This document shows, in pieces, positions 1-59,025 of a DNA stretch of 59,025 bases (positions within the stretch are counted from its first letter, which is position 1; every line of letters begins with the position of its first letter). The notes under the pieces are model-generated. The model saw only the letters and a list, made by a program, of their open reading frames with translations, had not been told where the DNA came from and ran no database searches. A program made the translations under genes and the position numbers. The DNA comes from Phycisphaerae bacterium (lineage in GTDB: Bacteria > Planctomycetota > Phycisphaerae > SM23-33), in the NCBI GenBank assembly GCA_011050235.1, contig DRGC01000060.1:1-59025 (forward strand), read 5' to 3'.

Positions 1-233
1 CCATCATGAAGCACAGCTACGGAGCCGCCGGGGTCGGCTTCGAGCTCGGCGATGCCAACGCCGACGGCCTTGTCGACGCCACGGACCTGGCCATCCTGAA
101 AGCCAGCTTCGGCTTCGAAGCCCCGACCGGCGCTGTCCCCGAACCGGCCACCCTTCTCGTCATGGCGGCCGCAGGCCTGGCCCTCCTCCGCCGCAAGTTG
201 AAGATCCCTTCGGGGCGCGGCTATGGAGGATAA
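1..233 (+). CDS. PEP-CTERM protein, C-terminal fragment (cut by window edge)
   Basis: The frame is open from the left edge and stops at TAA 231-233, so only the end of the protein is visible. It carries one dockerin-like Ca-binding loop (GDANADGLVDATDLAILK), a short linker, then the PEP-CTERM signal: VPEPATLLV, a hydrophobic helix and the basic cluster RRKLK. Such proteins are exported by Sec, cut by an exosortase at the tail and displayed in the envelope or matrix. An unusual extension of about ten residues (IPSGRGYGG) follows the basic cluster, where related proteins in this window stop at once. What the missing part binds cannot be told. Confidence 0.8.
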   Translation, partial: IMKHSYGAAGVGFELGDANADGLVDATDLAILKASFGFEAPTGAVPEPATLLVMAAAGLALLRRKLKIPSGRGYGG

Positions 234-560
234 ACGCTCTTGAGACGACACCCGCAGGCCCGCCGGGGAGGGCCGCAGGTCCGCCGTGGTGGATCGTAGA
301 TCCGCCGAAGGCGGAAAGCGCAAGCGAAAGCCCCAAGCCTGACTCGGGGCTCGCCTTAGGCGGAGACATTTGCTGAGGCGAAGCCCGTAGAGCGATCAGG
401 CCATTGACATTGAGCCCAATTGGTGGGAAAATGCTTGCTTGTCCGACGGGGTGCTGAGACTCCCTTGTACGGAAGGGGCCGCTAGTTCGGGCCTTTGGGT
501 GTCGCTCCGTCAGTTCTCTGGACAGGTCGGCGGATGCTGCAGTACAACTCCAGTTGAGGT
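234..560. other. Intergenic region with hairpin repeats
   Basis: No gene is seen. Positions 290-320 hold a copy of the repeat containing CGTAGATCCGCCGAAGGCGG, which also sits at the 3' ends of PEP-CTERM genes near 19.46, 23.92 and 28.78 kb. A hairpin AGCCCC/GGGGCT follows at about 329-351. These could end transcription of the preceding gene, but no clear T-run follows. Confidence 0.5.
404..432 (+). promoter_or_regulatory. Candidate sigma70 promoter for the KAP NTPase gene
   Basis: A perfect -35 TTGACA (404-409) is followed after 17 bases by GAAAAT (427-432), a 4/6 match to the -10 box. It would give a leader of about 120 bases before the ATG at 561. The weak -10 box makes this tentative. Confidence 0.3.
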
Positions 561-3500
561 ATGACGATGGTGAACGAAGAACAAGCAGGCGAAAGGGAAG
601 GCATCATCTTCTCTTTCCTGCCTGACTCCCCAGCCCCTACTGATGAGTTCGGTACGCACCAACGCGTCGCAGACAGTATCGCCAGCGCCGTCAAGACTAA
701 CGCCGAAGGAATGACGATCGGGCTGGCAGGCGAATGGGGAAGCGGCAAGTCATCCGTCATCAGTATGCTCGATAAACTCTGGCAGAAAGAAGATCTCGTC
801 ACCGTGTTCACATTCGATGCGTGGGCACATGAACGCGACTCGTTACGGCGTAGCTTCCTTGAGGAACTCATTACGCATCTCCAGTCAGCCACTTGGCTGG
901 AGAAGATGCCGGGCTCTGGCGAAGGCAGGCTAGCGAGTGATCCTGAAAGTGACGACGAGGACAAGTGCCGCCCGGATATCATGCGGCAAGAACTGCGGCA
1001 CAGGCGCGAACACACCGTAATCACTACCAAGCCCCAGATCACTGGCTTGGGAATCTCCTTTGCGCTTTGTACGTTGTTGATGCCTATCGGAGTGGCCCTC
1101 CTCGCAGCAGGAACGATCACCGGGCCTCGATTCTGGATCGGCCTCCTCCTTGCAGCAGTTTCCCCAGTACTGATGTGTCTAGGGCTTGGCTACCACTACT
1201 GGGCGCGGAAAGAGGGAACCGCCAGCTTCCTAGGTGAGTTCATCGGCAAGTCACGCGACACGACCAGAACCAGTACGCACCGAGGTGTCGATCCGACTTC
1301 GATCGAGTTCCGAGAGTACTACGAGGAGATACTCGAATTGGCTTTTGAGGGGTGCCCTGAGCGTAAGCTCGTCGTTGTCCTCGATAACCTTGACCGCATA
1401 GCGCCCGACATGGCTAAGCTGGCTTGGGCGACAATGCGCACATTCGTGCGCCCGGGATGCGGTGCCGAAAACGATCTTCGAAAGCGCGTTTGGCTGATAG
1501 TGCCCTTCGAGCCGGAGAAGATCAAGGAGCTCTGGGAGGCGAATTCCAAGAGCGACCTGCACCTGGCCAGAACGTTTAAGGAGAAGGCCTTTCAAATCCT
1601 CTACCGCGTTGCGCCACCTTTGACATCTCGCTGGCAGAAGTACTTCAAGGACCTGCTGCGCGAGGCTCTGAAGAATGCGCCCGAAAAGACATTCCATGAC
1701 ATATACCAGATATTTCGCGTGAAAGCCGTTCCTGTGTACGAACGCGGAACGCCAACTCCACGTGAGATGAAGGTGTTCATCAACCGAGTCACAGCGGTCG
1801 CGCAGCAACACGCAGACGTTGCTCTCCAAGAAGTGGCGCTCTACGCGTCTTTGGAGCTTGGAGATATCAAGACCGCCGTCAACGATCTGGCAAATGGGGA
1901 ATTGGAAATGCCGGGGGCAGTCACGGACGTCCTGAGTGACGACTGGCCTAGTGGGCTGGCAGCAATCCATTTTGGAGTCGAGAGGGACGATGCAAATGAA
2001 GTTCTCTTGCGACCTCGCATTCAGGAGATTCTGGCCACCGGTAACGCCGCAGACCTAGCGAAGCTCCTTAATGAGACTGGTGGCCCGGAGAGCTTCAACA
2101 CACACGTGCAGGATAGCGCAAAGGACCTTGACTTCACGGGAGTTCTCCAGGCCAGCAGAGCGCTGCGAGACCAAAAGCCCGGGGCCGCCTTAATCCATGT
2201 ATCGCGAGCGGCGCAACGACTGGCCGGTCGTTTGTCGACGATGCATGATGGTCCTTGGGGCTTGGAGGACACGCTCACGCCAGATGATGCCCACGCGGTC
2301 GTCGGCTTGCTTGAGTTCAATCCCGGAATACGCCACAGCATCTCGCACTTTCTGTCTCTAACGGTACCGGACGAAAACGCGGATATGGAATCCCTGTTGA
2401 GCGAGTGGGTCCCAGCAGCAACAGTGATTGTGAATCACCTGAGCGAGGGGCCCGCGTTCCGTGGCATTAGCATCTCCCTGCCGGACGCAGATAGCTATCT
2501 CACCCTCCTGGGCATTCTGTCCAAGGACCCAGTCAATAGGAAGCTGATCAAGTACTTCGGGCCAGCCGACGAGAAGAAGGATGAGTACCGGGAGCATGTG
2601 CTTAACCGGATACGAAACGGCGCAATCACTGATGACGACGCCTACATTCTGGACGGACTCATCGACATGCCGGGCTGGGATCGGCAGGAAATCACTTCCC
2701 AGGTGGCGATGGCCGTGAAATCCGGCGTGTCGCAGGGCGTCCCAGACGCAATACTTTCTGGCTGCGGCTTCCTTCTCGAACGGAGATCCGACGCCGAGCA
2801 CGGATATCTCTTTGCTGCAGCACTACAAGAATACGGGGTAAGTCTGCAACTACGCTCGGCACTGGCTCAACATCATGCAACTCCCGAGCTAGCAGCTCTT
2901 TGCGCGGCGTTGCTGACTCTCTACAACCCGAGGCTCGATCTCCCGGAAGGCCAAGAGAGCGAGGAAGGCCGTCCACAATTCGATCTTGTCTTTGACCAAC
3001 CAGCCGACCTTGTTGTGAAGGCAATGGCTGCATTGTGCATCAAATACAATCTCGCCTCCGAGTTCCTTGTGACCGTTTCACGAGAAGAATGGCAAGATGA
3101 GACGCTGGTTTCTGAGTTGCTCCGTGAACTTGTCTCTCGGGACAGCAACGCACAGGTCCTCACGTCGGACGTCTTCATGGGGCACCATGCTCTCCTGAAG
3201 ACCGCCCTGGACGTCGAAGCCGAGGAACAAGATGAAGAAGGGACGTCCCCCTACGTAACACTCACCGAACGCCTGCTGGCAGCCGACCTGCTCGCAAAGC
3301 TAGAAACTGCTCCTGCAGACATTCAGCTCATGCCGGCCTATTACAGGGCCATTCGCCATGACGGCAAGAGCCCCTGTCTGGCAGGCAAGCTTCAGGACTT
3401 CCTTCACACTCTCGACGAGAGCCAGTGGTCCAACGCATTGCAGGAAGACATGTGGACACTCGACGTTCTTCTGCAACTTCGCGATGATGGCTGGTCTCCC

Positions 3501-4139
3501 AATCTGGGCCGAAAATTCGCCAACGCTCTGGTGGCACATGCAAAGAACATGATCGACGGTTCTGCCGGGCCTCCTGCTCTCGTTAGTGGCGACTTGTCAG
3601 ATCTGATTGACTGTATAGCCCACTATGAAAGGAAGCCGTTCCGGCGAAAGCTGGTTGATGACATTTTGACCAACGGAAGCTCATCTATCTTGCCGTTGCT
3701 GCGAAGCTATGGTGGCGAGCTTCACGAAGCCGTCGGACAGGAACTCGTCGCCCCCGCGGGCGCCCGAAGGACTGCCGTCAAAGACGCGATGGCCCACCTT
3801 GCCAACCCGGAACTCCCAGAGCAAGAGCGTTGGATTGTTCATGTGCTGGCCTCGTACGTTGATGCTATCGACCTTTCAAAGGAAGAGACCCAGCGTTTCC
3901 ATGACCGCCTGCACGACCCCCTTCGCAAAATGCTTGTGACGACCAATCAGAGCGACCCCGACACACCCACTGAGAAATCTGTGGACGAAGAGCACCGCCC
4001 ACAGATTGAGCGTCTCGCGGAAATGCTCGGCGTGGATGTCAGCGAGGGGACTTACGAGCCTGACCAGCAATCCGGGGCCGCAGAGGAAGCCGAAAAGCCT
4101 ACCGGGGAGGTAGACCCGGCCGAGACCGCAGAGGGGTGA
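561..4139 (+). CDS. KAP-family P-loop NTPase with two inserted membrane helices (probable phage defence)
   Basis: Protein of 1192 residues. Walker A is GEWGSGKSS at residues 57-65 and Walker B is LVVVLDNLDR at about 270-279, with two hydrophobic helices between them at about 158-180 and 186-208. A membrane insertion between Walker A and B is the hallmark of KAP NTPases. The remaining 800 or so residues are helical, unrecognised and end in an acidic tail. Single-gene membrane KAP NTPases (Tmn type) and KAP subunits of other systems act in phage defence; the role here is inferred from that. It stands alone, convergent with the phosphatase gene at 4487. Its antisense strand lacks a long open frame, unlike the downstream GC-rich genes, which suggests different base composition and transfer. 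The ATG at 561 has a weak GAGG upstream; 570 is an alternative start. Confidence 0.85.
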   Translation: MTMVNEEQAGEREGIIFSFLPDSPAPTDEFGTHQRVADSIASAVKTNAEGMTIGLAGEWGSGKSSVISMLDKLWQKEDLVTVFTFDAWAHERDSLRRSFLEELITHLQSATWLEKMPGSGEGRLASDPESDDEDKCRPDIMRQELRHRREHTVITTKPQITGLGISFALCTLLMPIGVALLAAGTITGPRFWIGLLLAAVSPVLMCLGLGYHYWARKEGTASFLGEFIGKSRDTTRTSTHRGVDPTSIEFREYYEEILELAFEGCPERKLVVVLDNLDRIAPDMAKLAWATMRTFVRPGCGAENDLRKRVWLIVPFEPEKIKELWEANSKSDLHLARTFKEKAFQILYRVAPPLTSRWQKYFKDLLREALKNAPEKTFHDIYQIFRVKAVPVYERGTPTPREMKVFINRVTAVAQQHADVALQEVALYASLELGDIKTAVNDLANGELEMPGAVTDVLSDDWPSGLAAIHFGVERDDANEVLLRPRIQEILATGNAADLAKLLNETGGPESFNTHVQDSAKDLDFTGVLQASRALRDQKPGAALIHVSRAAQRLAGRLSTMHDGPWGLEDTLTPDDAHAVVGLLEFNPGIRHSISHFLSLTVPDENADMESLLSEWVPAATVIVNHLSEGPAFRGISISLPDADSYLTLLGILSKDPVNRKLIKYFGPADEKKDEYREHVLNRIRNGAITDDDAYILDGLIDMPGWDRQEITSQVAMAVKSGVSQGVPDAILSGCGFLLERRSDAEHGYLFAAALQEYGVSLQLRSALAQHHATPELAALCAALLTLYNPRLDLPEGQESEEGRPQFDLVFDQPADLVVKAMAALCIKYNLASEFLVTVSREEWQDETLVSELLRELVSRDSNAQVLTSDVFMGHHALLKTALDVEAEEQDEEGTSPYVTLTERLLAADLLAKLETAPADIQLMPAYYRAIRHDGKSPCLAGKLQDFLHTLDESQWSNALQEDMWTLDVLLQLRDDGWSPNLGRKFANALVAHAKNMIDGSAGPPALVSGDLSDLIDCIAHYERKPFRRKLVDDILTNGSSSILPLLRSYGGELHEAVGQELVAPAGARRTAVKDAMAHLANPELPEQERWIVHVLASYVDAIDLSKEETQRFHDRLHDPLRKMLVTTNQSDPDTPTEKSVDEEHRPQIERLAEMLGVDVSEGTYEPDQQSGAAEEAEKPTGEVDPAETAEG

Positions 4140-4486
4140 GCTGATCAGAGTCGCCAAGCCCCCCCCCGCTGTTTCTGCGGTTCAATCGAGCCCGAGAAGG
4201 GACGCCGTTCGAGCGCCCCAACAAGGGATGCCCTTCGGTCACCCCGAAAAGGGACGCCCTTTGGACGCATTCGGTCGATCGAGCTTTGCTCGACCTTACA
4301 CGCCGAGTTCCGCTCGGCCCCGCACCTCAAGCCTCAAACCGTCGGTCGGGCAGAGCCCGACCTTACTGCCGAACTTCGTTCGGCCTTGGACCCCTACGGG
4401 ATGCCCTGCGGGCAATTGCAACTTGGTCCCCTAAGGTACGGCCGAAGGCCGTGAAATCTCAAGCCTCAAGCCCCAAACCTCAAACC
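4140..4486. repeat. Intergenic hairpin-repeat cluster between two convergent genes
   Basis: No gene. The region is a string of short hairpins: AAGGGATGCCCTT-like units at 4196-4262, a GAGC/GCTC unit with CGACCTTAC at about 4272-4302, GGTCGGGC/GCCCGACCTTAC at about 4341-4368, GAACTTCGTTC at about 4373-4383, then iterated CCTCAAGCC/CCTCAAACC at 4450-4495. The first hairpin types match the family found at 14.8-19.4 kb. It separates a plus-strand and a minus-strand gene and could act as a two-way terminator. Confidence 0.6.
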
Positions 4487-6172
4487 TCAAGCCCCGCTGC
4501 GGGCGATTGCTAGAACCGTGGTGTCGTCTTGGGGGCCTAGGGGTTTGCGGAAGTCTTTGGCGCCGGCGGCGACGGACTTGATCAGGTCGTCGATCGGCTC
4601 GGCTGAGCGGGCGGTGGCCAGTTCGATCAGGCGGTCGTCGCCGAACTGGTCGCCGTCGGGGTTGGCGCTTTCGGTGATGCCGTCGGTGACGGCCAGGATC
4701 GTCGTGCCCGCCGGCAGCGTGTGACGGTCGGCGGTGAACTCGATCTCCAGGACGCCAATGGGCGGGTTGGTCGGCGTGCCGAGTTCTTCGGCCGGCTTCC
4801 CGGCGGCGACCAGCAGCGGGAGCAGGTGGCCGGCGTTGACGAACTCGATCTCGCCCGAGCCCGGGTCCAGGATCCCGGCGATCAGCGTGACGAACATCTC
4901 CTCGGGGGTGTGGTCGACGAGGTGGGTGTTGAGTGCGTTGACGGCTTCGGCGATGTTGCTGCAGAAGTTCATCATCGTGCGGAGCGCCCCGTGCAGCGTG
5001 GCCATCACCAGCGCGGCGGGCAGGCCCTTGCCGGTGACATCGCCGATCGCCCACGCCAGCCGCCCGTCGGGCAGCGTCCAGATATCGCAGTAGTCGCCGC
5101 CGACCCACATGGCGGGCTCATAGAGAACGGCCACGTCGATGCCGTCGGTCTTGGTGTGCGCCGGCGGGGTCAGGCGGAGCTGGATCTCGCGGGCGAACTC
5201 GAGCTGGCGGTCGAGGATCGCGCGCTCGGCGCGGGCCTGGGCCAGCAGCAGCCCCTTGCGTGCGAAGTTGGCCTGGCGGGCGACGGCCTGGACGTAGTCC
5301 AGCAGCGACTCGCTGCTCTGCTCGGCGGGGATGTCGAGGTAGAGCACCTCGATGCCGCCGGCGACCTCGCCCATCGGAGCGGCCAGGACCGCCCGCGGCT
5401 TGCGGGCGTCGACGACGGTCAGCTCCATCTGCTCGCCGTCGTCGCGGGCGGCGCCGGCCATCACGGCGGCCGACGTCGTCCGGACGGCCTCGAGCACGCG
5501 ACGCGAGACGTGCATGCTCAGGTCGTGAGGCGCGGCGTCCGGCGTCTGCCCGCCGGCGCTGAACGCCAGCGTCTCGGGCGATTCGGGCAGCGGCTCGCCG
5601 ACGGCCGGCAGGCGAAGGACCATGGCGACGGCCTCGGCGCCCGAGGCCATCTGGCGGCAGATCCACGGGTGCAACTGCTCGGCCTCGGAGAGGGAGACGA
5701 GGTGTTCGGTCATCTCGTTGAGCTGCTTGAGCCGGTCGCTGGAGAGCGTCTCGTCGCGTTGGGCTTTGCTGAGCAGCTCGGCGCCGCTGAGGCTGTCGTC
5801 GATCAGCGTGGCGTGGGCGGCGAACTCCGACGCCGGCGACGGCGCCTGGATGGTCTGCTGATCTTCGATCGTCAGCTCGAACGGGCCGATGGTGATATGC
5901 TGGCCGGGCGGGACGGCCTGGGCGGTGACCTTGCGGTCGCCGAGCCAGACGCCGTTGTGGCTGTCGAGGTCTTCGATGATCCACCGCCCGAACGGGTCGC
6001 GATACAGGCGGGCGTGGCGGCGCGAGATCGCCGCGTCGGCCAGGACGATGTCGCAGCCCTTGTGGCGGCCGATCGTCATGCCCTCGGGGTCGATGACGAC
6101 GGTCTCGGCGTAATCCTGCGATTGGATGGACAGCGTGGTGTCGAACATGGTTTTTGGGGCGTCGGCGTTCAC
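4487..6172 (-). CDS. FHA-domain PP2C/SpoIIE-type protein phosphatase
   Basis: Protein of 561 residues. Residues about 10-110 form an FHA phosphothreonine-binding domain (MTIGRHKGCDIVL, SRRHARL, SHNGVWLGDR). A GAF-like sensor region follows at about 140-315. The C-terminal 220 residues are a SpoIIE/RsbU phosphatase with the metal-binding motifs VGGDYCD and GDVTGKGLPAAL, then LVTLIAG-like and AVTDGITES segments. Such enzymes dephosphorylate STAS anti-sigma antagonists. The gene lies 21 bases downstream of the Ser/Thr kinase gene, so the two are probably cotranscribed and the FHA domain may dock to the phosphorylated kinase. The start used is GTG at 6172; ATG at 6148 is equally possible because neither has a clear ribosome binding site. 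Confidence 0.9.
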   Translation of the reverse strand: MNADAPKTMFDTTLSIQSQDYAETVVIDPEGMTIGRHKGCDIVLADAAISRRHARLYRDPFGRWIIEDLDSHNGVWLGDRKVTAQAVPPGQHITIGPFELTIEDQQTIQAPSPASEFAAHATLIDDSLSGAELLSKAQRDETLSSDRLKQLNEMTEHLVSLSEAEQLHPWICRQMASGAEAVAMVLRLPAVGEPLPESPETLAFSAGGQTPDAAPHDLSMHVSRRVLEAVRTTSAAVMAGAARDDGEQMELTVVDARKPRAVLAAPMGEVAGGIEVLYLDIPAEQSSESLLDYVQAVARQANFARKGLLLAQARAERAILDRQLEFAREIQLRLTPPAHTKTDGIDVAVLYEPAMWVGGDYCDIWTLPDGRLAWAIGDVTGKGLPAALVMATLHGALRTMMNFCSNIAEAVNALNTHLVDHTPEEMFVTLIAGILDPGSGEIEFVNAGHLLPLLVAAGKPAEELGTPTNPPIGVLEIEFTADRHTLPAGTTILAVTDGITESANPDGDQFGDDRLIELATARSAEPIDDLIKSVAAGAKDFRKPLGPQDDTTVLAIARSGA

Positions 6173-6193
6173 GTCGATGTTTTCGTTACGGTC

Positions 6194-8710
6194 TTATGGC
6201 GTCGCGGGCTTGGCGGTCGGCTGGCCGGCGTTGGTCTCGAAAAGGTAGACGGTCTGCATCGTACTGGACGTCGCGACGATCCGCCCGTCCGAGATACTGG
6301 CGAAGGCGGCGAAGTTGTCCCCCCGCTGCCCGTCGTCGGGCACGATCTTCCGGATCGGGCGCCACTGCCCGTCGGCATCGGCGGCGAACAGATAGGCGCG
6401 GCCGTGCTTGAACTCGCCGTCGCCCTGCGAGGTGACCAGCGCCACCGAGCCGTCGATGTCGACGTGGTTGCCGAACATGTCGTCCTCGGACGCGTCGGGG
6501 CTGGTCAGGCGGGCGATCTGATCGCCGGTGCGGGCGTCGAACAGGAAGACGGCGCCCGAGCGGACGGCATAGCCCGTGCCGTCGCCGTCATGGCCGACGA
6601 TAACGATATCGCCCGCGACGGCCACGTCGTAGCCGACGGCTGTGTCGCGCATGTCCGACGACGCCAGCTTGGCCGTCTGCGTCCAGACCTCGCCCTCCCC
6701 CTCGCGGAAGACATACGCCGCGCCCTGGCCCGCGGAATCGAGCGCGGGCGCGCCGATGACGACGGTCTTGCCGGCGACGGCTGTCACGAAGCCGAACACC
6801 TCGCCGTCCTTGGGCCTGCGGGGCATCAGCTTGGCGACCTGCCGCCACGAGTCGCCGCCATCACTGCGGAAGATATAGGCCACCCCCATGCGGGGCTCGC
6901 GCGGCTTGCGCTTGCGGTCTTTGTTCTTACCCGATGCGCCGACGACGATGGTGTTTCCTTCGATGGCGACGGAGGCGCCGAACCAGTCGTTGGACAGCCG
7001 GTCGGCGGCCGTCAGCTTCGTGACGAACCGCCACTGCCCGTCGCCGGCGTCACGAAAGACGCTCACCGACCCGGCCCCTTCGTCATCGAAGGCCGACCCC
7101 ACGACGATCGTCGAGCCGTCAGTGGCCACATAGCCGCCGAACTGGTCGCGGGGCGATCGGTCGTCGCCGGTGAGTTCGGCTGCGAGCTTGCCCGTCTGCA
7201 CGTCGTAGACGAACACCTTGCCCCGTCGGCCGTCGGCATAGGGAGCGCCGACGACGGCGACCTTCTCGCCGATGGCCGGGTGGCGGCCGAAGCGGCCCTC
7301 CCCGCCGTGCGGGGGTGTGATCCGGTGGGTCTGTTGAACCACAATCGCCGCGGCAACCGGTTCGATGACCGGCGGGGTGTCTGGTGGGGTGTCCGGCGGC
7401 GTGTCGGGCGGAGTATCCGGCGGAGTGTCCGGGGGCATCGTGGGGTCGGCGGTCACCTTCGCCGGCTTTACCTCGGTGCGCGGGGTGGTCGGCTCGGGCC
7501 ACAGATACTTCGGCCCCAGCAGCAGCGTCGCCCCCCCACCGGCCAGCAGCAGCAGAACGATGACAATCGCCGGCGCGCGGCTGCGCTTGGGCTGGGGCAG
7601 CGGCCTGAACGCCGGCCTCGCCGCCGGCGCCGCGCGGGCGGCGACGCCGCTATCCAGATCGTCCAGCGCCTCCTGACAGCTCTGATAGCGCCGCGCGGGC
7701 TCGACGGCCAGCATCTTCAGGATCACCCGATCCAGGTACGGCGGCACGTTGGGCACGATCCGGCTGGGCGGCGTGGGGGTCTGCTGATTGAACGCCAGGG
7801 CCAATTGCTGGCGATTGACCGCGTGGTACGGCAGTTGGGCCGTCAACGCGAAGTAGAGCGTCGCGCCGAGCGAGAAGATGTCGCTGCGGGCGTCCATTCG
7901 CCCGCCGAGGTTCTGCTCGGGCGACATAAACGCGGGCGTGCCGAGCGAGGTGACCTCCTGCGTCATCGTCACCTCAGCCAGCGTGCCGGTGACGTCCTGG
8001 GCGATGCCGAAATCCGCCACGCGAACGCGCTGGCCGCTCTCCTCGAGCATGATGTTCGCCGGCTTGACGTCGCGGTGGACGATGTTCTGTTGGTGCGCGT
8101 GCCGCAGGGCGCCGAGCGACTGGCGGGCGATGCGGACGACCTGGTCCGGCGGAAAGACGCCGTCGTCGTCGACCTTGCTCTTGATGTTGCCGCCGGCGAC
8201 GAACTCCATGGTGAAGTACCGCGGCGGGTCGGCGCGGTCGATGTGGAAAACGGGCACGATGTTCGGGTGGCGAAGGTTGGCCGCCAGGATCGCCTCGCGA
8301 CGGAACCGCTTGGCCGCCGCCGGATTCGACGCGATCGCCGGGCTCAGCACCTTGAGCGCCACCATGCGGCGAAGCGATTTCTCGAACGCCTTGTGCACCA
8401 CGCCCATGCCGCCGCGGCCGATCTCCTCGACCAGCTCGAACCCCTCGTCCTTAAGACGGTCAACCACCTCCAGCGACGGGTCCGCCGGAAGCGGCACAGC
8501 CTTCTGCCCGGACGTATCCACCGTCGGCATATCCTCCGACAGCATGTCAGCCCCCCCAGCAGGCTGATCGCTTGGCGCACCGCCCTCCCCATTGGGCTGG
8601 CCTTTTTCGTCTGCTGGCGCGTCGCTCGGCTGATCGCCGTTGGGCGGCCCGTTACCGGGCCCATCGCCTCTCACGTCGCCGGAATAGCCGGAATCGTCGC
8701 CTTCCTTCAT
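6194..8710 (-). CDS. Transmembrane Ser/Thr protein kinase with extracytoplasmic FG-GAP beta-propeller
   Basis: Protein of 838 residues. After a disordered acidic N-terminus come the kinase motifs: glycine loop GRGGMG (98-103), catalytic Lys120 in VALK, HRDVKPAN (212-219), DFG (233-235) and SPE (263-265). A membrane helix follows at about 379-399, then a PPDT repeat spacer (about 426-451) and about seven FG-GAP-like blades (for example WFGASVAIEGNTIVVGA) outside the membrane. This is a receptor-type Hanks kinase: the propeller would sense a ligand or surface and signal inward. The ATG at 8710 has CAGGA upstream. It forms a pair with the FHA-phosphatase just downstream. The strand opposite holds a very long open frame, an effect of high third-position GC. 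Confidence 0.93.
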   Translation of the reverse strand: MKEGDDSGYSGDVRGDGPGNGPPNGDQPSDAPADEKGQPNGEGGAPSDQPAGGADMLSEDMPTVDTSGQKAVPLPADPSLEVVDRLKDEGFELVEEIGRGGMGVVHKAFEKSLRRMVALKVLSPAIASNPAAAKRFRREAILAANLRHPNIVPVFHIDRADPPRYFTMEFVAGGNIKSKVDDDGVFPPDQVVRIARQSLGALRHAHQQNIVHRDVKPANIMLEESGQRVRVADFGIAQDVTGTLAEVTMTQEVTSLGTPAFMSPEQNLGGRMDARSDIFSLGATLYFALTAQLPYHAVNRQQLALAFNQQTPTPPSRIVPNVPPYLDRVILKMLAVEPARRYQSCQEALDDLDSGVAARAAPAARPAFRPLPQPKRSRAPAIVIVLLLLAGGGATLLLGPKYLWPEPTTPRTEVKPAKVTADPTMPPDTPPDTPPDTPPDTPPDTPPVIEPVAAAIVVQQTHRITPPHGGEGRFGRHPAIGEKVAVVGAPYADGRRGKVFVYDVQTGKLAAELTGDDRSPRDQFGGYVATDGSTIVVGSAFDDEGAGSVSVFRDAGDGQWRFVTKLTAADRLSNDWFGASVAIEGNTIVVGASGKNKDRKRKPREPRMGVAYIFRSDGGDSWRQVAKLMPRRPKDGEVFGFVTAVAGKTVVIGAPALDSAGQGAAYVFREGEGEVWTQTAKLASSDMRDTAVGYDVAVAGDIVIVGHDGDGTGYAVRSGAVFLFDARTGDQIARLTSPDASEDDMFGNHVDIDGSVALVTSQGDGEFKHGRAYLFAADADGQWRPIRKIVPDDGQRGDNFAAFASISDGRIVATSSTMQTVYLFETNAGQPTAKPATP

Positions 8711-8860
8711 CTAATCCTGTTCCACGTACATCACCGATGTGTGTATCGATCCATGACCCAGCCAAACCGCCGGCCGTTCCCGAACAGGGACCCGTTGGGC
8801 CGTGGCCTCCGCCCCATTCTAACGCCGTCCCCAACACGATGTAAAGCAAACCCGCCCCCG

Positions 8861-8908
8861 CCCAGGAGCAAGCTCCTGGGTTATCATCATGCGTCCCTAC
8901 CGGGACGC
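8861..8908. repeat. Two tandem perfect hairpins downstream of the helicase gene
   Basis: CCCAGGAGC-AA-GCTCCTGGG at 8861-8880 and GCGTCCC-TACC-GGGACGC at 8891-8908. The first hairpin and the following TATCATC recur at 15296-15323. There is no T-run, so this is a repeat element that may also stop transcription of the helicase operon. Confidence 0.55.
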
Positions 8909-8963
8909 TTCCCGATTTCCCGGGTTGCCGCTGTCGCTGACGACATACGGACAACACTGGTCA

Positions 8964-11900
8964 TCAAACTGATCCCGTGTCCGTGTAGATCGCCAGTGCA
9001 ACCATCAGGATTTCCTGAGTTCTCTTGGTGAGCCGTTTGAGATCGAAGAAGTCCAGTGTTTTGCGGAAGACCTCCTCTTCATCGCGCCCACAATCTCCCT
9101 TGGTCTCCAAGATACGCATAGCTTCGGCGAGTTCCGAGGGTGGGATGTCCTCAATCTTTCGCGCCCCACGCGGTCGCATTCTGACAAGGGCAGACCCGGC
9201 TAGATGAGCAATCTTGTCTCGCAGTTCATCATTCCCATATTCATCGGAAAGCTCAATTTCGCCACGGGCCGCTGCCGACTCCATACACCGGCCTAGCACT
9301 TCCTCCACGCGTCTCGACACCTTCCGGAAGCCTGCCTGTCTGATGTACAACCGGTATGCGTAATGGCATGGCAATGGCCCATATTCCGAGACTATCTGTT
9401 TCAAGCCAGCTTCGATCTCCCAAAGCGTGCCCGTTCGTGGGTCGGCAAATGACGCACATTCCGTCTTGTCGCCGCTGACCACCCCGGCTTCAGGCTCTGC
9501 GGGATGTCCATTCTCCCTGATAGGCGTTTCGCCTTGCGACTCCCCCCGCAAGTCCGGCGATTGCCTTCTCTCTGTGTCGGGTCCCAAGAGCTTCGGCTGA
9601 GGAGCAGCTTCGCCTCTCAGGGACCATGGTTGAGACGTCGAGGACTCGCCTTCGACAGGATCATCGTCATCATCGGATGCGGCTTCGTGTTGGGGGCTAT
9701 CACCCGCTTCCGCATCCTCAGAAATGCCCTGGGATACTGTGGCCGAAGATGTAGTGGCAGCTTCATTGAACTCATTGCCGTTGTCATTGAGTTCAACATG
9801 ATCGCGTGCGTCATGAGGCACAATGCCCCGCTCTTCTAGCGCTCGCCAGAGACCCTTCAACGCCCTGTCCTTATTGGAGTAGAAAGCACACTCTGTGACA
9901 GTAAAGAACACCCATTTGCAGCGCTCCAGTTGTCGCTGTCGTTGCATATCCGCTTCATAGCGATCGACACCGTGCCACACATCGCCGTTACACTCAACCG
10001 CTAACTGCCGAGGACCATCCTGGACCACAAGGTCAATCCTCTTGCCGGCGACCTCATACTGCGGAAGGACATTGAAGCCCTTTCTCGCCAATGCCAAAGC
10101 AACGTCGACCTCGAACCAACTGTCGAAAGGCGGAGGCGGCTTGATGATCATGCGATTATCCTGCACGGCCCTTCGCTCAAGTTCTTCCCGTTCAAGCTCG
10201 CCGACTTTCTGAGGCTGTGTATTCTCGAAGAACTGGAGCAACCGTTTTCGCAAGTAAGCGTTACTGAGATCGTTGACCCTAACGGAATGAAACAGCCACA
10301 TCTGATCCTTTGCGCGACTTGCAGCAACGTTGTACCGCTTCTCGCCCGTTGGGCCCTCTCTGAAGATTCCGTGTTCGTCAGGTGCCACGACCATTGACAA
10401 GAACATAATGTCGCGTTCGTCGCCCTGAAAACTGTATGGGCTGCCACAGATCAACCGACGGTCTTCAATTTCGGGAGCGCCAATTCTTTCCAGAAGCATC
10501 TTCTCAATGAGTCTGGCTTGTGCTTCGCCCTGAAGGACTATGACGCCCATCGTCTTTCCTTCATAGCGCTCGTCCGTCACACATTCCACAACCGTCTCGA
10601 CAAGCGATTCGGCTTCCGGGTGGTTGACCATACGAGTTCGTGTTCCTTCACGATACCCCCCCTCGACAAACACGTGCTCAAGCGGTGTCAATCGCTCGGA
10701 TCCGAACTGTCTCAGCGGAATCAATGGCTGATCCGAATAGCACAGGTCATTACTGAAACGGATGATCTCCGGCATGCAGCGGAAATGCTCAAGCAATCTG
10801 ATTGTTCGTTTCCCAAAGCGAAGTGCCCCCTGATCGAATAGACTCACATTGACATCGAAGTACTCTGGGAACTCAAAATCGTAGAGGAACTCTTGCATCA
10901 GTTTGTTGATGGCTGCAACGTCTTGGAACTCACCACTGGGACTAATTTGCTTAGGATCCCCAACTATTAGAATCTTCTTCCCCAAGTAGAACAGAGGCAG
11001 TGCTTCAAAGCCGCACTGAGAAGCTTCATCAACAATAATTACATCGAACATTCCAGGATAGGGATCCACGGTATCCCACACTCGATGGAGAGGCATTACC
11101 CATGCGGGGACAGCATCTTTGCACTCATTGAGACTGCGTTGTGCTGCTCTTCTGTTTCGAAAATCCCGCTTTCCCCGGCCTGTCTTGGTCAACGAGTTGA
11201 CATGCTTATTCCATGCTGTCATATGGCGGCAATGATCGTCTGTCAGCCGGGCGCAACAGAACGACCAAGCATGTAGCGACGCCAGTTCCGCGATGATTGT
11301 GTTGATCTCGTCCACGATCTGCTTTGCTCGCTTGGAAAGACTTGGCGCGTCTTCCTGTCGTATGTATTCCTCTATCCAGGACCTGGCTTGAGCCCAATGC
11401 CAAGCGTTTCTGATTTCTCCAATTCGCTCTTCCCAGCACGTATCATCACAGGTACGTTCCAGTGCCTCTGTGAGCTCTGGAACAGCACGTCGCAGCTTCT
11501 CGATATACTCGTCCACTTGCCGAAGACGTTGACGGCCCTTCTTCAAGTCCTGGACCTTGCTCGTCGCGTGTGCATAGGCATCGACATCACGATCGCGAAT
11601 TGCCTTTAGTAGTTCATTCGCAACAGGATGGGCGGCACTCTTGGCAGCAAGTGCCGCCAATGGAGCTTCAGTGTTGCGGATTCCCTCAGCCATGAGGCGC
11701 TTCTTGTGACGTGCCAGCGCAAGGCTGCATGATGCGATCAATTGCTCAATCTCTGATTCGTTGGCCCAGACCGGCTCCCCCAATGCAGGGCATTGCCGTG
11801 AAGTGTCGCGACATTGTGCAATGAGGCCCTCAAGGGAAATCGCACTGTCAAGGGCGTCACACAACGATCTAAGCGTATGCAGCTGTAGGGCGTACGGGCC

Positions 11901-14321
11901 CTTAATCGCGTCGCATCGACCTTTCCAGAATCCCCATGCCTTTGCGCATTCAACACGGACCTGCAACGCATTGGTCACAACAGATAACCGATCAAGGTTG
12001 GCGCAAGAACGCCCACCTACTCGGACAGTCTGGAGTATGTAAAGACGTTCCTTGACTAGCTTCGGGCGAAACGGCCCCCAACCAAGCTTCCCACCGTTTT
12101 CCAGGTGCTCTTTCAGTTTGCAGACATCTTCAAGCAGCGTTCTGGGGTTGGGCTCATCTGGAAAGTCAATGCTGGCCTCATCCGCCACGGAAACGAGGGT
12201 CCCGATAGAATCAATTGTGTCTCTTGTAACGCGATGGAGCTCGCGCCACAAGGAGGGGTTGCTGCTAAGCACATCGCACAGAGCGTCGCGCATCCAGGAA
12301 TATGGCGATGCCGAAAGCCGTCGGCGCTCTCCCTGAAAATCGGTAAGGGAATCACGAATCGCCTCGATAGCATTGGCGTTGATCCCTGCTAGATGATCCG
12401 CCGTTTGCTCGTCTGCCCCCTGTGCCGAACGGGCGCTTTCCTTGATTGCCTCTTCCTCGGACGCGACGAGGCTAGCAATCTCCTCTACGGATGGCAGGGC
12501 ATCGGGCCGCACAAGGCCGAGTTCGTGCCGTTTCTTGGGAGTGAACAGGCGCAAGGCCTCAAGAACGATCTGCAGGTTGCTTCCGGAGACTGGACAGGCC
12601 TTGTCCAAAGGGACGGTGTCCGTGAACCATTCATAGATGCTCCTGTCCCGGTTAACGGCCTCTGCTATTCGTGCGGCGGTCCCTCGATATGTACCTTCTG
12701 CAATGGACTGCGAATGTGTTTCGGATTCCCTGATATCACGAAGACGTCGATCCGTCCTGGCCTTCTCTTCCCTCAAATTGCGAAGTCTCTGGTCAAGCTC
12801 CTCACGCTCTCTTGTCGCTTGATCCTCGTCCCATCCCTCGTTCTTGTTAAGTATCCCATCAACACTGGCTTCCAGGGATTGTTTTTCCTCAGGACCACTC
12901 CCGAGTAGGTTGATACAGAGCGGGCGCAGTTCCGGCGGGACCAATCCTGCAAGAACCTGAAGCGCACGCGGCGTCTTGGCGGTGACAAGAATTCGCTGTC
13001 CCGTGGCAAGCAGATGGCAGATTAGGTTTGCGATCGTATGGGATTTTCCCGTGCCTGGCGGCCCCTGCACAAGAACGCCGCTGGCTGTCTGGAGCTTGTC
13101 CACAATGCTTCGCTGTTTCTCATTCGACGGCTTTGGAAAGAACAGCTCGCCCTCAAACTCGCCGTTCGTGCTCTCCGGTTCCTCATCTGAACGGGCATCG
13201 CCTCTTGGCTGAAGTTCGGCAAGATCGCCGAACCAACCAGGTATCTCTCCGCCATCTTCGATTCTCTCCTTAATCTGCTTCAGTGTTTCGGTGAGACCTC
13301 TAGCAGATCGTTTTCGCAAGATGATTGCTGGCGCATACTCTACGATGGGCTTGGACGTAGCCCGAACTCCTTCCTTCTCAAGCCTGTCGTGGTACTCGCC
13401 ATGTGCCTGTTCCCCGTTCTGATTCCTCGAAAAGAAGGAATGTGTAAGTGCTTCGAGAACTCCTTGGATAATGGACTTCTCCCATGGGTCTTCCAGCGAT
13501 TCTTGCTCCGGATTCTGATTGCCATCCCCATTGCTCATTGGCACTGTCAAGCCGGCCTTCGCCGTCTCTTCCGCTCGCAGAGGCACATCCGCAACGTCCA
13601 ACATGTCCAGCTCTGGCCGAAGTCTTGTTCCGTCTGGATGAGGTCGAACCCTGAATGTCTGACGTTGTGCCTCAAACTCAAGAGAGGCATTGGCCGCAAT
13701 CAGATGGCGACACACACGATGCTCGGTAGGCGTCTGCCATGTGAGAAGCCCGAGGCCAAGAACGAGCTCATATTCTTCGCCAAGCCGGAGTTGCTCCTGA
13801 TGAATGACAAAAAGCTTGGAATACGCACGATGAATGCTATCCCAGACATTGTGCTCTTCCGTCCACGGGACCCAGCGTTCCTCAAGGTAACGATCCCATC
13901 TTCGCTGAACTTCTGGATGATCCTCTATACGTTCGGTCCGGGACGTGAATTCCGGTTCGTCGGAGCCTTCCCGCCAGGTTGGATTCTTGATCTGTCTGGT
14001 GATTTCGGGCAGGAGTTCGGGCACGTTGCTCTTGTTTCGGAGAAACGACTTGTTGATCCAGTCTTGGCATTGATCTGGCACAGATGGCAGCTCAGGTTCA
14101 CGCCGATTCTGGACCTCCGCCCAGATAGCGGGATCGCAGTCTTCGTCGCGCCCCCACGCCTGCGCGAAACATCCATTCTCCCTGGGAATATCGCTGACCC
14201 AGAGGACCTTTTCATAGGTATCGATATCTCTCACTAGCGTGTATCGCAAAGAAGCAAGCCGCTTGAGATACTCAATCAATCGAAAGACTTTGCCTTCTTG
14301 TGGCTTGGTGGGCTCGCTCAT
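8964..14321 (-). CDS. Large SF1 (Upf1-like) helicase with Vsr/DUF559-like nuclease domain; candidate defence effector
   Basis: Protein of 1785 residues. Walker A GPPGTGKS lies at about residue 420, the DEAD-box-like VDEASQCG at about 1099, GDPKQISPSG just after, and a C-terminal helicase motif FQGDERDIMFLS near 1290-1310 followed by NVAASRAKDQ. A restriction-like nuclease domain follows at about 1400-1500, with the acidic core RIDLVV and LAVECNGDVWHG. The last 150 residues form a separate winged-helix-looking domain seen in related giant helicases (DUF3320-like). The order helicase then Vsr-like nuclease matches large defence proteins such as Hhe; function here is inferred. The ATG at 14321 is preceded by GGGAGGG and lies 3 bases after the HTH gene stop, so the two are translated together. 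Long spacer helices (about 500-1000) look coiled coil. Confidence 0.88.
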   Translation of the reverse strand: MSEPTKPQEGKVFRLIEYLKRLASLRYTLVRDIDTYEKVLWVSDIPRENGCFAQAWGRDEDCDPAIWAEVQNRREPELPSVPDQCQDWINKSFLRNKSNVPELLPEITRQIKNPTWREGSDEPEFTSRTERIEDHPEVQRRWDRYLEERWVPWTEEHNVWDSIHRAYSKLFVIHQEQLRLGEEYELVLGLGLLTWQTPTEHRVCRHLIAANASLEFEAQRQTFRVRPHPDGTRLRPELDMLDVADVPLRAEETAKAGLTVPMSNGDGNQNPEQESLEDPWEKSIIQGVLEALTHSFFSRNQNGEQAHGEYHDRLEKEGVRATSKPIVEYAPAIILRKRSARGLTETLKQIKERIEDGGEIPGWFGDLAELQPRGDARSDEEPESTNGEFEGELFFPKPSNEKQRSIVDKLQTASGVLVQGPPGTGKSHTIANLICHLLATGQRILVTAKTPRALQVLAGLVPPELRPLCINLLGSGPEEKQSLEASVDGILNKNEGWDEDQATREREELDQRLRNLREEKARTDRRLRDIRESETHSQSIAEGTYRGTAARIAEAVNRDRSIYEWFTDTVPLDKACPVSGSNLQIVLEALRLFTPKKRHELGLVRPDALPSVEEIASLVASEEEAIKESARSAQGADEQTADHLAGINANAIEAIRDSLTDFQGERRRLSASPYSWMRDALCDVLSSNPSLWRELHRVTRDTIDSIGTLVSVADEASIDFPDEPNPRTLLEDVCKLKEHLENGGKLGWGPFRPKLVKERLYILQTVRVGGRSCANLDRLSVVTNALQVRVECAKAWGFWKGRCDAIKGPYALQLHTLRSLCDALDSAISLEGLIAQCRDTSRQCPALGEPVWANESEIEQLIASCSLALARHKKRLMAEGIRNTEAPLAALAAKSAAHPVANELLKAIRDRDVDAYAHATSKVQDLKKGRQRLRQVDEYIEKLRRAVPELTEALERTCDDTCWEERIGEIRNAWHWAQARSWIEEYIRQEDAPSLSKRAKQIVDEINTIIAELASLHAWSFCCARLTDDHCRHMTAWNKHVNSLTKTGRGKRDFRNRRAAQRSLNECKDAVPAWVMPLHRVWDTVDPYPGMFDVIIVDEASQCGFEALPLFYLGKKILIVGDPKQISPSGEFQDVAAINKLMQEFLYDFEFPEYFDVNVSLFDQGALRFGKRTIRLLEHFRCMPEIIRFSNDLCYSDQPLIPLRQFGSERLTPLEHVFVEGGYREGTRTRMVNHPEAESLVETVVECVTDERYEGKTMGVIVLQGEAQARLIEKMLLERIGAPEIEDRRLICGSPYSFQGDERDIMFLSMVVAPDEHGIFREGPTGEKRYNVAASRAKDQMWLFHSVRVNDLSNAYLRKRLLQFFENTQPQKVGELEREELERRAVQDNRMIIKPPPPFDSWFEVDVALALARKGFNVLPQYEVAGKRIDLVVQDGPRQLAVECNGDVWHGVDRYEADMQRQRQLERCKWVFFTVTECAFYSNKDRALKGLWRALEERGIVPHDARDHVELNDNGNEFNEAATTSSATVSQGISEDAEAGDSPQHEAASDDDDDPVEGESSTSQPWSLRGEAAPQPKLLGPDTERRQSPDLRGESQGETPIRENGHPAEPEAGVVSGDKTECASFADPRTGTLWEIEAGLKQIVSEYGPLPCHYAYRLYIRQAGFRKVSRRVEEVLGRCMESAAARGEIELSDEYGNDELRDKIAHLAGSALVRMRPRGARKIEDIPPSELAEAMRILETKGDCGRDEEEVFRKTLDFFDLKRLTKRTQEILMVALAIYTDTGSV

Positions 14322-14324
14322 AAG

Positions 14325-14552
14325 CTACCCTCCCCCTTCCTTCTTGCCCTTGAGTCGGCCGTATGCCTGCGTCGGCGGGATGCCGTCGCAAATCCAGGCG
14401 TCGATAGCGTCTTTGTGAAACCGCCAGTGGCGGCCGATCTTCGTACCAGGTACCTTGCCAGCCTGGCAGAGCTTGTACAGCGATGACTTTGACAGCTTGA
14501 TGTAGGTCGCCAGGTCATCGAGCGTCATGATCGTGTCGGTCATCCCGGCCAT
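14325..14552 (-). CDS. Small helix-turn-helix (excisionase/MerR-like HTH_17) DNA-binding protein
   Basis: Protein of 75 residues. It contains the classic HTH_17 pattern MTLDDLATYIKLSKSSLYKL, then GKVPGTKIGRHWRF and KDAIDAWI. Such small proteins bind DNA as excisionases or as operon regulators. The start at 14552 is chosen because AAGGTGG lies 5 bases upstream and because the promoter at 14612-14641 would start transcription near 14604, leaving the earlier in-frame start at 14603 without a leader. Its stop lies 3 bases before the helicase ATG, so it probably controls or assists that gene. The inverted repeat at 14627-14664 is a plausible autoregulatory site. Confidence 0.85.
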   Translation of the reverse strand: MAGMTDTIMTLDDLATYIKLSKSSLYKLCQAGKVPGTKIGRHWRFHKDAIDAWICDGIPPTQAYGRLKGKKEGGG

Positions 14553-14611
14553 CGGAACCACCTTTGAGAAAGGATGCTGGATCGGGCTGGACCCCGGGTC
14601 CACGTAGCCGG

Positions 14612-14641
14612 ATCATAACCGTCAATGTCTATTGCTGTCAA
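14612..14641 (-). promoter_or_regulatory. Sigma70-type promoter of the HTH-helicase operon
   Basis: On the minus strand: TTGACA (14641-14636), an 18-base spacer, TATGAT (14617-14612). The start of transcription would fall near 14604, about 52 bases before the HTH gene ATG. Confidence 0.65.
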
Positions 14642-14664
14642 TGCCCGATCGGCCAGCAATAGAC
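14627..14664. promoter_or_regulatory. 11-bp perfect inverted repeat spanning the -35 box: operator candidate
   Basis: GTCTATTGCTG (14627-14637) and CAGCAATAGAC (14654-14664) are perfect reverse complements 16 bases apart. The left arm overlaps the spacer and -35 box of the operon promoter, so a bound protein would block polymerase. GTCAATG also occurs twice as a direct repeat (14621-14627, 14637-14643). The HTH protein is the obvious candidate ligand; this is inference. Confidence 0.55.
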
Positions 14665-15535
14665 GGCCGCTAACCTCGTTTTCGGGGACGTTGCTGGGAG
14701 AGATGGACAGGCCCGGCGGGCCGGTAGATGTTAGCCGGGCCCGCCCGCCGTGAGGCGTGAGCGTAGTGAACGCTCGAACGGTGAAGGGCCCGGTGGGTGG
14801 GCTTACCATCGGGCAGAGCCCCGGCGGGGCGACAGAGGGGGTCGGTCGGGCTGCGCCCGACCTTACGCGCAGAACGGCCGTTGGCCGTTCTGCTGAGGGG
14901 GTTGGGTCGGGGTCGGCAGAGGGATCAGACGCGACATCGGTACTTGGGCCGCGAATCGGTTTCTGTCGCCCCGCCGGGGCTCACGATTCTTTGCATCCGT
15001 TTTCCGGGGCCTTGCCGTTCGGTCGTTCGCTTTGCTCACACCTCACGGCCGCGACCCCGGCTAACATCTCGTCGGCCCTACGGGCCTCAGAGAAACAAGA
15101 GGGCCGCTGACCTCGTTTTCGGGGCCGGAGGCCGAGTGTCGGTCGAGCTCTGCTCGACCTTACATGCAGAACGTCCGGGGGCCGTTCTCCTGACGAGGAT
15201 GTGTCGGTCGGGGTCGGTCGAGCCTGTGCTCGACCTTATGCGAAGAACGTCCGGGGGACGTTCTCCTGACGGGGATGTGTGGTGTAGGCCTTTGCCCCAG
15301 GAGCAAGCTCCTGGGCTATCATCGGGCGTGCCTCCATTTTGCGAACGGGGGGTGTGTCTTTACCGGCTGACAGCCCCGTCGGCGGCCCCGGAAGAGGTCG
15401 CAATGTGAGATTTTTTCTTGACTGGGGGCGTTTTTTCTTGACTGCTGGCATCATTTCGTTTAGCGTCTCTTCCAGGCTGGGGAGCAATTCTTGACTGAGA
15501 TTTTCACGGAAGAGAAGGGCTAAGGAGGGCCCAAT
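14661..15535. repeat. Long intergenic stretch built of repeat-family elements
   Basis: No convincing gene; open frames here are made of repeat sequence. Elements in order: the GGCCGCTAACCTCGTTTTCG element (14661-14687); GGTCGGGC-tgc-GCCCGACC at about 14847-14865 followed by an AGAACG/CGTTCT hairpin; a second CGCTGACCTCGTTTTCGGGG element (15099-15124); GGTCGAGC/GCTCGACC with AGAACGTCC at about 15132-15190 and again at about 15217-15270; the CCCAGGAGC hairpin (15296-15315); and three TTCTTGACTG copies (15415-15424, 15435-15444, 15488-15497) leading into the gene at 15554. Confidence 0.65.
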
Positions 15536-15553
15536 TTCAAAAGGAGAAGAATC

Positions 15554-15997
15554 ATGAGGCCACTACGTGTAATGTTCTGCGTGGGGGCGATCATCGGCAT
15601 GATCGGCGCGCCGGCGTCGGCCACCCTGGTGGACTCGATTTCCTTAGGCGACGACCTGGGCGGCGGACTGTTGATTGTGACCTTCCAGTTCGCAGGCCCG
15701 ATTCCAGGCACGATCATAGGCACAACGGCCACCCAGACCGGCTCAGTGACCGTTCCGGGATTCTTCAGCTTCAGTGTGGCCGGGGATACGTATGTCGCCC
15801 CCTGGAACCTGACGAACCTGAGCGATGACTGGATCGTATCGGCTGCTTTCAACCTGAAACCGATTCTGACGTTGTTCGACGACAACTCGCTCCCGTCGAC
15901 GCCCAATGGCGCCTCAGGTCGCCTCGGCGCTGTCAGGATCAGCGGCCCGGTCGACATCGGCTCGTCGGAGTCGCCGTGGCGGACAAACATAACGTAA
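15554..15997 (+). CDS. Small secreted protein without sorting tail
   Basis: Protein of 147 residues with a strong ribosome binding site (AAAAGGAG, 7 bases before ATG). Residues 1-23 are a Sec signal peptide ending near APASA. The mature part is beta-rich and has no PEP-CTERM tail, transmembrane helix or cysteine. It lies 59 bases before another small secreted protein gene in the same direction and may share its transcript. I do not recognise the family; it may be a PEP-CTERM relative that lost its tail, or a genuinely released protein. Confidence 0.65.
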   Translation: MRPLRVMFCVGAIIGMIGAPASATLVDSISLGDDLGGGLLIVTFQFAGPIPGTIIGTTATQTGSVTVPGFFSFSVAGDTYVAPWNLTNLSDDWIVSAAFNLKPILTLFDDNSLPSTPNGASGRLGAVRISGPVDIGSSESPWRTNIT

Positions 15998-16056
15998 CAA
16001 TGAGAACGTCAGATAAGAAACGGCAGTGAGAACCCTAAAGAGCGAGGAGTTACATC

Positions 16057-16725
16057 ATGAAAAACTGCGTCATTGCAATTACGGCTGTTTGTTTGTTGAT
16101 CGCGGCGGGCGCCGCCGGAGGGGTGGTCGTTGACAACGACCTGTTCCCGGCCGGCGGCGGCAGGTACTCGACAGACGACACGGCAGACTTTGCACTCTAT
16201 GCATGCGAGATAATCAGTATGGAACTCAGTTCCAGTCCCGGCGCAATCTCCCTCTCGCCTCCGGGCCCCGGTGAGAGCTTCGCCGTCGATTCCTTCTTCG
16301 ACATCACGGTGGAATTGGTCCGCGGCGGCGGCTGGGAAGTCGACAGTTTCTTCGACATAACCTCTACATTCTTGATCGCCTACGGCGCCGGTGGCGGCGG
16401 CGGCGGCGCCGGCGGTTGTACGTATGAGATCGAACTGATCGCGATGGTCCTGACCGGCACCTTCGAGGACGGGACGTCCTTCATACTGCAAGAAAGCCCC
16501 TCCCTGGCGTCAACTGGCGTGCACATCACCGAGCCGCTTCCAGACGACCAATGGCAGATCGACAGCTTCTTCGACGTCTACTTCGAGCTGACCGTCGGTG
16601 ACGGGCCGGTTGTTGCGGCGTCGGGGCCCCAGCGCATGACCCTCGTCCCCGAACCGGCCTCCGCCGTGCTGTTTGTTCTCGCTGGTCTGATCGCAACGGC
16701 TCGTCGGCGTCGGCGTAGGACGTAG
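16057..16725 (+). CDS. Small PEP-CTERM protein with triple 'IDSFFD' repeats
   Basis: Protein of 222 residues. Signal peptide at 1-21, then a beta-rich body in which a segment ending DSFFDI/V recurs four times (VDSFFDI twice, IDSFFDV once, plus the related stretch in between), a glycine tract GGGGGGAGG, and the tail VPEPASAVLFVLAGL followed by ARRRRRR. GAGGAG lies 7 bases before the ATG. It would be exported and sorted by exosortase. The frame stays open for 31 more codons after its TAG into a second degenerate tail, see the pseudogene entry. Confidence 0.82.
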   Translation: MKNCVIAITAVCLLIAAGAAGGVVVDNDLFPAGGGRYSTDDTADFALYACEIISMELSSSPGAISLSPPGPGESFAVDSFFDITVELVRGGGWEVDSFFDITSTFLIAYGAGGGGGGAGGCTYEIELIAMVLTGTFEDGTSFILQESPSLASTGVHITEPLPDDQWQIDSFFDVYFELTVGDGPVVAASGPQRMTLVPEPASAVLFVLAGLIATARRRRRRT

Positions 16726-16737
16726 TCGCATCCATCA

Positions 16738-16916
16738 GAGGCTTCGGCGGGCAGGCCGGCGACGCTGGGCCTGTTCATCGCGAGCGGCGCGTGCCTATTG
16801 AAGCGGAGACGCACAAGGTGACTGAGCTGTCCGAAAGCGCTTCGGCCGGGAGAACGACTCGAGTCGAGCGGCTGGCCCTGGGCGGCCTAGCCCTGCTGCG
16901 ACGTAAGCGCACGTAG
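16738..16916 (+). pseudogene. Two tandem degenerate PEP-CTERM tails
   Basis: In frame with the preceding gene but after its TAG, 16756-16821 reads PATLGLFIASGACLLKRRRTR then TGA (P at 16756). In another frame 16872-16916 reads LALGGLALLRRKRT then TAG. Both are typical PEP-CTERM ends (hydrophobic helix plus Arg/Lys cluster) with no body or start attached. They are read as remains of duplicated genes. Confidence 0.6.
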
Positions 16917-17018
16917 TCGTTCGAAACAACCGGTTCTCTTGAGCGGGCGGGCCATCGGGCTCGCCCGCTTCCTCTTCCCCGGATGGCGGCGTTCCCTTTG
17001 GTTGCACTTGTGGAAATA

Positions 17019-17040
17019 GAGGGCCGCTTCGTTTTCGGGG
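17019..17040. repeat. Copy of the GGCCGC...CGTTTTCGGGG element (short form)
   Basis: This is the same element as at 14661, 15099 and 19205 but lacks the five-base TAACC. It introduces the hairpin pairs that follow. Confidence 0.5.
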
Positions 17041-17100
17041 AGCGTCGGTCGGGCTGCGCCCGACCTTACATGGAGAACGTCCGTTGGCCGTTCTCCTGAG

Positions 17101-17234
17101 GCGAGGGTCGGTGTCGGTCGGCGGGGCCGACCTTACGCGGAGAACGTCCGTTGGCCGTTCTCCTGAGGCGAGGGTCGGTGTCGGTCGGCGGGGCCGACCT
17201 TACGCGGAGAACGTCCGTTGGCCGTTCTGCTGAG
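17101..17234. repeat. Exact tandem duplication of a 67-bp dual-hairpin element
   Basis: Units 17101-17167 and 17168-17234 are nearly identical. Each holds GGTCGGC/GCCGACC followed by CTTACGCGG and an AGAACG...CGTTCT hairpin around CCGTTGG. The last unit ends in TTCTGCTGAGG rather than TTCTCCTGAGG. A third, related unit precedes them at 17043-17100. Confidence 0.75.
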
Positions 17235-17269
17235 GTGGGGGTGCTGTCAAGCAGGCGTCGGGGCGGCGG

Positions 17270-17737
17270 TCAGCTCAGCTCGATCCACACGAAGACGATG
17301 CAGGCGGCGACGAGGGCGAGGAGCAGCGACAGACATCCGATGCTCACCCGTGTGATGCGGCGCCGGCGGCGCGCGATCTCGTCATGGACGACCCGCCAGC
17401 CGGCCAGCGCCCGGTCGATGTCGACTTGCTTGACCAGCAGTTCATCGAACCCGTCGACCAGCGAGAGCATCATCTGCTTGTGGAGGGGTTTGACCTTGTC
17501 GGACCCGTTGCGGAGGGTGATCCCGGCGGCGACGGTGACCCGCCCGCGATCGAAGACCAGGTGGACCCGTTGCGGGCAGCGCGAGGGGTTGCCTGGGGCC
17601 CTGCCGCCGCATTCGGCGTTGAGGGCGTCGGGCCCGGAGGCGGTGGCCAGAAAGCCGCTGCGATGCAGCATCTCGGCGGCCAACGCGAACGCCTGGTCCT
17701 TCTCCAGCGTGGTGACGAAGACGTGCTCGATTAACAT
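17270..17737 (-). CDS. Hypothetical protein with C-terminal membrane helix
   Basis: Protein of 155 residues starting MLIEHVFVTTLEKDQAF. The N-terminal 115 residues look like a soluble alpha/beta domain and contain CGGRAPGNPSRCPQR with two cysteines. A basic stretch (IARRRRRITR) precedes a C-terminal membrane helix at about 130-152. The start at 17737 is 5 bases after the stop of the CPBP protease gene, so it is the third gene of a zinc-ribbon/protease/membrane operon. A longer frame upstream is antisense overlap with the protease and was not used. Function unknown. Confidence 0.7.
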   Translation of the reverse strand: MLIEHVFVTTLEKDQAFALAAEMLHRSGFLATASGPDALNAECGGRAPGNPSRCPQRVHLVFDRGRVTVAAGITLRNGSDKVKPLHKQMMLSLVDGFDELLVKQVDIDRALAGWRVVHDEIARRRRRITRVSIGCLSLLLALVAACIVFVWIELS

Positions 17738-17742
17738 GACGG

Positions 17743-18561
17743 TCAGTAGCCTCCTGCCTCGGCGACGATCACCAGGCCATTGTGGACGAAGTGCATCAGC
17801 ATGCAAGGGTACAGCGACCCGCTGCGGACCCGAAGGTACCCGAGCGCCAGCCCGATCATCAACAGGTGTGGGAAACTCAGGACGCCCAGGTGCAGCACCA
17901 TGAACATCAGGGATGAGACGATCACCGCGTCGCGTTTGCCCAGCGGCTCGCGGAGGGTCTGGAGAATCACGCCGCGAAAGGCCACCTCCTCCACCACCGC
18001 CGGCTGAACGCAGATCATCAGCGCCGCCATCACCCACCCATATCCGCCTTCCAGGAAGGTGTCGCTGTAATTGCCGGCCTCCAGGTCGAAGGCGACCTGG
18101 AGCAGGTGGACCACGACCATGGTGATCCCGAAGGTCAGCGTCCCCATGGCCGCGGCGATCACATACCAGCGGGCCGAGCCGAGGCGACTCAGAGCGGGCA
18201 GGGCGCCGCGTCCGGCGAGGACCAGCCACCCCAGCACCAGCACCGCGTCGACCAGGGAGACGGTGATTAGCACGTTCGCCTCGGAGGCCCCGCCGGCGTG
18301 GCGCACGATGGCGCCGATGATGATGGTTCCCAGCAGGACAAAGTACAGCAGCAGCGCCGACCAGACGGAGGGGCCCCTGGCGGGGGGGACGGCCTGGGTG
18401 GCGGCAAGGGCGGCCTGGGTGCACTGGGGACACTCGTCCCACGTCGCCTGCCACGGGGCGCCGCAGCGCGGGCAGAACTTCCGCGTCGGTGTGGCATCGT
18501 CGCCGGTGGGTGGTGCGGGCCCCGGTCCGGCCGGTGCGGGTTCGAAGGCCGTGTCGTTCAA
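17743..18561 (-). CDS. CPBP-family intramembrane metalloprotease with N-terminal zinc ribbon
   Basis: Protein of 272 residues. Residues 29-46 form a zinc ribbon (CPRCG, CPQC). About seven membrane helices follow. The CPBP/Abi signature is present: EEVAFRG at about 188-194, FMVLHLG, and a last-helix HFVHNG, which supply the Glu and His residues of the active site. Related enzymes process prenylated or membrane proteins or give bacteriocin immunity. The start is TTG at 18561, overlapping the upstream stop as TTGA, so translation is coupled to the zinc-ribbon gene at 18558. The product of this operon may handle a membrane substrate shared by all three proteins, but no substrate is visible. Confidence 0.87.
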   Translation of the reverse strand: MNDTAFEPAPAGPGPAPPTGDDATPTRKFCPRCGAPWQATWDECPQCTQAALAATQAVPPARGPSVWSALLLYFVLLGTIIIGAIVRHAGGASEANVLITVSLVDAVLVLGWLVLAGRGALPALSRLGSARWYVIAAAMGTLTFGITMVVVHLLQVAFDLEAGNYSDTFLEGGYGWVMAALMICVQPAVVEEVAFRGVILQTLREPLGKRDAVIVSSLMFMVLHLGVLSFPHLLMIGLALGYLRVRSGSLYPCMLMHFVHNGLVIVAEAGGY

Positions 18562-19127
18562 TCGGCCGCCGGCGCGTCGGCGCCGTAGACGGTCTGGGCC
18601 TTGAGTTTCTTGTACTTCAGGCCGGCGCCGACGCTGCGGACCAGCACCAGGATGATGATGATCTTGATAAGGATGCCCTGGATGATGGTGGCCGGATTGA
18701 GTAGGGCGCCGGCGACGATCAATGTGCAGTAGACCACCAAGCCCACAATAGATGCCGGCAGGGGGTTCTTACGGGCCCACAGGCCCAGGCCGAGGAACAG
18801 CACGCCGATCAGGCTTAGAATCGCCAACATGATCGGGGCCGCGGCGACAACGTCCGCGTCGTCGGAGTTTCGGTTGATTAGAAAGAGGGCAATGCCGATC
18901 GCGATCTGCAGGACCCCCAGAACGATCAGGGGCGTCGCCGCGCGGCGGGCGGCCTTGTGGAGCAGGTCGGCCTGCACCGCCCGTCCGCTGGAGGTGACGG
19001 CGAGCTGATTGCCTTCGACGATGCGGGGCCCATCGGTAGTCTGGGGAACGGCCTTGCCGCAGGCCTCGCAGAAGGCGGCCTCCGGAGGGTTCTCGGCCTG
19101 ACAATGCGGACAGACGATCGTTGACAT
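18558..19127 (-). CDS. Zinc-ribbon membrane protein
   Basis: Protein of 189 residues. Residues 5-24 are a zinc ribbon (CPHCQAENP, CEACGK) followed by a linker and four membrane helices. The ATG at 19127 is chosen because AGGGAG lies 8 bases upstream; a longer in-frame extension runs into the intergenic repeat and is unlikely. First gene of the operon with the CPBP protease (4-base overlap) and the 155-residue protein. Family is the common 'zinc-ribbon domain-containing' membrane protein of planctomycetes; role unknown. Confidence 0.75.
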   Translation of the reverse strand: MSTIVCPHCQAENPPEAAFCEACGKAVPQTTDGPRIVEGNQLAVTSSGRAVQADLLHKAARRAATPLIVLGVLQIAIGIALFLINRNSDDADVVAAAPIMLAILSLIGVLFLGLGLWARKNPLPASIVGLVVYCTLIVAGALLNPATIIQGILIKIIIILVLVRSVGAGLKYKKLKAQTVYGADAPAAD

Positions 19128-19480
19128 GTTGGGGCTCCCTTTCTTCTGAGTTCGACCTGATGAGGGGAGTCTAGGCCTTGGCTCCGTGGGCTGCAACCGA
19201 AATAGAGGGCCGCTAACCTCGTTTTCGGGGGAGGGTGGCCGAGTCGTGGCCGTGGGCGGGAGTGGCATGAAGGCGTGGGTATGCCTCGACTGGGCCCTGC
19301 CTGTCCGGCAGGCAGGTCGCCCAAGTCAAAGGCCCCCCTACTGTCGAAAGACTCGGCCATCTGCCCCAGGAGAACGTCCAACGGACGTTCGCCGCGTAAG
19401 GTCGGGCCCCAGCCCGACCGACACTTCCCCCCCTTGGGGATCTACGACCCGCCACAGCAGATATTCCACCTTCGGCGGAT
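19128..19480. repeat. Intergenic repeat block
   Basis: No gene. It contains GGCCGCTAACCTCGTTTTCG (19205-19230), an inverted copy of the dual hairpin (GAACGTCC..GGACGTTC at about 19372-19390, then GGTCGGGC/GCCCGACC at about 19398-19420), and two copies of GGATCTACGAC (about 19439 and 19472) that run into the stop codon of the next PEP-CTERM gene. Confidence 0.6.
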
Positions 19481-20827
19481 CTACGACCTTTTTCTCCGCA
19501 GCAGGGCGATTCCGCCCAGCGACAGCAAACCAATGGTGACAGGCTCTGGCACAGCACCACCGGTGGGGGCGATGAAGCCGAAGTTCGTCTTCAAGATCGC
19601 CAGGTCCGTGCCGTCGACGAAGGCGTCGCAGTTGGCGTTGCCGTCGGCATAGTTCTGGCCCGGCAGGCCGAAGGCGGTCTTCATCAGCGCCAGGTCTGTG
19701 CCGTCGATGAGACCATCCAGATTGAAGTCGCCGCGCTCGGTGCCCACGCGAACGCCATCGGTCAGCTCGACGAGGGTCTCGATCAGGACGATCATGTCGT
19801 CCTCGTCGACGTCGCCGTCTTCGTCCACGTCATAGGTCGCCGGGTCACCGCCCATGTTCGCGCAGAGGATATCGACATCGTCGGCGTCGATATCGCCGTC
19901 ACCGTCGAAGTCGCCGGGGGGGCCGAGGTCTTCGATGAAGAAGGACGCCACGCGGAAACCACCCTCCCATTGCTCATTGTACTTGGGGAACGAGTTCCGC
20001 GAGGTCACTGTGAGCGTGGCCGGGCCATTGTAGTATGACCCGCCTCGGATGGCGACCCCCCAGGCTCCGTCCGGATTGTAGACGCCGTCCCGGGAGTATG
20101 GGCTTTCCACGTATTCGATCGCGTTGCCCATCATGTCATAGGTGCCGTTGAGCTCTTGCGTGCCGGAGCCGACATCCCATAGTCCTGCCCCGAAACTGCC
20201 GTACTGCGAGTCAACCTGCTTGACAGGCACGACATCGCCCACCGACGCGTAGGTCTGCAAGTTGCTTGGGTCGCCGCTGTTCCAATAGGCGGCCTTGACC
20301 CACTCATCCTCGGTGGGGACGAAGTACTTGGCATCCTTGTGGCGGAACAGGTTGGTCCCGCCGGCGGCATCGGCGGCGTCCCACACATCGAACGTCAACG
20401 TGGCCGGATCGCCCGGCGTCGTCTCGACGAACTTGTAGGCGTCGCCGTAGCCCGCCATCAAATTGAGCCAGTTGACGAACTGGAACTGCTCGAAAGAGCT
20501 GACCCAGACGGCCGGTAGGTTGGGGGCGCCGCCGGTGGCATTGTTATATGCGCTGTTCGGGGACCCAATCGGGGCACCGGCCATGTTGACGAACTTGGTC
20601 CACTGATCGGTCGTGATCTCGTGGACGCCGATGCGGAAATCGCCGGGATCGACGAATGTGGCGGCCCCCCCAATGCCCGTGCCGTTGGCGCTACTGGCAT
20701 CGCCGGAGATCGACACAAAATCGATCGTAAACTCATTCGCGCCCGAGCCGAACGTATCGCCGGCGATGGCTCCGCCGGCCAGAACTCCAAGCATCGTCGC
20801 TGCAATCAGCAGCTTCTGTCGGTACAT
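19481..20827 (-). CDS. SUMF1/FGE-fold PEP-CTERM protein with dockerin-like repeats (paralogue 1)
   Basis: Protein of 448 residues. Signal peptide 1-22; SUMF1 (formylglycine-generating enzyme-like, C-type-lectin fold) domain at about 25-300 with GDFRIGVHEIT, YFVPTEDEWVKAAYW, DMMGNAIEYVES, AIRGGSYY and GGFRVAS; a four-loop dockerin-like region at about 310-415 (GDFDGDGDIDADDVD, DVDEDGDVDEDDM, GDFNLDGLIDGTDLALMK, GNANCDAFVDGTDLAILK); then VPEPVTIGLLSLGGI and LLRRKRS. The SUMF1 part has no cysteine, so it cannot be a formylglycine oxidase and is more likely a binding module. ATG at 20827 has AAAGGAG. It is last of a three-gene tandem array with identical 42-base spacers shared with paralogue 2. 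Its stop codon TAG lies in a GGATCTACGAC repeat. Confidence 0.88.
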   Translation of the reverse strand: MYRQKLLIAATMLGVLAGGAIAGDTFGSGANEFTIDFVSISGDASSANGTGIGGAATFVDPGDFRIGVHEITTDQWTKFVNMAGAPIGSPNSAYNNATGGAPNLPAVWVSSFEQFQFVNWLNLMAGYGDAYKFVETTPGDPATLTFDVWDAADAAGGTNLFRHKDAKYFVPTEDEWVKAAYWNSGDPSNLQTYASVGDVVPVKQVDSQYGSFGAGLWDVGSGTQELNGTYDMMGNAIEYVESPYSRDGVYNPDGAWGVAIRGGSYYNGPATLTVTSRNSFPKYNEQWEGGFRVASFFIEDLGPPGDFDGDGDIDADDVDILCANMGGDPATYDVDEDGDVDEDDMIVLIETLVELTDGVRVGTERGDFNLDGLIDGTDLALMKTAFGLPGQNYADGNANCDAFVDGTDLAILKTNFGFIAPTGGAVPEPVTIGLLSLGGIALLRRKRS

Positions 20828-20869
20828 GATGAACTCCTTTGTGATCCACAAGACGTTTATCACTTCCTG

Positions 20870-22234
20870 TTACTTGCGAATGCTTCGTCGCCTTCTGAGC
20901 ATCGCCAGACCGCCGATCGACAGCAAGCCGATGGTTACAGGCTCTGGCACAGCGCCACCTGTGGGGGCGATGAAGCCGAAGTTGGTCTTCAGGATCGCCA
21001 GGTCCGTACCGTCGACGAAGGCGTCGCAGTTGGCGTTGCCATCGGCATAGTCCATGAGCGGCTGGCCGAAGGCGGTCTTCATCAGCGCCAGGTCCGTGCC
21101 GTCTACGAAACCGTCGAGATTGAAGTCGCCGCGCCTCGTGCCGACACCGTTGTCGACGCCGTTATCCCACTCGACGAGGGTCCCGATCAGGACGATCATG
21201 TCGTCCTCGTCGACGTCGCCGTCTTCGTCCACGTCATAGATGGCCGGGTCGCCGCCTATGTTGTCGCAGAGCATGTCGACGTCGTCGGCGTCGACGTCGC
21301 CGTCGTCGTCAAAGTCGCCGGGGGGGCCGAGGTCTTCGATGAAAATGGACGCCACGCGGAAACCCGTGTTCCATTGCTCATTGTACTTGGGTTGGATGTT
21401 CCGCCCGGTCACTGAGAGCGAGGCCAAGCCACTGGAGTATGCCCCGCCTCGGACGCCGACCCCGTAGGGTCCGTCCGGGTTATAGACGCCGTCTCGGGAG
21501 CCTGGGCTTTCCGTGAACTCCTTGGCGTTGCCCATCATGTCATAGGTCCCGTTGAGTTCTTGCGTGCCGCTGCCGACATCCCATAGTCCTGCCCCGAAGC
21601 TGCCGTACTGGGAGTCAACGAACTGAACCGGCACAACGTCACCCACCGACGCGTAGGTCTGCAAATTACTTGGGTCGGCGCTGTTCCAATAGGCGGCTTT
21701 GACCCACTCATCCTCGGTGGGGACGAAGTACTTGGCGCCCGCGTTGCGGAACAGGTTCGTCCCGCCGGCTGCTTCGGCGGGGGTCCACACGTCGAACGTC
21801 AACGTGAGCGGATCGCCCGGCGTCGTCTCGACGAACTTGTAGGCATCGGTATAGCCCGCGCTCGCATTGAGCCAGTTGACGAACTGGAACGCCTCGAAAG
21901 GACTGACGCTCATGCCCGGCAGGTTGGCGGCGCCGGCGGTGGCGGTGTTATACGCACTGATCGGGAACCCCGTCGGGGCGCCGAAGATGTTGACGAACTT
22001 GGTCCACTGGTCGTTGCTGATCTCGTGGACGCCGATGCGGTAATCGCCGGGATCGACGAATCCGGTTGCGCCCCCCCCGATGCCCGTGCCGTTGGCGCTA
22101 CTGGCATCGCCGGAGATCGACACAAAATCGATCGTAAACGCGTTCGGGCCCACGCCAAACGTATCGGCGGCGATGGCTCCGCCGGCCAGAACTCCCAACA
22201 TCGTCACTGCAATCAGCAGCTTCTGTCGGTACAT
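20870..22234 (-). CDS. SUMF1/FGE-fold PEP-CTERM protein with dockerin-like repeats (paralogue 2)
   Basis: Protein of 454 residues, a tandem duplicate of the gene at 19481: same signal peptide start (MYRQKLLIA), same SUMF1 layout, dockerin-like loops and PEP-CTERM tail ending LRRRRSIRK. The two proteins are nearly identical in framework segments (for example WVKAAYWNS, GTYDMMGNA) but differ in clustered patches that map to likely surface loops: SPNSAYNNATGG versus FPISAYNTATAG, and GSYYNGPATLTVTSRN versus GAYSSGLASLSVTGRN. The upstream 42 bases, including AAAGGAG, match those of paralogue 1. No cysteine occurs in the SUMF1 part. Divergence of loops after duplication suggests altered ligand specificity. 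Confidence 0.88.
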   Translation of the reverse strand: MYRQKLLIAVTMLGVLAGGAIAADTFGVGPNAFTIDFVSISGDASSANGTGIGGGATGFVDPGDYRIGVHEISNDQWTKFVNIFGAPTGFPISAYNTATAGAANLPGMSVSPFEAFQFVNWLNASAGYTDAYKFVETTPGDPLTLTFDVWTPAEAAGGTNLFRNAGAKYFVPTEDEWVKAAYWNSADPSNLQTYASVGDVVPVQFVDSQYGSFGAGLWDVGSGTQELNGTYDMMGNAKEFTESPGSRDGVYNPDGPYGVGVRGGAYSSGLASLSVTGRNIQPKYNEQWNTGFRVASIFIEDLGPPGDFDDDGDVDADDVDMLCDNIGGDPAIYDVDEDGDVDEDDMIVLIGTLVEWDNGVDNGVGTRRGDFNLDGFVDGTDLALMKTAFGQPLMDYADGNANCDAFVDGTDLAILKTNFGFIAPTGGAVPEPVTIGLLSIGGLAMLRRRRSIRK

Positions 22235-22276
22235 GATGAACTCCTTTGTGATCCACAAGACGTTTATCACTTCCTG

Positions 22277-23701
22277 TTAGTTGCGAAGGCTCCGTCGCCT
22301 TCTGAGCATCGCCAGGCCGCCCAGGGACAGCAAGCCGATGGTTACAGGCTCGGGGACGCCGCCTGGGCTTGGGGGGGCGATGAAGCCGAAGTTCGTCTTC
22401 AGGATCGCCAGGTCCGTCCCGTTGACGAAGGCGTCGCAGTTGGCGTTGCCGTCGGCATAGTCCTGGCCCGGCTGACCGAAGGCAACCTTCATGAGCGCCA
22501 GGTCCGTGCCGTTGACCAGCCCGTCGAGGTTGAAGTCGCCGCGCTTGGTGCCCACGCGAACGCCATCGGTCAGCTCGACGAGGGTCTCGATGAGGTAGAT
22601 CATGTCATCCTCGTCGGCATCGCCGTCGCCGTCCACGTCATAGGCCGCATCGCCCAAGTTGTCGCACAGAAGGTCGATATCATCGGCATCGACGTCGCCG
22701 TCACCATCGAAGTCGCCGGGGGCGCCGCCGAGGCTGACGATGCGGAACCCAAAGGCGAAGCTGTATTGGGTGGGCTGGCCATATCGCCGGACCCCTGAGT
22801 CCATGCCGGAGGCGTCTATATAGTAATCCCCGCCGCGCCGAATCCTTCTGTTGGCGTCGTAAGCGGTGTCGGTGAACTCGCTGACGTTGCCGGTCATGTC
22901 GAACGTCCCGTAGGGGCTTTCGGAGTTCTCGAACTCGCCGACCTCGGTGCGCCAGACAGGCGCGCCGAGCGTGTAGTCCCACCAGGGGTCCATGAAGTTG
23001 GCGTTATTGCCCGGATCGGGATCGATCAGATCATTGCTCGGTAAGGTATCGCTGCCGGTGGCGTAGTCGTAGTAGGTGGTGGCGCCGGCATCGTAGTAGG
23101 CGGCCTTGTACCATTCATCCTCGGACGGGACGACGTAGACGGCATCAGCTTCGCGCGTCACGGCCATCAGGTCCGCAAGGCTGGTGGCGCCGTTGAGGAA
23201 GTAGGAGCCGTCCTCGGTGGTGGCCAGCCCCTGCAGGCCGGTCGGCATCCCGTTGGTCAGCCAGTTGGCAAACCGGGCTGCATCGGCCCAACTGACGTAG
23301 TTGACAGGCCGATCTGCGTAATCGGCGGCCACGGAGTAGGCATAACTGCCCGACGAGCCGGTCCGTTCGATCTGGCAGCCATCGGCTCTCGGTAGCAGAG
23401 GGGGATCGTAGAACATGTCGAGGTGGTAGAGCTCGTACGTATCCGCTCCTGCCACGGCGTTGAGGAACTCGGTGTACTGGCCGGCGGTGACCTCGAACTT
23501 GCCGATGCTGTAGTCGTAGCCCACGGACCCGTAGCCGGTGCCATCGGCAGCATTGCCGGTATCGCCTATGGTCATCAGGGGCATATCGGCGGTCGTGCTG
23601 AAGTCAACCACCACGTCGCCCGAGAGGTCAGCGCGTGTACCCGCCTGGGCCAAACCGGCGCAGGGGAGCAAAACGGCCATCATGATTGCTGCGTGTTTCA
23701 T
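22277..23701 (-). CDS. SUMF1/FGE-fold PEP-CTERM protein with dockerin-like repeats (divergent member)
   Basis: Protein of 474 residues. Signal peptide 1-20 (ends LAQAG); SUMF1 domain with YSIGKFEVTAGQY, VNYVSWADAARFANWL, YVVPSEDEWYKAAYY, GTFDMTGNVSEFTD, RIRRGGDYY and FGFRIVS; dockerin-like loops (GDFDGDGDVDADDID and others); tail VPEPVTIGLLSLGGL with LRRRRSLRN. Closest to canonical bacterial SUMF1 proteins. Its one SUMF1-region cysteine (ADGCQIE) is not at the usual catalytic position near the end of the domain. GGAGAAGG precedes the ATG at 23701. It starts the three-gene array whose spacers are 42 bases, so all three are likely cotranscribed. Its dockerin/tail half is nearly identical to its neighbours, while the SUMF1 half is not, a sign of module shuffling or gene conversion. 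Confidence 0.88.
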   Translation of the reverse strand: MKHAAIMMAVLLPCAGLAQAGTRADLSGDVVVDFSTTADMPLMTIGDTGNAADGTGYGSVGYDYSIGKFEVTAGQYTEFLNAVAGADTYELYHLDMFYDPPLLPRADGCQIERTGSSGSYAYSVAADYADRPVNYVSWADAARFANWLTNGMPTGLQGLATTEDGSYFLNGATSLADLMAVTREADAVYVVPSEDEWYKAAYYDAGATTYYDYATGSDTLPSNDLIDPDPGNNANFMDPWWDYTLGAPVWRTEVGEFENSESPYGTFDMTGNVSEFTDTAYDANRRIRRGGDYYIDASGMDSGVRRYGQPTQYSFAFGFRIVSLGGAPGDFDGDGDVDADDIDLLCDNLGDAAYDVDGDGDADEDDMIYLIETLVELTDGVRVGTKRGDFNLDGLVNGTDLALMKVAFGQPGQDYADGNANCDAFVNGTDLAILKTNFGFIAPPSPGGVPEPVTIGLLSLGGLAMLRRRRSLRN

Positions 23702-23778
23702 TCGCCTTCTCCAGTTAGCCGACGCGACCTTGCCCGGCTAGAGCCAACAGCAAGAACTCGCCTCGGGCCCGGTGCAAA

Positions 23779-23810
23779 CCAACGGGCACCCCTATGAGGG
23801 CGCCCGTTGG
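23779..23810. repeat. Strong hairpin between two PEP-CTERM genes
   Basis: CCAACGGGC-a-CCC-CTATGA-GGG-c-GCCCGTTGG, a stem of 12 pairs with one mismatch, flanked by GGTGCA and GTGCAT. Part of it recurs near 28683-28700 (GTGCACCAACGGGCGCCCC). No T-run follows on either strand; it is a repeat that might attenuate read-through. Confidence 0.5.
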
Positions 23811-23893
23811 GTGCATCCGCAATGCTTCTATCTGAAGGACATACAGACCTTCTCCGGCAGGCATCTGCCAGCCCTGCCTTCATTTGAAACTAC

Positions 23894-23945
23894 GTTCCGC
23901 CCGCCTTCGGCGGATCTACTTTCCGCCTGCGGCGGATCTACGACT
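23894..23945. repeat. GGATCTAC repeat that overlaps the 3' end of a PEP-CTERM gene
   Basis: Two units, CCGCCTTCGGCGGATCTAC and CCGCCTGCGGCGGATCTAC, stand in tandem; the second contributes the TAG stop of the gene at 23938. Each has a GCCG/CGGC hairpin. Confidence 0.6.
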
Positions 23946-24735
23946 TGCGACGGCGCAGAACAGCCAACCCGCCCAGAGCCAGCAGACTCATGGTCGCCGG
24001 CTCGGGAACGCGGGAACCAATGCGGAAACCGGTAAAGTTCGTGGCGCCACCGGCACCGTAGGCGAACTTGAAGGTGTGCGGCAGCATGTACGAACCATAC
24101 GCAAAGGCGCCACCCATGAACCGGTGATTTGTGCCGGCGCCACCAGGATAGAGCCAGTTCGTGTCGTTTTCCATGAACTCAGCAGCGTTGCCCATCAGGT
24201 CAAACGTGCTGTTGAGTTCTATCGCACCGCTACCGACGTTCCAGAGCGTGCCAATGCCGCCTTGGTAATTTGCTTGGGCAGTGGTGGGCAAGACGTCGCC
24301 TGGCGACGCATAAGTCTGATACGCCGCCCCATTGTGGTAGGCGTCGGAAAACTCGTTCTCATCGATCATGAAATACCACGCAGCTGCGTCACGATAAACC
24401 GTTGGGACTTCATCTACAACCCAAGGGTTGACCACACCACCGATGATGTTGTAGGCCACCGGTGAGCCGGCCGCGACGTTCAGCGCATTGATGAACGTTG
24501 CCGCCTGGCCGAAGGTGACGTTGACCTGCGGCAGGAGGCCGCCGGCGCCACCCATGAGCGACGAATACTGATCCTGAGTGATCTCAAACTCGCCCATGCG
24601 GAAATCAGACACTGATCCGACGGCCGTGATGTCCACAAAATCGTACGTCTGGCCGCCAACCACATCGGCGCCCGCCGATGCCGCCATTGCCAGGCACACA
24701 CCCAGCACGAGCGTTGCTACAGTCATCTTTCTCAT
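23938..24735 (-). CDS. Short SUMF1-fold PEP-CTERM protein without dockerin region
   Basis: Protein of 265 residues. Signal peptide 1-23 (AMAASAGA); a compact SUMF1 domain (FRMGEFEITQDQY, FMIDENEFSDAYH, FDLMGNAAEFMEND, FTGFRIGS); tail VPEPATMSLLALGGL with LRRRKS. No cysteine is left in the mature protein and the dockerin-like block is absent, so tail follows SUMF1 directly. AGGAGA precedes the ATG. Transcribed from the promoter at 24896-24923 behind a leader of about 150 bases shared with the gene at 27094. It is the upstream neighbour of the three-gene array and in the same direction. Confidence 0.86.
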   Translation of the reverse strand: MRKMTVATLVLGVCLAMAASAGADVVGGQTYDFVDITAVGSVSDFRMGEFEITQDQYSSLMGGAGGLLPQVNVTFGQAATFINALNVAAGSPVAYNIIGGVVNPWVVDEVPTVYRDAAAWYFMIDENEFSDAYHNGAAYQTYASPGDVLPTTAQANYQGGIGTLWNVGSGAIELNSTFDLMGNAAEFMENDTNWLYPGGAGTNHRFMGGAFAYGSYMLPHTFKFAYGAGGATNFTGFRIGSRVPEPATMSLLALGGLAVLRRRKS

Positions 24736-24888
24736 CGTTCTCTCCTCGAAGTGTAAGAACCGAAAAGCCTTCTCCAGATCCTCGCAGCCTGTAACGGTGC
24801 TTGGCAGGCTAAGCTGCCAACTGCGGGAACTACATCTTCACTTGTGCTTCTTTACGACTTAACGAACAACTTCATCGACATGCTAATT
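24736..24888 (-). promoter_or_regulatory. Conserved 5' leader, copy A
   Basis: About 150 bases between the promoter and the ATG at 24735, alignable to the leader at 28417-28560. Shared blocks (minus strand): TTAATTAGCATGT, TTGTTCNTTAAGT, GTAAAGAANCACA, CCCGCAG and GAGGATCTGGAGAAGG. It holds a hairpin TTGGCAG-CTTAGC-CTGCCAA (24811-24830) whose position is kept as GCAG/CTGC in copy B. Might be a structured regulatory leader or an attenuator; no known riboswitch was recognised. Confidence 0.45.
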
Positions 24889-24895
24889 AACCCTA

Positions 24896-24923
24896 ATGTT
24901 ACCTGGAAATATGGTTAGGTCAA
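24896..24923 (-). promoter_or_regulatory. Promoter of the short SUMF1 PEP-CTERM gene
   Basis: On the minus strand: TTGACC (24923-24918), a 16-base spacer, TAACAT (24901-24896). Flanking bases resemble the promoter at 28567-28595. Confidence 0.45.
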
Positions 24924-24945
24924 GAGAAATAGGTTTAACATTCGA

Positions 24946-25125
24946 TTATAATTCTTCACCTGCACCTCGGCAACTCCACACCCTACCGTCTTTTACGTCG
25001 GAAGAGGCCCAGCCGGCGACCAGGCCGTTGGGGTCAACAGCAAACACCGGCGAGGCGGAGACGATAACAACAGCCATCGCCAACATAACGCAAGCCGACA
25101 GCCCAAGGATTCTTCTCTTACACAT
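24946..25125 (-). pseudogene. Truncated LamG-type PEP-CTERM paralogue
   Basis: Reads MCKRRILGLSACVMLAMAVV, then the signal-peptide end ASPVFA and VDPNGLVAGW, closely matching the first 38 residues of the gene at 25208. It then loses similarity and stops after 59 codons with no LamG domain and no sorting tail. A GGGAGAG site stands before the ATG as in the intact copy. It is the 3'-most unit of a LamG tandem series on this strand and looks like a remnant of a third copy. Confidence 0.7.
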
Positions 25126-25207
25126 ATACGAACTCTCCCGCCGCCGCGCTGTTGCAAGCGTTGGCGATAAAGCCATCCTGATCGACAATGGATCGGTCGG
25201 GATCGTG

Positions 25208-26074
25208 TCAGTTACGTCTTCGGCGCCGAATAAGCCCGCCCGCGCCGAGCAGGAGCAGTGTGATGCTGGCGGGTTCGGGAACGGTGGCGTTGTAGTAGTC
25301 CAACACTTCCGTGGCGCTGAGCGGGCGATCGTAAATGACCACCTCGTCAATCTCGCCGGGGAAGTACTGGTCCGCCGGGCTGAAGGCAAGGAAGCCCCTG
25401 CCAATCCACGTCACCTGCTGGACCGATATGTCCTCAAGGAACTCAGGGGAAGTCGCGTCGGCGAAGTTGTAATCCCGGTCCACCAATTCTTGACCGTTTA
25501 GATACCCGGTGTTACCCGAGGGGCTCACAACAACCGTGAACTGATACCACTCGCCGGCGCTGAGGTTGAAGTTCGTGTCGAAACACATCGTCGGCTCGTT
25601 CTGCTGGTCGTCTCTGTACGTCGTCCAATAGAGCTTCGTATCGCCGGCCTGGGGGTGGCCGATCTCGATGATGGCGCTGGTCTGCCCCGCCCCGCCGACG
25701 CCGTCGCCCATGTAGAAGATCGGGAAAATCTCCCATTGCGTCGTGATGCGGTCGAACTTGAACCACACGGAGATCGACCCCTGGCTCAGCCCGCCGATGA
25801 TCGATGGGAATGCCCCGGCGTCAGTGACGTTGACGTAATCATCCGCGCCGTCCAGGTGCAGGCCATTGCCCAGAATGCCGTCGCCGAAGCCAACGCCGTT
25901 GAGCGGCGTGCCGTCGAGGGAGTTGGGGCCCTGGTCGACAGCCGATCCATCGAGGGGCCAGTAGGCAACCAGCCCGTTGGGGTCCACCGCAAAAACGGGC
26001 GAGGTCGAAACGACAACAACAGCCATCGCCAACATCACAGTAGCCGACAGCCTAAAGATGTTCCTGTCACACAT
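25208..26074 (-). CDS. LamG/concanavalin-fold PEP-CTERM protein (copy 1)
   Basis: Protein of 288 residues. Signal peptide 1-30 (SPVFA); LamG-like jelly-roll domain at about 35-255 with GLVAYWPLDGSAVDQ, GNGLHLDGADDYVNV, GSISVWFKFDR, GNTGYLNGQEL and IDEVVIYDRPLSATEV; tail VPEPASITLLLLGAGGL followed by RRRRRN. LamG domains bind carbohydrates or proteins, and here would be shown on the surface. AGGAGAAT stands before the ATG. It is a tandem duplicate of the gene at 26132 and is followed by the truncated copy at 24946. Confidence 0.88.
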   Translation of the reverse strand: MCDRNIFRLSATVMLAMAVVVVSTSPVFAVDPNGLVAYWPLDGSAVDQGPNSLDGTPLNGVGFGDGILGNGLHLDGADDYVNVTDAGAFPSIIGGLSQGSISVWFKFDRITTQWEIFPIFYMGDGVGGAGQTSAIIEIGHPQAGDTKLYWTTYRDDQQNEPTMCFDTNFNLSAGEWYQFTVVVSPSGNTGYLNGQELVDRDYNFADATSPEFLEDISVQQVTWIGRGFLAFSPADQYFPGEIDEVVIYDRPLSATEVLDYYNATVPEPASITLLLLGAGGLIRRRRRN

Positions 26075-26131
26075 ATACCTATTCTCCTATCGCTCGCCCC
26101 ATTGCGAGCGTTTGCGATAAAGCCATCCTGA

Positions 26132-27013
26132 TCATCTTCGGCGCCGTTTGAGCAGCGCGCCGGCGCCGAGCGCCAGGACTATCACCGTGGCAGGCTCGGG
26201 GACGGTGGCGTTGTAGTAGTCCAATGCTTCCGCGGCGCTCCAGAGGCGGTCGTAGACGAGCACCTCGTCGATGCGGCCGGGGAAAAACTGGTCGCCACGG
26301 GGATCGTTGAGGATCGTTCCAATCCACGCGACATTCGGGTTGGCGACGTCAGCCAGGAAGTCCGTGTCGAACTCGTCACCGAAGTTGTAATGCCGGCCCG
26401 TCAACTCCAGGCCGTTGAGGTAGCCGGTGTTGCCGCCCGGCCCCACGACACCGACGAAGTTGTACCACTCGTCCGTGTTGAGGTGGTTGAATATGCCCGT
26501 GTCGAAACACTGCGTGGGGGCCGACGATGCGCCGTCCGCCCAGACGGTCAAGTACAGCCGTGTGTTGCCGGCATTCGCGTGCCCCACCTCGATGAGGATC
26601 GAGGAATACCCCGCATCGTCAACGCCGTCGCCCAGGTAGAAGATCGGGAATATCTCGCCGTCCTCCGTCACGCGGTTGAACTTGAACCACACGGAGATCG
26701 TCCCCTGCGCCGGGCCGCCCAGAGCGGTCGGCCCCCCCCCACCGGCGGCCGTGACGTTGACGTAATCGTCCACGCCGTCAAGCTGCACGCCATTGCCCAG
26801 GATGCCGCCTGCGAATTGAGCGCCGTCGAGCAACTCGCCGTCGAGCGCGTTGGGCCCCCCGTCGGCCGTGACGACTCCGGATGTTTCACTGAACGACCAC
26901 TGCCCGACCAGGCCGGTCGGGTCTAGAGCCATCGCAGGTGAAGCGCCCATAACTACCACAACTACCACCACAAGAAGGGACGTCGACAGGTCCCGGTTGC
27001 TTTTCTCGAACAT
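26132..27013 (-). CDS. LamG/concanavalin-fold PEP-CTERM protein (copy 2)
   Basis: Protein of 293 residues. N-terminus MFEKSNRDLS, then a Val-rich signal peptide helix and AMA; LamG domain with GLVGQWSFSETSGVVT, GNGVQLDGVDDYVNV, GTISVWFKFNRVTEDG, GNTGYLNGLELTGR and IDEVLVYDRLWSAAEALDYY; tail VPEPATVIVLALGAGALL with KRRRR. The ATG at 27013 is chosen for AAGGAGG 10 bases upstream; an earlier in-frame start at 27046 lacks one. Compared with copy 1 the framework is kept and the loops differ. It sits between copy 1 and the SUMF1 gene at 27094, all in one direction. Confidence 0.87.
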   Translation of the reverse strand: MFEKSNRDLSTSLLVVVVVVVMGASPAMALDPTGLVGQWSFSETSGVVTADGGPNALDGELLDGAQFAGGILGNGVQLDGVDDYVNVTAAGGGGPTALGGPAQGTISVWFKFNRVTEDGEIFPIFYLGDGVDDAGYSSILIEVGHANAGNTRLYLTVWADGASSAPTQCFDTGIFNHLNTDEWYNFVGVVGPGGNTGYLNGLELTGRHYNFGDEFDTDFLADVANPNVAWIGTILNDPRGDQFFPGRIDEVLVYDRLWSAAEALDYYNATVPEPATVIVLALGAGALLKRRRR

Positions 27014-27093
27014 ATACGTCAGTCCTCCTTCGGACATAGTACCCACAGGGATTTCCCACGGGCATGACGCCTTGTCGGGGCAAGCCGTTTTGT

Positions 27094-28416
27094 CTAGTAG
27101 GCCTGCTTCCTTCTTCTTCGCAGCGCTGCCAATCCGCCCAGGGCGAGCAATGTAAGGCTGGCCGGCTCGGGCACACCGCCTGGGCTTGGGGGGGCGATGA
27201 AGCCGAAGTTCGTCTTCAGGATCGCCAGGTCCGTGCCGTCGACAAAGGCGTCGCAGTTGGCGTTGCCGTCGGCATAGTCCATGAGCGGCTGGCCGAAGGC
27301 GGTCTTCATCAGCGCCAGGTCCGTGCCGTCTACGAAACCGTCCAGATTGAAGTCGCCGCGCTTGGTACCCACCCGGCCCGAACCATCCTGCAACTCGACG
27401 AGGGTCACGATCAGGAAGATCATGTCGTCTTCATCGGCGTCGCCGTCGCCATCCAGGTCGTAGGCCACGTCGCCCAAGTTGTCGCAGAGGAGGTCGACAT
27501 CATCGGCATCGACGTCGCCATCACCGTCGAAGTCGCCGGGCATCCCGGCAGCGGCGGCCGCCACGCGCAAGCCCCCATAGCTGACTTCGGCCGACTGGTT
27601 GTTATTAATGCCTGTCCAACCAGCCCACGCCCCAAAGCTGCTCGGAACCAGATACATGCCAGGGCCAAGCCGGTGCATGTGGGTGGCAGCCGGATACAGG
27701 AAGTTTACATCGTTCTCCTGTACCTCGCCGATGTTACCCATGATGTCATAGGTGCCGTTGAGTTCTACGGCGCCGCTGCCGACGTCCCAGGTACCCGCGG
27801 CGGAAAAACACGCCTCGGCAGGTGTGGGCAAGGTGTCCGTGGCGTTGGCATACGTGTTGAACGACGTGCCATTCCAGTAGGCGGCCTTGAGGACCTCGTG
27901 CAAGGTAGGCAGGAAATAAAACGCATCTTTGTGACGATAAAGGTTCGTTCCGTCGCCTTCGGGGGGGTCGTCCCACACGCCGAATGTCAGCGTGGTGGGA
28001 TCGCCCGGAGTCGTCTCGACAAACTTGTACGCCACGTGATTGCCGGTACTGGTATTGAGCCAGTTGACAAACTGCGCTGCCTCGAAGAAGCTGGCATTGT
28101 TGACCGGCTTATTGGGGCCGCCCGCCGTCGGGTTGCTGTTGTAGGCGGCCGCGGGAGTCCCTGTGGGGACGCCTTCGGCGGCGACAAACGCATCCCACTG
28201 AGCGTTGGTGACCTCATAGGTCGCCATGCGGAAATCGGCGGGATCGCTGAATGTATCGCCAGAGGTACCCCAGCCCGTGCCGTTGAGGGCACTGGCATCG
28301 CCCGAGATCGGCACAAAATTCATCACGAAGCCGCCAATCTCATCGGCGCCAGCCGACGCCGACATCGCCACGCATACGCCTAGCGCGAGTGTTACTACAG
28401 TAGTCATCTTTTTCAT
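27094..28416 (-). CDS. SUMF1/FGE-fold PEP-CTERM protein with dockerin-like repeats (first gene of the cluster)
   Basis: Protein of 440 residues. Signal peptide 1-24 (SASAGA); SUMF1 domain with FRMATYEVTNAQWDAF, YFLPTLHEVLKAAYW, TYDIMGNIGEVQEND, VSYGGLRVAAA; dockerin-like loops at about 290-400 (GDFDGDGDVDADDVD, DLDGDGDADEDDM, GDFNLDGFVDGTDLALMK, GNANCDAFVDGTDLAILK); tail VPEPASLTLLALGGL and LRRRRKQAY. The usual EDEW motif is changed to LHEV and RGGS to SYGG, and one non-canonical Cys (EACFSA) is present, so enzymatic activity is not expected. AGGAGAAG precedes the ATG. Promoter and leader at 28417-28595 match those of the gene at 23938. Confidence 0.87.
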   Translation of the reverse strand: MKKMTTVVTLALGVCVAMSASAGADEIGGFVMNFVPISGDASALNGTGWGTSGDTFSDPADFRMATYEVTNAQWDAFVAAEGVPTGTPAAAYNSNPTAGGPNKPVNNASFFEAAQFVNWLNTSTGNHVAYKFVETTPGDPTTLTFGVWDDPPEGDGTNLYRHKDAFYFLPTLHEVLKAAYWNGTSFNTYANATDTLPTPAEACFSAAGTWDVGSGAVELNGTYDIMGNIGEVQENDVNFLYPAATHMHRLGPGMYLVPSSFGAWAGWTGINNNQSAEVSYGGLRVAAAAAGMPGDFDGDGDVDADDVDLLCDNLGDVAYDLDGDGDADEDDMIFLIVTLVELQDGSGRVGTKRGDFNLDGFVDGTDLALMKTAFGQPLMDYADGNANCDAFVDGTDLAILKTNFGFIAPPSPGGVPEPASLTLLALGGLAALRRRRKQAY

Positions 28417-28560
28417 CGTCTTCTCCTAGATGCGCAAGGACCTAAGGACCTTCTCCAGATCCTCACAGTCCGACGAATTGGACGGCAGACCAAGCTGCGG
28501 GAATTACGCTTCCCTGTGTTTCTTTACCACTTAATGAACAATCCTTGCAACATGCTAATT
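28417..28560 (-). promoter_or_regulatory. Conserved 5' leader, copy B
   Basis: About 145 bases between the promoter and the ATG at 28416. It shares blocks with copy A: TAATTAGCATGT, TTGTTCATTAAGT, GTAAAGAAACACA, CCCGCAG, and GAGGATCTGGAGAAGG. The last block is purine-rich and could be an extra ribosome binding site or an anti-Shine-Dalgarno target. Conservation across two diverged genes suggests selection on the RNA. Confidence 0.45.
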
Positions 28561-28566
28561 ACCGAC

Positions 28567-28595
28567 ATATTACCGCAAAATATGAGCAATGTCAA
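28567..28595 (-). promoter_or_regulatory. Sigma70-type promoter of the SUMF1/LamG cluster
   Basis: On the minus strand: TTGACA (28595-28590), a 17-base spacer, TAATAT (28572-28567). It places the start of transcription near 28560. Confidence 0.65.
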
Positions 28596-28682
28596 TGAAC
28601 AGTTTTTAACACAATCCTTTTTTTCGACCCCTCTCATGCCAATACGGGCTTGGCGGACACCGAAGAAGAAGATCTGATGCAG

Positions 28683-28826
28683 TGCACCAACGGGCGCCCC
28701 CATCAAGATACCTGCATTGGCTGCATCCAATGCACTGCCGTTGGCTAACGACTCTACTTCCCGCCCCTTGGGGATCTTCGACCCGCCGTGGCGGATCTTC
28801 GACCTGTGCCGCAGAACTGCCAGGCC
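28683..28826 (-). pseudogene. PEP-CTERM tail remnant at a repeat and homopolymer junction
   Basis: On the minus strand 28826-28797 reads GLAVLRHRSK, a PEP-CTERM end like GLAVLRRRKS of the gene at 23938. Instead of TAG in the repeat GTCGTAGATCCGCC the sequence has GTCGAAGATCCGCC, so the stop is lost. Directly upstream is the run of 9 T and 12 G (28827-28847), beyond which no PEP-CTERM body can be found. Downstream come a GGATCTTCGACC repeat pair and a CAACGGGCGCCC element. Read as a broken gene or an assembly artefact. Confidence 0.55.
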
Positions 28827-28847
28827 TTTTTTTTTGGGGGGGGGGGG
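28827..28847. other. Homopolymer junction T9-G12
   Basis: Nine T followed directly by twelve G. This is the only long mixed homopolymer in the window and it cuts a PEP-CTERM tail at its hydrophobic helix. A sequencing or assembly artefact is likely. Confidence 0.6.
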
Positions 28848-29258
28848 AGAGGCACGCGGGCCCGGGAACAGCGCGTCGAGCGTCATCGGGTGGAGGATCG
28901 CGTCAACTAAGGAGTTGAGCCCCTAGTAGGTGGCCAGGATCGTCTGGCCCAGATTGCAGTTACGTTGCGTGCCGGTCGATTCTCAGGAGTGAGCGTCTAA
29001 CTGCACAGCCCTGTGCTTCACTCCGCTCCAGAGGGACTGCAAGAACATGCCGAAATCCACCAAATTTTAGGTTGCAAAAGGTGTTAATATGATGATAATC
29101 AGATTTGCTCTGCATTATTAACTGTTACGTTGATCATAAGGGATTAGAAGGAACTACGTTGTTATCGTTCGCGCGACGCGCGAACGTTTGTTAAATACGT
29201 CGCCCACTGGCCGTCCATGGCTCTTGCTTCAAAGTAATTAACTGTAGCATCGAGCATT
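28848..29258. other. Upstream region of the LacI-type regulator
   Basis: No gene. The left part is GC-rich; 29060-29160 is AT-rich (GTTAATATGATGATAATC, ATTAACTGTTACG) and probably holds the promoter of the regulator, although no boxes with correct spacing stand out. The palindrome at 29166-29186 lies within it. Confidence 0.45.
29166..29186. promoter_or_regulatory. Palindrome upstream of the LacI-type gene: operator candidate
   Basis: CGTTCGCGCG-A-CGCGCGAACG, 10-bp perfect arms around one base, 72 bases before the ATG. LacI-family operators are palindromes with a CG-rich centre and commonly lie before their own gene. A centre with an odd base is less usual for this family. Confidence 0.4.
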
Positions 29259-30335
29259 ATGGCAGTTTCGATCATTGACATCGCTAAGGCCGCTAACGTT
29301 TCGCACATGACGGTTTCTCGAGTGCTTAGCGGCAACCATCACGTGCGACCTGAGAACGTCAAGGCCGTCCTGGCGGCTGTTGAGCGGTTGGGCTACGTAG
29401 CGCCTCTGCGCAAGAGGGGTCCCAAGCCGAACACTGCCCGCCGGCCCGCCAAAAAGGTCAGGAAATTCCTGCTCGTGGTCCCTTCCCATCGCGGCGAGCC
29501 CTTTGACGCCGAGAGGCGGTTCCTCGATTACCCCTTTGGCCTGGACGTGGCCAGGGGCCTGATCGAAGCGGCCAAAGCCAAGGGCATTGAAGTTGACGTC
29601 GCCTCCGCCGAGCCCGATGGATCATTGGCTGACACCCAGGGCGCCCAAGGGCTGGTTGTGACTCTCACCGGTGCAGCGGCGCCCCCCAAGCTGCTGGCCG
29701 ACATTGGGTCCGCCATCCCCTGCGTCACCATGGGTCGGTGCGAGCCCCATCAGCAGTTGTGGGACTGTGTCTCGACTGACAGTGACATAATTGGAGAGGT
29801 GGCCGCCGAGCAGTTGATGGCCCATGGCGCCCGTACACTTGCCGTTGTCACGACGCATCCTGACAGGCCCTCGATCCGCTCACGGGCGCGTGCATTCCGC
29901 AGGGCGGCAGATCGCCGCGGAGCTGCCGGCAACTACTTCGTTGGCCCAAGAACCACACATCATATTGACGGCCCCGACGAAGAGCTCGTCATTGATCCTT
30001 CGCCCAAGGCGATGGTCGATCAGATACTGGACATGCCGTACACGCCGGACGGGCTGTTCATGGTGGGCGACATGTCCTTCGAAGACATCTACAGAGAGTT
30101 CCGATCCCGGGGAATTGAACCGGTCCGAAAGAACCCGCGCCCCGGCAGGTCATTCATAACGATAACGTCGTCACGCCTCCGCCTGTGGCTGCAACCTGTC
30201 AGGCCCATGCCCTACATCGTCGGCGTTGACGGCGTGACCGTAGGCGAACACCTTTTCGAACTGTTGCTCAGACGAATCGCCCGGCTGGACGATGCACTAA
30301 CTCGCGTGATGGTCGTGCCGAGGCTGTTGGACTGA
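29259..30335 (+). CDS. LacI/GalR-family transcriptional regulator
   Basis: Protein of 358 residues, the usual length. The N-terminal helix-turn-helix is clear: SIIDIAKAANVSHMTVSRVL (about 4-23) and the hinge-proximal VRPENVKAVLAAVERLGY. After a basic linker (RKRGPKPNTARRPAKKVRK) comes a periplasmic-binding-like domain from about residue 70 (LLVVPSHRG, GLVVTLTGA, PCVTMGR, DSDIIGEVAAEQL, TLAVVTTH, PDGLFMVGD, VDGVTVGEHLFELLLRRI). It would respond to a sugar-like ligand. It points away from the PEP-CTERM cluster, separated by 840 bases, so its target is uncertain. The ATG has only a weak GAG upstream. Confidence 0.9.
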   Translation: MAVSIIDIAKAANVSHMTVSRVLSGNHHVRPENVKAVLAAVERLGYVAPLRKRGPKPNTARRPAKKVRKFLLVVPSHRGEPFDAERRFLDYPFGLDVARGLIEAAKAKGIEVDVASAEPDGSLADTQGAQGLVVTLTGAAAPPKLLADIGSAIPCVTMGRCEPHQQLWDCVSTDSDIIGEVAAEQLMAHGARTLAVVTTHPDRPSIRSRARAFRRAADRRGAAGNYFVGPRTTHHIDGPDEELVIDPSPKAMVDQILDMPYTPDGLFMVGDMSFEDIYREFRSRGIEPVRKNPRPGRSFITITSSRLRLWLQPVRPMPYIVGVDGVTVGEHLFELLLRRIARLDDALTRVMVVPRLLD

Positions 30336-30420
30336 TCCGCCAGGAGAGCAGACGGTCCCAGCCGCTACTTCCGGTGACCCCGGCTTAAAGCGACACGTCG
30401 TGAAAACGGCGCGGGAGGAT

Positions 30421-30561
30421 GCGGCTGGCAGGTCGCTGTGGGGGGCTGCTTTCTTCGGGGTCAAAGAAGGCCCGGCCGGGGCCCTGCACCTGAGCGGCCG
30501 GGGGAGGCCGCCCAAGCCGTAGTCCGGCCGAGCCGTTTGCACTGTCCTCGACGCGCGCGGA
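30421..30561. repeat. Repeat downstream of the Asp-box protein gene (copy 1)
   Basis: 30421-30479 matches 33271-33327 (GCGGCTGGCAGGTCGC, TTTCTTCGGG, AAAGAAGGCCCGGCCGG), and 30463-30587 matches 32430-32554 at most positions (AAAGAAGGCCCGGCC, CCGCCCAAGCCGT, GAGCCGTTTGCACTGTC, then the tail codons RKRRK and stop). The repeat thus reaches into the 3' end of the gene at 30562. Confidence 0.65.
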
Positions 30562-32091
30562 CTACTTCCGCCGTTTCCGCAACAGCGCCAACCCGCCCAG
30601 GGCCAGCAGGCTCAGCGTCGCCGGCTCGGGAATCTCGGCGTTGGGCACCTTGTCGAAGTACACGTCGCCGTTGCCGTCGGAGACCGACGAGGTCCACGTC
30701 AGATAGGCGTAGTCGTTGTCGGTGACCAGACCGAGGTATTCGCCCATCCACGTTCCGCCCAGCGGCGTGAGGAAACTGGTGTCGTTGACCTGCACGTTGC
30801 CGACAAAGCTGTTGCCGCCGTCGGTGCTGCGTGCAATAAACACGTCCCAGTACTGGTCGCCGACCGGGTCGTTTCGACGATCGTACCAGGCCACGTCGAT
30901 CGTGCCGTCGGGTTTGACGTCAATCCACGGCAGGATCTGGTCGGTGACGGTCCCATCGTTGTTGATCCGAAGCGGCGCCGACCAGGTCGTGCCGCCATCG
31001 GTCGACTTGATGAGGAAGATGTCCGCGTCGTCCGGCCCGTCGATCCCAGCGCTGCGGTCGGGGTCGGCGGCATAAACGATGTACAACTCGTTGGGGTTGC
31101 TCGGCGAGACCGCCAGCACCGGCGCGCCCTTGGCCAGTGCGTCCGGGGCGCCGGTGGCGGTCTTGACGTTCAACGGCGGCAGTTCGATCGGCACGGCCGT
31201 GACCTGCTGATCGACGTTCCAGGTCGTCCCGCCGTCGGTGGACTTATCCAGCCAGATCGTTCCCTGCCCGCCGTTCCAGACGTCGTAGTCCAGCCAGGTA
31301 ACGTAGATCGTCCCGTTGGAGGCCACGCGCGTGACCGGCATGTTGCCCAGGTTCTGCCCGGCGTCGTTGATCTGCGTCGGTGTGGCCGGGAAACTCAACG
31401 GGCCGACGGCCGAACTCGACGAATAGAAGATGTCGCTGGGCGGGGCAAAGCCCGGCGGATTGAGGATATCGGTCTGGTCGTAGAGCCCGCGGTCCTTGAG
31501 CCAGACAATATGGACCCGGTTGGCGGACGAGTCGTACGTGATCTGGTCCCGGTCATTGAAGCGGTAATTCGGATCGGCCGGCGGCCAGGGCCCGGTCGGG
31601 GAGCCCGGGTCGGCTTCGACTTCGGCCGGCGTCTGCCAAAGAATCGACCCGTCAGGCTGCAGGGCGCCCTTGGTGACGTACAGGCCGTTAACGCCTCCGC
31701 CGGTGCCGTCGGTGGCGACGTAGCCGACATACACGTTGCCCAGGCCGTCGGCTGTTGCGGTCGGGTCGAACACATCCATCAGCAGGCCGCCGCTGATGCT
31801 GCTGATCGGAAACGCCAACTGGGAGGCGTTCCATATGGCGCCGCCGTCGACGCTGTGGCTGACGCCGATACCGGTGCCGCCTGGGTTGTCGTTGTAGGCC
31901 GCCAGCAGCAGATTCGGCACCCCGGGGACCACACCCGGCACCAACGCCATGGAGATCTCGTTCTGGATCGTGAATTGCCCCGGGTCGATGTTCATGTCCA
32001 CGCCGAAGTTGACCGCCCACGTCGGACCGGTGACGGCCAAAAGGGTTACAAGGACGCAAAACAAAGCCGTTCGATTTATCGTATTTGTCAT
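30562..32091 (-). CDS. Asp-box (sialidase/BNR-like) beta-propeller PEP-CTERM protein
   Basis: Protein of 509 residues. Signal peptide 1-27 (TGPTWA); beta-propeller with at least four Asp-box motifs: SVDGGAIW, STDGGTTWN, STDGGTTWS and STDGGNSF; tail IPEPATLSLLALGGLALL with RKRRK. Asp-box propellers occur in sialidases and in non-enzymatic surface proteins; the Arg triad of sialidases is not evident, so activity is open. CAGGAG stands 6 bases before the ATG at 32091, and an earlier in-frame start at 32157 lacks one. The last residue of the sorting signal is I-P-E-P instead of the usual V-P-E-P. Confidence 0.87.
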   Translation of the reverse strand: MTNTINRTALFCVLVTLLAVTGPTWAVNFGVDMNIDPGQFTIQNEISMALVPGVVPGVPNLLLAAYNDNPGGTGIGVSHSVDGGAIWNASQLAFPISSISGGLLMDVFDPTATADGLGNVYVGYVATDGTGGGVNGLYVTKGALQPDGSILWQTPAEVEADPGSPTGPWPPADPNYRFNDRDQITYDSSANRVHIVWLKDRGLYDQTDILNPPGFAPPSDIFYSSSSAVGPLSFPATPTQINDAGQNLGNMPVTRVASNGTIYVTWLDYDVWNGGQGTIWLDKSTDGGTTWNVDQQVTAVPIELPPLNVKTATGAPDALAKGAPVLAVSPSNPNELYIVYAADPDRSAGIDGPDDADIFLIKSTDGGTTWSAPLRINNDGTVTDQILPWIDVKPDGTIDVAWYDRRNDPVGDQYWDVFIARSTDGGNSFVGNVQVNDTSFLTPLGGTWMGEYLGLVTDNDYAYLTWTSSVSDGNGDVYFDKVPNAEIPEPATLSLLALGGLALLRKRRK

Positions 32092-32582
32092 ACTTCGCTC
32101 CTGTAGCCCAGCATCGTGTCTAGGAATTGGCTTCCAGCGCCCACCCGCACGGGCCAAGCTACTTCCGGATCATTCGGTCCATCCAGGCGAGATGCATAAC
32201 TATCTGTGGCAACAATGCTTCGACACTGTGTCGAGAAGGGCGGACAACCCGGCGCAAGAAGCGATCAGCATCCGAAGTCTCGGTACATGCTAGACAATCA
32301 TAGGCAAGCCCAAGCCCGGAAGCAGGCCTTCTTCCTCGACAAGGCCGGCGATGCTGGCTGCGTCACCACCACGGAAACGGCCTCCACGATGGGCCTCTTT
32401 CCATGGAGCTGTTGAGCAGGTGAACGTGAAAAGAAGGCCCGGCCAAGACCCGACACCTGAGCGGCGGGGGGAGACCGCCCAAGCCGTGGTCCAGCCGAGC
32501 CGTTTGCACTGTCATCACTGCGCCCGGACTACTTCCGCCGTTTCCGCAACAGCGTTCAGCCTGCGTCTTGTCCGGCATAGCT
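32092..32582. repeat. Intergenic region with a 125-bp repeat and a lone PEP-CTERM 3' end
   Basis: No gene. A palindrome TCGACAC-T-GTGTCGA lies at 32220-32234, upstream of the Asp-box gene. 32430-32554 is a second copy of 30463-30587; it carries the codons LLRKRRK and a TAG (minus strand, 32529-32552) although no PEP-CTERM gene is joined to them, which marks it as a duplicated gene end. Confidence 0.6.
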
Positions 32583-33194
32583 TCAGCGACGCCGGAAGCC
32601 GCGTTTGTGACGAAGCAGGGCCAAGCCGCCCAGGGACAGCAACCCTAGCGTGGCAGGTTCCGGGACCGGGAAGCTGGTATCGATGATTTCACCACCACCC
32701 GTGCCGCCCATGAAGAAGAAGAGCGTCACAGTCTCGCCGAACGGCACGACGATTTGCGCCAGGTCCAACGTCTCAACAGCATCAACCACGAAAGTGCCTG
32801 TCAGGAACGTGCCGAAATCCGTATCGGCAAATCCATCGAACGGGTCAGCGGCGTCAGTGGCTTCGGCGCTGGCCAGGGTGGCATCTTCGCTGGGGAGCTC
32901 AGCAATAATCAGCAGATCGGCCATGACAACCAGGAAGTGCGTGTCAATCGCCGTCGCGTAAAAGGTGCTATCCAATGTCGGGGTCGACGGGGCCCACACT
33001 GTCGAGTAGTGCTGGTGCAACTTACCGGTGATGCCGGTATAGCCAAAGAACGTACCGTCAAAACCCATTATATCGAGGCCCGGGAGGCCCGTCTTGTTTT
33101 CGACCCTCAACACGACCGACCACAGGCTTTCCGAGCCATCACCAACGGCTACGGGGTCGGTGATGAAGACATCATACACCGCGCCGTCGAACAC
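32583..33194 (-). pseudogene. PEP-CTERM protein lacking its N-terminus
   Basis: The frame gives 203 residues from a GTG at 33194, starting VFDGAVYDVFITDPV and ending VPEPATLGLLSLGGL with LLRHKRGFRRR. The body is beta-rich (about 175 residues) with no cysteine and resembles other PEP-CTERM bodies whose mature chain starts soon after the signal peptide. Here no signal peptide or proper ribosome binding site can be seen, and 5' of the frame lies the repeat at 33225-33327. Most likely the 5' end was lost in a repeat-mediated rearrangement. If translated from an unrecognised start, export would fail. Confidence 0.6.
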
Positions 33195-33224
33195 CTTGGT
33201 TCTGCAAGATTGTTGGCGGGGCGG

Positions 33225-33327
33225 ACCGAATATCCGCCGAAGGCGGGTCCTGACAAGGGCCGAAGAAGAGGCGGCTGGCAGGTCGCCAGGGGCCGCCCTT
33301 TCTTCGGGAGAAAGAAGGCCCGGCCGG
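33225..33327. repeat. Repeat at the truncated 5' end of the PEP-CTERM gene
   Basis: TATCCGCCGAAGGCGGG (33229-33246) belongs to the GATCCGCCGAAGGCGG family, and 33271-33327 is a copy of 30421-30479. Together they occupy the place where a signal peptide would be expected. Confidence 0.6.
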
Positions 33328-33334
33328 ATAGTGA

Positions 33335-33556
33335 CTAGAGGGCCTCGCCGTCTTCGCCTCGGCCGGGGCGCACGATCAGGAAGGCGGCCGAGCCCAGGAT
33401 CGGTACGACGACCACGAAGATCGCCCAGATCGCCCGGGCCGCTTCCTCACCAGGATGCGTCCGCAGAGCGCGCACGCGCAGATCGATCAGGCACACGAGC
33501 GCCAAGACAAAGTGAACAACCAGAACAATAATATCCAGCAACGCCAGTCCGAACAT
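33335..33556 (-). CDS. Small membrane protein, PLDc_N-like
   Basis: Protein of 73 residues: helix one MFGLALLDIIVLVVHFVLAL, a basic connection, helix two beginning AIWAIFVVVVPILGSAAFLI and an acidic end. The WAIFVVVVPILGS pattern matches the two-helix PLDc_N (phospholipase D nuclease N-terminal-like) membrane anchor found as a stand-alone small protein in many bacteria. The ATG at 33556 follows GGAAAGGGG; the longer frame upstream has no features. Confidence 0.65.
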   Translation of the reverse strand: MFGLALLDIIVLVVHFVLALVCLIDLRVRALRTHPGEEAARAIWAIFVVVVPILGSAAFLIVRPGRGEDGEAL

Positions 33557-33741
33557 CTTCGACCCCTTTCCTCGGCCGTCCGCCGATCGTCGGCCCACCA
33601 GTATCCCCCGCCCCGCCCGTTGGGTCAAGGCACCGAACATGCCACCCATCTTGGCCCGGACGTTGCTCCCAATCGGCAGACAGCCGCCGACGGACCCCGC
33701 AGGCCCGTCAGGGCAAGACAACGGCTACCCGTCAAATGTGA

Positions 33742-35109
33742 TCAGTGGAGGAACTTAATCCTGGTATTCGGCATCGCTTTTCGCAGTTCGCGGAGGCCCT
33801 CATCCGTGATGTTTGTGCCGGTGAGGTCGAGCCGCCACAAGCCCGTCATGCCCTTCAGGTAGGCCAGGCCCGCATCCGTAATCTTCGTGTTGCGGAGCTC
33901 GAGCCCCCGCAAGCCCGTCATGCCCTTCAGGTAGGCCAAGCCCGCATCCGTGATGTTTGTGCCGATGAAGCTAAGCTCCCGCAGGCCCGCCATGTCCTTC
34001 AGGTGGGCTAGGCCCGCATCCGTGATGTCCGTGTGGTCAAGGACGAGCCTCAGCATGCCGGTCATGTCCTTCAGGTAGGCCAGGCCCGCATCCGTAATCT
34101 TCGTGTTGCGGAGCTCGAGCGCCTGCAAGCCCGTCATGCCCTTCAGGTAGGCCAAGCCCGCATCCGTGATGTGCGCGTTGCTGAGGTTGAGCCGCTGCAA
34201 GCCCGTCAGGCCTTTCAGGTGGGCCAGCCCCGCATCCGTAATGAAGAGTGTGTGGCCGAGGTTGAGCCCCTGCAAGCCCGTCAGGCCCGCCAGGTGGACT
34301 AGCCCCGCATCCGTGATCGTTGTGTTGTAGAGTTCGAGCCGCTGCAAGCCCGTCAGGGCTTTCAGGTGGGCCAGGCCTGCATCCGTGATCCATGTGTAGC
34401 TTAGGTCGAGCGCCTGCAAGCCCGTCAGGGCTTTCAGGTGGGCCAGGCCCGCATCCGTGATGTCTGTGACCGAAAGGTCGAGCCGCCGCAAGCCCGTCAG
34501 GCCTCTCAGGTGGGCCAGCCCCGCATCCGTGATGCCATGGGGGAGATTGAGCGCCCGCAAGCTCGTCAGGCCTTTCAGGTGGGTCAGGCCCGCATCCGTG
34601 ATCTCTGTGTTCCAGAGGTAGAGCGTCTGCAAGCTCGTCAGGCCCTTCAGGTAGGCCAAGCCCGCATCCGTGATGTCTGTGCTGAGAAGGAAGAGCGTCC
34701 GCAAGCCTGTCAGGCCTCTCAGGTGGGCCAACCCCGTGTCCGTGATGCTTGTGCCGCGGAGATAGAGCGTCTGCAAACTCGTTAGGCCCTCGAGGTGGGC
34801 CAGGTCATCATCTGTCGCATTGGACAGTTCCAACCCCGGGATGCGTTTTGAGACTATTTCCTGGCTAAGCTTGTCGACGTCCACACGGCCGCGCGGCGCT
34901 ACGTACCAATACAGGCATTCCGGAATCTCAAGGGGCGTCTCAGATGGCGTGGAGCCGACGAGTTCCGTTCGATCATCCAACGTCCTCAGAATCCAGACGT
35001 CCAGCCGCAGTTGGGAGTTGAAGGTCCGGCTGCCCGTGACAGGATCTGCCTCACATGCTGCGCCGATGACAAGAAAGATGCTCAGCCCGATGAATGTGAT
35101 GCGTTTCAT
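33742..35109 (-). CDS. Leucine-rich-repeat lipoprotein (15 LRR units)
   Basis: Protein of 455 residues. The N-terminus MKRITFIGLSIFLVIGAACE looks like a lipoprotein signal with Cys19 in a lipobox-like GAAC. After about 90 residues come 15 units of about 24 residues of the form ITDAGLAHLKGLTGLQ-x-L-x-L, the planctomycete LRR type, followed by a short cap (GLRELRKAMPNTRIKFLH). Units 5 and 9 are one residue shorter and longer. The matching DNA is a 72-bp tandem repeat, so copy number may vary. AAGGGAG stands before the ATG at 35109. It would bind proteins at the outer face of a membrane. It is transcribed toward the small membrane protein gene. Confidence 0.88.
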   Translation of the reverse strand: MKRITFIGLSIFLVIGAACEADPVTGSRTFNSQLRLDVWILRTLDDRTELVGSTPSETPLEIPECLYWYVAPRGRVDVDKLSQEIVSKRIPGLELSNATDDDLAHLEGLTSLQTLYLRGTSITDTGLAHLRGLTGLRTLFLLSTDITDAGLAYLKGLTSLQTLYLWNTEITDAGLTHLKGLTSLRALNLPHGITDAGLAHLRGLTGLRRLDLSVTDITDAGLAHLKALTGLQALDLSYTWITDAGLAHLKALTGLQRLELYNTTITDAGLVHLAGLTGLQGLNLGHTLFITDAGLAHLKGLTGLQRLNLSNAHITDAGLAYLKGMTGLQALELRNTKITDAGLAYLKDMTGMLRLVLDHTDITDAGLAHLKDMAGLRELSFIGTNITDAGLAYLKGMTGLRGLELRNTKITDAGLAYLKGMTGLWRLDLTGTNITDEGLRELRKAMPNTRIKFLH

Positions 35110-35367
35110 CTCTTTGCTCCCTTCTGCGTGGGAGAACGCCCCGGGAAACTGAAACTCATTGCCCGACAACCGACCCAATTGGAGCACTGCCGCGTGGGCA
35201 TGTCAATTCGATTGCCCAATGTCACAGAAAGCCGCCGGTTCAGGACTGCGGCGCGGCAAGCGGGCGAGGGGACCCGACTTCGCTCGAAAGAGAGCTACGT
35301 CGGGCGAGCCACATCGAGCGCCATGCGTCTGCGCGTGACAGGTCTGAAGGCATGCGGTTGCTGGTAC

Positions 35368-35440
35368 AGCGGGCGAGGGGACTCGAACCCCTAACATTCA
35401 GCTTGGAAGGCTGACGCTCTAGCCATTGAGCTACGCCCGC
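35368..35440 (-). tRNA. tRNA-Gly (anticodon TCC)
   Basis: 73 bases on the minus strand fold fully: acceptor GCGGGCG/CGCCCGC with discriminator T, D arm GCTC/GAGC, anticodon arm TCAGC-CTTCCAA-GCTGA with TCC, and T arm AGGGG-TTCGAGT-CCCCT. No CCA is encoded. Confidence 0.97.
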
Positions 35441-35498
35441 GAACAGGTGGATTGTATCGCCGGAGGGCCGGCAACGGAAGCGGCAAGGAGCCCAACGT

Positions 35499-35609
35499 GA
35501 GCAGGTGAGCAGGTGACCGCAGGCGAGCTTGGCGAGGCGGCGGCTTCGGACGCTGGAGAGGACCGGGCCGCCTTTTTTCACCTGTTCACCTGCTCAACTG
35601 CTCGCCTGC
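35499..35609. repeat. Two crossing inverted repeats between the tRNA genes
   Basis: GAGCAGGTGAGCAGGTGA (35499-35516) pairs with 35578-35595 (one G-T mismatch); GCAGGCGAGC (35519-35528) pairs with 35600-35609 perfectly. The two pairings cross, so both cannot form as simple nested stems. A GGCGG...CCGCC-TTTTTT terminator-like hairpin (35536-35578) lies inside. Confidence 0.55.
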
Positions 35610-35612
35610 TCT

Positions 35613-35646
35613 ATGAAAACAGCCGCCCGTGGGCGGCTGTTTTCAT
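35613..35646 (-). terminator. Terminator of tRNA-Tyr (perfect 16-bp hairpin)
   Basis: ATGAAAACAGCCGCCC-gt-GGGCGGCTGTTTTCAT begins one base after the 3' end of tRNA-Tyr on the minus strand. A GC-rich core next to a TTTT run on both strands makes it a two-way intrinsic terminator or processing hairpin. Confidence 0.75.
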
Positions 35647-35730
35647 GGGAGCGGGTGGATTCGAACCACCGTAGGCATACGCCGTCAGATTTACAGTCTG
35701 ATCCCTTTGGCCAGCTCGGGCACACTCCCA
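35647..35730 (-). tRNA. tRNA-Tyr (anticodon GTA)
   Basis: 84 bases on the minus strand with acceptor GGGAGTG, anticodon arm TCAGA-CTGTAAA-TCTGA (GTA), a long variable arm as in class II tRNA-Tyr, T arm GGTGG-TTCGAAT-CCACC and discriminator A. No CCA is encoded. Confidence 0.97.
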
Positions 35731-35803
35731 GGGGATGGAGTAGAATACCCAACGCCGGTTGGTCGGTCAAGGCCGATGCCGGCGCGCCGACGCCGGCGCG
35801 CGC

Positions 35804-35885
35804 AAAAAAAAAGTGGCCTGTCCGCAGGGACTCGTAGGGTCGGGGGTCGTTGTCTCACTGACAACTATTAGTCCGCGGACAGGCC
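35804..35885 (-). terminator. Structured terminator downstream of dtd
   Basis: On the minus strand GGCCTGTCCGC (35885-35875) pairs with GCGGACAGGCC (35825-35815), followed closely by nine T (35812-35804). Inside the 11-bp stem are a GGACT/AGTCC helix and a GTTGTC-AGTGA-GACAAC hairpin. It ends the WYL-dtd transcript; the unusually rich internal structure could also be a small RNA with its terminator. Confidence 0.65.
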
Positions 35886-35915
35886 GCTATTGCCCCGCAT
35901 CGTTCGCCCCGGGCG

Positions 35916-36371
35916 TTATGACCCGTTCGATGCGGGGCGGTCCAGCACGATGTTCACCGGGCCATCAGCCTGGCTATCGATTGTCATGTCGGCGCCGAAA
36001 ACGCCCTCGGCCACTGCACACCCGAAAGCCTTGAGCGCGGCGGCCAACTTCTGGTGTAACCGCCCGGCTTGCTCGGACGGCGCGGCGGCGACGAACGACG
36101 GCCGTCGCCCCTTGCCACCGTCTCCTAGCAGCGTGAAGTTCGAGATCAGCAGGATGCCCCCCCGGGCATCCTGGACTGATCGGTTTAACTTTCCGTCATC
36201 GTCATTGAAGATCCGCAGATTGGCGAGTTTCTCGGCCATCCAGCGGACGGCGGCCTCGTCGTCGCCGTCGGCGATGCCGACGTAGACCAGCAGGCCGTGG
36301 TCGATTTGGCCCGTGGTCTCGCCATCGACGACCACACGGGCGCTCCAGACGCGTTGGACGAGCACTCTCAT
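35916..36371 (-). CDS. dtd: D-aminoacyl-tRNA deacylase
   Basis: Protein of 151 residues, normal length. It starts MRVLVQRVWSARVVVDGE like all DTDs, and holds IDHGLLVYVGIADGD, MAEKLANLRIF, the SQFTL-like ISNFTLLGD with GRRPSF, and the Gly-cisPro loop DGPVNIVLD. It removes D-amino acids (and glycine) from mischarged tRNAs in the cytoplasm. Residue changes (SN for SQ, VN for VT) are unusual but conservative. The ATG overlaps the stop of the WYL regulator as ATGA and follows AGGAGGG, so expression is coupled. The terminator at 35804-35885 follows. Confidence 0.95.
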   Translation of the reverse strand: MRVLVQRVWSARVVVDGETTGQIDHGLLVYVGIADGDDEAAVRWMAEKLANLRIFNDDDGKLNRSVQDARGGILLISNFTLLGDGGKGRRPSFVAAAPSEQAGRLHQKLAAALKAFGCAVAEGVFGADMTIDSQADGPVNIVLDRPASNGS

Positions 36372-37420
36372 GGGTCCGCCCTCCTGGCGCCGCGGCGTTT
36401 GGGGGCCGACCGTTTGGGCGCCGCCCGTTTTTTCGAACGATCGGGGGCCCCTTCGCTTCGGTACCTGGCGAGAACGGCCTCGACCACCGCCGTGACGCGC
36501 TGGCGCAACTCGGGCGGATCGATCACCGTCACCTGGTCTCCGTAGCCCAGCAGCCACCACGTGATCTCGCCGAGCCCGTCGACGGTCGCGCGGAAGTCCA
36601 TCGACCCGTCGCGGTTCCAGGTGACCTGCTGGCTGTGGTGCCATTGGACTTCGGCCACGTTGCCTGCGACGAGCTTCTCGAACCGCAGATGGATCGGCCA
36701 GAGCTTGCCTTCGGGGATCATCCGCCACGCATCGCCGAAATATGTTCCCAGGTCCAGGTCCTTGGGCTCGGTGAAGTGTCGCTTGGTCACCGTCAGATCG
36801 CGAATCCGCAGGAGCTTGAAGGTACGGACCTGCGAGTGCTGCTGCGAGTAGGCGATGACGTACCACGCCCGTTCGACGAACACCAGCCGCAGCGGCCGAA
36901 TGGCCGTTTCGATGACTCGGCCTTCGTAAAAGCTCTGATAGGTGATGCGGCAGATGCATTTGTCCACCAGCGCGTGGGCCAGCTCGTCGAACGTCTGGTC
37001 GCCGCCGGCGTGGCGGCTGACGGGCGTCCACTGGACGGTCATTTTTTCCAGCACGCTGCCGACATAGCGCCCGATCTGTTCGGGCAGGATGCTCTCGAGC
37101 TTGACGGCGGCGCGTGCGGCCTCGGCCTGGAGAGGGAAGTTGGCCGAGGACCGCAGCCGCCCCGTCAATCCCAGCATGGCTAGCGCTTCGGTCAGCGTCA
37201 GGTTCACCGGCGGCAGGAAGAACTGCGGGTCGATCCGGTACCCGCCGGTGTCGCTGTGGAAGTAGTAGGGAACGTGGGCCATCTCCAGGACGTTGAGGTC
37301 CCGAAAGACGGTCCGGCGGCTGACATCCAGGTCGTCGGCGAGTTCCTGAGCTGTGTATGTCCGCTTGCCTTGGAGCATCGTGATCAACCGCAGCAGTCTG
37401 TAGATGCGTGCTATCTTCAT
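36368..37420 (-). CDS. WYL-domain helix-turn-helix transcriptional regulator
   Basis: Protein of 350 residues. N-terminal winged HTH (LLRLITMLQGKRTYTAQELA, DDLDVSRRTVFRDLNVLE) and a WYL region with ITYQSFYEGRVIETAIRPL, AWYVIAYSQQHSQVRTFKLLRI. The C-terminal domain ends in a basic tail (KKRAAPKRSAPKRRGARR). WYL proteins bind ligands, often nucleic acids or modified nucleotides, and repress or activate stress genes. It overlaps dtd by 4 bases and lies downstream of tolC; an operon of WYL-dtd is clear. An inverted repeat 30 bases upstream of its ATG may be its own operator. GGAG stands before the start. Confidence 0.92.
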   Translation of the reverse strand: MKIARIYRLLRLITMLQGKRTYTAQELADDLDVSRRTVFRDLNVLEMAHVPYYFHSDTGGYRIDPQFFLPPVNLTLTEALAMLGLTGRLRSSANFPLQAEAARAAVKLESILPEQIGRYVGSVLEKMTVQWTPVSRHAGGDQTFDELAHALVDKCICRITYQSFYEGRVIETAIRPLRLVFVERAWYVIAYSQQHSQVRTFKLLRIRDLTVTKRHFTEPKDLDLGTYFGDAWRMIPEGKLWPIHLRFEKLVAGNVAEVQWHHSQQVTWNRDGSMDFRATVDGLGEITWWLLGYGDQVTVIDPPELRQRVTAVVEAVLARYRSEGAPDRSKKRAAPKRSAPKRRGARRADP

Positions 37421-37449
37421 CTCTACGCTCCAGATTTGTACCAGGGGCC

Positions 37450-37470
37450 GGTGACAGCTAGCCTGTCACC
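37450..37470. promoter_or_regulatory. Inverted repeat upstream of the WYL regulator: operator candidate
   Basis: GGTGACAG-CTAGC-CTGTCACC, perfect 8-bp arms. It ends 30 bases before the ATG, within the region where a promoter is expected. Autoregulation is inference. Confidence 0.45.
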
Positions 37471-37589
37471 GCAGTCAAGGAAATGAAAAAAAACTCGCCA
37501 TCAGTTTACCGTTACCGCGGGCGCATGTCGAGACAGAAGGGATTATAAAAACATGGATTACGGCCTCGCGGCCGATGGGAGGGCCCGGG

Positions 37590-39311
37590 TCAGGGCCGGG
37601 AGGCCTGCGGCTGGGGCCAGGGGGCGGCGCCTTGGGCGATGGGCACGGCCACCTTGACGCCGCTCATCTCCAGCACCGTGCCGGTGGCCTGGTTGACCTC
37701 GACCATCGCCACGTTGTAGGTGACGATCGCGCGGATCAGATCGCGATGGGCGGCCGCCAGTGTGTCCTGGGCGCTGAGCTTGACCTGCAGGAACTCCGGG
37801 GTCAGGGCCCCGCGAATGCGTTCGGTGTCTTCCAGGGCCTGCAGTTGGGCGGTGGCGGCCTCGACGGCCACCCCCTGGATGCTGATTTCGCGGAACGCGG
37901 TGCGGACCTCGCGGATCCGCTCGCGAACGATCAGGGAGACCTGGTCGACTTGGTTCTGCAGGTCGGTGATGGCCCGCAGCCGCTCGTAGCGCCGCTGCCT
38001 GTGGACGGATTCCCGCTCGCGATTGCCGAGGGGATACTCGAACGTCAGGGCCAAGCTCCAACTGGTCTGGTCGAACGATTCCATTCTCTTGCGGCCGCCG
38101 TGAAAACTGCGCCCCCGCCCCTGGACCTCCGTGGTCGCCGTGAAATCCAGCCGCGGCAGCTTGTCGTTTTCGGCGACCTTGACATTGATGTCAGCCGTTG
38201 CGATCGCCAGGCGGGCCTGCTCGAGCACCGGGTTGTACCGCAGGGCGGTGACGAGTTGGTCCATCTCGTTGATGGTGACGGCTATCTCGGCGGGCTTGTC
38301 GGTGGGGATGACCTCCGCATCGGTCAGCGAGTTGACGATCGGATCGGCCAGCAGGCGACCCAGCGTGTCCTGGGCGTCGCCGACGGCGTTTTCGGCCTGG
38401 ATGAGAACCGCCCGCCGCTGTTCGACGGCCGCCTCGGTCTGCTTGATCTGTACAGCCGTGGCGTCCAGATCCATTCGGTCCTGAATGCGCTGGAGCGTCT
38501 TGAGGCTGGCCTCCATCAGGGCCTCCTGGATTTCCACCTCGCGCCGGGTCTGCACGAGCTGCCAGTAGGCGGTGATGATCTGCGTGACGGTCAGCTCGAC
38601 CTGCTGACGGAATTGCGACAGGGTGGTGTTGCGGTTGATCCGCGAGATGCGCAGCGACGCGAGGTTCCGCTCCGACCATCCGCCCCGCAGCAGCGGCTGG
38701 GTGACCGACAGCGACACCAGCGGCGTCCACGAGGGAGTGGTCGCCGAGGTGGATCGATCGCGCTCGTGGTCCAGGCCGTATGTCAGCGACCAGTTGGCCC
38801 CGGTGACGGTCTTCTGGCGGATGCCGACCTCCCCTTCCTGCGTGCGGCGGTCGTTCCTCAGACCTGCCAGGCCTGCCAGGGACAGGATCTCGTCGGTCTT
38901 CGTCATCGACGCGCCGCCGAAGATGACGTAGTCGAACTCCGCGGCCGCCTCGACCATCTCCTGGTAGGAAATCTCCGGGGTGTAGCTGACCACCCGAATG
39001 TCCAGGTTGTTCGCCAGGCCCCGCATGATCGCTTCCTGCAGGCTCAGAAGAACGATCTCCTTGCCGTCGTCGTCCTTGGTGACCTTCAGGACAGGCCCGG
39101 TCTCACCTGCGGCGGGGAGGTAGTCTTTCAGGGGTCCGGTCTCGGCCCGGACTTGCGGACCCAGGCGGGCCATCGCCTGCTGATAGCGCGCAATGATCGA
39201 CGGGTCGATCGCACCGGCGCGCACACAGCTTCCGGCCAATAGCAATAGACCGCAGCCCATCGCCGTCAGTAGACACACCCCACCCCGGAGCTTCCTGAGG
39301 TAGCTTGCCAT
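37590..39311 (-). CDS. TolC-family outer-membrane efflux protein
   Basis: Protein of 573 residues. Signal peptide 1-34; then two repeats of the TolC (OEP) type rich in coiled coil: SLQEAIMRGLANNLDIRVV near the start, VSLSVTQPLLRGG, the helical run LTVTQIITAYWQLVQTRREV, ALRYNPVLEQARLAI, and a second barrel part LALTFEYPLGNRERES then EISIQGVAVEAATAQLQALE. TolC proteins form the exit duct of tripartite efflux or type I secretion systems. No inner membrane partner is next to it. Start at 39311 preferred for the signal peptide; 39353 is an in-frame alternative. It reads toward the WYL gene with a 169-base gap. Confidence 0.9.
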   Translation of the reverse strand: MASYLRKLRGGVCLLTAMGCGLLLLAGSCVRAGAIDPSIIARYQQAMARLGPQVRAETGPLKDYLPAAGETGPVLKVTKDDDGKEIVLLSLQEAIMRGLANNLDIRVVSYTPEISYQEMVEAAAEFDYVIFGGASMTKTDEILSLAGLAGLRNDRRTQEGEVGIRQKTVTGANWSLTYGLDHERDRSTSATTPSWTPLVSLSVTQPLLRGGWSERNLASLRISRINRNTTLSQFRQQVELTVTQIITAYWQLVQTRREVEIQEALMEASLKTLQRIQDRMDLDATAVQIKQTEAAVEQRRAVLIQAENAVGDAQDTLGRLLADPIVNSLTDAEVIPTDKPAEIAVTINEMDQLVTALRYNPVLEQARLAIATADINVKVAENDKLPRLDFTATTEVQGRGRSFHGGRKRMESFDQTSWSLALTFEYPLGNRERESVHRQRRYERLRAITDLQNQVDQVSLIVRERIREVRTAFREISIQGVAVEAATAQLQALEDTERIRGALTPEFLQVKLSAQDTLAAAHRDLIRAIVTYNVAMVEVNQATGTVLEMSGVKVAVPIAQGAAPWPQPQASRP

Positions 39312-39505
39312 AAACCCATCGCCGGCCGATCTGTCGGCCCAATCCTCTAACATTAGTATCGGAACCGGGTTGTCGTATCCTTCAAGGATTTAGTCCCCCG
39401 TTGACGATTGGCCATTGAAATGCCGCCCCCTTTGCCGAATAATCCATTCATGACCCACGAGGCGGCCCGCCGGCGGCCGTCCCCCCAGTGGGGAAAGGGC
39501 GATCC

Positions 39506-40903
39506 ATGGACGTGGTGAATACGGACGTGCTGAATAGAGTCTTCAAGGCCTACGACATCCGTGGCCTCCACGGCACGGAGATCGACGACGATCTGGCGTG
39601 GAAGGTCGGCCACGCCGCCGCCCAGTTCCTCCGCAGCGTCCTCAGCGGCTACGACCGCGGGCAGGCGTCGACCAATCGCGTTCTGGTCGGGCGAGACATG
39701 CGCCCCCACAGCGAGGGGCTGCTGGCCAATCTGATTGAAGGCATCCAGGCCAGCGGCATTGCGTGTGTCGATATCGGCATGTGCGACACGCCGATGATCT
39801 ACTTCGCCATCAATCACCTCGGCAGTTGCGGCGGGCTGCAGGTCACCGCCTCGCACAATCCGATCGAGTACAACGGCTTCAAGATCTCCGGCTTCCACGC
39901 CAGGCCTATCGGCGAGGACACCGGGCTGAAGGAGATCAAACGGATCGTCAGCACGCTCCGCCGCATGCCGGTCGGCGCGTCGCTGGCCCCCGCCCAGGGC
40001 CTCGACCTGTGGGAACCCTATTGCCAGCACGTCCGGCAGTTCCTCAACCCGCAGCGACGGCTGAAGGTCGTCGTCGACGCCTCCAACGGCATGGCGGCCA
40101 AGATGATCCCCACGATCTTCGGCGACGCCGACATCGACATCATCCAACTCAACTTCAAGCTCGCCGGCAAGTTCGCCCATCCGCCCAACCCGCTGATCGA
40201 GGCGAACCTCCGCCAGGTCAAGAGCGCGGTCAAGCGCCGCAAGGCCGACCTGGGCGTCTGCTTCGACGGCGACGCCGACCGGTGCATGTTCATCGACCAA
40301 ACCGGCGAGACCGTCCGCTGCGATTTGATGACGGCCCTGCTGGCCCGCCATTTTCTCCGCGATAACCCCGGGGCGATGGTGGTCTACGATCTGCGCAGCT
40401 CGCGCGTGGTGGCCGAGGAGGTCCTCGCCGCCGGCGGCGTGCCGCGCCGCGAACGCGTGGGCCACGCCTTCATGAAAAAGGCGATGGCCGACGGCCACGC
40501 GATCTTCGGCGGCGAACTGAGCGGGCACTTTTACTTCCGCGACAACTTCAACTGCGACAGCGGCGCGATCGTCTTCGCCACAGCCATCTCGGTGATCTCC
40601 GCGCAAAAGCGACCGCTGAGCGAAATGATCGCCCCTCTGAAACGGTACACCCACAGTGGCGAGATCAATTTCGAGGTCGACGACAAGCAGGCCAAGATGG
40701 CCGAGGTGGCCGAGCATTTCTCTGACGCCGACATCGACCACCTCGACGGCGTCACCTGCCACTACAAGGACTGGTGGTGCAACGTTCGCCCCTCCAACAC
40801 CGAACCCCTCCTGCGCCTGAACCTCGAAGCCAAATCCGTCACCGCCATGAAGAAACGCCTCGCCGAACTCAAAACCATCCTCGGCACACCCGTCGCGCAT
40901 TAG
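39506..40903 (+). CDS. Phosphomannomutase/phosphoglucomutase
   Basis: Protein of 465 residues. Motifs of the alpha-D-phosphohexomutase family in order: FKAYDIRG (substrate loop), VTASHNPIEYNGFK with the phosphoserine (about residue 115), DGDADRCMF metal loop, GGELSGHFYFRDN sugar loop, RPSNTEPLLRL phosphate loop. It interconverts 6-phospho- and 1-phospho-hexoses, providing mannose-1-P or glucose-1-P. Downstream use by the guanylyltransferase at 51135 would give GDP-mannose. The ATG at 39506 follows GGGGAAAGGG; a GTG at 39488 is in frame but lies on that site. The Ser/Thr-poor N-terminus is longer than in ManB by about 5 residues. Confidence 0.93.
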   Translation: MDVVNTDVLNRVFKAYDIRGLHGTEIDDDLAWKVGHAAAQFLRSVLSGYDRGQASTNRVLVGRDMRPHSEGLLANLIEGIQASGIACVDIGMCDTPMIYFAINHLGSCGGLQVTASHNPIEYNGFKISGFHARPIGEDTGLKEIKRIVSTLRRMPVGASLAPAQGLDLWEPYCQHVRQFLNPQRRLKVVVDASNGMAAKMIPTIFGDADIDIIQLNFKLAGKFAHPPNPLIEANLRQVKSAVKRRKADLGVCFDGDADRCMFIDQTGETVRCDLMTALLARHFLRDNPGAMVVYDLRSSRVVAEEVLAAGGVPRRERVGHAFMKKAMADGHAIFGGELSGHFYFRDNFNCDSGAIVFATAISVISAQKRPLSEMIAPLKRYTHSGEINFEVDDKQAKMAEVAEHFSDADIDHLDGVTCHYKDWWCNVRPSNTEPLLRLNLEAKSVTAMKKRLAELKTILGTPVAH

Positions 40904-40943
40904 ACAACATCGGGCTGCTGAAGCGGGCGTTCGCTGAGAAAGG

Positions 40944-41438
40944 CTAGTTTTCAGCAATAGGGGACGTACCGGGCTCGGCAACAGGTCTGCCACGTGTCCG
41001 GCCAAACAGCCACGCAGCCAACACCAGCAAGATGAGCGAAATCAAGTCGAGGACCATGCAGCCCCAGAAGGTCCGCATGGCCAGAGAACCATCAAGCTCG
41101 GCAAGTCTGACCCAATATAGAACTTGAATGCTGCCGATAAGCGAGTACGCAATGAAGCCGCCGCCGACAACCAAGGCATATCGGAGCCACTTGCCCGGTC
41201 GCGCCACCCGTCCGATGACAGCGCCGACCAAGACCAGCGCCGCCCAGTCCGGAAGCATGATCCAGACGATGCTCCAGTATGAAGCCACTCTTGGTGGAAG
41301 CCCTTTGCTTAAGAGCCAATCGACGACAGGCCTCCGCCATCCCAGGCTGAACCATAGGGGGCCAAGGGTCATGTCAACTACGGGGGCGAGCAACCCGCCC
41401 GCAAGGAACACAAGCGCCCAAAACGCTATCCGTTTCAT
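40944..41438 (-). CDS. Four-helix membrane protein of unknown function
   Basis: Protein of 164 residues with four hydrophobic segments (ALVFLAGGLLAPVVDM, VASYWSIVWIMLPDWAALVL, LRYALVVGGGFIAYSLIG, MVLDLISLILLVLAAWLF) and an acidic-basic end. The ATG at 41438 is chosen because GAGAGGGG lies 7 bases upstream. It faces the phosphohexomutase gene convergently (40-base gap). Similar orphan proteins occur in planctomycetes; I do not recognise a family. Confidence 0.7.
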   Translation of the reverse strand: MKRIAFWALVFLAGGLLAPVVDMTLGPLWFSLGWRRPVVDWLLSKGLPPRVASYWSIVWIMLPDWAALVLVGAVIGRVARPGKWLRYALVVGGGFIAYSLIGSIQVLYWVRLAELDGSLAMRTFWGCMVLDLISLILLVLAAWLFGRTRGRPVAEPGTSPIAEN

Positions 41439-41527
41439 AGTCACACCCCTCTCGTGCGCGCTCGCTCCACAAGCTGTCTACCGAATCCTATCACTCATGG
41501 CCGCTCGAGTACAGCCCACCAGATCTG

Positions 41528-41605
41528 CCCCCACCATTTCAGCTTTAAGCTTTCAGCTTTCAGCTTTCAGCTTTCTTGCCGGTCTTGGTGGTTCGCAGGT
41601 AGGTA
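41528..41605. repeat. uvrA 3'-end-like repeat, distal copy
   Basis: Contains CCCACCATTTCAGCTTT, a TTTCAGC heptamer run, TTTCTTGCCGGT and a diverged end to GGTA. On the minus strand it reads TKTGKKAES then stop, close to the uvrA end LKTGKKAKS. It matches 42380-42462 over about 80 bases. Confidence 0.6.
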
Positions 41606-41632
41606 CTTTACACAAGGGGCTGCAGAAAAGGG

Positions 41633-41986
41633 CTAGTCGGGGTGCTTGCGAATGTTGACGATAGTGATTTGGTCCTTCTCGGGGCCATAGCACCAGAATA
41701 CTCGCCAAGCGCTGGGCGTCTTTTGCTGGGCGCAGGCCTCAAAAACCTTCTTCTTTGGATTGTACGGATTGGGCAATGACTTATACTCGTGTGTTTGGAG
41801 GCCGGGGTGTTTCGGGTTGCTGGACAAGAAGGATAGGGTCTTGCCCACCTGCTTAAACAGACCCTCCTGCCTTGACGACTTCTTCTTGCCGGAGGTCGCG
41901 CGGCTTGCTTTGGCTCGTTCGGCGGCTACCTTTAGGGCCCTGTACTGCTCGCCAGACTCGGGCAGCCACACGAGAGTGAAGGCCAT
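41633..41986 (-). CDS. RelE/ParE-superfamily toxin
   Basis: Protein of 117 residues. It starts MAFTLVWLPESGEQYRALK and ends in the conserved RelE-like core: KQVGKTLSFLSSNPKHPGL, HEYKSLPN, VFEACAQQKTPSAWRVFW and ITIVNIRKHPD. A Lys/Ser-rich insert lies at about 25-45. RelE-type toxins cleave mRNA on the ribosome; ParE types act on gyrase; which applies cannot be told. The ATG shares one base with the antitoxin stop (TGATG), so translation is coupled. Located directly downstream of the AbrB-like antitoxin. Confidence 0.83.
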   Translation of the reverse strand: MAFTLVWLPESGEQYRALKVAAERAKASRATSGKKKSSRQEGLFKQVGKTLSFLSSNPKHPGLQTHEYKSLPNPYNPKKKVFEACAQQKTPSAWRVFWCYGPEKDQITIVNIRKHPD

Positions 41987-42264
41987 CAGTCATCCTCAAA
42001 CTCAGCGAGATCGGCCTCGACGTCTGGACCGTCAACAAACTGGCCGCTGCGAGCCTGGTCCAGTGCGCGGGCCATTGACTTACCCGCCTCTCCCCGATGA
42101 ACCCAAAGCTCTCGCTTGGGCATCGCCAAGGCCGGTTCCACAACCAGCGACCCATCGCTTCGATGAGTGACCAGCACCAGAGCGTATTTGTACTCCGGCC
42201 CCAGTGAAAGCCTGCCTTGCTTGTCGAGTTTCTCGGTCGTTGTTCCCACATCATCAATAGACAT
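41986..42264 (-). CDS. AbrB-like antitoxin
   Basis: Protein of 92 residues. The N-terminal half has the swapped-hairpin AbrB signature KLDKQGRLSLGPEYKYALVL, and DGSLVVEP; the C-terminus is acidic and disordered (VDGPDVEADLAEFEDD), typical of a toxin-binding tail. It precedes the toxin and overlaps it. The ATG at 42264 is chosen for GGAAGG 7 bases upstream; 42279 is in frame but less well placed. A near-consensus promoter with a palindrome inside it lies at 42292-42320. Confidence 0.85.
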   Translation of the reverse strand: MSIDDVGTTTEKLDKQGRLSLGPEYKYALVLVTHRSDGSLVVEPALAMPKRELWVHRGEAGKSMARALDQARSGQFVDGPDVEADLAEFEDD

Positions 42265-42291
42265 CGTTTTCCCTTCCATCTAGCCAAAAGC

Positions 42292-42320
42292 ATTATAAGA
42301 CTATCGTCATAATATGACAA
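42292..42320 (-). promoter_or_regulatory. Near-consensus sigma70 promoter of the toxin-antitoxin operon
   Basis: On the minus strand TTGTCA (42320-42315), 17-base spacer, TATAAT (42297-42292). Transcription would start about 20 bases before the antitoxin ATG. Confidence 0.8.
42306..42318. promoter_or_regulatory. Palindrome GTCATA-A-TATGAC inside the TA promoter
   Basis: Perfect 6-bp arms around one A, overlapping the -35 box and the spacer of the promoter. AbrB-type antitoxins repress their own operons through such sites, so this is the probable operator. Confidence 0.6.
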
Positions 42321-42417
42321 GAACCTTTTAAGCAAATATGCCCTTATGCTTCACACTTTGTCCCTCAGGCGAACGCCGTCCCCACCATTTCAGCTTTCAG
42401 CTTTAAGTTTTCAGCTT

Positions 42418-45498
<3,081 letters not shown>

Positions 45499-45641
45499 AG
45501 AAGCCCGCAGTATATCACGGCCCGGCGGCGGCGACAAGTTATTCCCCGATCAAACGCCGGCCGCTATAATCCCCACTCCCGGCCGCGCCGGCCCGGCCGC
45601 AACGGCCCGGCCGCAATGCCCAGACAACAAGGACCTACCCG

Positions 45642-46937
45642 ATGCCGAGCCGACCCGATTACGAGTTCTTCGATATCTCCCCTCGCGTGGTCCCCGCCGA
45701 CGCGACGACCCCCATCGAGATTCGCCCCCTCCAGCCGCAGTGTCGATGCGACAGCTACGAGATCGCCTATTGGCCCATGGACGGCTACGGCGGCAGCAGC
45801 ACGTGGCAGCCGCCGACGTTCCGGCCCGTCACGCCCACCGATGGCGTGATCAGTTTCGACCAGTTGTTCGAGGCCGAGCAGGAGCACGTCGTCGTGCTCC
45901 GCTGGAAAACCCCCGGCGGCGCCGAGCGCGACGCGGAGTTTCACGTCTACTCGCTGGCCGACGACCTGTTTGCCCGGCGGCCCTATAAGGGCGACGTCCA
46001 CCTGCATAGCTGCCACTCCGACGGCGTGAACCATCCGACGTTTATGCCCGCCCTGTGTCGGCGGATCGGGCTGGACTTCATGGCGCTGACCGATCACGGC
46101 ATGTACGGCCCGTCGCTGCAGGCCATCGCCGCCTACGACGGCGTCGACGTCGACATCCGCATGGTTCCCGGCGAGGAGGTCCACCTGCCCGGCGCCTCGA
46201 CGCACATCCTCAACATCGGTGGCTCGCGCAGCGTCAACCTCACCGGCCAGGGCGATCACGAACCGTTCATGGAGATGATCGAGGCGCGCGCCGACGCGCT
46301 GGGCCCCCTGCCCGACGGCGTCGACCCGATCCACTACGCCGTGTGCCTCTGGGCGTTCGATGAGATCCGCGAGGTCGGCGGGCTCGGCGTGTTCTGCCAT
46401 CCCTACTGGGTGACGGCCGGGCGATACCACCCGGGCATGCCGCTGACCGACCACCTCTTCGACACCCAGCCGTTCGACGCCTACGAGGTCATCGGCGGCT
46501 ACGGGGCCCAGCACGACAGCAACACGCTCCAGACCGCCCACTACCATCACATGGCCGCCCAAGGTAGGAAGATACCCATCATCGGCGTCACCGACGCCCA
46601 TCGCACCACGCCCGGTTCGCTGTTCGGCCGGACGTACACGATCGTCTTCGCCCCCACCGACGAGCCGGCCGACCTGATCGCAGCCATCAAGGACCTGTAC
46701 TCCGTCGCGATGGAGTCGATGCCCGACGACCGCCCCCGACCGGTGGGCCCGTTGCGGCTGGCCAAGGTCGCCCTGTTCCTCGAACGCGAGATCTTCCCCT
46801 TCCACGATGAACTCTGCGCCGAAGAAGGCCGAGTCATGCTCGCCCACGCCGCCGGCGACCCCGCCGCCGCCGAAGACCTCACCCGCATGTCGGGCCGAGT
46901 CAAAGCCCTCTACGACCGCTATTGGGCCAAGCCGTAA
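45642..46937 (+). CDS. PHP-domain phosphoesterase family protein
   Basis: Protein of 431 residues. Residues 1-110 are a beta-rich N-terminal domain. The PHP domain starts at about 112 with KGDVHLHSCHSDG, LDFMALTDHGMYG, MVPGEEVHLP, GVFCHPYWV, and IGVTDAHRT, which carry the His/Asp metal ligands. Family members hydrolyse phosphate esters or act in nucleic acid metabolism; the substrate is unknown. It is transcribed alone, divergent from uvrA. Confidence 0.88.
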   Translation: MPSRPDYEFFDISPRVVPADATTPIEIRPLQPQCRCDSYEIAYWPMDGYGGSSTWQPPTFRPVTPTDGVISFDQLFEAEQEHVVVLRWKTPGGAERDAEFHVYSLADDLFARRPYKGDVHLHSCHSDGVNHPTFMPALCRRIGLDFMALTDHGMYGPSLQAIAAYDGVDVDIRMVPGEEVHLPGASTHILNIGGSRSVNLTGQGDHEPFMEMIEARADALGPLPDGVDPIHYAVCLWAFDEIREVGGLGVFCHPYWVTAGRYHPGMPLTDHLFDTQPFDAYEVIGGYGAQHDSNTLQTAHYHHMAAQGRKIPIIGVTDAHRTTPGSLFGRTYTIVFAPTDEPADLIAAIKDLYSVAMESMPDDRPRPVGPLRLAKVALFLEREIFPFHDELCAEEGRVMLAHAAGDPAAAEDLTRMSGRVKALYDRYWAKP

Positions 46938-47162
46938 ACGGCAAATCCGAATCTCGAAACTCGAAATCGCAGATCCCTTCGGGACAAGCACGAAATACGA
47001 AGCACGAATGACCAAAACCGACGCGCCGAAGATAGGCGGCGATGTTTCTGTGGTTTCTTTCGTGCTTCGAATTTGTTTCGAATTTCGGGTTTAGGATTTC
47101 GAGCTTAGTCCGCACCCTTGCAGCCGGTAGCGGAATCATTCCCCACGTCCCCCTTGTGAGCG
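46938..47162. repeat. Intergenic repeat with TTCGAATTT-type words
   Basis: No gene. The region is made of interspersed words CGAATCTCGAAACTCGAAAT, ACGAAATACGAAGCACGAA, TTCGAATTTG and TTCGAATTTCGGG. Translated on the minus strand it reads like the KFETNSKHE/FVFRAC/DFEFRDSD pseudo-peptide common in planctomycete gaps. It separates two convergent genes and is a repeat, not a gene. Confidence 0.5.
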
Positions 47163-47525
47163 TCAGTCGGCCTTGTCGTGTTCGGCTGTTTCGCCGTTGG
47201 CGAGTTGGACGGTCGCCAGGGCGGTCGAGATATCCTTGGTGAAGTCGAATATTTTGTCCAACCCGGTGACCTGGAACACACCCCACACTTGCGTATTGAG
47301 GTCGCACAACACCATGCGGCGATTCGCCGCCGCCATTTGCTTGCGAAGGCGCAGGAGCTTGGCGACGTTCGAGCTGTTGATGAACCCCACCGACGCGAAG
47401 TTCAACACCACGTCAGAGGGCTCGCCCTCGAGCTGTTCCAGCAGCCCGTTGAGGTCTTCGCTGAACTGCGGATCGTCGATCAACTCGACAACAGTGATTT
47501 GATCGGACCATCGTTGGATCGCCAT
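47163..47525 (-). CDS. STAS-domain anti-sigma-factor antagonist
   Basis: Protein of 120 residues. STAS fold with FSEDLNGLLEQL, DVVLNFASVGFINSSNVAKL and MVLCDLNTQVWGVFQVTGL. Serines at 51-52 in GFINSSNVAK occupy the phosphorylated position of RsbV/SpoIIAA. The unphosphorylated form would bind an anti-sigma kinase and free a sigma factor. The FHA-SpoIIE phosphatase at 4487 is the kind of enzyme that dephosphorylates such a protein, but the two are far apart and a link is inference. Confidence 0.9.
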   Translation of the reverse strand: MAIQRWSDQITVVELIDDPQFSEDLNGLLEQLEGEPSDVVLNFASVGFINSSNVAKLLRLRKQMAAANRRMVLCDLNTQVWGVFQVTGLDKIFDFTKDISTALATVQLANGETAEHDKAD

Positions 47526-47611
47526 AGTTCCTTATCTCCAACGGCGTCATTCCGGCGGCCGTATGGCCTGACCATACAACGTCTGAGTGCATTCGTCAAT
47601 ACAACGACGCG

Positions 47612-48232
47612 TCACTGGTCCGCCCCTTCGCCGCCGACGACGGCCATAGGCTTGGCCGGCAAACCCACGCGCTGCGCGGCAGCGGCCAATCCCGTATCCA
47701 CCACAAGATGGACGAACAGGACAATCGCCGCTGTCGCCGCGAGCTGCCGGTCCGCCAGGGCCGCTTCCTTCGACCCCCACACCACCAGCGAGATGCCGAA
47801 TCCCATCATCACGATCATCACGAAAAGGAAGCCCGCCCACGACAGGATCCGCCGCCCATCGGCCTTGCCCGACAGCATCAGCATCCCGCCCATCCCCGCC
47901 AGAATCGACGCGATCGCAAAATAGCCCACCGCCGTGACCCGCACCATGTCGGAGACGCCGGCCATCCGGTCCTGCATGCCGAACCCCGTCGCCAGCCAGG
48001 TGACGATCCCGCCGAGATTGAGCGTCGCCCACACCAACGCGAACGTACCCACTCGCGAGACGCCCGGCGTGCGAACGACGGCCTCGGGGGGTGGGAAGTC
48101 GATGAACGGTTTGACCGCACCGGCCGGTTTGGGCGGACGCCGCCGCTCGAGAAAGCCCCGCAACACCGAGACAATCGCCATGGCCGCCAAACCGGCCAGG
48201 ACGATGAAGACAACGTAAGAAATCGCTTCCAT
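47612..48232 (-). CDS. Membrane protein with five or more helices
   Basis: Protein of 206 residues. Helices are visible at VVFIVLAGLAAMAIVSVL, VGTFALVWATLNLGGIVTWL, VTAVGYFAIASILAGMGGML, ILSWAGFLFVMIVMMGFGIS and AATAAIVLFVHLVVDTGLAA. The linker after helix one is Pro/Arg-rich. The ATG at 48232 is chosen for GGGAG 8 bases upstream. No family recognised. It is followed by the STAS gene in the same direction (86-base gap). Confidence 0.75.
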   Translation of the reverse strand: MEAISYVVFIVLAGLAAMAIVSVLRGFLERRRPPKPAGAVKPFIDFPPPEAVVRTPGVSRVGTFALVWATLNLGGIVTWLATGFGMQDRMAGVSDMVRVTAVGYFAIASILAGMGGMLMLSGKADGRRILSWAGFLFVMIVMMGFGISLVVWGSKEAALADRQLAATAAIVLFVHLVVDTGLAAAAQRVGLPAKPMAVVGGEGADQ

Positions 48233-48349
48233 GACGCTTACTCCCACGCGCCGAAGCCGTTCGGCGCTTATCGATCTGCTGGGACAACCTTAGTAGCGGG
48301 CGTTGGCGATGTCCAGTGATTCGCCGCCACGTTTCGCCGCGCGGCGGCA

Positions 48350-49315
48350 TTATCGCGTGCGGTAGACCAAACGCTCGTCGACGCCCAGCTGCGCCATCGC
48401 CGGCTGAATCGCCGCGTAGAACCGCCGCCCGTCTACATAATACCCAGCCGTCGGCTCGAGCTGCGGCACATGCCGAGCCCAAAAGCCGTTCAACGTCTCC
48501 ATGAACAATTCCCGCAGATACTTGCTCAGCATCGACGCCAGCGCCGCCGCGAACGCCTTGGCGTCCTGGCCGACCTCGAAGCTCACCCGTAGGCGGCACG
48601 GGCCGCGCGAGATCGCATAGCTGCTGCACGACTCCGTCTCGGCCAGCACCTTCAGATGACACCCTTCGAACACCCGCTGCAGACAGCGCCGATAGCGCTG
48701 CCGCCCGCCGAGCCGATCCACGTAGACGTCGACATTGTCGCCTCCCGGCCGCCCCCACGCCCACACCAGCAGACGGCTGGTCACGTCGAAGGCGGTGGTC
48801 GACTTGTTTCGCGTAGCCGCCACCAACTGGTTGTACTCGCCGACGAACACCGGCTCGGCCCGGACGCCCACGAGCTTCACCCCCGCCGTCGACATCGCAC
48901 GCTTGACCGCATTGCCGGCCAAGGCGACGTCCGTCGCGTCCACCGACCGCGGCAGGTCCAGGTCGGCGCCGGCGTACCAGGGATAGCGCCCGCGCTGTTC
49001 GCCGGCGCCGGGGGCCACCAGCGCCAGAAGCTCACTGAGACGCCTCGGGTGATGGCCGGCCGCGGCCAGCATCGCCAGCACGCCGCGCTCCAGATGGTGC
49101 AAGGACCGGCCGGCGCGCCCGGAATAGAGCTTCTTGCTGTCGTTGACGGCCACGGCGGTCTTGTCGCTGCGCTTTCGGGATACGGCCGGGGCCAACAGCT
49201 CCCATAACGACGTGTCCCGGGCATCGTCGGGGACGGAGATAGCCACGCCCGAGACGACCAGAGGCCCCAACACGGGCCCCAGCCCCGCCTCGTCAATGCC
49301 CACGACGACCGCCAT
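48350..49315 (-). CDS. RNase HII-like protein
   Basis: Protein of 321 residues. The N-terminus carries GIDEAGLGPVLGPLVVSGV with the catalytic Asp7-Glu8, then NDSKKLY, and DVYVDRLGGRQRY with a further Asp. The order and distance are those of ribonuclease HII/HIII; the long insert between (about 75-160, WELLAPAV, LLALVAPGAGEQ) is bigger than in RNase HII of typical length (about 200). It would cleave the RNA strand of RNA-DNA hybrids. The ATG at 49315 overlaps the preceding stop by one base (TGATG). An annotation as a divergent family member is advisable. Confidence 0.78.
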   Translation of the reverse strand: MAVVVGIDEAGLGPVLGPLVVSGVAISVPDDARDTSLWELLAPAVSRKRSDKTAVAVNDSKKLYSGRAGRSLHHLERGVLAMLAAAGHHPRRLSELLALVAPGAGEQRGRYPWYAGADLDLPRSVDATDVALAGNAVKRAMSTAGVKLVGVRAEPVFVGEYNQLVAATRNKSTTAFDVTSRLLVWAWGRPGGDNVDVYVDRLGGRQRYRRCLQRVFEGCHLKVLAETESCSSYAISRGPCRLRVSFEVGQDAKAFAAALASMLSKYLRELFMETLNGFWARHVPQLEPTAGYYVDGRRFYAAIQPAMAQLGVDERLVYRTR

Positions 49316-50907
49316 CAGCCGCCTCCCCCCAGGCGCGGACCCGTCCGTCGCGCGACGCCATCGGTCATCTGCAGGCGGATGTCCGTGAACGCCGCTCCGC
49401 CGCGGATCACGCCGATGGCGATCTGCCCGCGCCGCCCGGGCGGCTGATCTTTCGGCATCGACAGATCGTCCAGCGATCCGGCCCACTCGACCAACGACCG
49501 ATTGTCCATATTCACGTCGATGGTCACCTCGTCCCTGTCCCGCTCGACCACCACATCCAGCCGGACGCCCTTGCCGTTGGTCAGCCGCCGCCCGTGGACA
49601 AGCGTCGCGTTGCCCCGCTTCAGCCCCCGCCCGCCGATCTGCGTCAGGCCGCTGGCGCCGCTGGCGTCGATGACCAGCATCACGTGACGGTCGGCGACCG
49701 GCAGGACGATGACCAGCTCGCCCGTCCCGCTCCTGCGCATCACCTTGAGCCCCAGGTGATACGATCCGTCGATGACGATGGGAAAGTCCAGGCGAGATCG
49801 CTCCCCCTGCTGCGCGTCCAGGCTCGACCGTATGAGTCTCCACGATCCTTCGACGGCATCGATGCGCAGGTCCACGGCGCCGACGAGCGCGACGCTTCGG
49901 TCAGCCGATATCGTCAGCCCCGTCATCTCGGCCAGGGCGGCATTGACGCGACTCAATTGCTCAGCGGCCTGGCGACGAATTTCGCCCTCGCCCTCGCCGG
50001 CGATGACGCGGCGGAAATAGCCCGCCGCACGTCGCAGCATCGCCGCCTCGGCCGGCCCCTCGCTGCCGGCGGCCAACGACTGATACCACCGCCCGAGCTC
50101 CACAGCCGCCGCCGCGGCGACATCGCCGGGCCCCTTGGCGGCCAGGGGAACATAGGTCCGGAGCACCTCGTCGCTGGTCGCCGCCGCCGGCGCCGCCGCC
50201 GCCGCCGGGTCATCCAGGACGACCAGATACAGATGAATCAACCTGGCCCGCGCCTTGCGGTCGTTCGGGTCGGCCTTCAGACCGGCCTGAAGCTCGCGAA
50301 TCTCCTCGGCCGCCTCCTCGCGGACCTCCAGTTGCCGCCCCGCTTCGGCGACTCGGGGCTTCCACCGCTCGGCATATCGTTCCGTCAGCGCCGTTGCCTG
50401 GTTCACCGTCATCGATGCGTCAAACCACCGCTCCGCGGCCGCCTGGGCGTCGGCCAGGATCAGCATCGCCTCCAACAGCCTCCCGACGACCTGCTGACGG
50501 GCGGCCCCGCTGGTCCCGGGCAACTGCCGCTGCCACATCGCAACCACTTGTTTTCGCGCCCCCACGGCGCCGGCCGGCTGACCACCAGCCGCCAGGTCCA
50601 TCGCCTGGATCACCAGGTCCTCGGCGCCGTCGATCTCGACGACCAGATCGTGGATCGCCTGGCAGATCGCCCCCAACAGCTCCGGATCGTCCTGGGCCGA
50701 GCGCGCCACCTGCAGCATCTGCCGCGCAAGCGTCAAATTGTCCTGCTCGCCGCGCGTGGCGGTCGCCTCCGCGATCTCATGCCCGAACAGCGCCCCGACG
50801 AGGTCCGCCGCTTGCGGCCCGTCGGCGACGGCCGTCGAGGCCATCGCCAGCATCGCGACCCTCAGAGCCCACGAAAGAAGTTTGTGCTGTCGTCCCAGTG
50901 TGGCCAC
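49315..50907 (-). CDS. Secreted protein with C-terminal DUF1080/LamG-like domain
   Basis: Protein of 530 residues. Signal peptide 1-28 (MASTAVA). About 300 residues of helical, Ala-rich repeats (TPR-like spacing: LARQMLQVARSAQDDPELL, ARARLIHLYLVVLDD) are followed by a beta domain from about 340 (GLTISADRSVALVGAVDLRI, LDFPIVIDGSYHLGLKVMRR, RLDVVVERDRDEVTIDVNMD, GQIAIGVIRGGAAFTDIRLQ) matching the DUF1080/LamG-like carbohydrate-related domain widespread in planctomycetes. Start at 50907; divergent from manC. Translation coupled to the RNase HII-like gene. Confidence 0.75.
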   Translation of the reverse strand: MATLGRQHKLLSWALRVAMLAMASTAVADGPQAADLVGALFGHEIAEATATRGEQDNLTLARQMLQVARSAQDDPELLGAICQAIHDLVVEIDGAEDLVIQAMDLAAGGQPAGAVGARKQVVAMWQRQLPGTSGAARQQVVGRLLEAMLILADAQAAAERWFDASMTVNQATALTERYAERWKPRVAEAGRQLEVREEAAEEIRELQAGLKADPNDRKARARLIHLYLVVLDDPAAAAAPAAATSDEVLRTYVPLAAKGPGDVAAAAAVELGRWYQSLAAGSEGPAEAAMLRRAAGYFRRVIAGEGEGEIRRQAAEQLSRVNAALAEMTGLTISADRSVALVGAVDLRIDAVEGSWRLIRSSLDAQQGERSRLDFPIVIDGSYHLGLKVMRRSGTGELVIVLPVADRHVMLVIDASGASGLTQIGGRGLKRGNATLVHGRRLTNGKGVRLDVVVERDRDEVTIDVNMDNRSLVEWAGSLDDLSMPKDQPPGRRGQIAIGVIRGGAAFTDIRLQMTDGVARRTGPRLGGGG

Positions 50908-51134
50908 GTCGGCATCCTTACCGCACTCAACATCGCACCGGCTGCGCGCCGGCCATTCTAGGGCGGCCGGCCCAGCGGGAAAAGCCCCAACATCGCCCTC
51001 CCCCCTCCGCCGGGGGCGGGGGGCCGCCAGGGCCGGGGGAGCCGGAATATCGGAGCGAACGTTTTTTCGTATTGGCGCATGACAGCATCTGGCCTTTGTG
51101 ATATAGAGACGCGTTACTCAACAGGAGATTCCCC

Positions 51135-52208
51135 ATGCGTTATGCCGTGATCATGGCCGGCGGCGCCGGCCGACGCCTCTGGCCGCTTAGCCGTATGAAC
51201 CGCCCCAAGCAGTTGCTGCCCCTTCTGGAGGGTCGCTCGCTGTTGCAGATGGCCATCGAACGACTGGACGGGATGTTCGCCACTGAGAACATCCTCGTGA
51301 TCACCAACGCCGAGTACGCCGACATGGTCGCCGAGGCCGTTCCGAGCCTTCCGCCGGAGAACATTATCCCCGAGCCGGACATGCGCGACACGGCCAACGC
51401 CATCGCCCTGGGCGTCGAGCTGCTGGCCGCCCGCGATGAGAATGCCACGATGGCGTTGTTCACCGCCGACCACGTCATTCGCCCGCAGGAGACGTTCGTC
51501 GAGACCATCGGGCTGGCCTGCGAGGTCGCCGAGCAGAACCCCGACGCCCTGGTGACGTTCGGCATTCGTCCAACGTGGCCCCACACCGGTCTGGGGTACA
51601 TCCACTGCGGGGAGATCCTTCGGCCCGACGTGTTTCGCGTTCGCGGATTCAAGGAAAAGCCCGACCACCCGACCGCCCGGCGGTATATCGAGACGGGTGA
51701 GCACTTCTGGAACAGCGGCATGTTCGTCTGGACGCTGGGCGCCATCCGCAAGGCGCTCGAGCAGCACCTGCCGGATACGATGGCCAAGCTGGCGCCGATC
51801 CGCCAGGCGGCCGCCGACGGCAAGGACTACATCGCCGATCTGAAGCATATCTATCCCACGCTCCAGCCGATCAGCATCGATTATGCGGTGATGGAAAACG
51901 CCGACAACGTGATCATGGTCGAGTTGAAGTGCGACTGGCTGGACATCGGCCATTGGCCCGCGCTGTCGGATGTCTGCGAGCAGGACGCCGAGGGCAATGT
52001 GCTGATCGCCTCGGATACGGTCGTGATGGACTCCAGCCGCAACGTGATCGTCTGCGACGACGACCACCTGGTGGCTGTTGTGGGGATGGACGACTGCATT
52101 GTCATCCATTCCAAAGACGCCACGCTCGTATGCAACAAATCCGACTCGCAGCGACTCAAAGATCTCGTGGGGGAAATCGAATCTCGCTACGGCGCGAAGT
52201 TCTCCTAG
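51135..52208 (+). CDS. manC: Mannose-1-phosphate guanylyltransferase
   Basis: Protein of 357 residues. Nucleotidyltransferase signature at the start: MRYAVIMAGGAGRRLWPLSR with NRPKQLLPL; then FTADHVIRP, HTGLGYIHCG, GFKEKPD and WNSGMFVWTLGAI, and SIDYAVMENADN; C-terminal HDDDL-like VCDDDHLVAVVGMDD. It makes GDP-mannose from GTP and mannose-1-phosphate. It has the single-domain length, without the isomerase domain of bifunctional ManC. CAGGAG precedes the ATG. With the mutase at 39506 it would supply sugar nucleotides for exopolysaccharide. Ten bases separate it from ruvX. Confidence 0.95.
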   Translation: MRYAVIMAGGAGRRLWPLSRMNRPKQLLPLLEGRSLLQMAIERLDGMFATENILVITNAEYADMVAEAVPSLPPENIIPEPDMRDTANAIALGVELLAARDENATMALFTADHVIRPQETFVETIGLACEVAEQNPDALVTFGIRPTWPHTGLGYIHCGEILRPDVFRVRGFKEKPDHPTARRYIETGEHFWNSGMFVWTLGAIRKALEQHLPDTMAKLAPIRQAAADGKDYIADLKHIYPTLQPISIDYAVMENADNVIMVELKCDWLDIGHWPALSDVCEQDAEGNVLIASDTVVMDSSRNVIVCDDDHLVAVVGMDDCIVIHSKDATLVCNKSDSQRLKDLVGEIESRYGAKFS

Positions 52209-52217
52209 GGCGACGAC

Positions 52218-52664
52218 ATGGGTAGATGGCTGGCGGTGGACTACGGCACGAAGCGCGTGGGACTGGCCGTCGGCAGCACCGGCGAGGGGGTCGCCGGCCC
52301 CGTCAAGAGCGTCTCGGCCGAGCCGCACGAGGCCCTGCTCGATCATATCCGCCAGGTAGCCGAGGAGTATGACGTCGAGGGGATCGTCGTCGGTTGGCCG
52401 CTTAACATGGACGACTCGCAAGGCCCCCAGGCCGACCTATCCCGCCGGTTCGCATCCCAGCTTGCGGCGGGCACGGGCATGGACGTGCGGCTGTGGGATG
52501 AGCGCTTGAGCAGTTTCGACGCCGATGCGACTCTCGCCGGGCAATTGACGCGCGCCAAACGCAAGCAGAGGCAGGACGCCATCGCAGCGGCGGTGTTCCT
52601 GCAGGATTTCCTGGCCTGTGGCGGCCCCGATGCAGCCCCGCGCCCCGACGATCTTCAGACGTGA
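52218..52664 (+). CDS. ruvX: RuvX/YqgF-type Holliday junction resolvase-like nuclease
   Basis: Protein of 148 residues. RNase H-like fold: MGRWLAVDYGTKRVGLAV with the first catalytic Asp, VEGIVVGWPLNMDDSQG, and DERLSSFDADATL. It processes rRNA 5' ends or branched DNA. Starts 10 bases after manC and is convergent with the FHA gene (31-base gap). Last residues (PDAAPRPDDLQT) are a poorly conserved tail. Confidence 0.93.
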   Translation: MGRWLAVDYGTKRVGLAVGSTGEGVAGPVKSVSAEPHEALLDHIRQVAEEYDVEGIVVGWPLNMDDSQGPQADLSRRFASQLAAGTGMDVRLWDERLSSFDADATLAGQLTRAKRKQRQDAIAAAVFLQDFLACGGPDAAPRPDDLQT

Positions 52665-52695
52665 CCCCGTCCGCCCCGACCGGGCGACGGCCTGC

Positions 52696-53463
52696 CTAGG
52701 CGCTGTCGTCGTCCGAGTCGTCCTCGGCCAACAATTCCAGGGCCGACAGCGGATCAGCGTCCTCGCCCGCCTGTCCCGCAGCGCCAGCGTCCTTGCCGGC
52801 CGACTCGTCCAGCCCGTCCAGCGAGATCGCCCCATCGTCATCCGCCGACAGGTCGTCCGCTGCAGCGGCCATAAGGTCGATGGCCGAATCCTCGCCGGCC
52901 GCCTGTCCCGCAGCGCCATCGTCCTTGCCGGCCGACTCGCCCAGCCCGTCCAGCGAGATCGCCCCATCGTCATCCGCCGACAGGTCGTCCGCTGCAACAG
53001 CCATGAGGTCGATGGCCGAATCCTCATCGGCCGCTTGTCCGGCAGCGCCATCGTCCTCGCTGACCACGGCCGCGGCGACATCCGCGTCGTCGGCCAGCGA
53101 ATCGGCGACGAGGGCGCCTTCGTCCGACGCCTGGTCGCCCATCGGTGCGAAGGCGGGAAACTCGGCCGGCTCGCCGTCGACCTGCAGCGTAAAGTTCATC
53201 GGCCCGATACTCAGCACGTCGCCGGCGGCCAGACGCACTTCGCTGATGCGGTCGCCGTTGACGAAGGTCCCGTTGGCCGATTCGAGGTCTTTGGCGCGAA
53301 TCTGCCCACCCTCGACCACCAGTTCGCAATGCTGCCGCGATACGCTCGCCGCCGGGACGCGGATCGTACAATGTTCGCCTCGCCCGAGGATAATGGAAGC
53401 ACTTCGCAACGGAATATCCACCCTTTTCCCAGCCCGCTTAAAAGCCACTAATACCGCATCCAT
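52696..53463 (-). CDS. FHA-domain protein with acidic 44-residue repeats
   Basis: Protein of 255 residues. FHA domain 1-100 with IILGRGEHCTIRVPAASV, SRQHCELVVEGG, and SANGTFVNGDRI. The rest is acidic and low complexity, with two nearly identical 44-residue units (start DDGAAGQAA, SAIDLMA, DDLSADDDGAISLDGL, ESAGK) and a partial third ending DPLSALELLAEDDS. FHA recognises phosphothreonine, so the partner is probably a substrate of a Hanks kinase such as the one at 6194. The ATG at 53463 follows GAGGAG at 9 bases. The DNA has a matching 132-bp repeat. Confidence 0.88.
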   Translation of the reverse strand: MDAVLVAFKRAGKRVDIPLRSASIILGRGEHCTIRVPAASVSRQHCELVVEGGQIRAKDLESANGTFVNGDRISEVRLAAGDVLSIGPMNFTLQVDGEPAEFPAFAPMGDQASDEGALVADSLADDADVAAAVVSEDDGAAGQAADEDSAIDLMAVAADDLSADDDGAISLDGLGESAGKDDGAAGQAAGEDSAIDLMAAAADDLSADDDGAISLDGLDESAGKDAGAAGQAGEDADPLSALELLAEDDSDDDSA

Positions 53464-53675
53464 CAAAGATGACTCCTCACTGTTTCGCGCCCCTAACGGG
53501 TCGTCACAGCCGCCGCGGCGCGAACACTAAAGTGTAGGCGACGTGACGCACCTGTTCAAGACAAAAGCTTCTCCCAGCCAGCCCGGCCGAACAGGTCCGC
53601 GCTGCCCGCCTAGCGCCACATGGGGCCGAACGAGGCCGACGAGGTCCCGATCTCCGATCATTTTTGGCCTCGCCA

Positions 53676-53704
53676 TTGGCATAACTCGCGCAGCGGCCTA
53701 CAAT
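53676..53704 (+). promoter_or_regulatory. Promoter of the TlpA-like gene
   Basis: TTGGCA (53676-53681), 17-base spacer, TACAAT (53699-53704). Predicted start near 53711, 44 bases before the chosen ATG at 53755; this excludes the earlier in-frame ATG at 53620. Confidence 0.65.
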
Positions 53705-53754
53705 ACGCCGAGCCTGCAGAAGGTAGGCCCATCGAGTTGGCGCCACGAGCGAAC

Positions 53755-54969
53755 ATGCTTGGACGACAGACGGATCGCGGGGGTGGGCGTGGACTCCCCG
53801 GCAGCCGCCGGGGCGGGAGGCGATTTGTCCCCCTGCTGGCCGGCGCATGTCTGCTGGCCGGCGTGTGCCAACTGGCTGCGGTTTCCTTCGCCCAGGAGGG
53901 GCCGGACCCAACGCACCCGACCTCGCGCGGCGTGGGTGTTCCCATAACGTTGCTGACGCGGCTTGGGCAGCTTCTCCATCCGCCCGTCGACGAGGCCGAC
54001 ACAACCCAGCCCAGCCAGCAGACTCTCTCCGAGCGACTGGAGCGCCTGCAACGCGCCGTCGATTTCGGCTACGAGATCGTCGAGAAGTTCCCCGATGCGG
54101 ACAATCTGCTCGCCGTGCGGCACGACATGCTGCAGGCGGCGAGATCGTTGAACGACGCCCAGACCCGTGAGGTCCACCGACAGCAACTGATCACCATCTG
54201 CCGGGACATCCTCGCAGCGGACGCACCGCCTCGCCAGAAGCTCCCGGCCGACGTGGTGCTGGCCGACTTGGCCGTCCAGGACGCCAAGACGCCCGCCCAA
54301 CGCAGCGACGCGCTGCGCGGGCTTGTGGACGGCTATGCGAATACCGACGTCGCCGCCGGCGCTCTGGTCAACGCCGCCGCCCTGGCCTATCGGGCCAAGA
54401 TGGCCGAGCTCGGCAACGATTTTATCAACACACTCGCCGAGCGATTCTCCGACGATGGCGAAGTGGTGCGATTCCTGGCGCGGCTGGGGCGCAGACTGCC
54501 GTTCAAAGCCGACCTGACCACCCTGGACGGGCAGGCCATATCCTTGCCCGACGATCTGCTCGGCAAGGTCGTCATCGTGGACTTCTGGGCAACGTGGTGC
54601 CCGCAGTCTCGCCGGTCGATGTCGCACCTTCGCCGGCTCTATGCCGCCCACAAGGCCGCCGGGCTGGAGATCGTCGGCATCAGTCTCGACAAGCCCGATC
54701 AGGCCGATGCCGTCCGGGCCTACGTCGCCGAGAATCAACTGGCGTGGATTCAGACTTACAGTGGGCGACACGTCGACGATCCGACGTTTAGCCATTACGG
54801 CCTCGATGCCACGCCCAGCATCTGGATCATCGATCGACAAGGCTTTATTGTTACCGACAACGCCCTGCGCGATCTCGGCAATCCGGATGCGCCGATGTCC
54901 CTGGATAACATTGACCGCAACGTCCAACAGGTCCTCCAGCGCAGCGAGACGACCGCGTCGGACGACTAG
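53755..54969 (+). CDS. TlpA-like thioredoxin-fold protein with CPQS instead of CXXC
   Basis: Protein of 404 residues. Signal or anchor segment at about 25-48 (PLLAGACLLAGVCQLAAVS); helical region 60-245; thioredoxin/TlpA domain from about 250 with GKVVIVDFWATWCPQSRRS, EIVGISLDKPDQADAVRAYV, and DATPSIWIIDRQG. The second active-site Cys is Ser285, leaving Cys282 only. A monothiol site can still form mixed disulphides, but not the usual dithiol reaction. An alternative reading is a binding or AhpC-type role. Followed 20 bases later by a coiled-coil lipoprotein gene, same direction. Confidence 0.85.
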   Translation: MLGRQTDRGGGRGLPGSRRGGRRFVPLLAGACLLAGVCQLAAVSFAQEGPDPTHPTSRGVGVPITLLTRLGQLLHPPVDEADTTQPSQQTLSERLERLQRAVDFGYEIVEKFPDADNLLAVRHDMLQAARSLNDAQTREVHRQQLITICRDILAADAPPRQKLPADVVLADLAVQDAKTPAQRSDALRGLVDGYANTDVAAGALVNAAALAYRAKMAELGNDFINTLAERFSDDGEVVRFLARLGRRLPFKADLTTLDGQAISLPDDLLGKVVIVDFWATWCPQSRRSMSHLRRLYAAHKAAGLEIVGISLDKPDQADAVRAYVAENQLAWIQTYSGRHVDDPTFSHYGLDATPSIWIIDRQGFIVTDNALRDLGNPDAPMSLDNIDRNVQQVLQRSETTASDD

Positions 54970-54989
54970 ACCACAGAAAGGAACGCCTC

Positions 54990-55535
54990 ATGCGAATACA
55001 CCTTCTGATGATGAGCGTGGTGATCGCCCTGGCGGCTGCGACAATCGGCTGCGACGGGACATGGCGGGACCCCTGGTCCTCCTCCCAGCCCGAGGTCGAG
55101 GATACGCGGGAAACCGCCGAGGGCCGCGAGATTATCCGCCTTAAGGAAAGGGCCGCTACGCTGAAAAACCAGTTAGACCAGTATCGCTTCGACAATAAGC
55201 AGTTGATCGCGGAGAAACACGATCTCACCTACAATATCGATCAACTGCGATGGATGAACCAGGAGCAGGGCCGCTCGCTGAAGGATCTCGGCGGCGCCGT
55301 CCGGGAGCGCGATGAAAACATCGCCATCGCTGCTGAACTGCGCGACGAGAACGCCCTCTTGAAAGAGAAGCTCGCGGACCTGCAGGCCACCATCGACGCT
55401 CTCAAGCAGCGATTGACGTTGGAACCGCCCCCCCCGGTCCCTGATGCTTCGACGGCAACGACCGTCCCGGCCAAGCCGATCCGACCCGTCGAAACCCAGC
55501 CGGCCCGACCCGTCGAGACCCAGCCGGCCCCGTAA
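54990..55535 (+). CDS. Coiled-coil lipoprotein
   Basis: Protein of 181 residues. Signal peptide with lipobox AATIGC (Cys21). Residues about 45-140 are heptad coiled coil (LKERAATLKNQLDQYRFD, AELRDENALLKEKLADLQAT). The C-terminal 40 residues are Pro/Thr-rich with RPVETQPA written twice. AAAGGAACG stands before the ATG. Located between the TlpA-like and the P-loop fusion genes; probably one operon. A periplasmic scaffold is plausible. No family name can be given. Confidence 0.8.
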   Translation: MRIHLLMMSVVIALAAATIGCDGTWRDPWSSSQPEVEDTRETAEGREIIRLKERAATLKNQLDQYRFDNKQLIAEKHDLTYNIDQLRWMNQEQGRSLKDLGGAVRERDENIAIAAELRDENALLKEKLADLQATIDALKQRLTLEPPPPVPDASTATTVPAKPIRPVETQPARPVETQPAP

Positions 55536-55603
55536 GCCCCTGCCGCCCGATGGCCGGGGCGGCCGGCCCCCGCGGTGCGCATCGGGCCGATCAGAAAGTC
55601 ACC

Positions 55604-56716
55604 ATGCGAGTTGTCGTCACCGGACAAGTCGGCGTTGACAAGACCCCCTTCCTGTCGCGCGTCGTCGAAATCGCAGCCGAGCAGGGCCACGACCTGACGC
55701 TCTGCAACGTCGGCGAGATGATGTATGCCGAAGCGCCCGACGTCGCGCCGGGCAGGATTCTGGACCTGCCTCTATCGCGGCTGACCGACCTGCGGCGCAG
55801 CGTCTTCAAGGATATCCTCGCCACGTGCGAGAAACGCGCGAACGTGCTGATCAACACGCACGCGACATTCCGCTGGCGCCACGGGCTGTTCTACGGGTTC
55901 GACTACGACCACATGAAGGCGTTGAACGCCGACCTTTACATTGTCCTTCTCGACAATATCGACCGCGTCCACCGTCGGTTGATCGACGACGGGCACACCG
56001 ATCACACGCTCAAGGACTTGATGGTCTGGCGCGAGGAGGAGACGCTGGCGACCGAACTGGTCGCCCAGATCGTTCGCGGCCACGGGTGTTTCTATATCTT
56101 CGCGAGAGGCTTCGACGACAGCACGGCCGAAGCCATGGTCCGCCTGCTGTTCCACCCTCAGCAGAAGAAAGCCTACCTGAGCTTCCCGATGACGCACATC
56201 GTGGACCCGTCCGATCTGCTGGCGGAGATCGAGCAGTTCCGCCGGCATCTGAAGGGCTACTTCATCTGCTTCGACCCAGCCGACCTGGAAGAGAAATACC
56301 TCACCGGCATCGCCCTGGCCGCTGCCGCCGACGGCCAGCGGTCCGTCGAGATCGGCCGGCCGGGCGAGCGGATCTCCGTGGACGTGGCGAAGCTGGTGGA
56401 CATCATCCCCGACATCGACGGGCAGATCTACGCGCGGGACTTCAAACTGATCGACCAGTGCGACATGATCATCTCCCTGATCCCGCAGATGGCGGACGGC
56501 CGGCCGGGCCTATCGAGCGGGGTCGAACGCGAACTGCAACACGCCCATGAAGCCGCGAAGGACGTGTTCGTAATCTGGAAACCAAAGGTCGATCCGTCGC
56601 CGTTCATCACGGGGACCGCCACGAAGGTCTTTGACTCGGTGGAAAGCGCCATCCGCTACTTTCACGACGGCGACTACGTTGTTTCCCCGCCCCCCGGCAG
56701 CCTGTTCGACAACTGA
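55604..56716 (+). CDS. P-loop protein with variant Walker A fused to a deoxyribosyltransferase-like domain
   Basis: Protein of 370 residues. The N-terminal half starts MRVVVTGQVGVDKTPFLSRV: a Walker A in which GxxGxGKT becomes GQVGVDKT. Following parts (LINTHATFRWRHGLFYGFD, LYIVLLDNIDRVHRRLIDDG) resemble adenylate-kinase-like P-loop folds. From about 215 the sequence resembles nucleoside 2-deoxyribosyltransferase-type folds: DGQIYARDFKLIDQCDMIIS, LSSGVERELQHAHEAAKDVF and VFVIWKP, with a Glu in GVERELQHA where the nucleophile would sit. The two domains lie in one chain. Start at 55604 preferred because the preceding frame is not conserved. Substrate unknown; nucleotide handling is inferred. 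Confidence 0.7.
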   Translation: MRVVVTGQVGVDKTPFLSRVVEIAAEQGHDLTLCNVGEMMYAEAPDVAPGRILDLPLSRLTDLRRSVFKDILATCEKRANVLINTHATFRWRHGLFYGFDYDHMKALNADLYIVLLDNIDRVHRRLIDDGHTDHTLKDLMVWREEETLATELVAQIVRGHGCFYIFARGFDDSTAEAMVRLLFHPQQKKAYLSFPMTHIVDPSDLLAEIEQFRRHLKGYFICFDPADLEEKYLTGIALAAAADGQRSVEIGRPGERISVDVAKLVDIIPDIDGQIYARDFKLIDQCDMIISLIPQMADGRPGLSSGVERELQHAHEAAKDVFVIWKPKVDPSPFITGTATKVFDSVESAIRYFHDGDYVVSPPPGSLFDN

Positions 56717-56729
56717 GCGCGGCGGGGAC

Positions 56730-57053
56730 TCAGTCGGGGATGCGGACCGTCACGTCGCCGTCGACCACGGCCATGCACGCCAGGCGGCTGTTCAGCGAGT
56801 TGTCGCCCGCGCGATCGATCGTGTCCAGCTCCTCGTCGTCGCTGTCGCAGAGATTCTCCCCGCCCGATTCGACCCGAACGCAGCACGTGCCGCACGCGGC
56901 GATGCCCCCGCAGGCGTGCTCGATGTGGACCCCATGGGTCAGCGCGATGTCCAGCACGCTGCCCGGCCGGCCGTGCCGCCCGTAAGGATACATCGACGGG
57001 TCCGAGTCCACCGTCACACCGGCAGGTTCAAAGGTCACCTTGTATGTCGCCAT
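56730..57053 (-). CDS. fdx: Isc-type [2Fe-2S] ferredoxin
   Basis: Protein of 107 residues. Adrenodoxin-type ligands: Cys48-x5-Cys54-x2-Cys57 within EHACGGIAACGTCCVRV and Cys93 in RLACMAVV. Plant types have x4 instead of x5. It passes electrons during Fe-S cluster assembly. It follows hscA in the same direction (43-base gap), as in E. coli hscB-hscA-fdx. The ATG at 57053 has a weak GCGGG. Extra cysteines 58 and 69 are not canonical ligands. Convergent with the fusion gene. Confidence 0.92.
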   Translation of the reverse strand: MATYKVTFEPAGVTVDSDPSMYPYGRHGRPGSVLDIALTHGVHIEHACGGIAACGTCCVRVESGGENLCDSDDEELDTIDRAGDNSLNSRLACMAVVDGDVTVRIPD

Positions 57054-57096
57054 CGTCGCACCCGCTGGCCGGTCGGCCCGTTCGGGGCCGCCGGTC

Positions 57097-58929
57097 TTAT
57101 CCGACCTCATCGAGTTTGCGTCCCTTGACGGTTTCCTTGAGCACGCGGTTCATCTGAGCGGTGGTCAGCGGCTCGGCGGCGTCGTTGGCGGCCGTCATCG
57201 CCTCGTACAGCGCGTCCGGATCGTCGCCCGTCATCCTGCTGTTTAGCGCCGCGACCGCCTCGTCCAGCCGCCGGCGCTGCCGGTCGTCCAGCACGTCGCC
57301 GACATCGGCTAAGGCCTTGTCAATGGCTGATAGAACTCGGTTGGCCTCGTTGCGCGTATCGATCAACTGATGGGCCCGCATGTCCTGGCGAGCGTGCGCG
57401 TAGGAATCCTGGACCATCTGATCGACTTCATCGCGCGTCAGGCCGTGGGCGGGCGTGATCTGCACCGACGCCTCTTTGCCGCTGCGCAATTCCTGAGCCG
57501 AGACGTTCAAAATGCCGTTGGCGTCCACCAGGAACGCCACTCGCACGCGCGGCATGCCGGCCGGCATGGGTGGGATACCGGCCAACTTGAACCGCCCCAG
57601 CGATCGGCAGTCGGTCGACAGCTCGCGCTCGCCCTGCAGCACGTTGATATCCACGGCCGTCTGGGCGTCCACGTAGGTGGTGAAGGTCTCCGAGGCCTGA
57701 CAGGGCACGGTGGCGTTGCGCATGATGAGCTTGCCCATCGCCCCGCCGAGCGTCTCGATCCCCAGCGACAGCGGAATGACATCCAGCAGCAGCGTGTCCT
57801 GGCGAAGGCCCGCCAGGATGCCGGCCTGCACGCCGGCGCCCATCGCCACGACCTCGTCGGGATTGATGGCCGTATAGGGCGCCCTGCCGAAAAACGCCCC
57901 CACGCGCTGCCGCACCAGCGGGATGCGCGTCGAGCCGCCCACCATAACGACCTGGTCGATCTGGTCCGGCTGGAGCCTGGCGTCCTTGAGGGCGCGCTGA
58001 CAATGCTCGATCGTGTGGTCCACCCACTCGCCGATGAGGTCCTCGAACTCCTCCCGCGCGATTGTCCGGGCAAAGCTGCGGCCCTCGCCCAGGTCGACCT
58101 CGATGCGGGCCTCGTCCTCGTCGGAGAGGCGAATCTTGGCCGCTTCGGCAAAGTTGCGCAGGGCCTGTCGCGTCGACGGCGGAAAGGTCAGGTCCGAGCC
58201 GAACTGGCGGCGAGTCTCCGAGGTGATCACGTCGATCAGGGCGCGGTCGAAATCGTCGCCGCCCAACGCAGTATCGCCCTGCGTGCTGAGCACCTGAAAG
58301 ACCCCGCCGGCCACGCGGAGAATCGACACGTCGAACGTGCCGCCGCCCAGGTCGTAGACGGCGATGGTGCTCTCGTCGGTGCGGTCCAGCCCGTAGGCCA
58401 GGGCCGCCGCCGTCGGCTCGTTCACGATGCGGCGCACGTTCAGCCCGGCGATTCGCCCGGCGTCGCGGGTGGCCTGGCGTTGGGCGTCGTCGAAATAGGC
58501 GGGCACGGTGATGACGGCTTCGGTGATCTCCCGGCCCAGGGCGGCCTCGGCCCGCTGCTTGACCTCGCGCAGGATGATGGCCGACAGCTCCTGCGGCGTC
58601 AGCAGCCGCTCGCCGATCTGGACGCACACCGTCCCGTGCGGGCCGGGCACAACCTGGTACGGCAGGTGCTCGGCGACCGCGGCCACGTCGTCCATGCCGC
58701 GACCCATCAGCCGTTTGACCGAATAGATCGTCGCCAGCGGATTGGCCACGGCATGAGCGCGGGCCTCGGCGCCAACGGTCACGCCGCCGGGGGTGAACTC
58801 GATCACGCTGGGGACGATGGCCTGGCCCTGCCCGTCGCGCAGGACCTCGGGCCCGGCCGGCGTCATGACGGCCGCCAGCGAGTTGGTCGTCCCCAGATCA
58901 ATTCCCAAAATCAGGCGGTCGTCACTCAT
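57097..58929 (-). CDS. hscA: Hsp70-family chaperone HscA
   Basis: Protein of 610 residues, shorter than DnaK (about 640). N-terminal ATPase with [70 protein letters not shown] and [13 protein letters not shown]; substrate domain with [17 protein letters not shown]. The [12 protein letters not shown] and YGLD segments match HscA rather than DnaK. With HscB it releases Fe-S clusters from IscU. Overlaps the hscB stop as ATGA and precedes fdx, which supports the assignment. Confidence 0.93.
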
Positions 58930-59006
58930 TGGGTCTGGCTCAGCAGTTTCTTGACGTAGGACACGGCGCTCAGTTGGCGACGGATCGCGCCCAGCATGTC
59001 CTGCCG
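58926..59006 (-). CDS. HscB-like cochaperone, C-terminal fragment (cut by contig end)
   Basis: The frame open from the right edge ends [20 protein letters not shown], then LLSQTQ and TGA, overlapping the hscA start by 4 bases. A helix with R-L-Y-K-LL spacing at the C-terminus fits the three-helix bundle of HscB, and its place before hscA supports that; 26 residues are too few to prove it. The fragment stops at a codon boundary where adapter sequence begins. Confidence 0.55.
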
Positions 59007-59025
59007 CTGTCTCTTATACACATCT
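59007..59025. other. Nextera transposase adapter sequence
   Basis: CTGTCTCTTATACACATCT is exactly the 19-base Tn5 mosaic-end adapter used in Nextera libraries. It stands at the very end of the window and interrupts the hscB frame, so it is library sequence rather than genome. Confidence 0.95.

Follow-up and report, generated by a model that had tools for sequence, protein, structure and literature searches.

A degenerate archaeal-type adenylate kinase domain fused to a DNPH1/NDT-type domain in Phycisphaerae: a candidate deoxynucleotide N-glycosidase

What might be the function of a protein that joins, in one chain, a P-loop domain with an aberrant Walker A motif and a domain reminiscent of nucleoside deoxyribosyltransferases (NDT)? 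Such a protein is encoded on the forward strand, at positions 55604..56716, of contig DRGC01000060.1 from Phycisphaerae bacterium, the first 59,025 nucleotides of which were analysed and are called the window here. The open reading frame specifies an uninterrupted chain of 370 aa, and the gene is present in single copy in the source genome. The start at 55604 is correct: homologues share the N-terminus MRxVVTGQVG, and the stretch from the upstream in-frame ATG (55550) to position 55604 lies outside the conserved region. The three segments singled out in the initial annotation, GQVGVDKT (residues 7-14, 55622-55645), CDMIIS (286-291) and GVERELQHA (306-314), are indeed found in this one chain. 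We found no published study of a fusion of this kind in the open-access literature.

The N-terminal domain (residues 1-183, 55604..56152, forward strand) has the fold of archaeal-type adenylate kinases, as indicated by Pfam, PRK04040, a phmmer search of PDB and structure comparison. Residues 6-129 match Pfam family AAA_17 above the cut-off (E 7.5e-10), and the top matches by sequence in both NCBIfam and PDB are archaeal-type adenylate kinases (PRK04040, 3.8e-10; AdkA in PDB by phmmer, 3.9e-7), with 19-27% identity to AdkA. The equivalog level of NCBIfam NF003122 is missed by far, with 39.6 bits against a cut-off of 155. An AlphaFold model of the window protein, built with 57 homologues supplied, has a mean pLDDT of 92.5 and a pTM of 0.90; the likeness to AdkA extends over the whole domain, residues 1-183 of the model aligning to AdkA 6pjw with Z 21.9 and rmsd 1.9 over 180 residues (VIA, AlphaFold model against solved structures).

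The C-terminal domain (residues 186-361, 56159..56686, forward strand) adopts the NDT fold in the same model, residues 185-361 giving Z 16.8 and rmsd 2.0 over 128 aligned residues to the NDT 7o62, and Z 14.8 to human DNPH1 8rps (VIA). The Pfam NDT model PF05014 gives the window protein 12.8 bits (E 0.14), under the gathering cut-off of 28.8, and reaches E <= 0.1 in 7 of 57 family members, the best having E 0.04. Sequence searches of PDB with profiles of the full-length protein and of the C-terminal domain matched no NDT, so that the NDT assignment depends on structure and on hhalign. Comparison by hhalign of the C-terminal domain alignment with human DNPH1 (the sequence used is identical to PDB 8os9) gives P 2.6e-4; comparison with one NDT from Planctomycetota (L092) gives P 0.63, with a sensible register, and is not counted as evidence. 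The initial annotation had read kinship to deoxyribosyltransferases from the segments of this half; structure and the DNPH1 alignment bear this out, and the Pfam NDT profile, short of significance, comes close to contradicting it. A P-loop kinase fold fused to an NDT-type domain, which was also proposed there, is what structure prediction recovers for the two halves. More precisely, as judged by the predicted model, the protein is a fusion of an AdkA-type adenylate kinase and a DNPH1/NDT-type glycosidase fold.

The active site of DNPH1/RCL (2'-deoxynucleoside 5'-phosphate N-hydrolase) is well described: D80 acts as proton donor to the base and E104 as nucleophile, and the phosphate is bound by S98 together with S128' of the partner subunit (PMC10603095). 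All of these residues have counterparts in the hhalign register. D279 (56438..56440, forward strand here and for the sites below), invariant in 57/57 aligned homologues, is the likely general acid matching D80; the segment SSGVERE (residues 304-310, 56513..56533) contains S304 (56/57), matching S98, and E310 (57/57), matching the nucleophile E104; and S332 (56597..56599), again invariant in all 57, is the likely second phosphate-binding Ser, equivalent to S128'. Y191 (56174..56176; 57/57) falls outside the hhalign range, and is the likely active-site Tyr, probably equivalent to DNPH1 Y24 by its position in strand 1. Within the NDT family, transferases act on deoxynucleosides, the 5'-OH of which is stabilised by Asp/Asn, and hydrolases act on dNMP or rNMP and have uncharged residues at the 5' site (PMC12884076). 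At this aligned site 56 of the 57 fusion proteins have the Ser mentioned above, as DNPH1 does. The triad, the Ser at the 5' site and the comparisons with DNPH1 and with MilB (see below) together predict a 2'-deoxynucleoside 5'-monophosphate as the substrate.

We favour, at about even odds, the interpretation of the fusion protein as a DNPH1-like dNMP N-glycosidase that carries a nucleotide-binding pseudokinase domain. The architecture, the predicted folds, the residue conservation, the class-wide distribution and the linkage to deoC are shown here; catalysis, the choice of dNMP over rNMP or nucleoside, the loss of kinase activity and the task of the N-terminal domain are deduced. As a member of the NDT superfamily, the protein would process nucleotides inside the cell, its C-terminal domain cleaving a 2'-deoxynucleoside 5'-monophosphate hydrolytically at the N-glycosidic bond. 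The mechanism would be that of DNPH1: E310, supported by Y191, would attack C1', while D279 would protonate the leaving base, and S304 and S332 would hold the 5'-phosphate. The products would be free base and 2-deoxyribose 5-phosphate, the latter to be cleaved by DeoC. The N-terminal domain, apparently a descendant of archaeal-type adenylate kinases with rebuilt P-loop and Walker B position, would most likely transfer no phosphate and still bind a nucleotide or base, and would serve in specificity, assembly or allosteric control. The initial suggestion that the protein may process or sense a nucleotide is plausible. The likeness to DNPH1 has its bounds: DNPH1 is a stand-alone dimer without a kinase domain, its identity to the C-terminal domain of the fusion is ~20%, and its water-activating E55/H56 fall in a segment that the hhalign alignment does not cover reliably, and are unmatched there.

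DeoC cleaves 2-deoxyribose 5-phosphate, which is the product of a dNMP glycosidase, and its gene is linked to that of the fusion protein. A deoC gene (TIGR00126, E 3.5e-72) lies directly downstream of the fusion gene, on the same strand and separated from it by -18 to 240 nt, in 13 genomes (G168, G191, G365, G570, G147, G203, G556, G545, G562, G541, G346, G037 and G034). Three more genomes have it on the same strand at a distance of no more than 3.2 kb. The adjacency spans four families and falls in two or more separate clades of the fusion-protein tree. In most genomes the two genes are non-adjacent, and the source genome has its deoC at another locus. Over 198 genomes, co-occurrence of the two genes gives a Fisher P of about 6e-9, a value inflated by relatedness of the genomes, and hence not part of the main evidence, and based on counts read by hand, with a few unlisted genomes assumed. 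Purine biosynthesis genes are seen nearby as well, namely purL upstream of the fusion gene at three loci (L035, L036 and L046); in genome G356, discussed below, the gene of the distant homologue is preceded by purH.

Retention of the deoxyribose 5-phosphate moiety is the essence of the first competing explanation, which we consider unlikely: the C-terminal domain would be a phosphodeoxyribosyltransferase that transfers the deoxyribose 5-phosphate of a dNMP onto a different base, and the N-terminal domain would help in selection of the base or nucleotide. A model for such activity is DmtZ of Z-DNA phages, a dAMP hydrolase/phosphodeoxyribosyltransferase, which likewise represents the NDT family acting on 5'-monophosphates and is in some phages fused to another domain of nucleotide metabolism, a Dut-like one (PMC12884076); its fusion partner is different, however, and it is phage-borne, whereas the window protein has no tblastn match in phages. 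D224-P225, immediately after strand 2, are invariant in the fusion family, and Pro in the strand-2 part of the NDT fold has been described as transferase-typical (PMC12884076). Base exchange is a live rival, since Pro225 might match this Pro; combined with the phosphate-site Ser, it resembles the mixed transferase/hydrolase features of DmtZ (PMC12884076). The register of Pro225 against the transferase Pro is, however, putative, and the presence of deoC downstream in four families is better suited to release of free deoxyribose 5-phosphate.

Next comes the question of whether the N-terminal half is an active kinase, as the initial annotation envisaged for an enzyme that would both phosphorylate and process a nucleotide. 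The Asp reported there in place of the Gly before the P-loop Lys is confirmed, and it is no chance variant or sequence error: residue 12 is D in 59 and E in 3 of the 62 homologues compared. Residue 13 is Lys in 61/62, and residue 14, where Ser/Thr is expected, is Lys in 45/62 and Thr in only 2/62, the Thr of the window protein being an exception. The Walker B Asp of AdkA, in the sequence VDTH, is replaced by Asn84 in all 57 aligned homologues, within the motif NTHATFRW (residues 84-91, 55853..55876, forward strand). Another element peculiar to the fusion family is a helix, KDLMVWREEE in the window protein (residues 137-146, 56012..56041, forward strand; KDxxVWREEE in the family), in which K137, D138, V141, W142, R143 and E144-E146 are invariant (n=57). 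The invariant set of this domain also includes R64-R65, NTHA (84-87), F89-R90-W91 and R125. AdkA lacks all these alterations, as well as the fused C-terminal domain.

Replacement of the Gly before the P-loop Lys blocks nucleotide binding, for example in Ras G15A, and ATP-dependent phosphoryl transfer by the fusion protein is on this ground unlikely. More broadly, the substitutions at D12, at N84 and, in most relatives, at K14 suggest that the N-terminal half is probably not a working kinase. The source genome also encodes an ordinary adenylate kinase, so the fusion protein is not a substitute for Adk. Yet P-loop decay alone is no proof of lost activity: the methanococcal AdkAs 6pjw, 1ki9 and 3h86 have the P-loop GVPGVGGTT, without the Walker A Lys, and are nevertheless labelled adenylate kinase, and human adenylate kinases have Gly rather than Ser/Thr at K+1 (PMC9599734). 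A bifunctional enzyme in which the kinase domain is active and phosphorylates a nucleoside or NMP while the C-terminal domain processes the same pool could also appeal to the retention of K13 and to the 33 invariant residues of the N-terminal domain, on par with the 32 of the C-terminal one (counted from the homologue alignment). A further precedent is the HGPRT/adenylate kinase of Zobellia galactanivorans, also a fusion of a nucleotide-metabolism enzyme with adenylate kinase, and an active one; but its kinase has canonical motifs and its partner domain is an unrelated one (PMC7326950). Against it stand the replacement of the Gly and of the Walker B Asp in all members and of the Mg-binding Ser/Thr in most, the loss of the P-loop Lys itself in the G356 homologue and the presence of the ordinary Adk, which leave phosphorylation by the fusion unsupported and the bifunctional enzyme a doubtful proposition.

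If the N-terminal domain is a pseudokinase, it may have taken on a regulatory role. It is conceivable, and we put it forward tentatively, that an ex-adenylate-kinase nucleotide sensor with its own conserved Asp-Lys-Lys P-loop gates the built-in deoxynucleotide glycosidase, making the fusion protein a class-specific guardian of the nucleotide pool.

The substrate might alternatively be a ribonucleotide, with the protein acting as an AMP/NMP glycosidase or a NAD-type glycohydrolase that might, for instance, regulate the adenylate pool; descent of the N-terminal domain from an AMP-binding kinase would fit this improbable reading, and BcmB is among the entries in the structure comparison of the G356 homologue. 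The position of Y191, which is Tyr in all homologues, we take to be that of F17 in MilB. MilB is an NDT-family CMP hydrolase, acting on hmCMP/CMP, which provides a precedent for ribonucleotide hydrolysis, yet its F17Y replacement switches it from CMP to dCMP (PMC4081090). The gene found adjacent is, moreover, deoC, and no ribose-5-phosphate gene. An effector NADase sits badly with class-wide single-copy presence and the lack of a PADLOC match. As for a classical NDT, that is, a nucleoside-level 2'-deoxyribosyltransferase for base salvage, the top solved structural match is such an enzyme, 7o62, and the fold and the Tyr/Asp/Glu triad are shared; however, NDT and DNPH1 are only 2 apart in Z, Ser replaces the Asp/Asn that holds the 5'-OH, both phosphate-binding Ser of DNPH1 are matched, and the Pfam score is under the cut-off, making this the least credible of the alternatives.

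The fusion protein is found in 175 of the 198 genomes drawn from Phycisphaerae, nearly always as one match. Among 393 Planctomycetota genomes drawn it occurs in 100, of which 99 belong to Phycisphaerae and one, G356, to another class; no other genome of that class among the 118 drawn has it. The G356 homologue is distant (435 aa), and its predicted model (pLDDT 78) comprises both folds of the window protein, with Z 16.7 to 6ln3 and Z 15.6 to 7o62. Its P-loop, GVSGSAAQ, has no Lys, and the triad and Ser residues of the C-terminal domain are kept, the register at D279 having been read by eye. Families f3, f11, f12, f16 and f94 are without the fusion protein among the genomes listed. The fusion-less genomes of f16, f11 and f94 usually have no deoC either, and those of f12 carry 1-4 deoC copies. 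In one homologue (locus L087 of genome G257, gene at about 6542-7732 after orientation), an insertion splits the tblastn match and the reading frame is intact.

Mobile or phage origin was considered and rejected, as tblastn against plasmids and phages found nothing, viral contigs gave no match either, and the gene is single-copy and class-wide; a search against viral structures gave no match that covered both halves convincingly. A role in defence was likewise rejected, with no PADLOC match at E <= 1 and only noise in PHROGs. Matches to the NDT model at other Planctomycetota loci (L102, L104, L105 and L109) differ from the fusion in architecture. The last of these, L109:1414-2430 on the reverse strand, from Phycisphaerae, encodes a protein of 338 aa, unrelated to the fusion, in which a Cys-pair N-terminus precedes an NDT-like C-terminal domain.

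Most neighbourhoods of the fusion gene are not common across Phycisphaerae. In the window it is preceded, on the same strand, by the two genes with which it had been said to sit: a TlpA/ResA-like thiol-disulfide oxidoreductase (53620..54969; NCBIfam ResA, E 2.8e-14) and a probable coiled-coil lipoprotein (54990..55535; lipobox recognised by eye), both of which probably have no part in the function of the fusion. Among the loci examined this arrangement is confined to the window's own family, and a general functional tie to these genes was rejected on that account and for want of a class-wide common neighbourhood. Further upstream, 52696-53466 on the reverse strand encodes a protein whose N-terminus is FHA-like and which contains long, acidic repeats that are nearly identical (DDGAAGQAADEDSAIDLMA...SADDDGAISLDGL). 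Downstream and convergent, 56733-58929 on the reverse strand encodes an ISC-type 2Fe-2S ferredoxin (fdx_isc, 1.7e-16) and an HscA chaperone (3e-219); at locus L090 similar ferredoxin and HscA genes are followed by ones resembling iscA, iscU and iscS, which makes this an ordinary cluster for Fe-S assembly.

Single copy, retention by nearly the whole class and equal constraint on both halves make core work likely for the fusion gene. The labels 'AAA family ATPase' and 'adenylate kinase' are misleading for this family. If our interpretation is true, a kinase P-loop has here been rebuilt, in a natural example, for a use other than phosphoryl transfer, and Phycisphaerae possess a bacterial enzyme akin to DNPH1, which sanitises the nucleotide pool in humans, and use it to break down or remodel deoxynucleotides. 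If the glycosidase is gated by a sensor, this would amount to a new control of dNTP supply, or of the removal of damaged dNMPs, in almost an entire class of bacteria.
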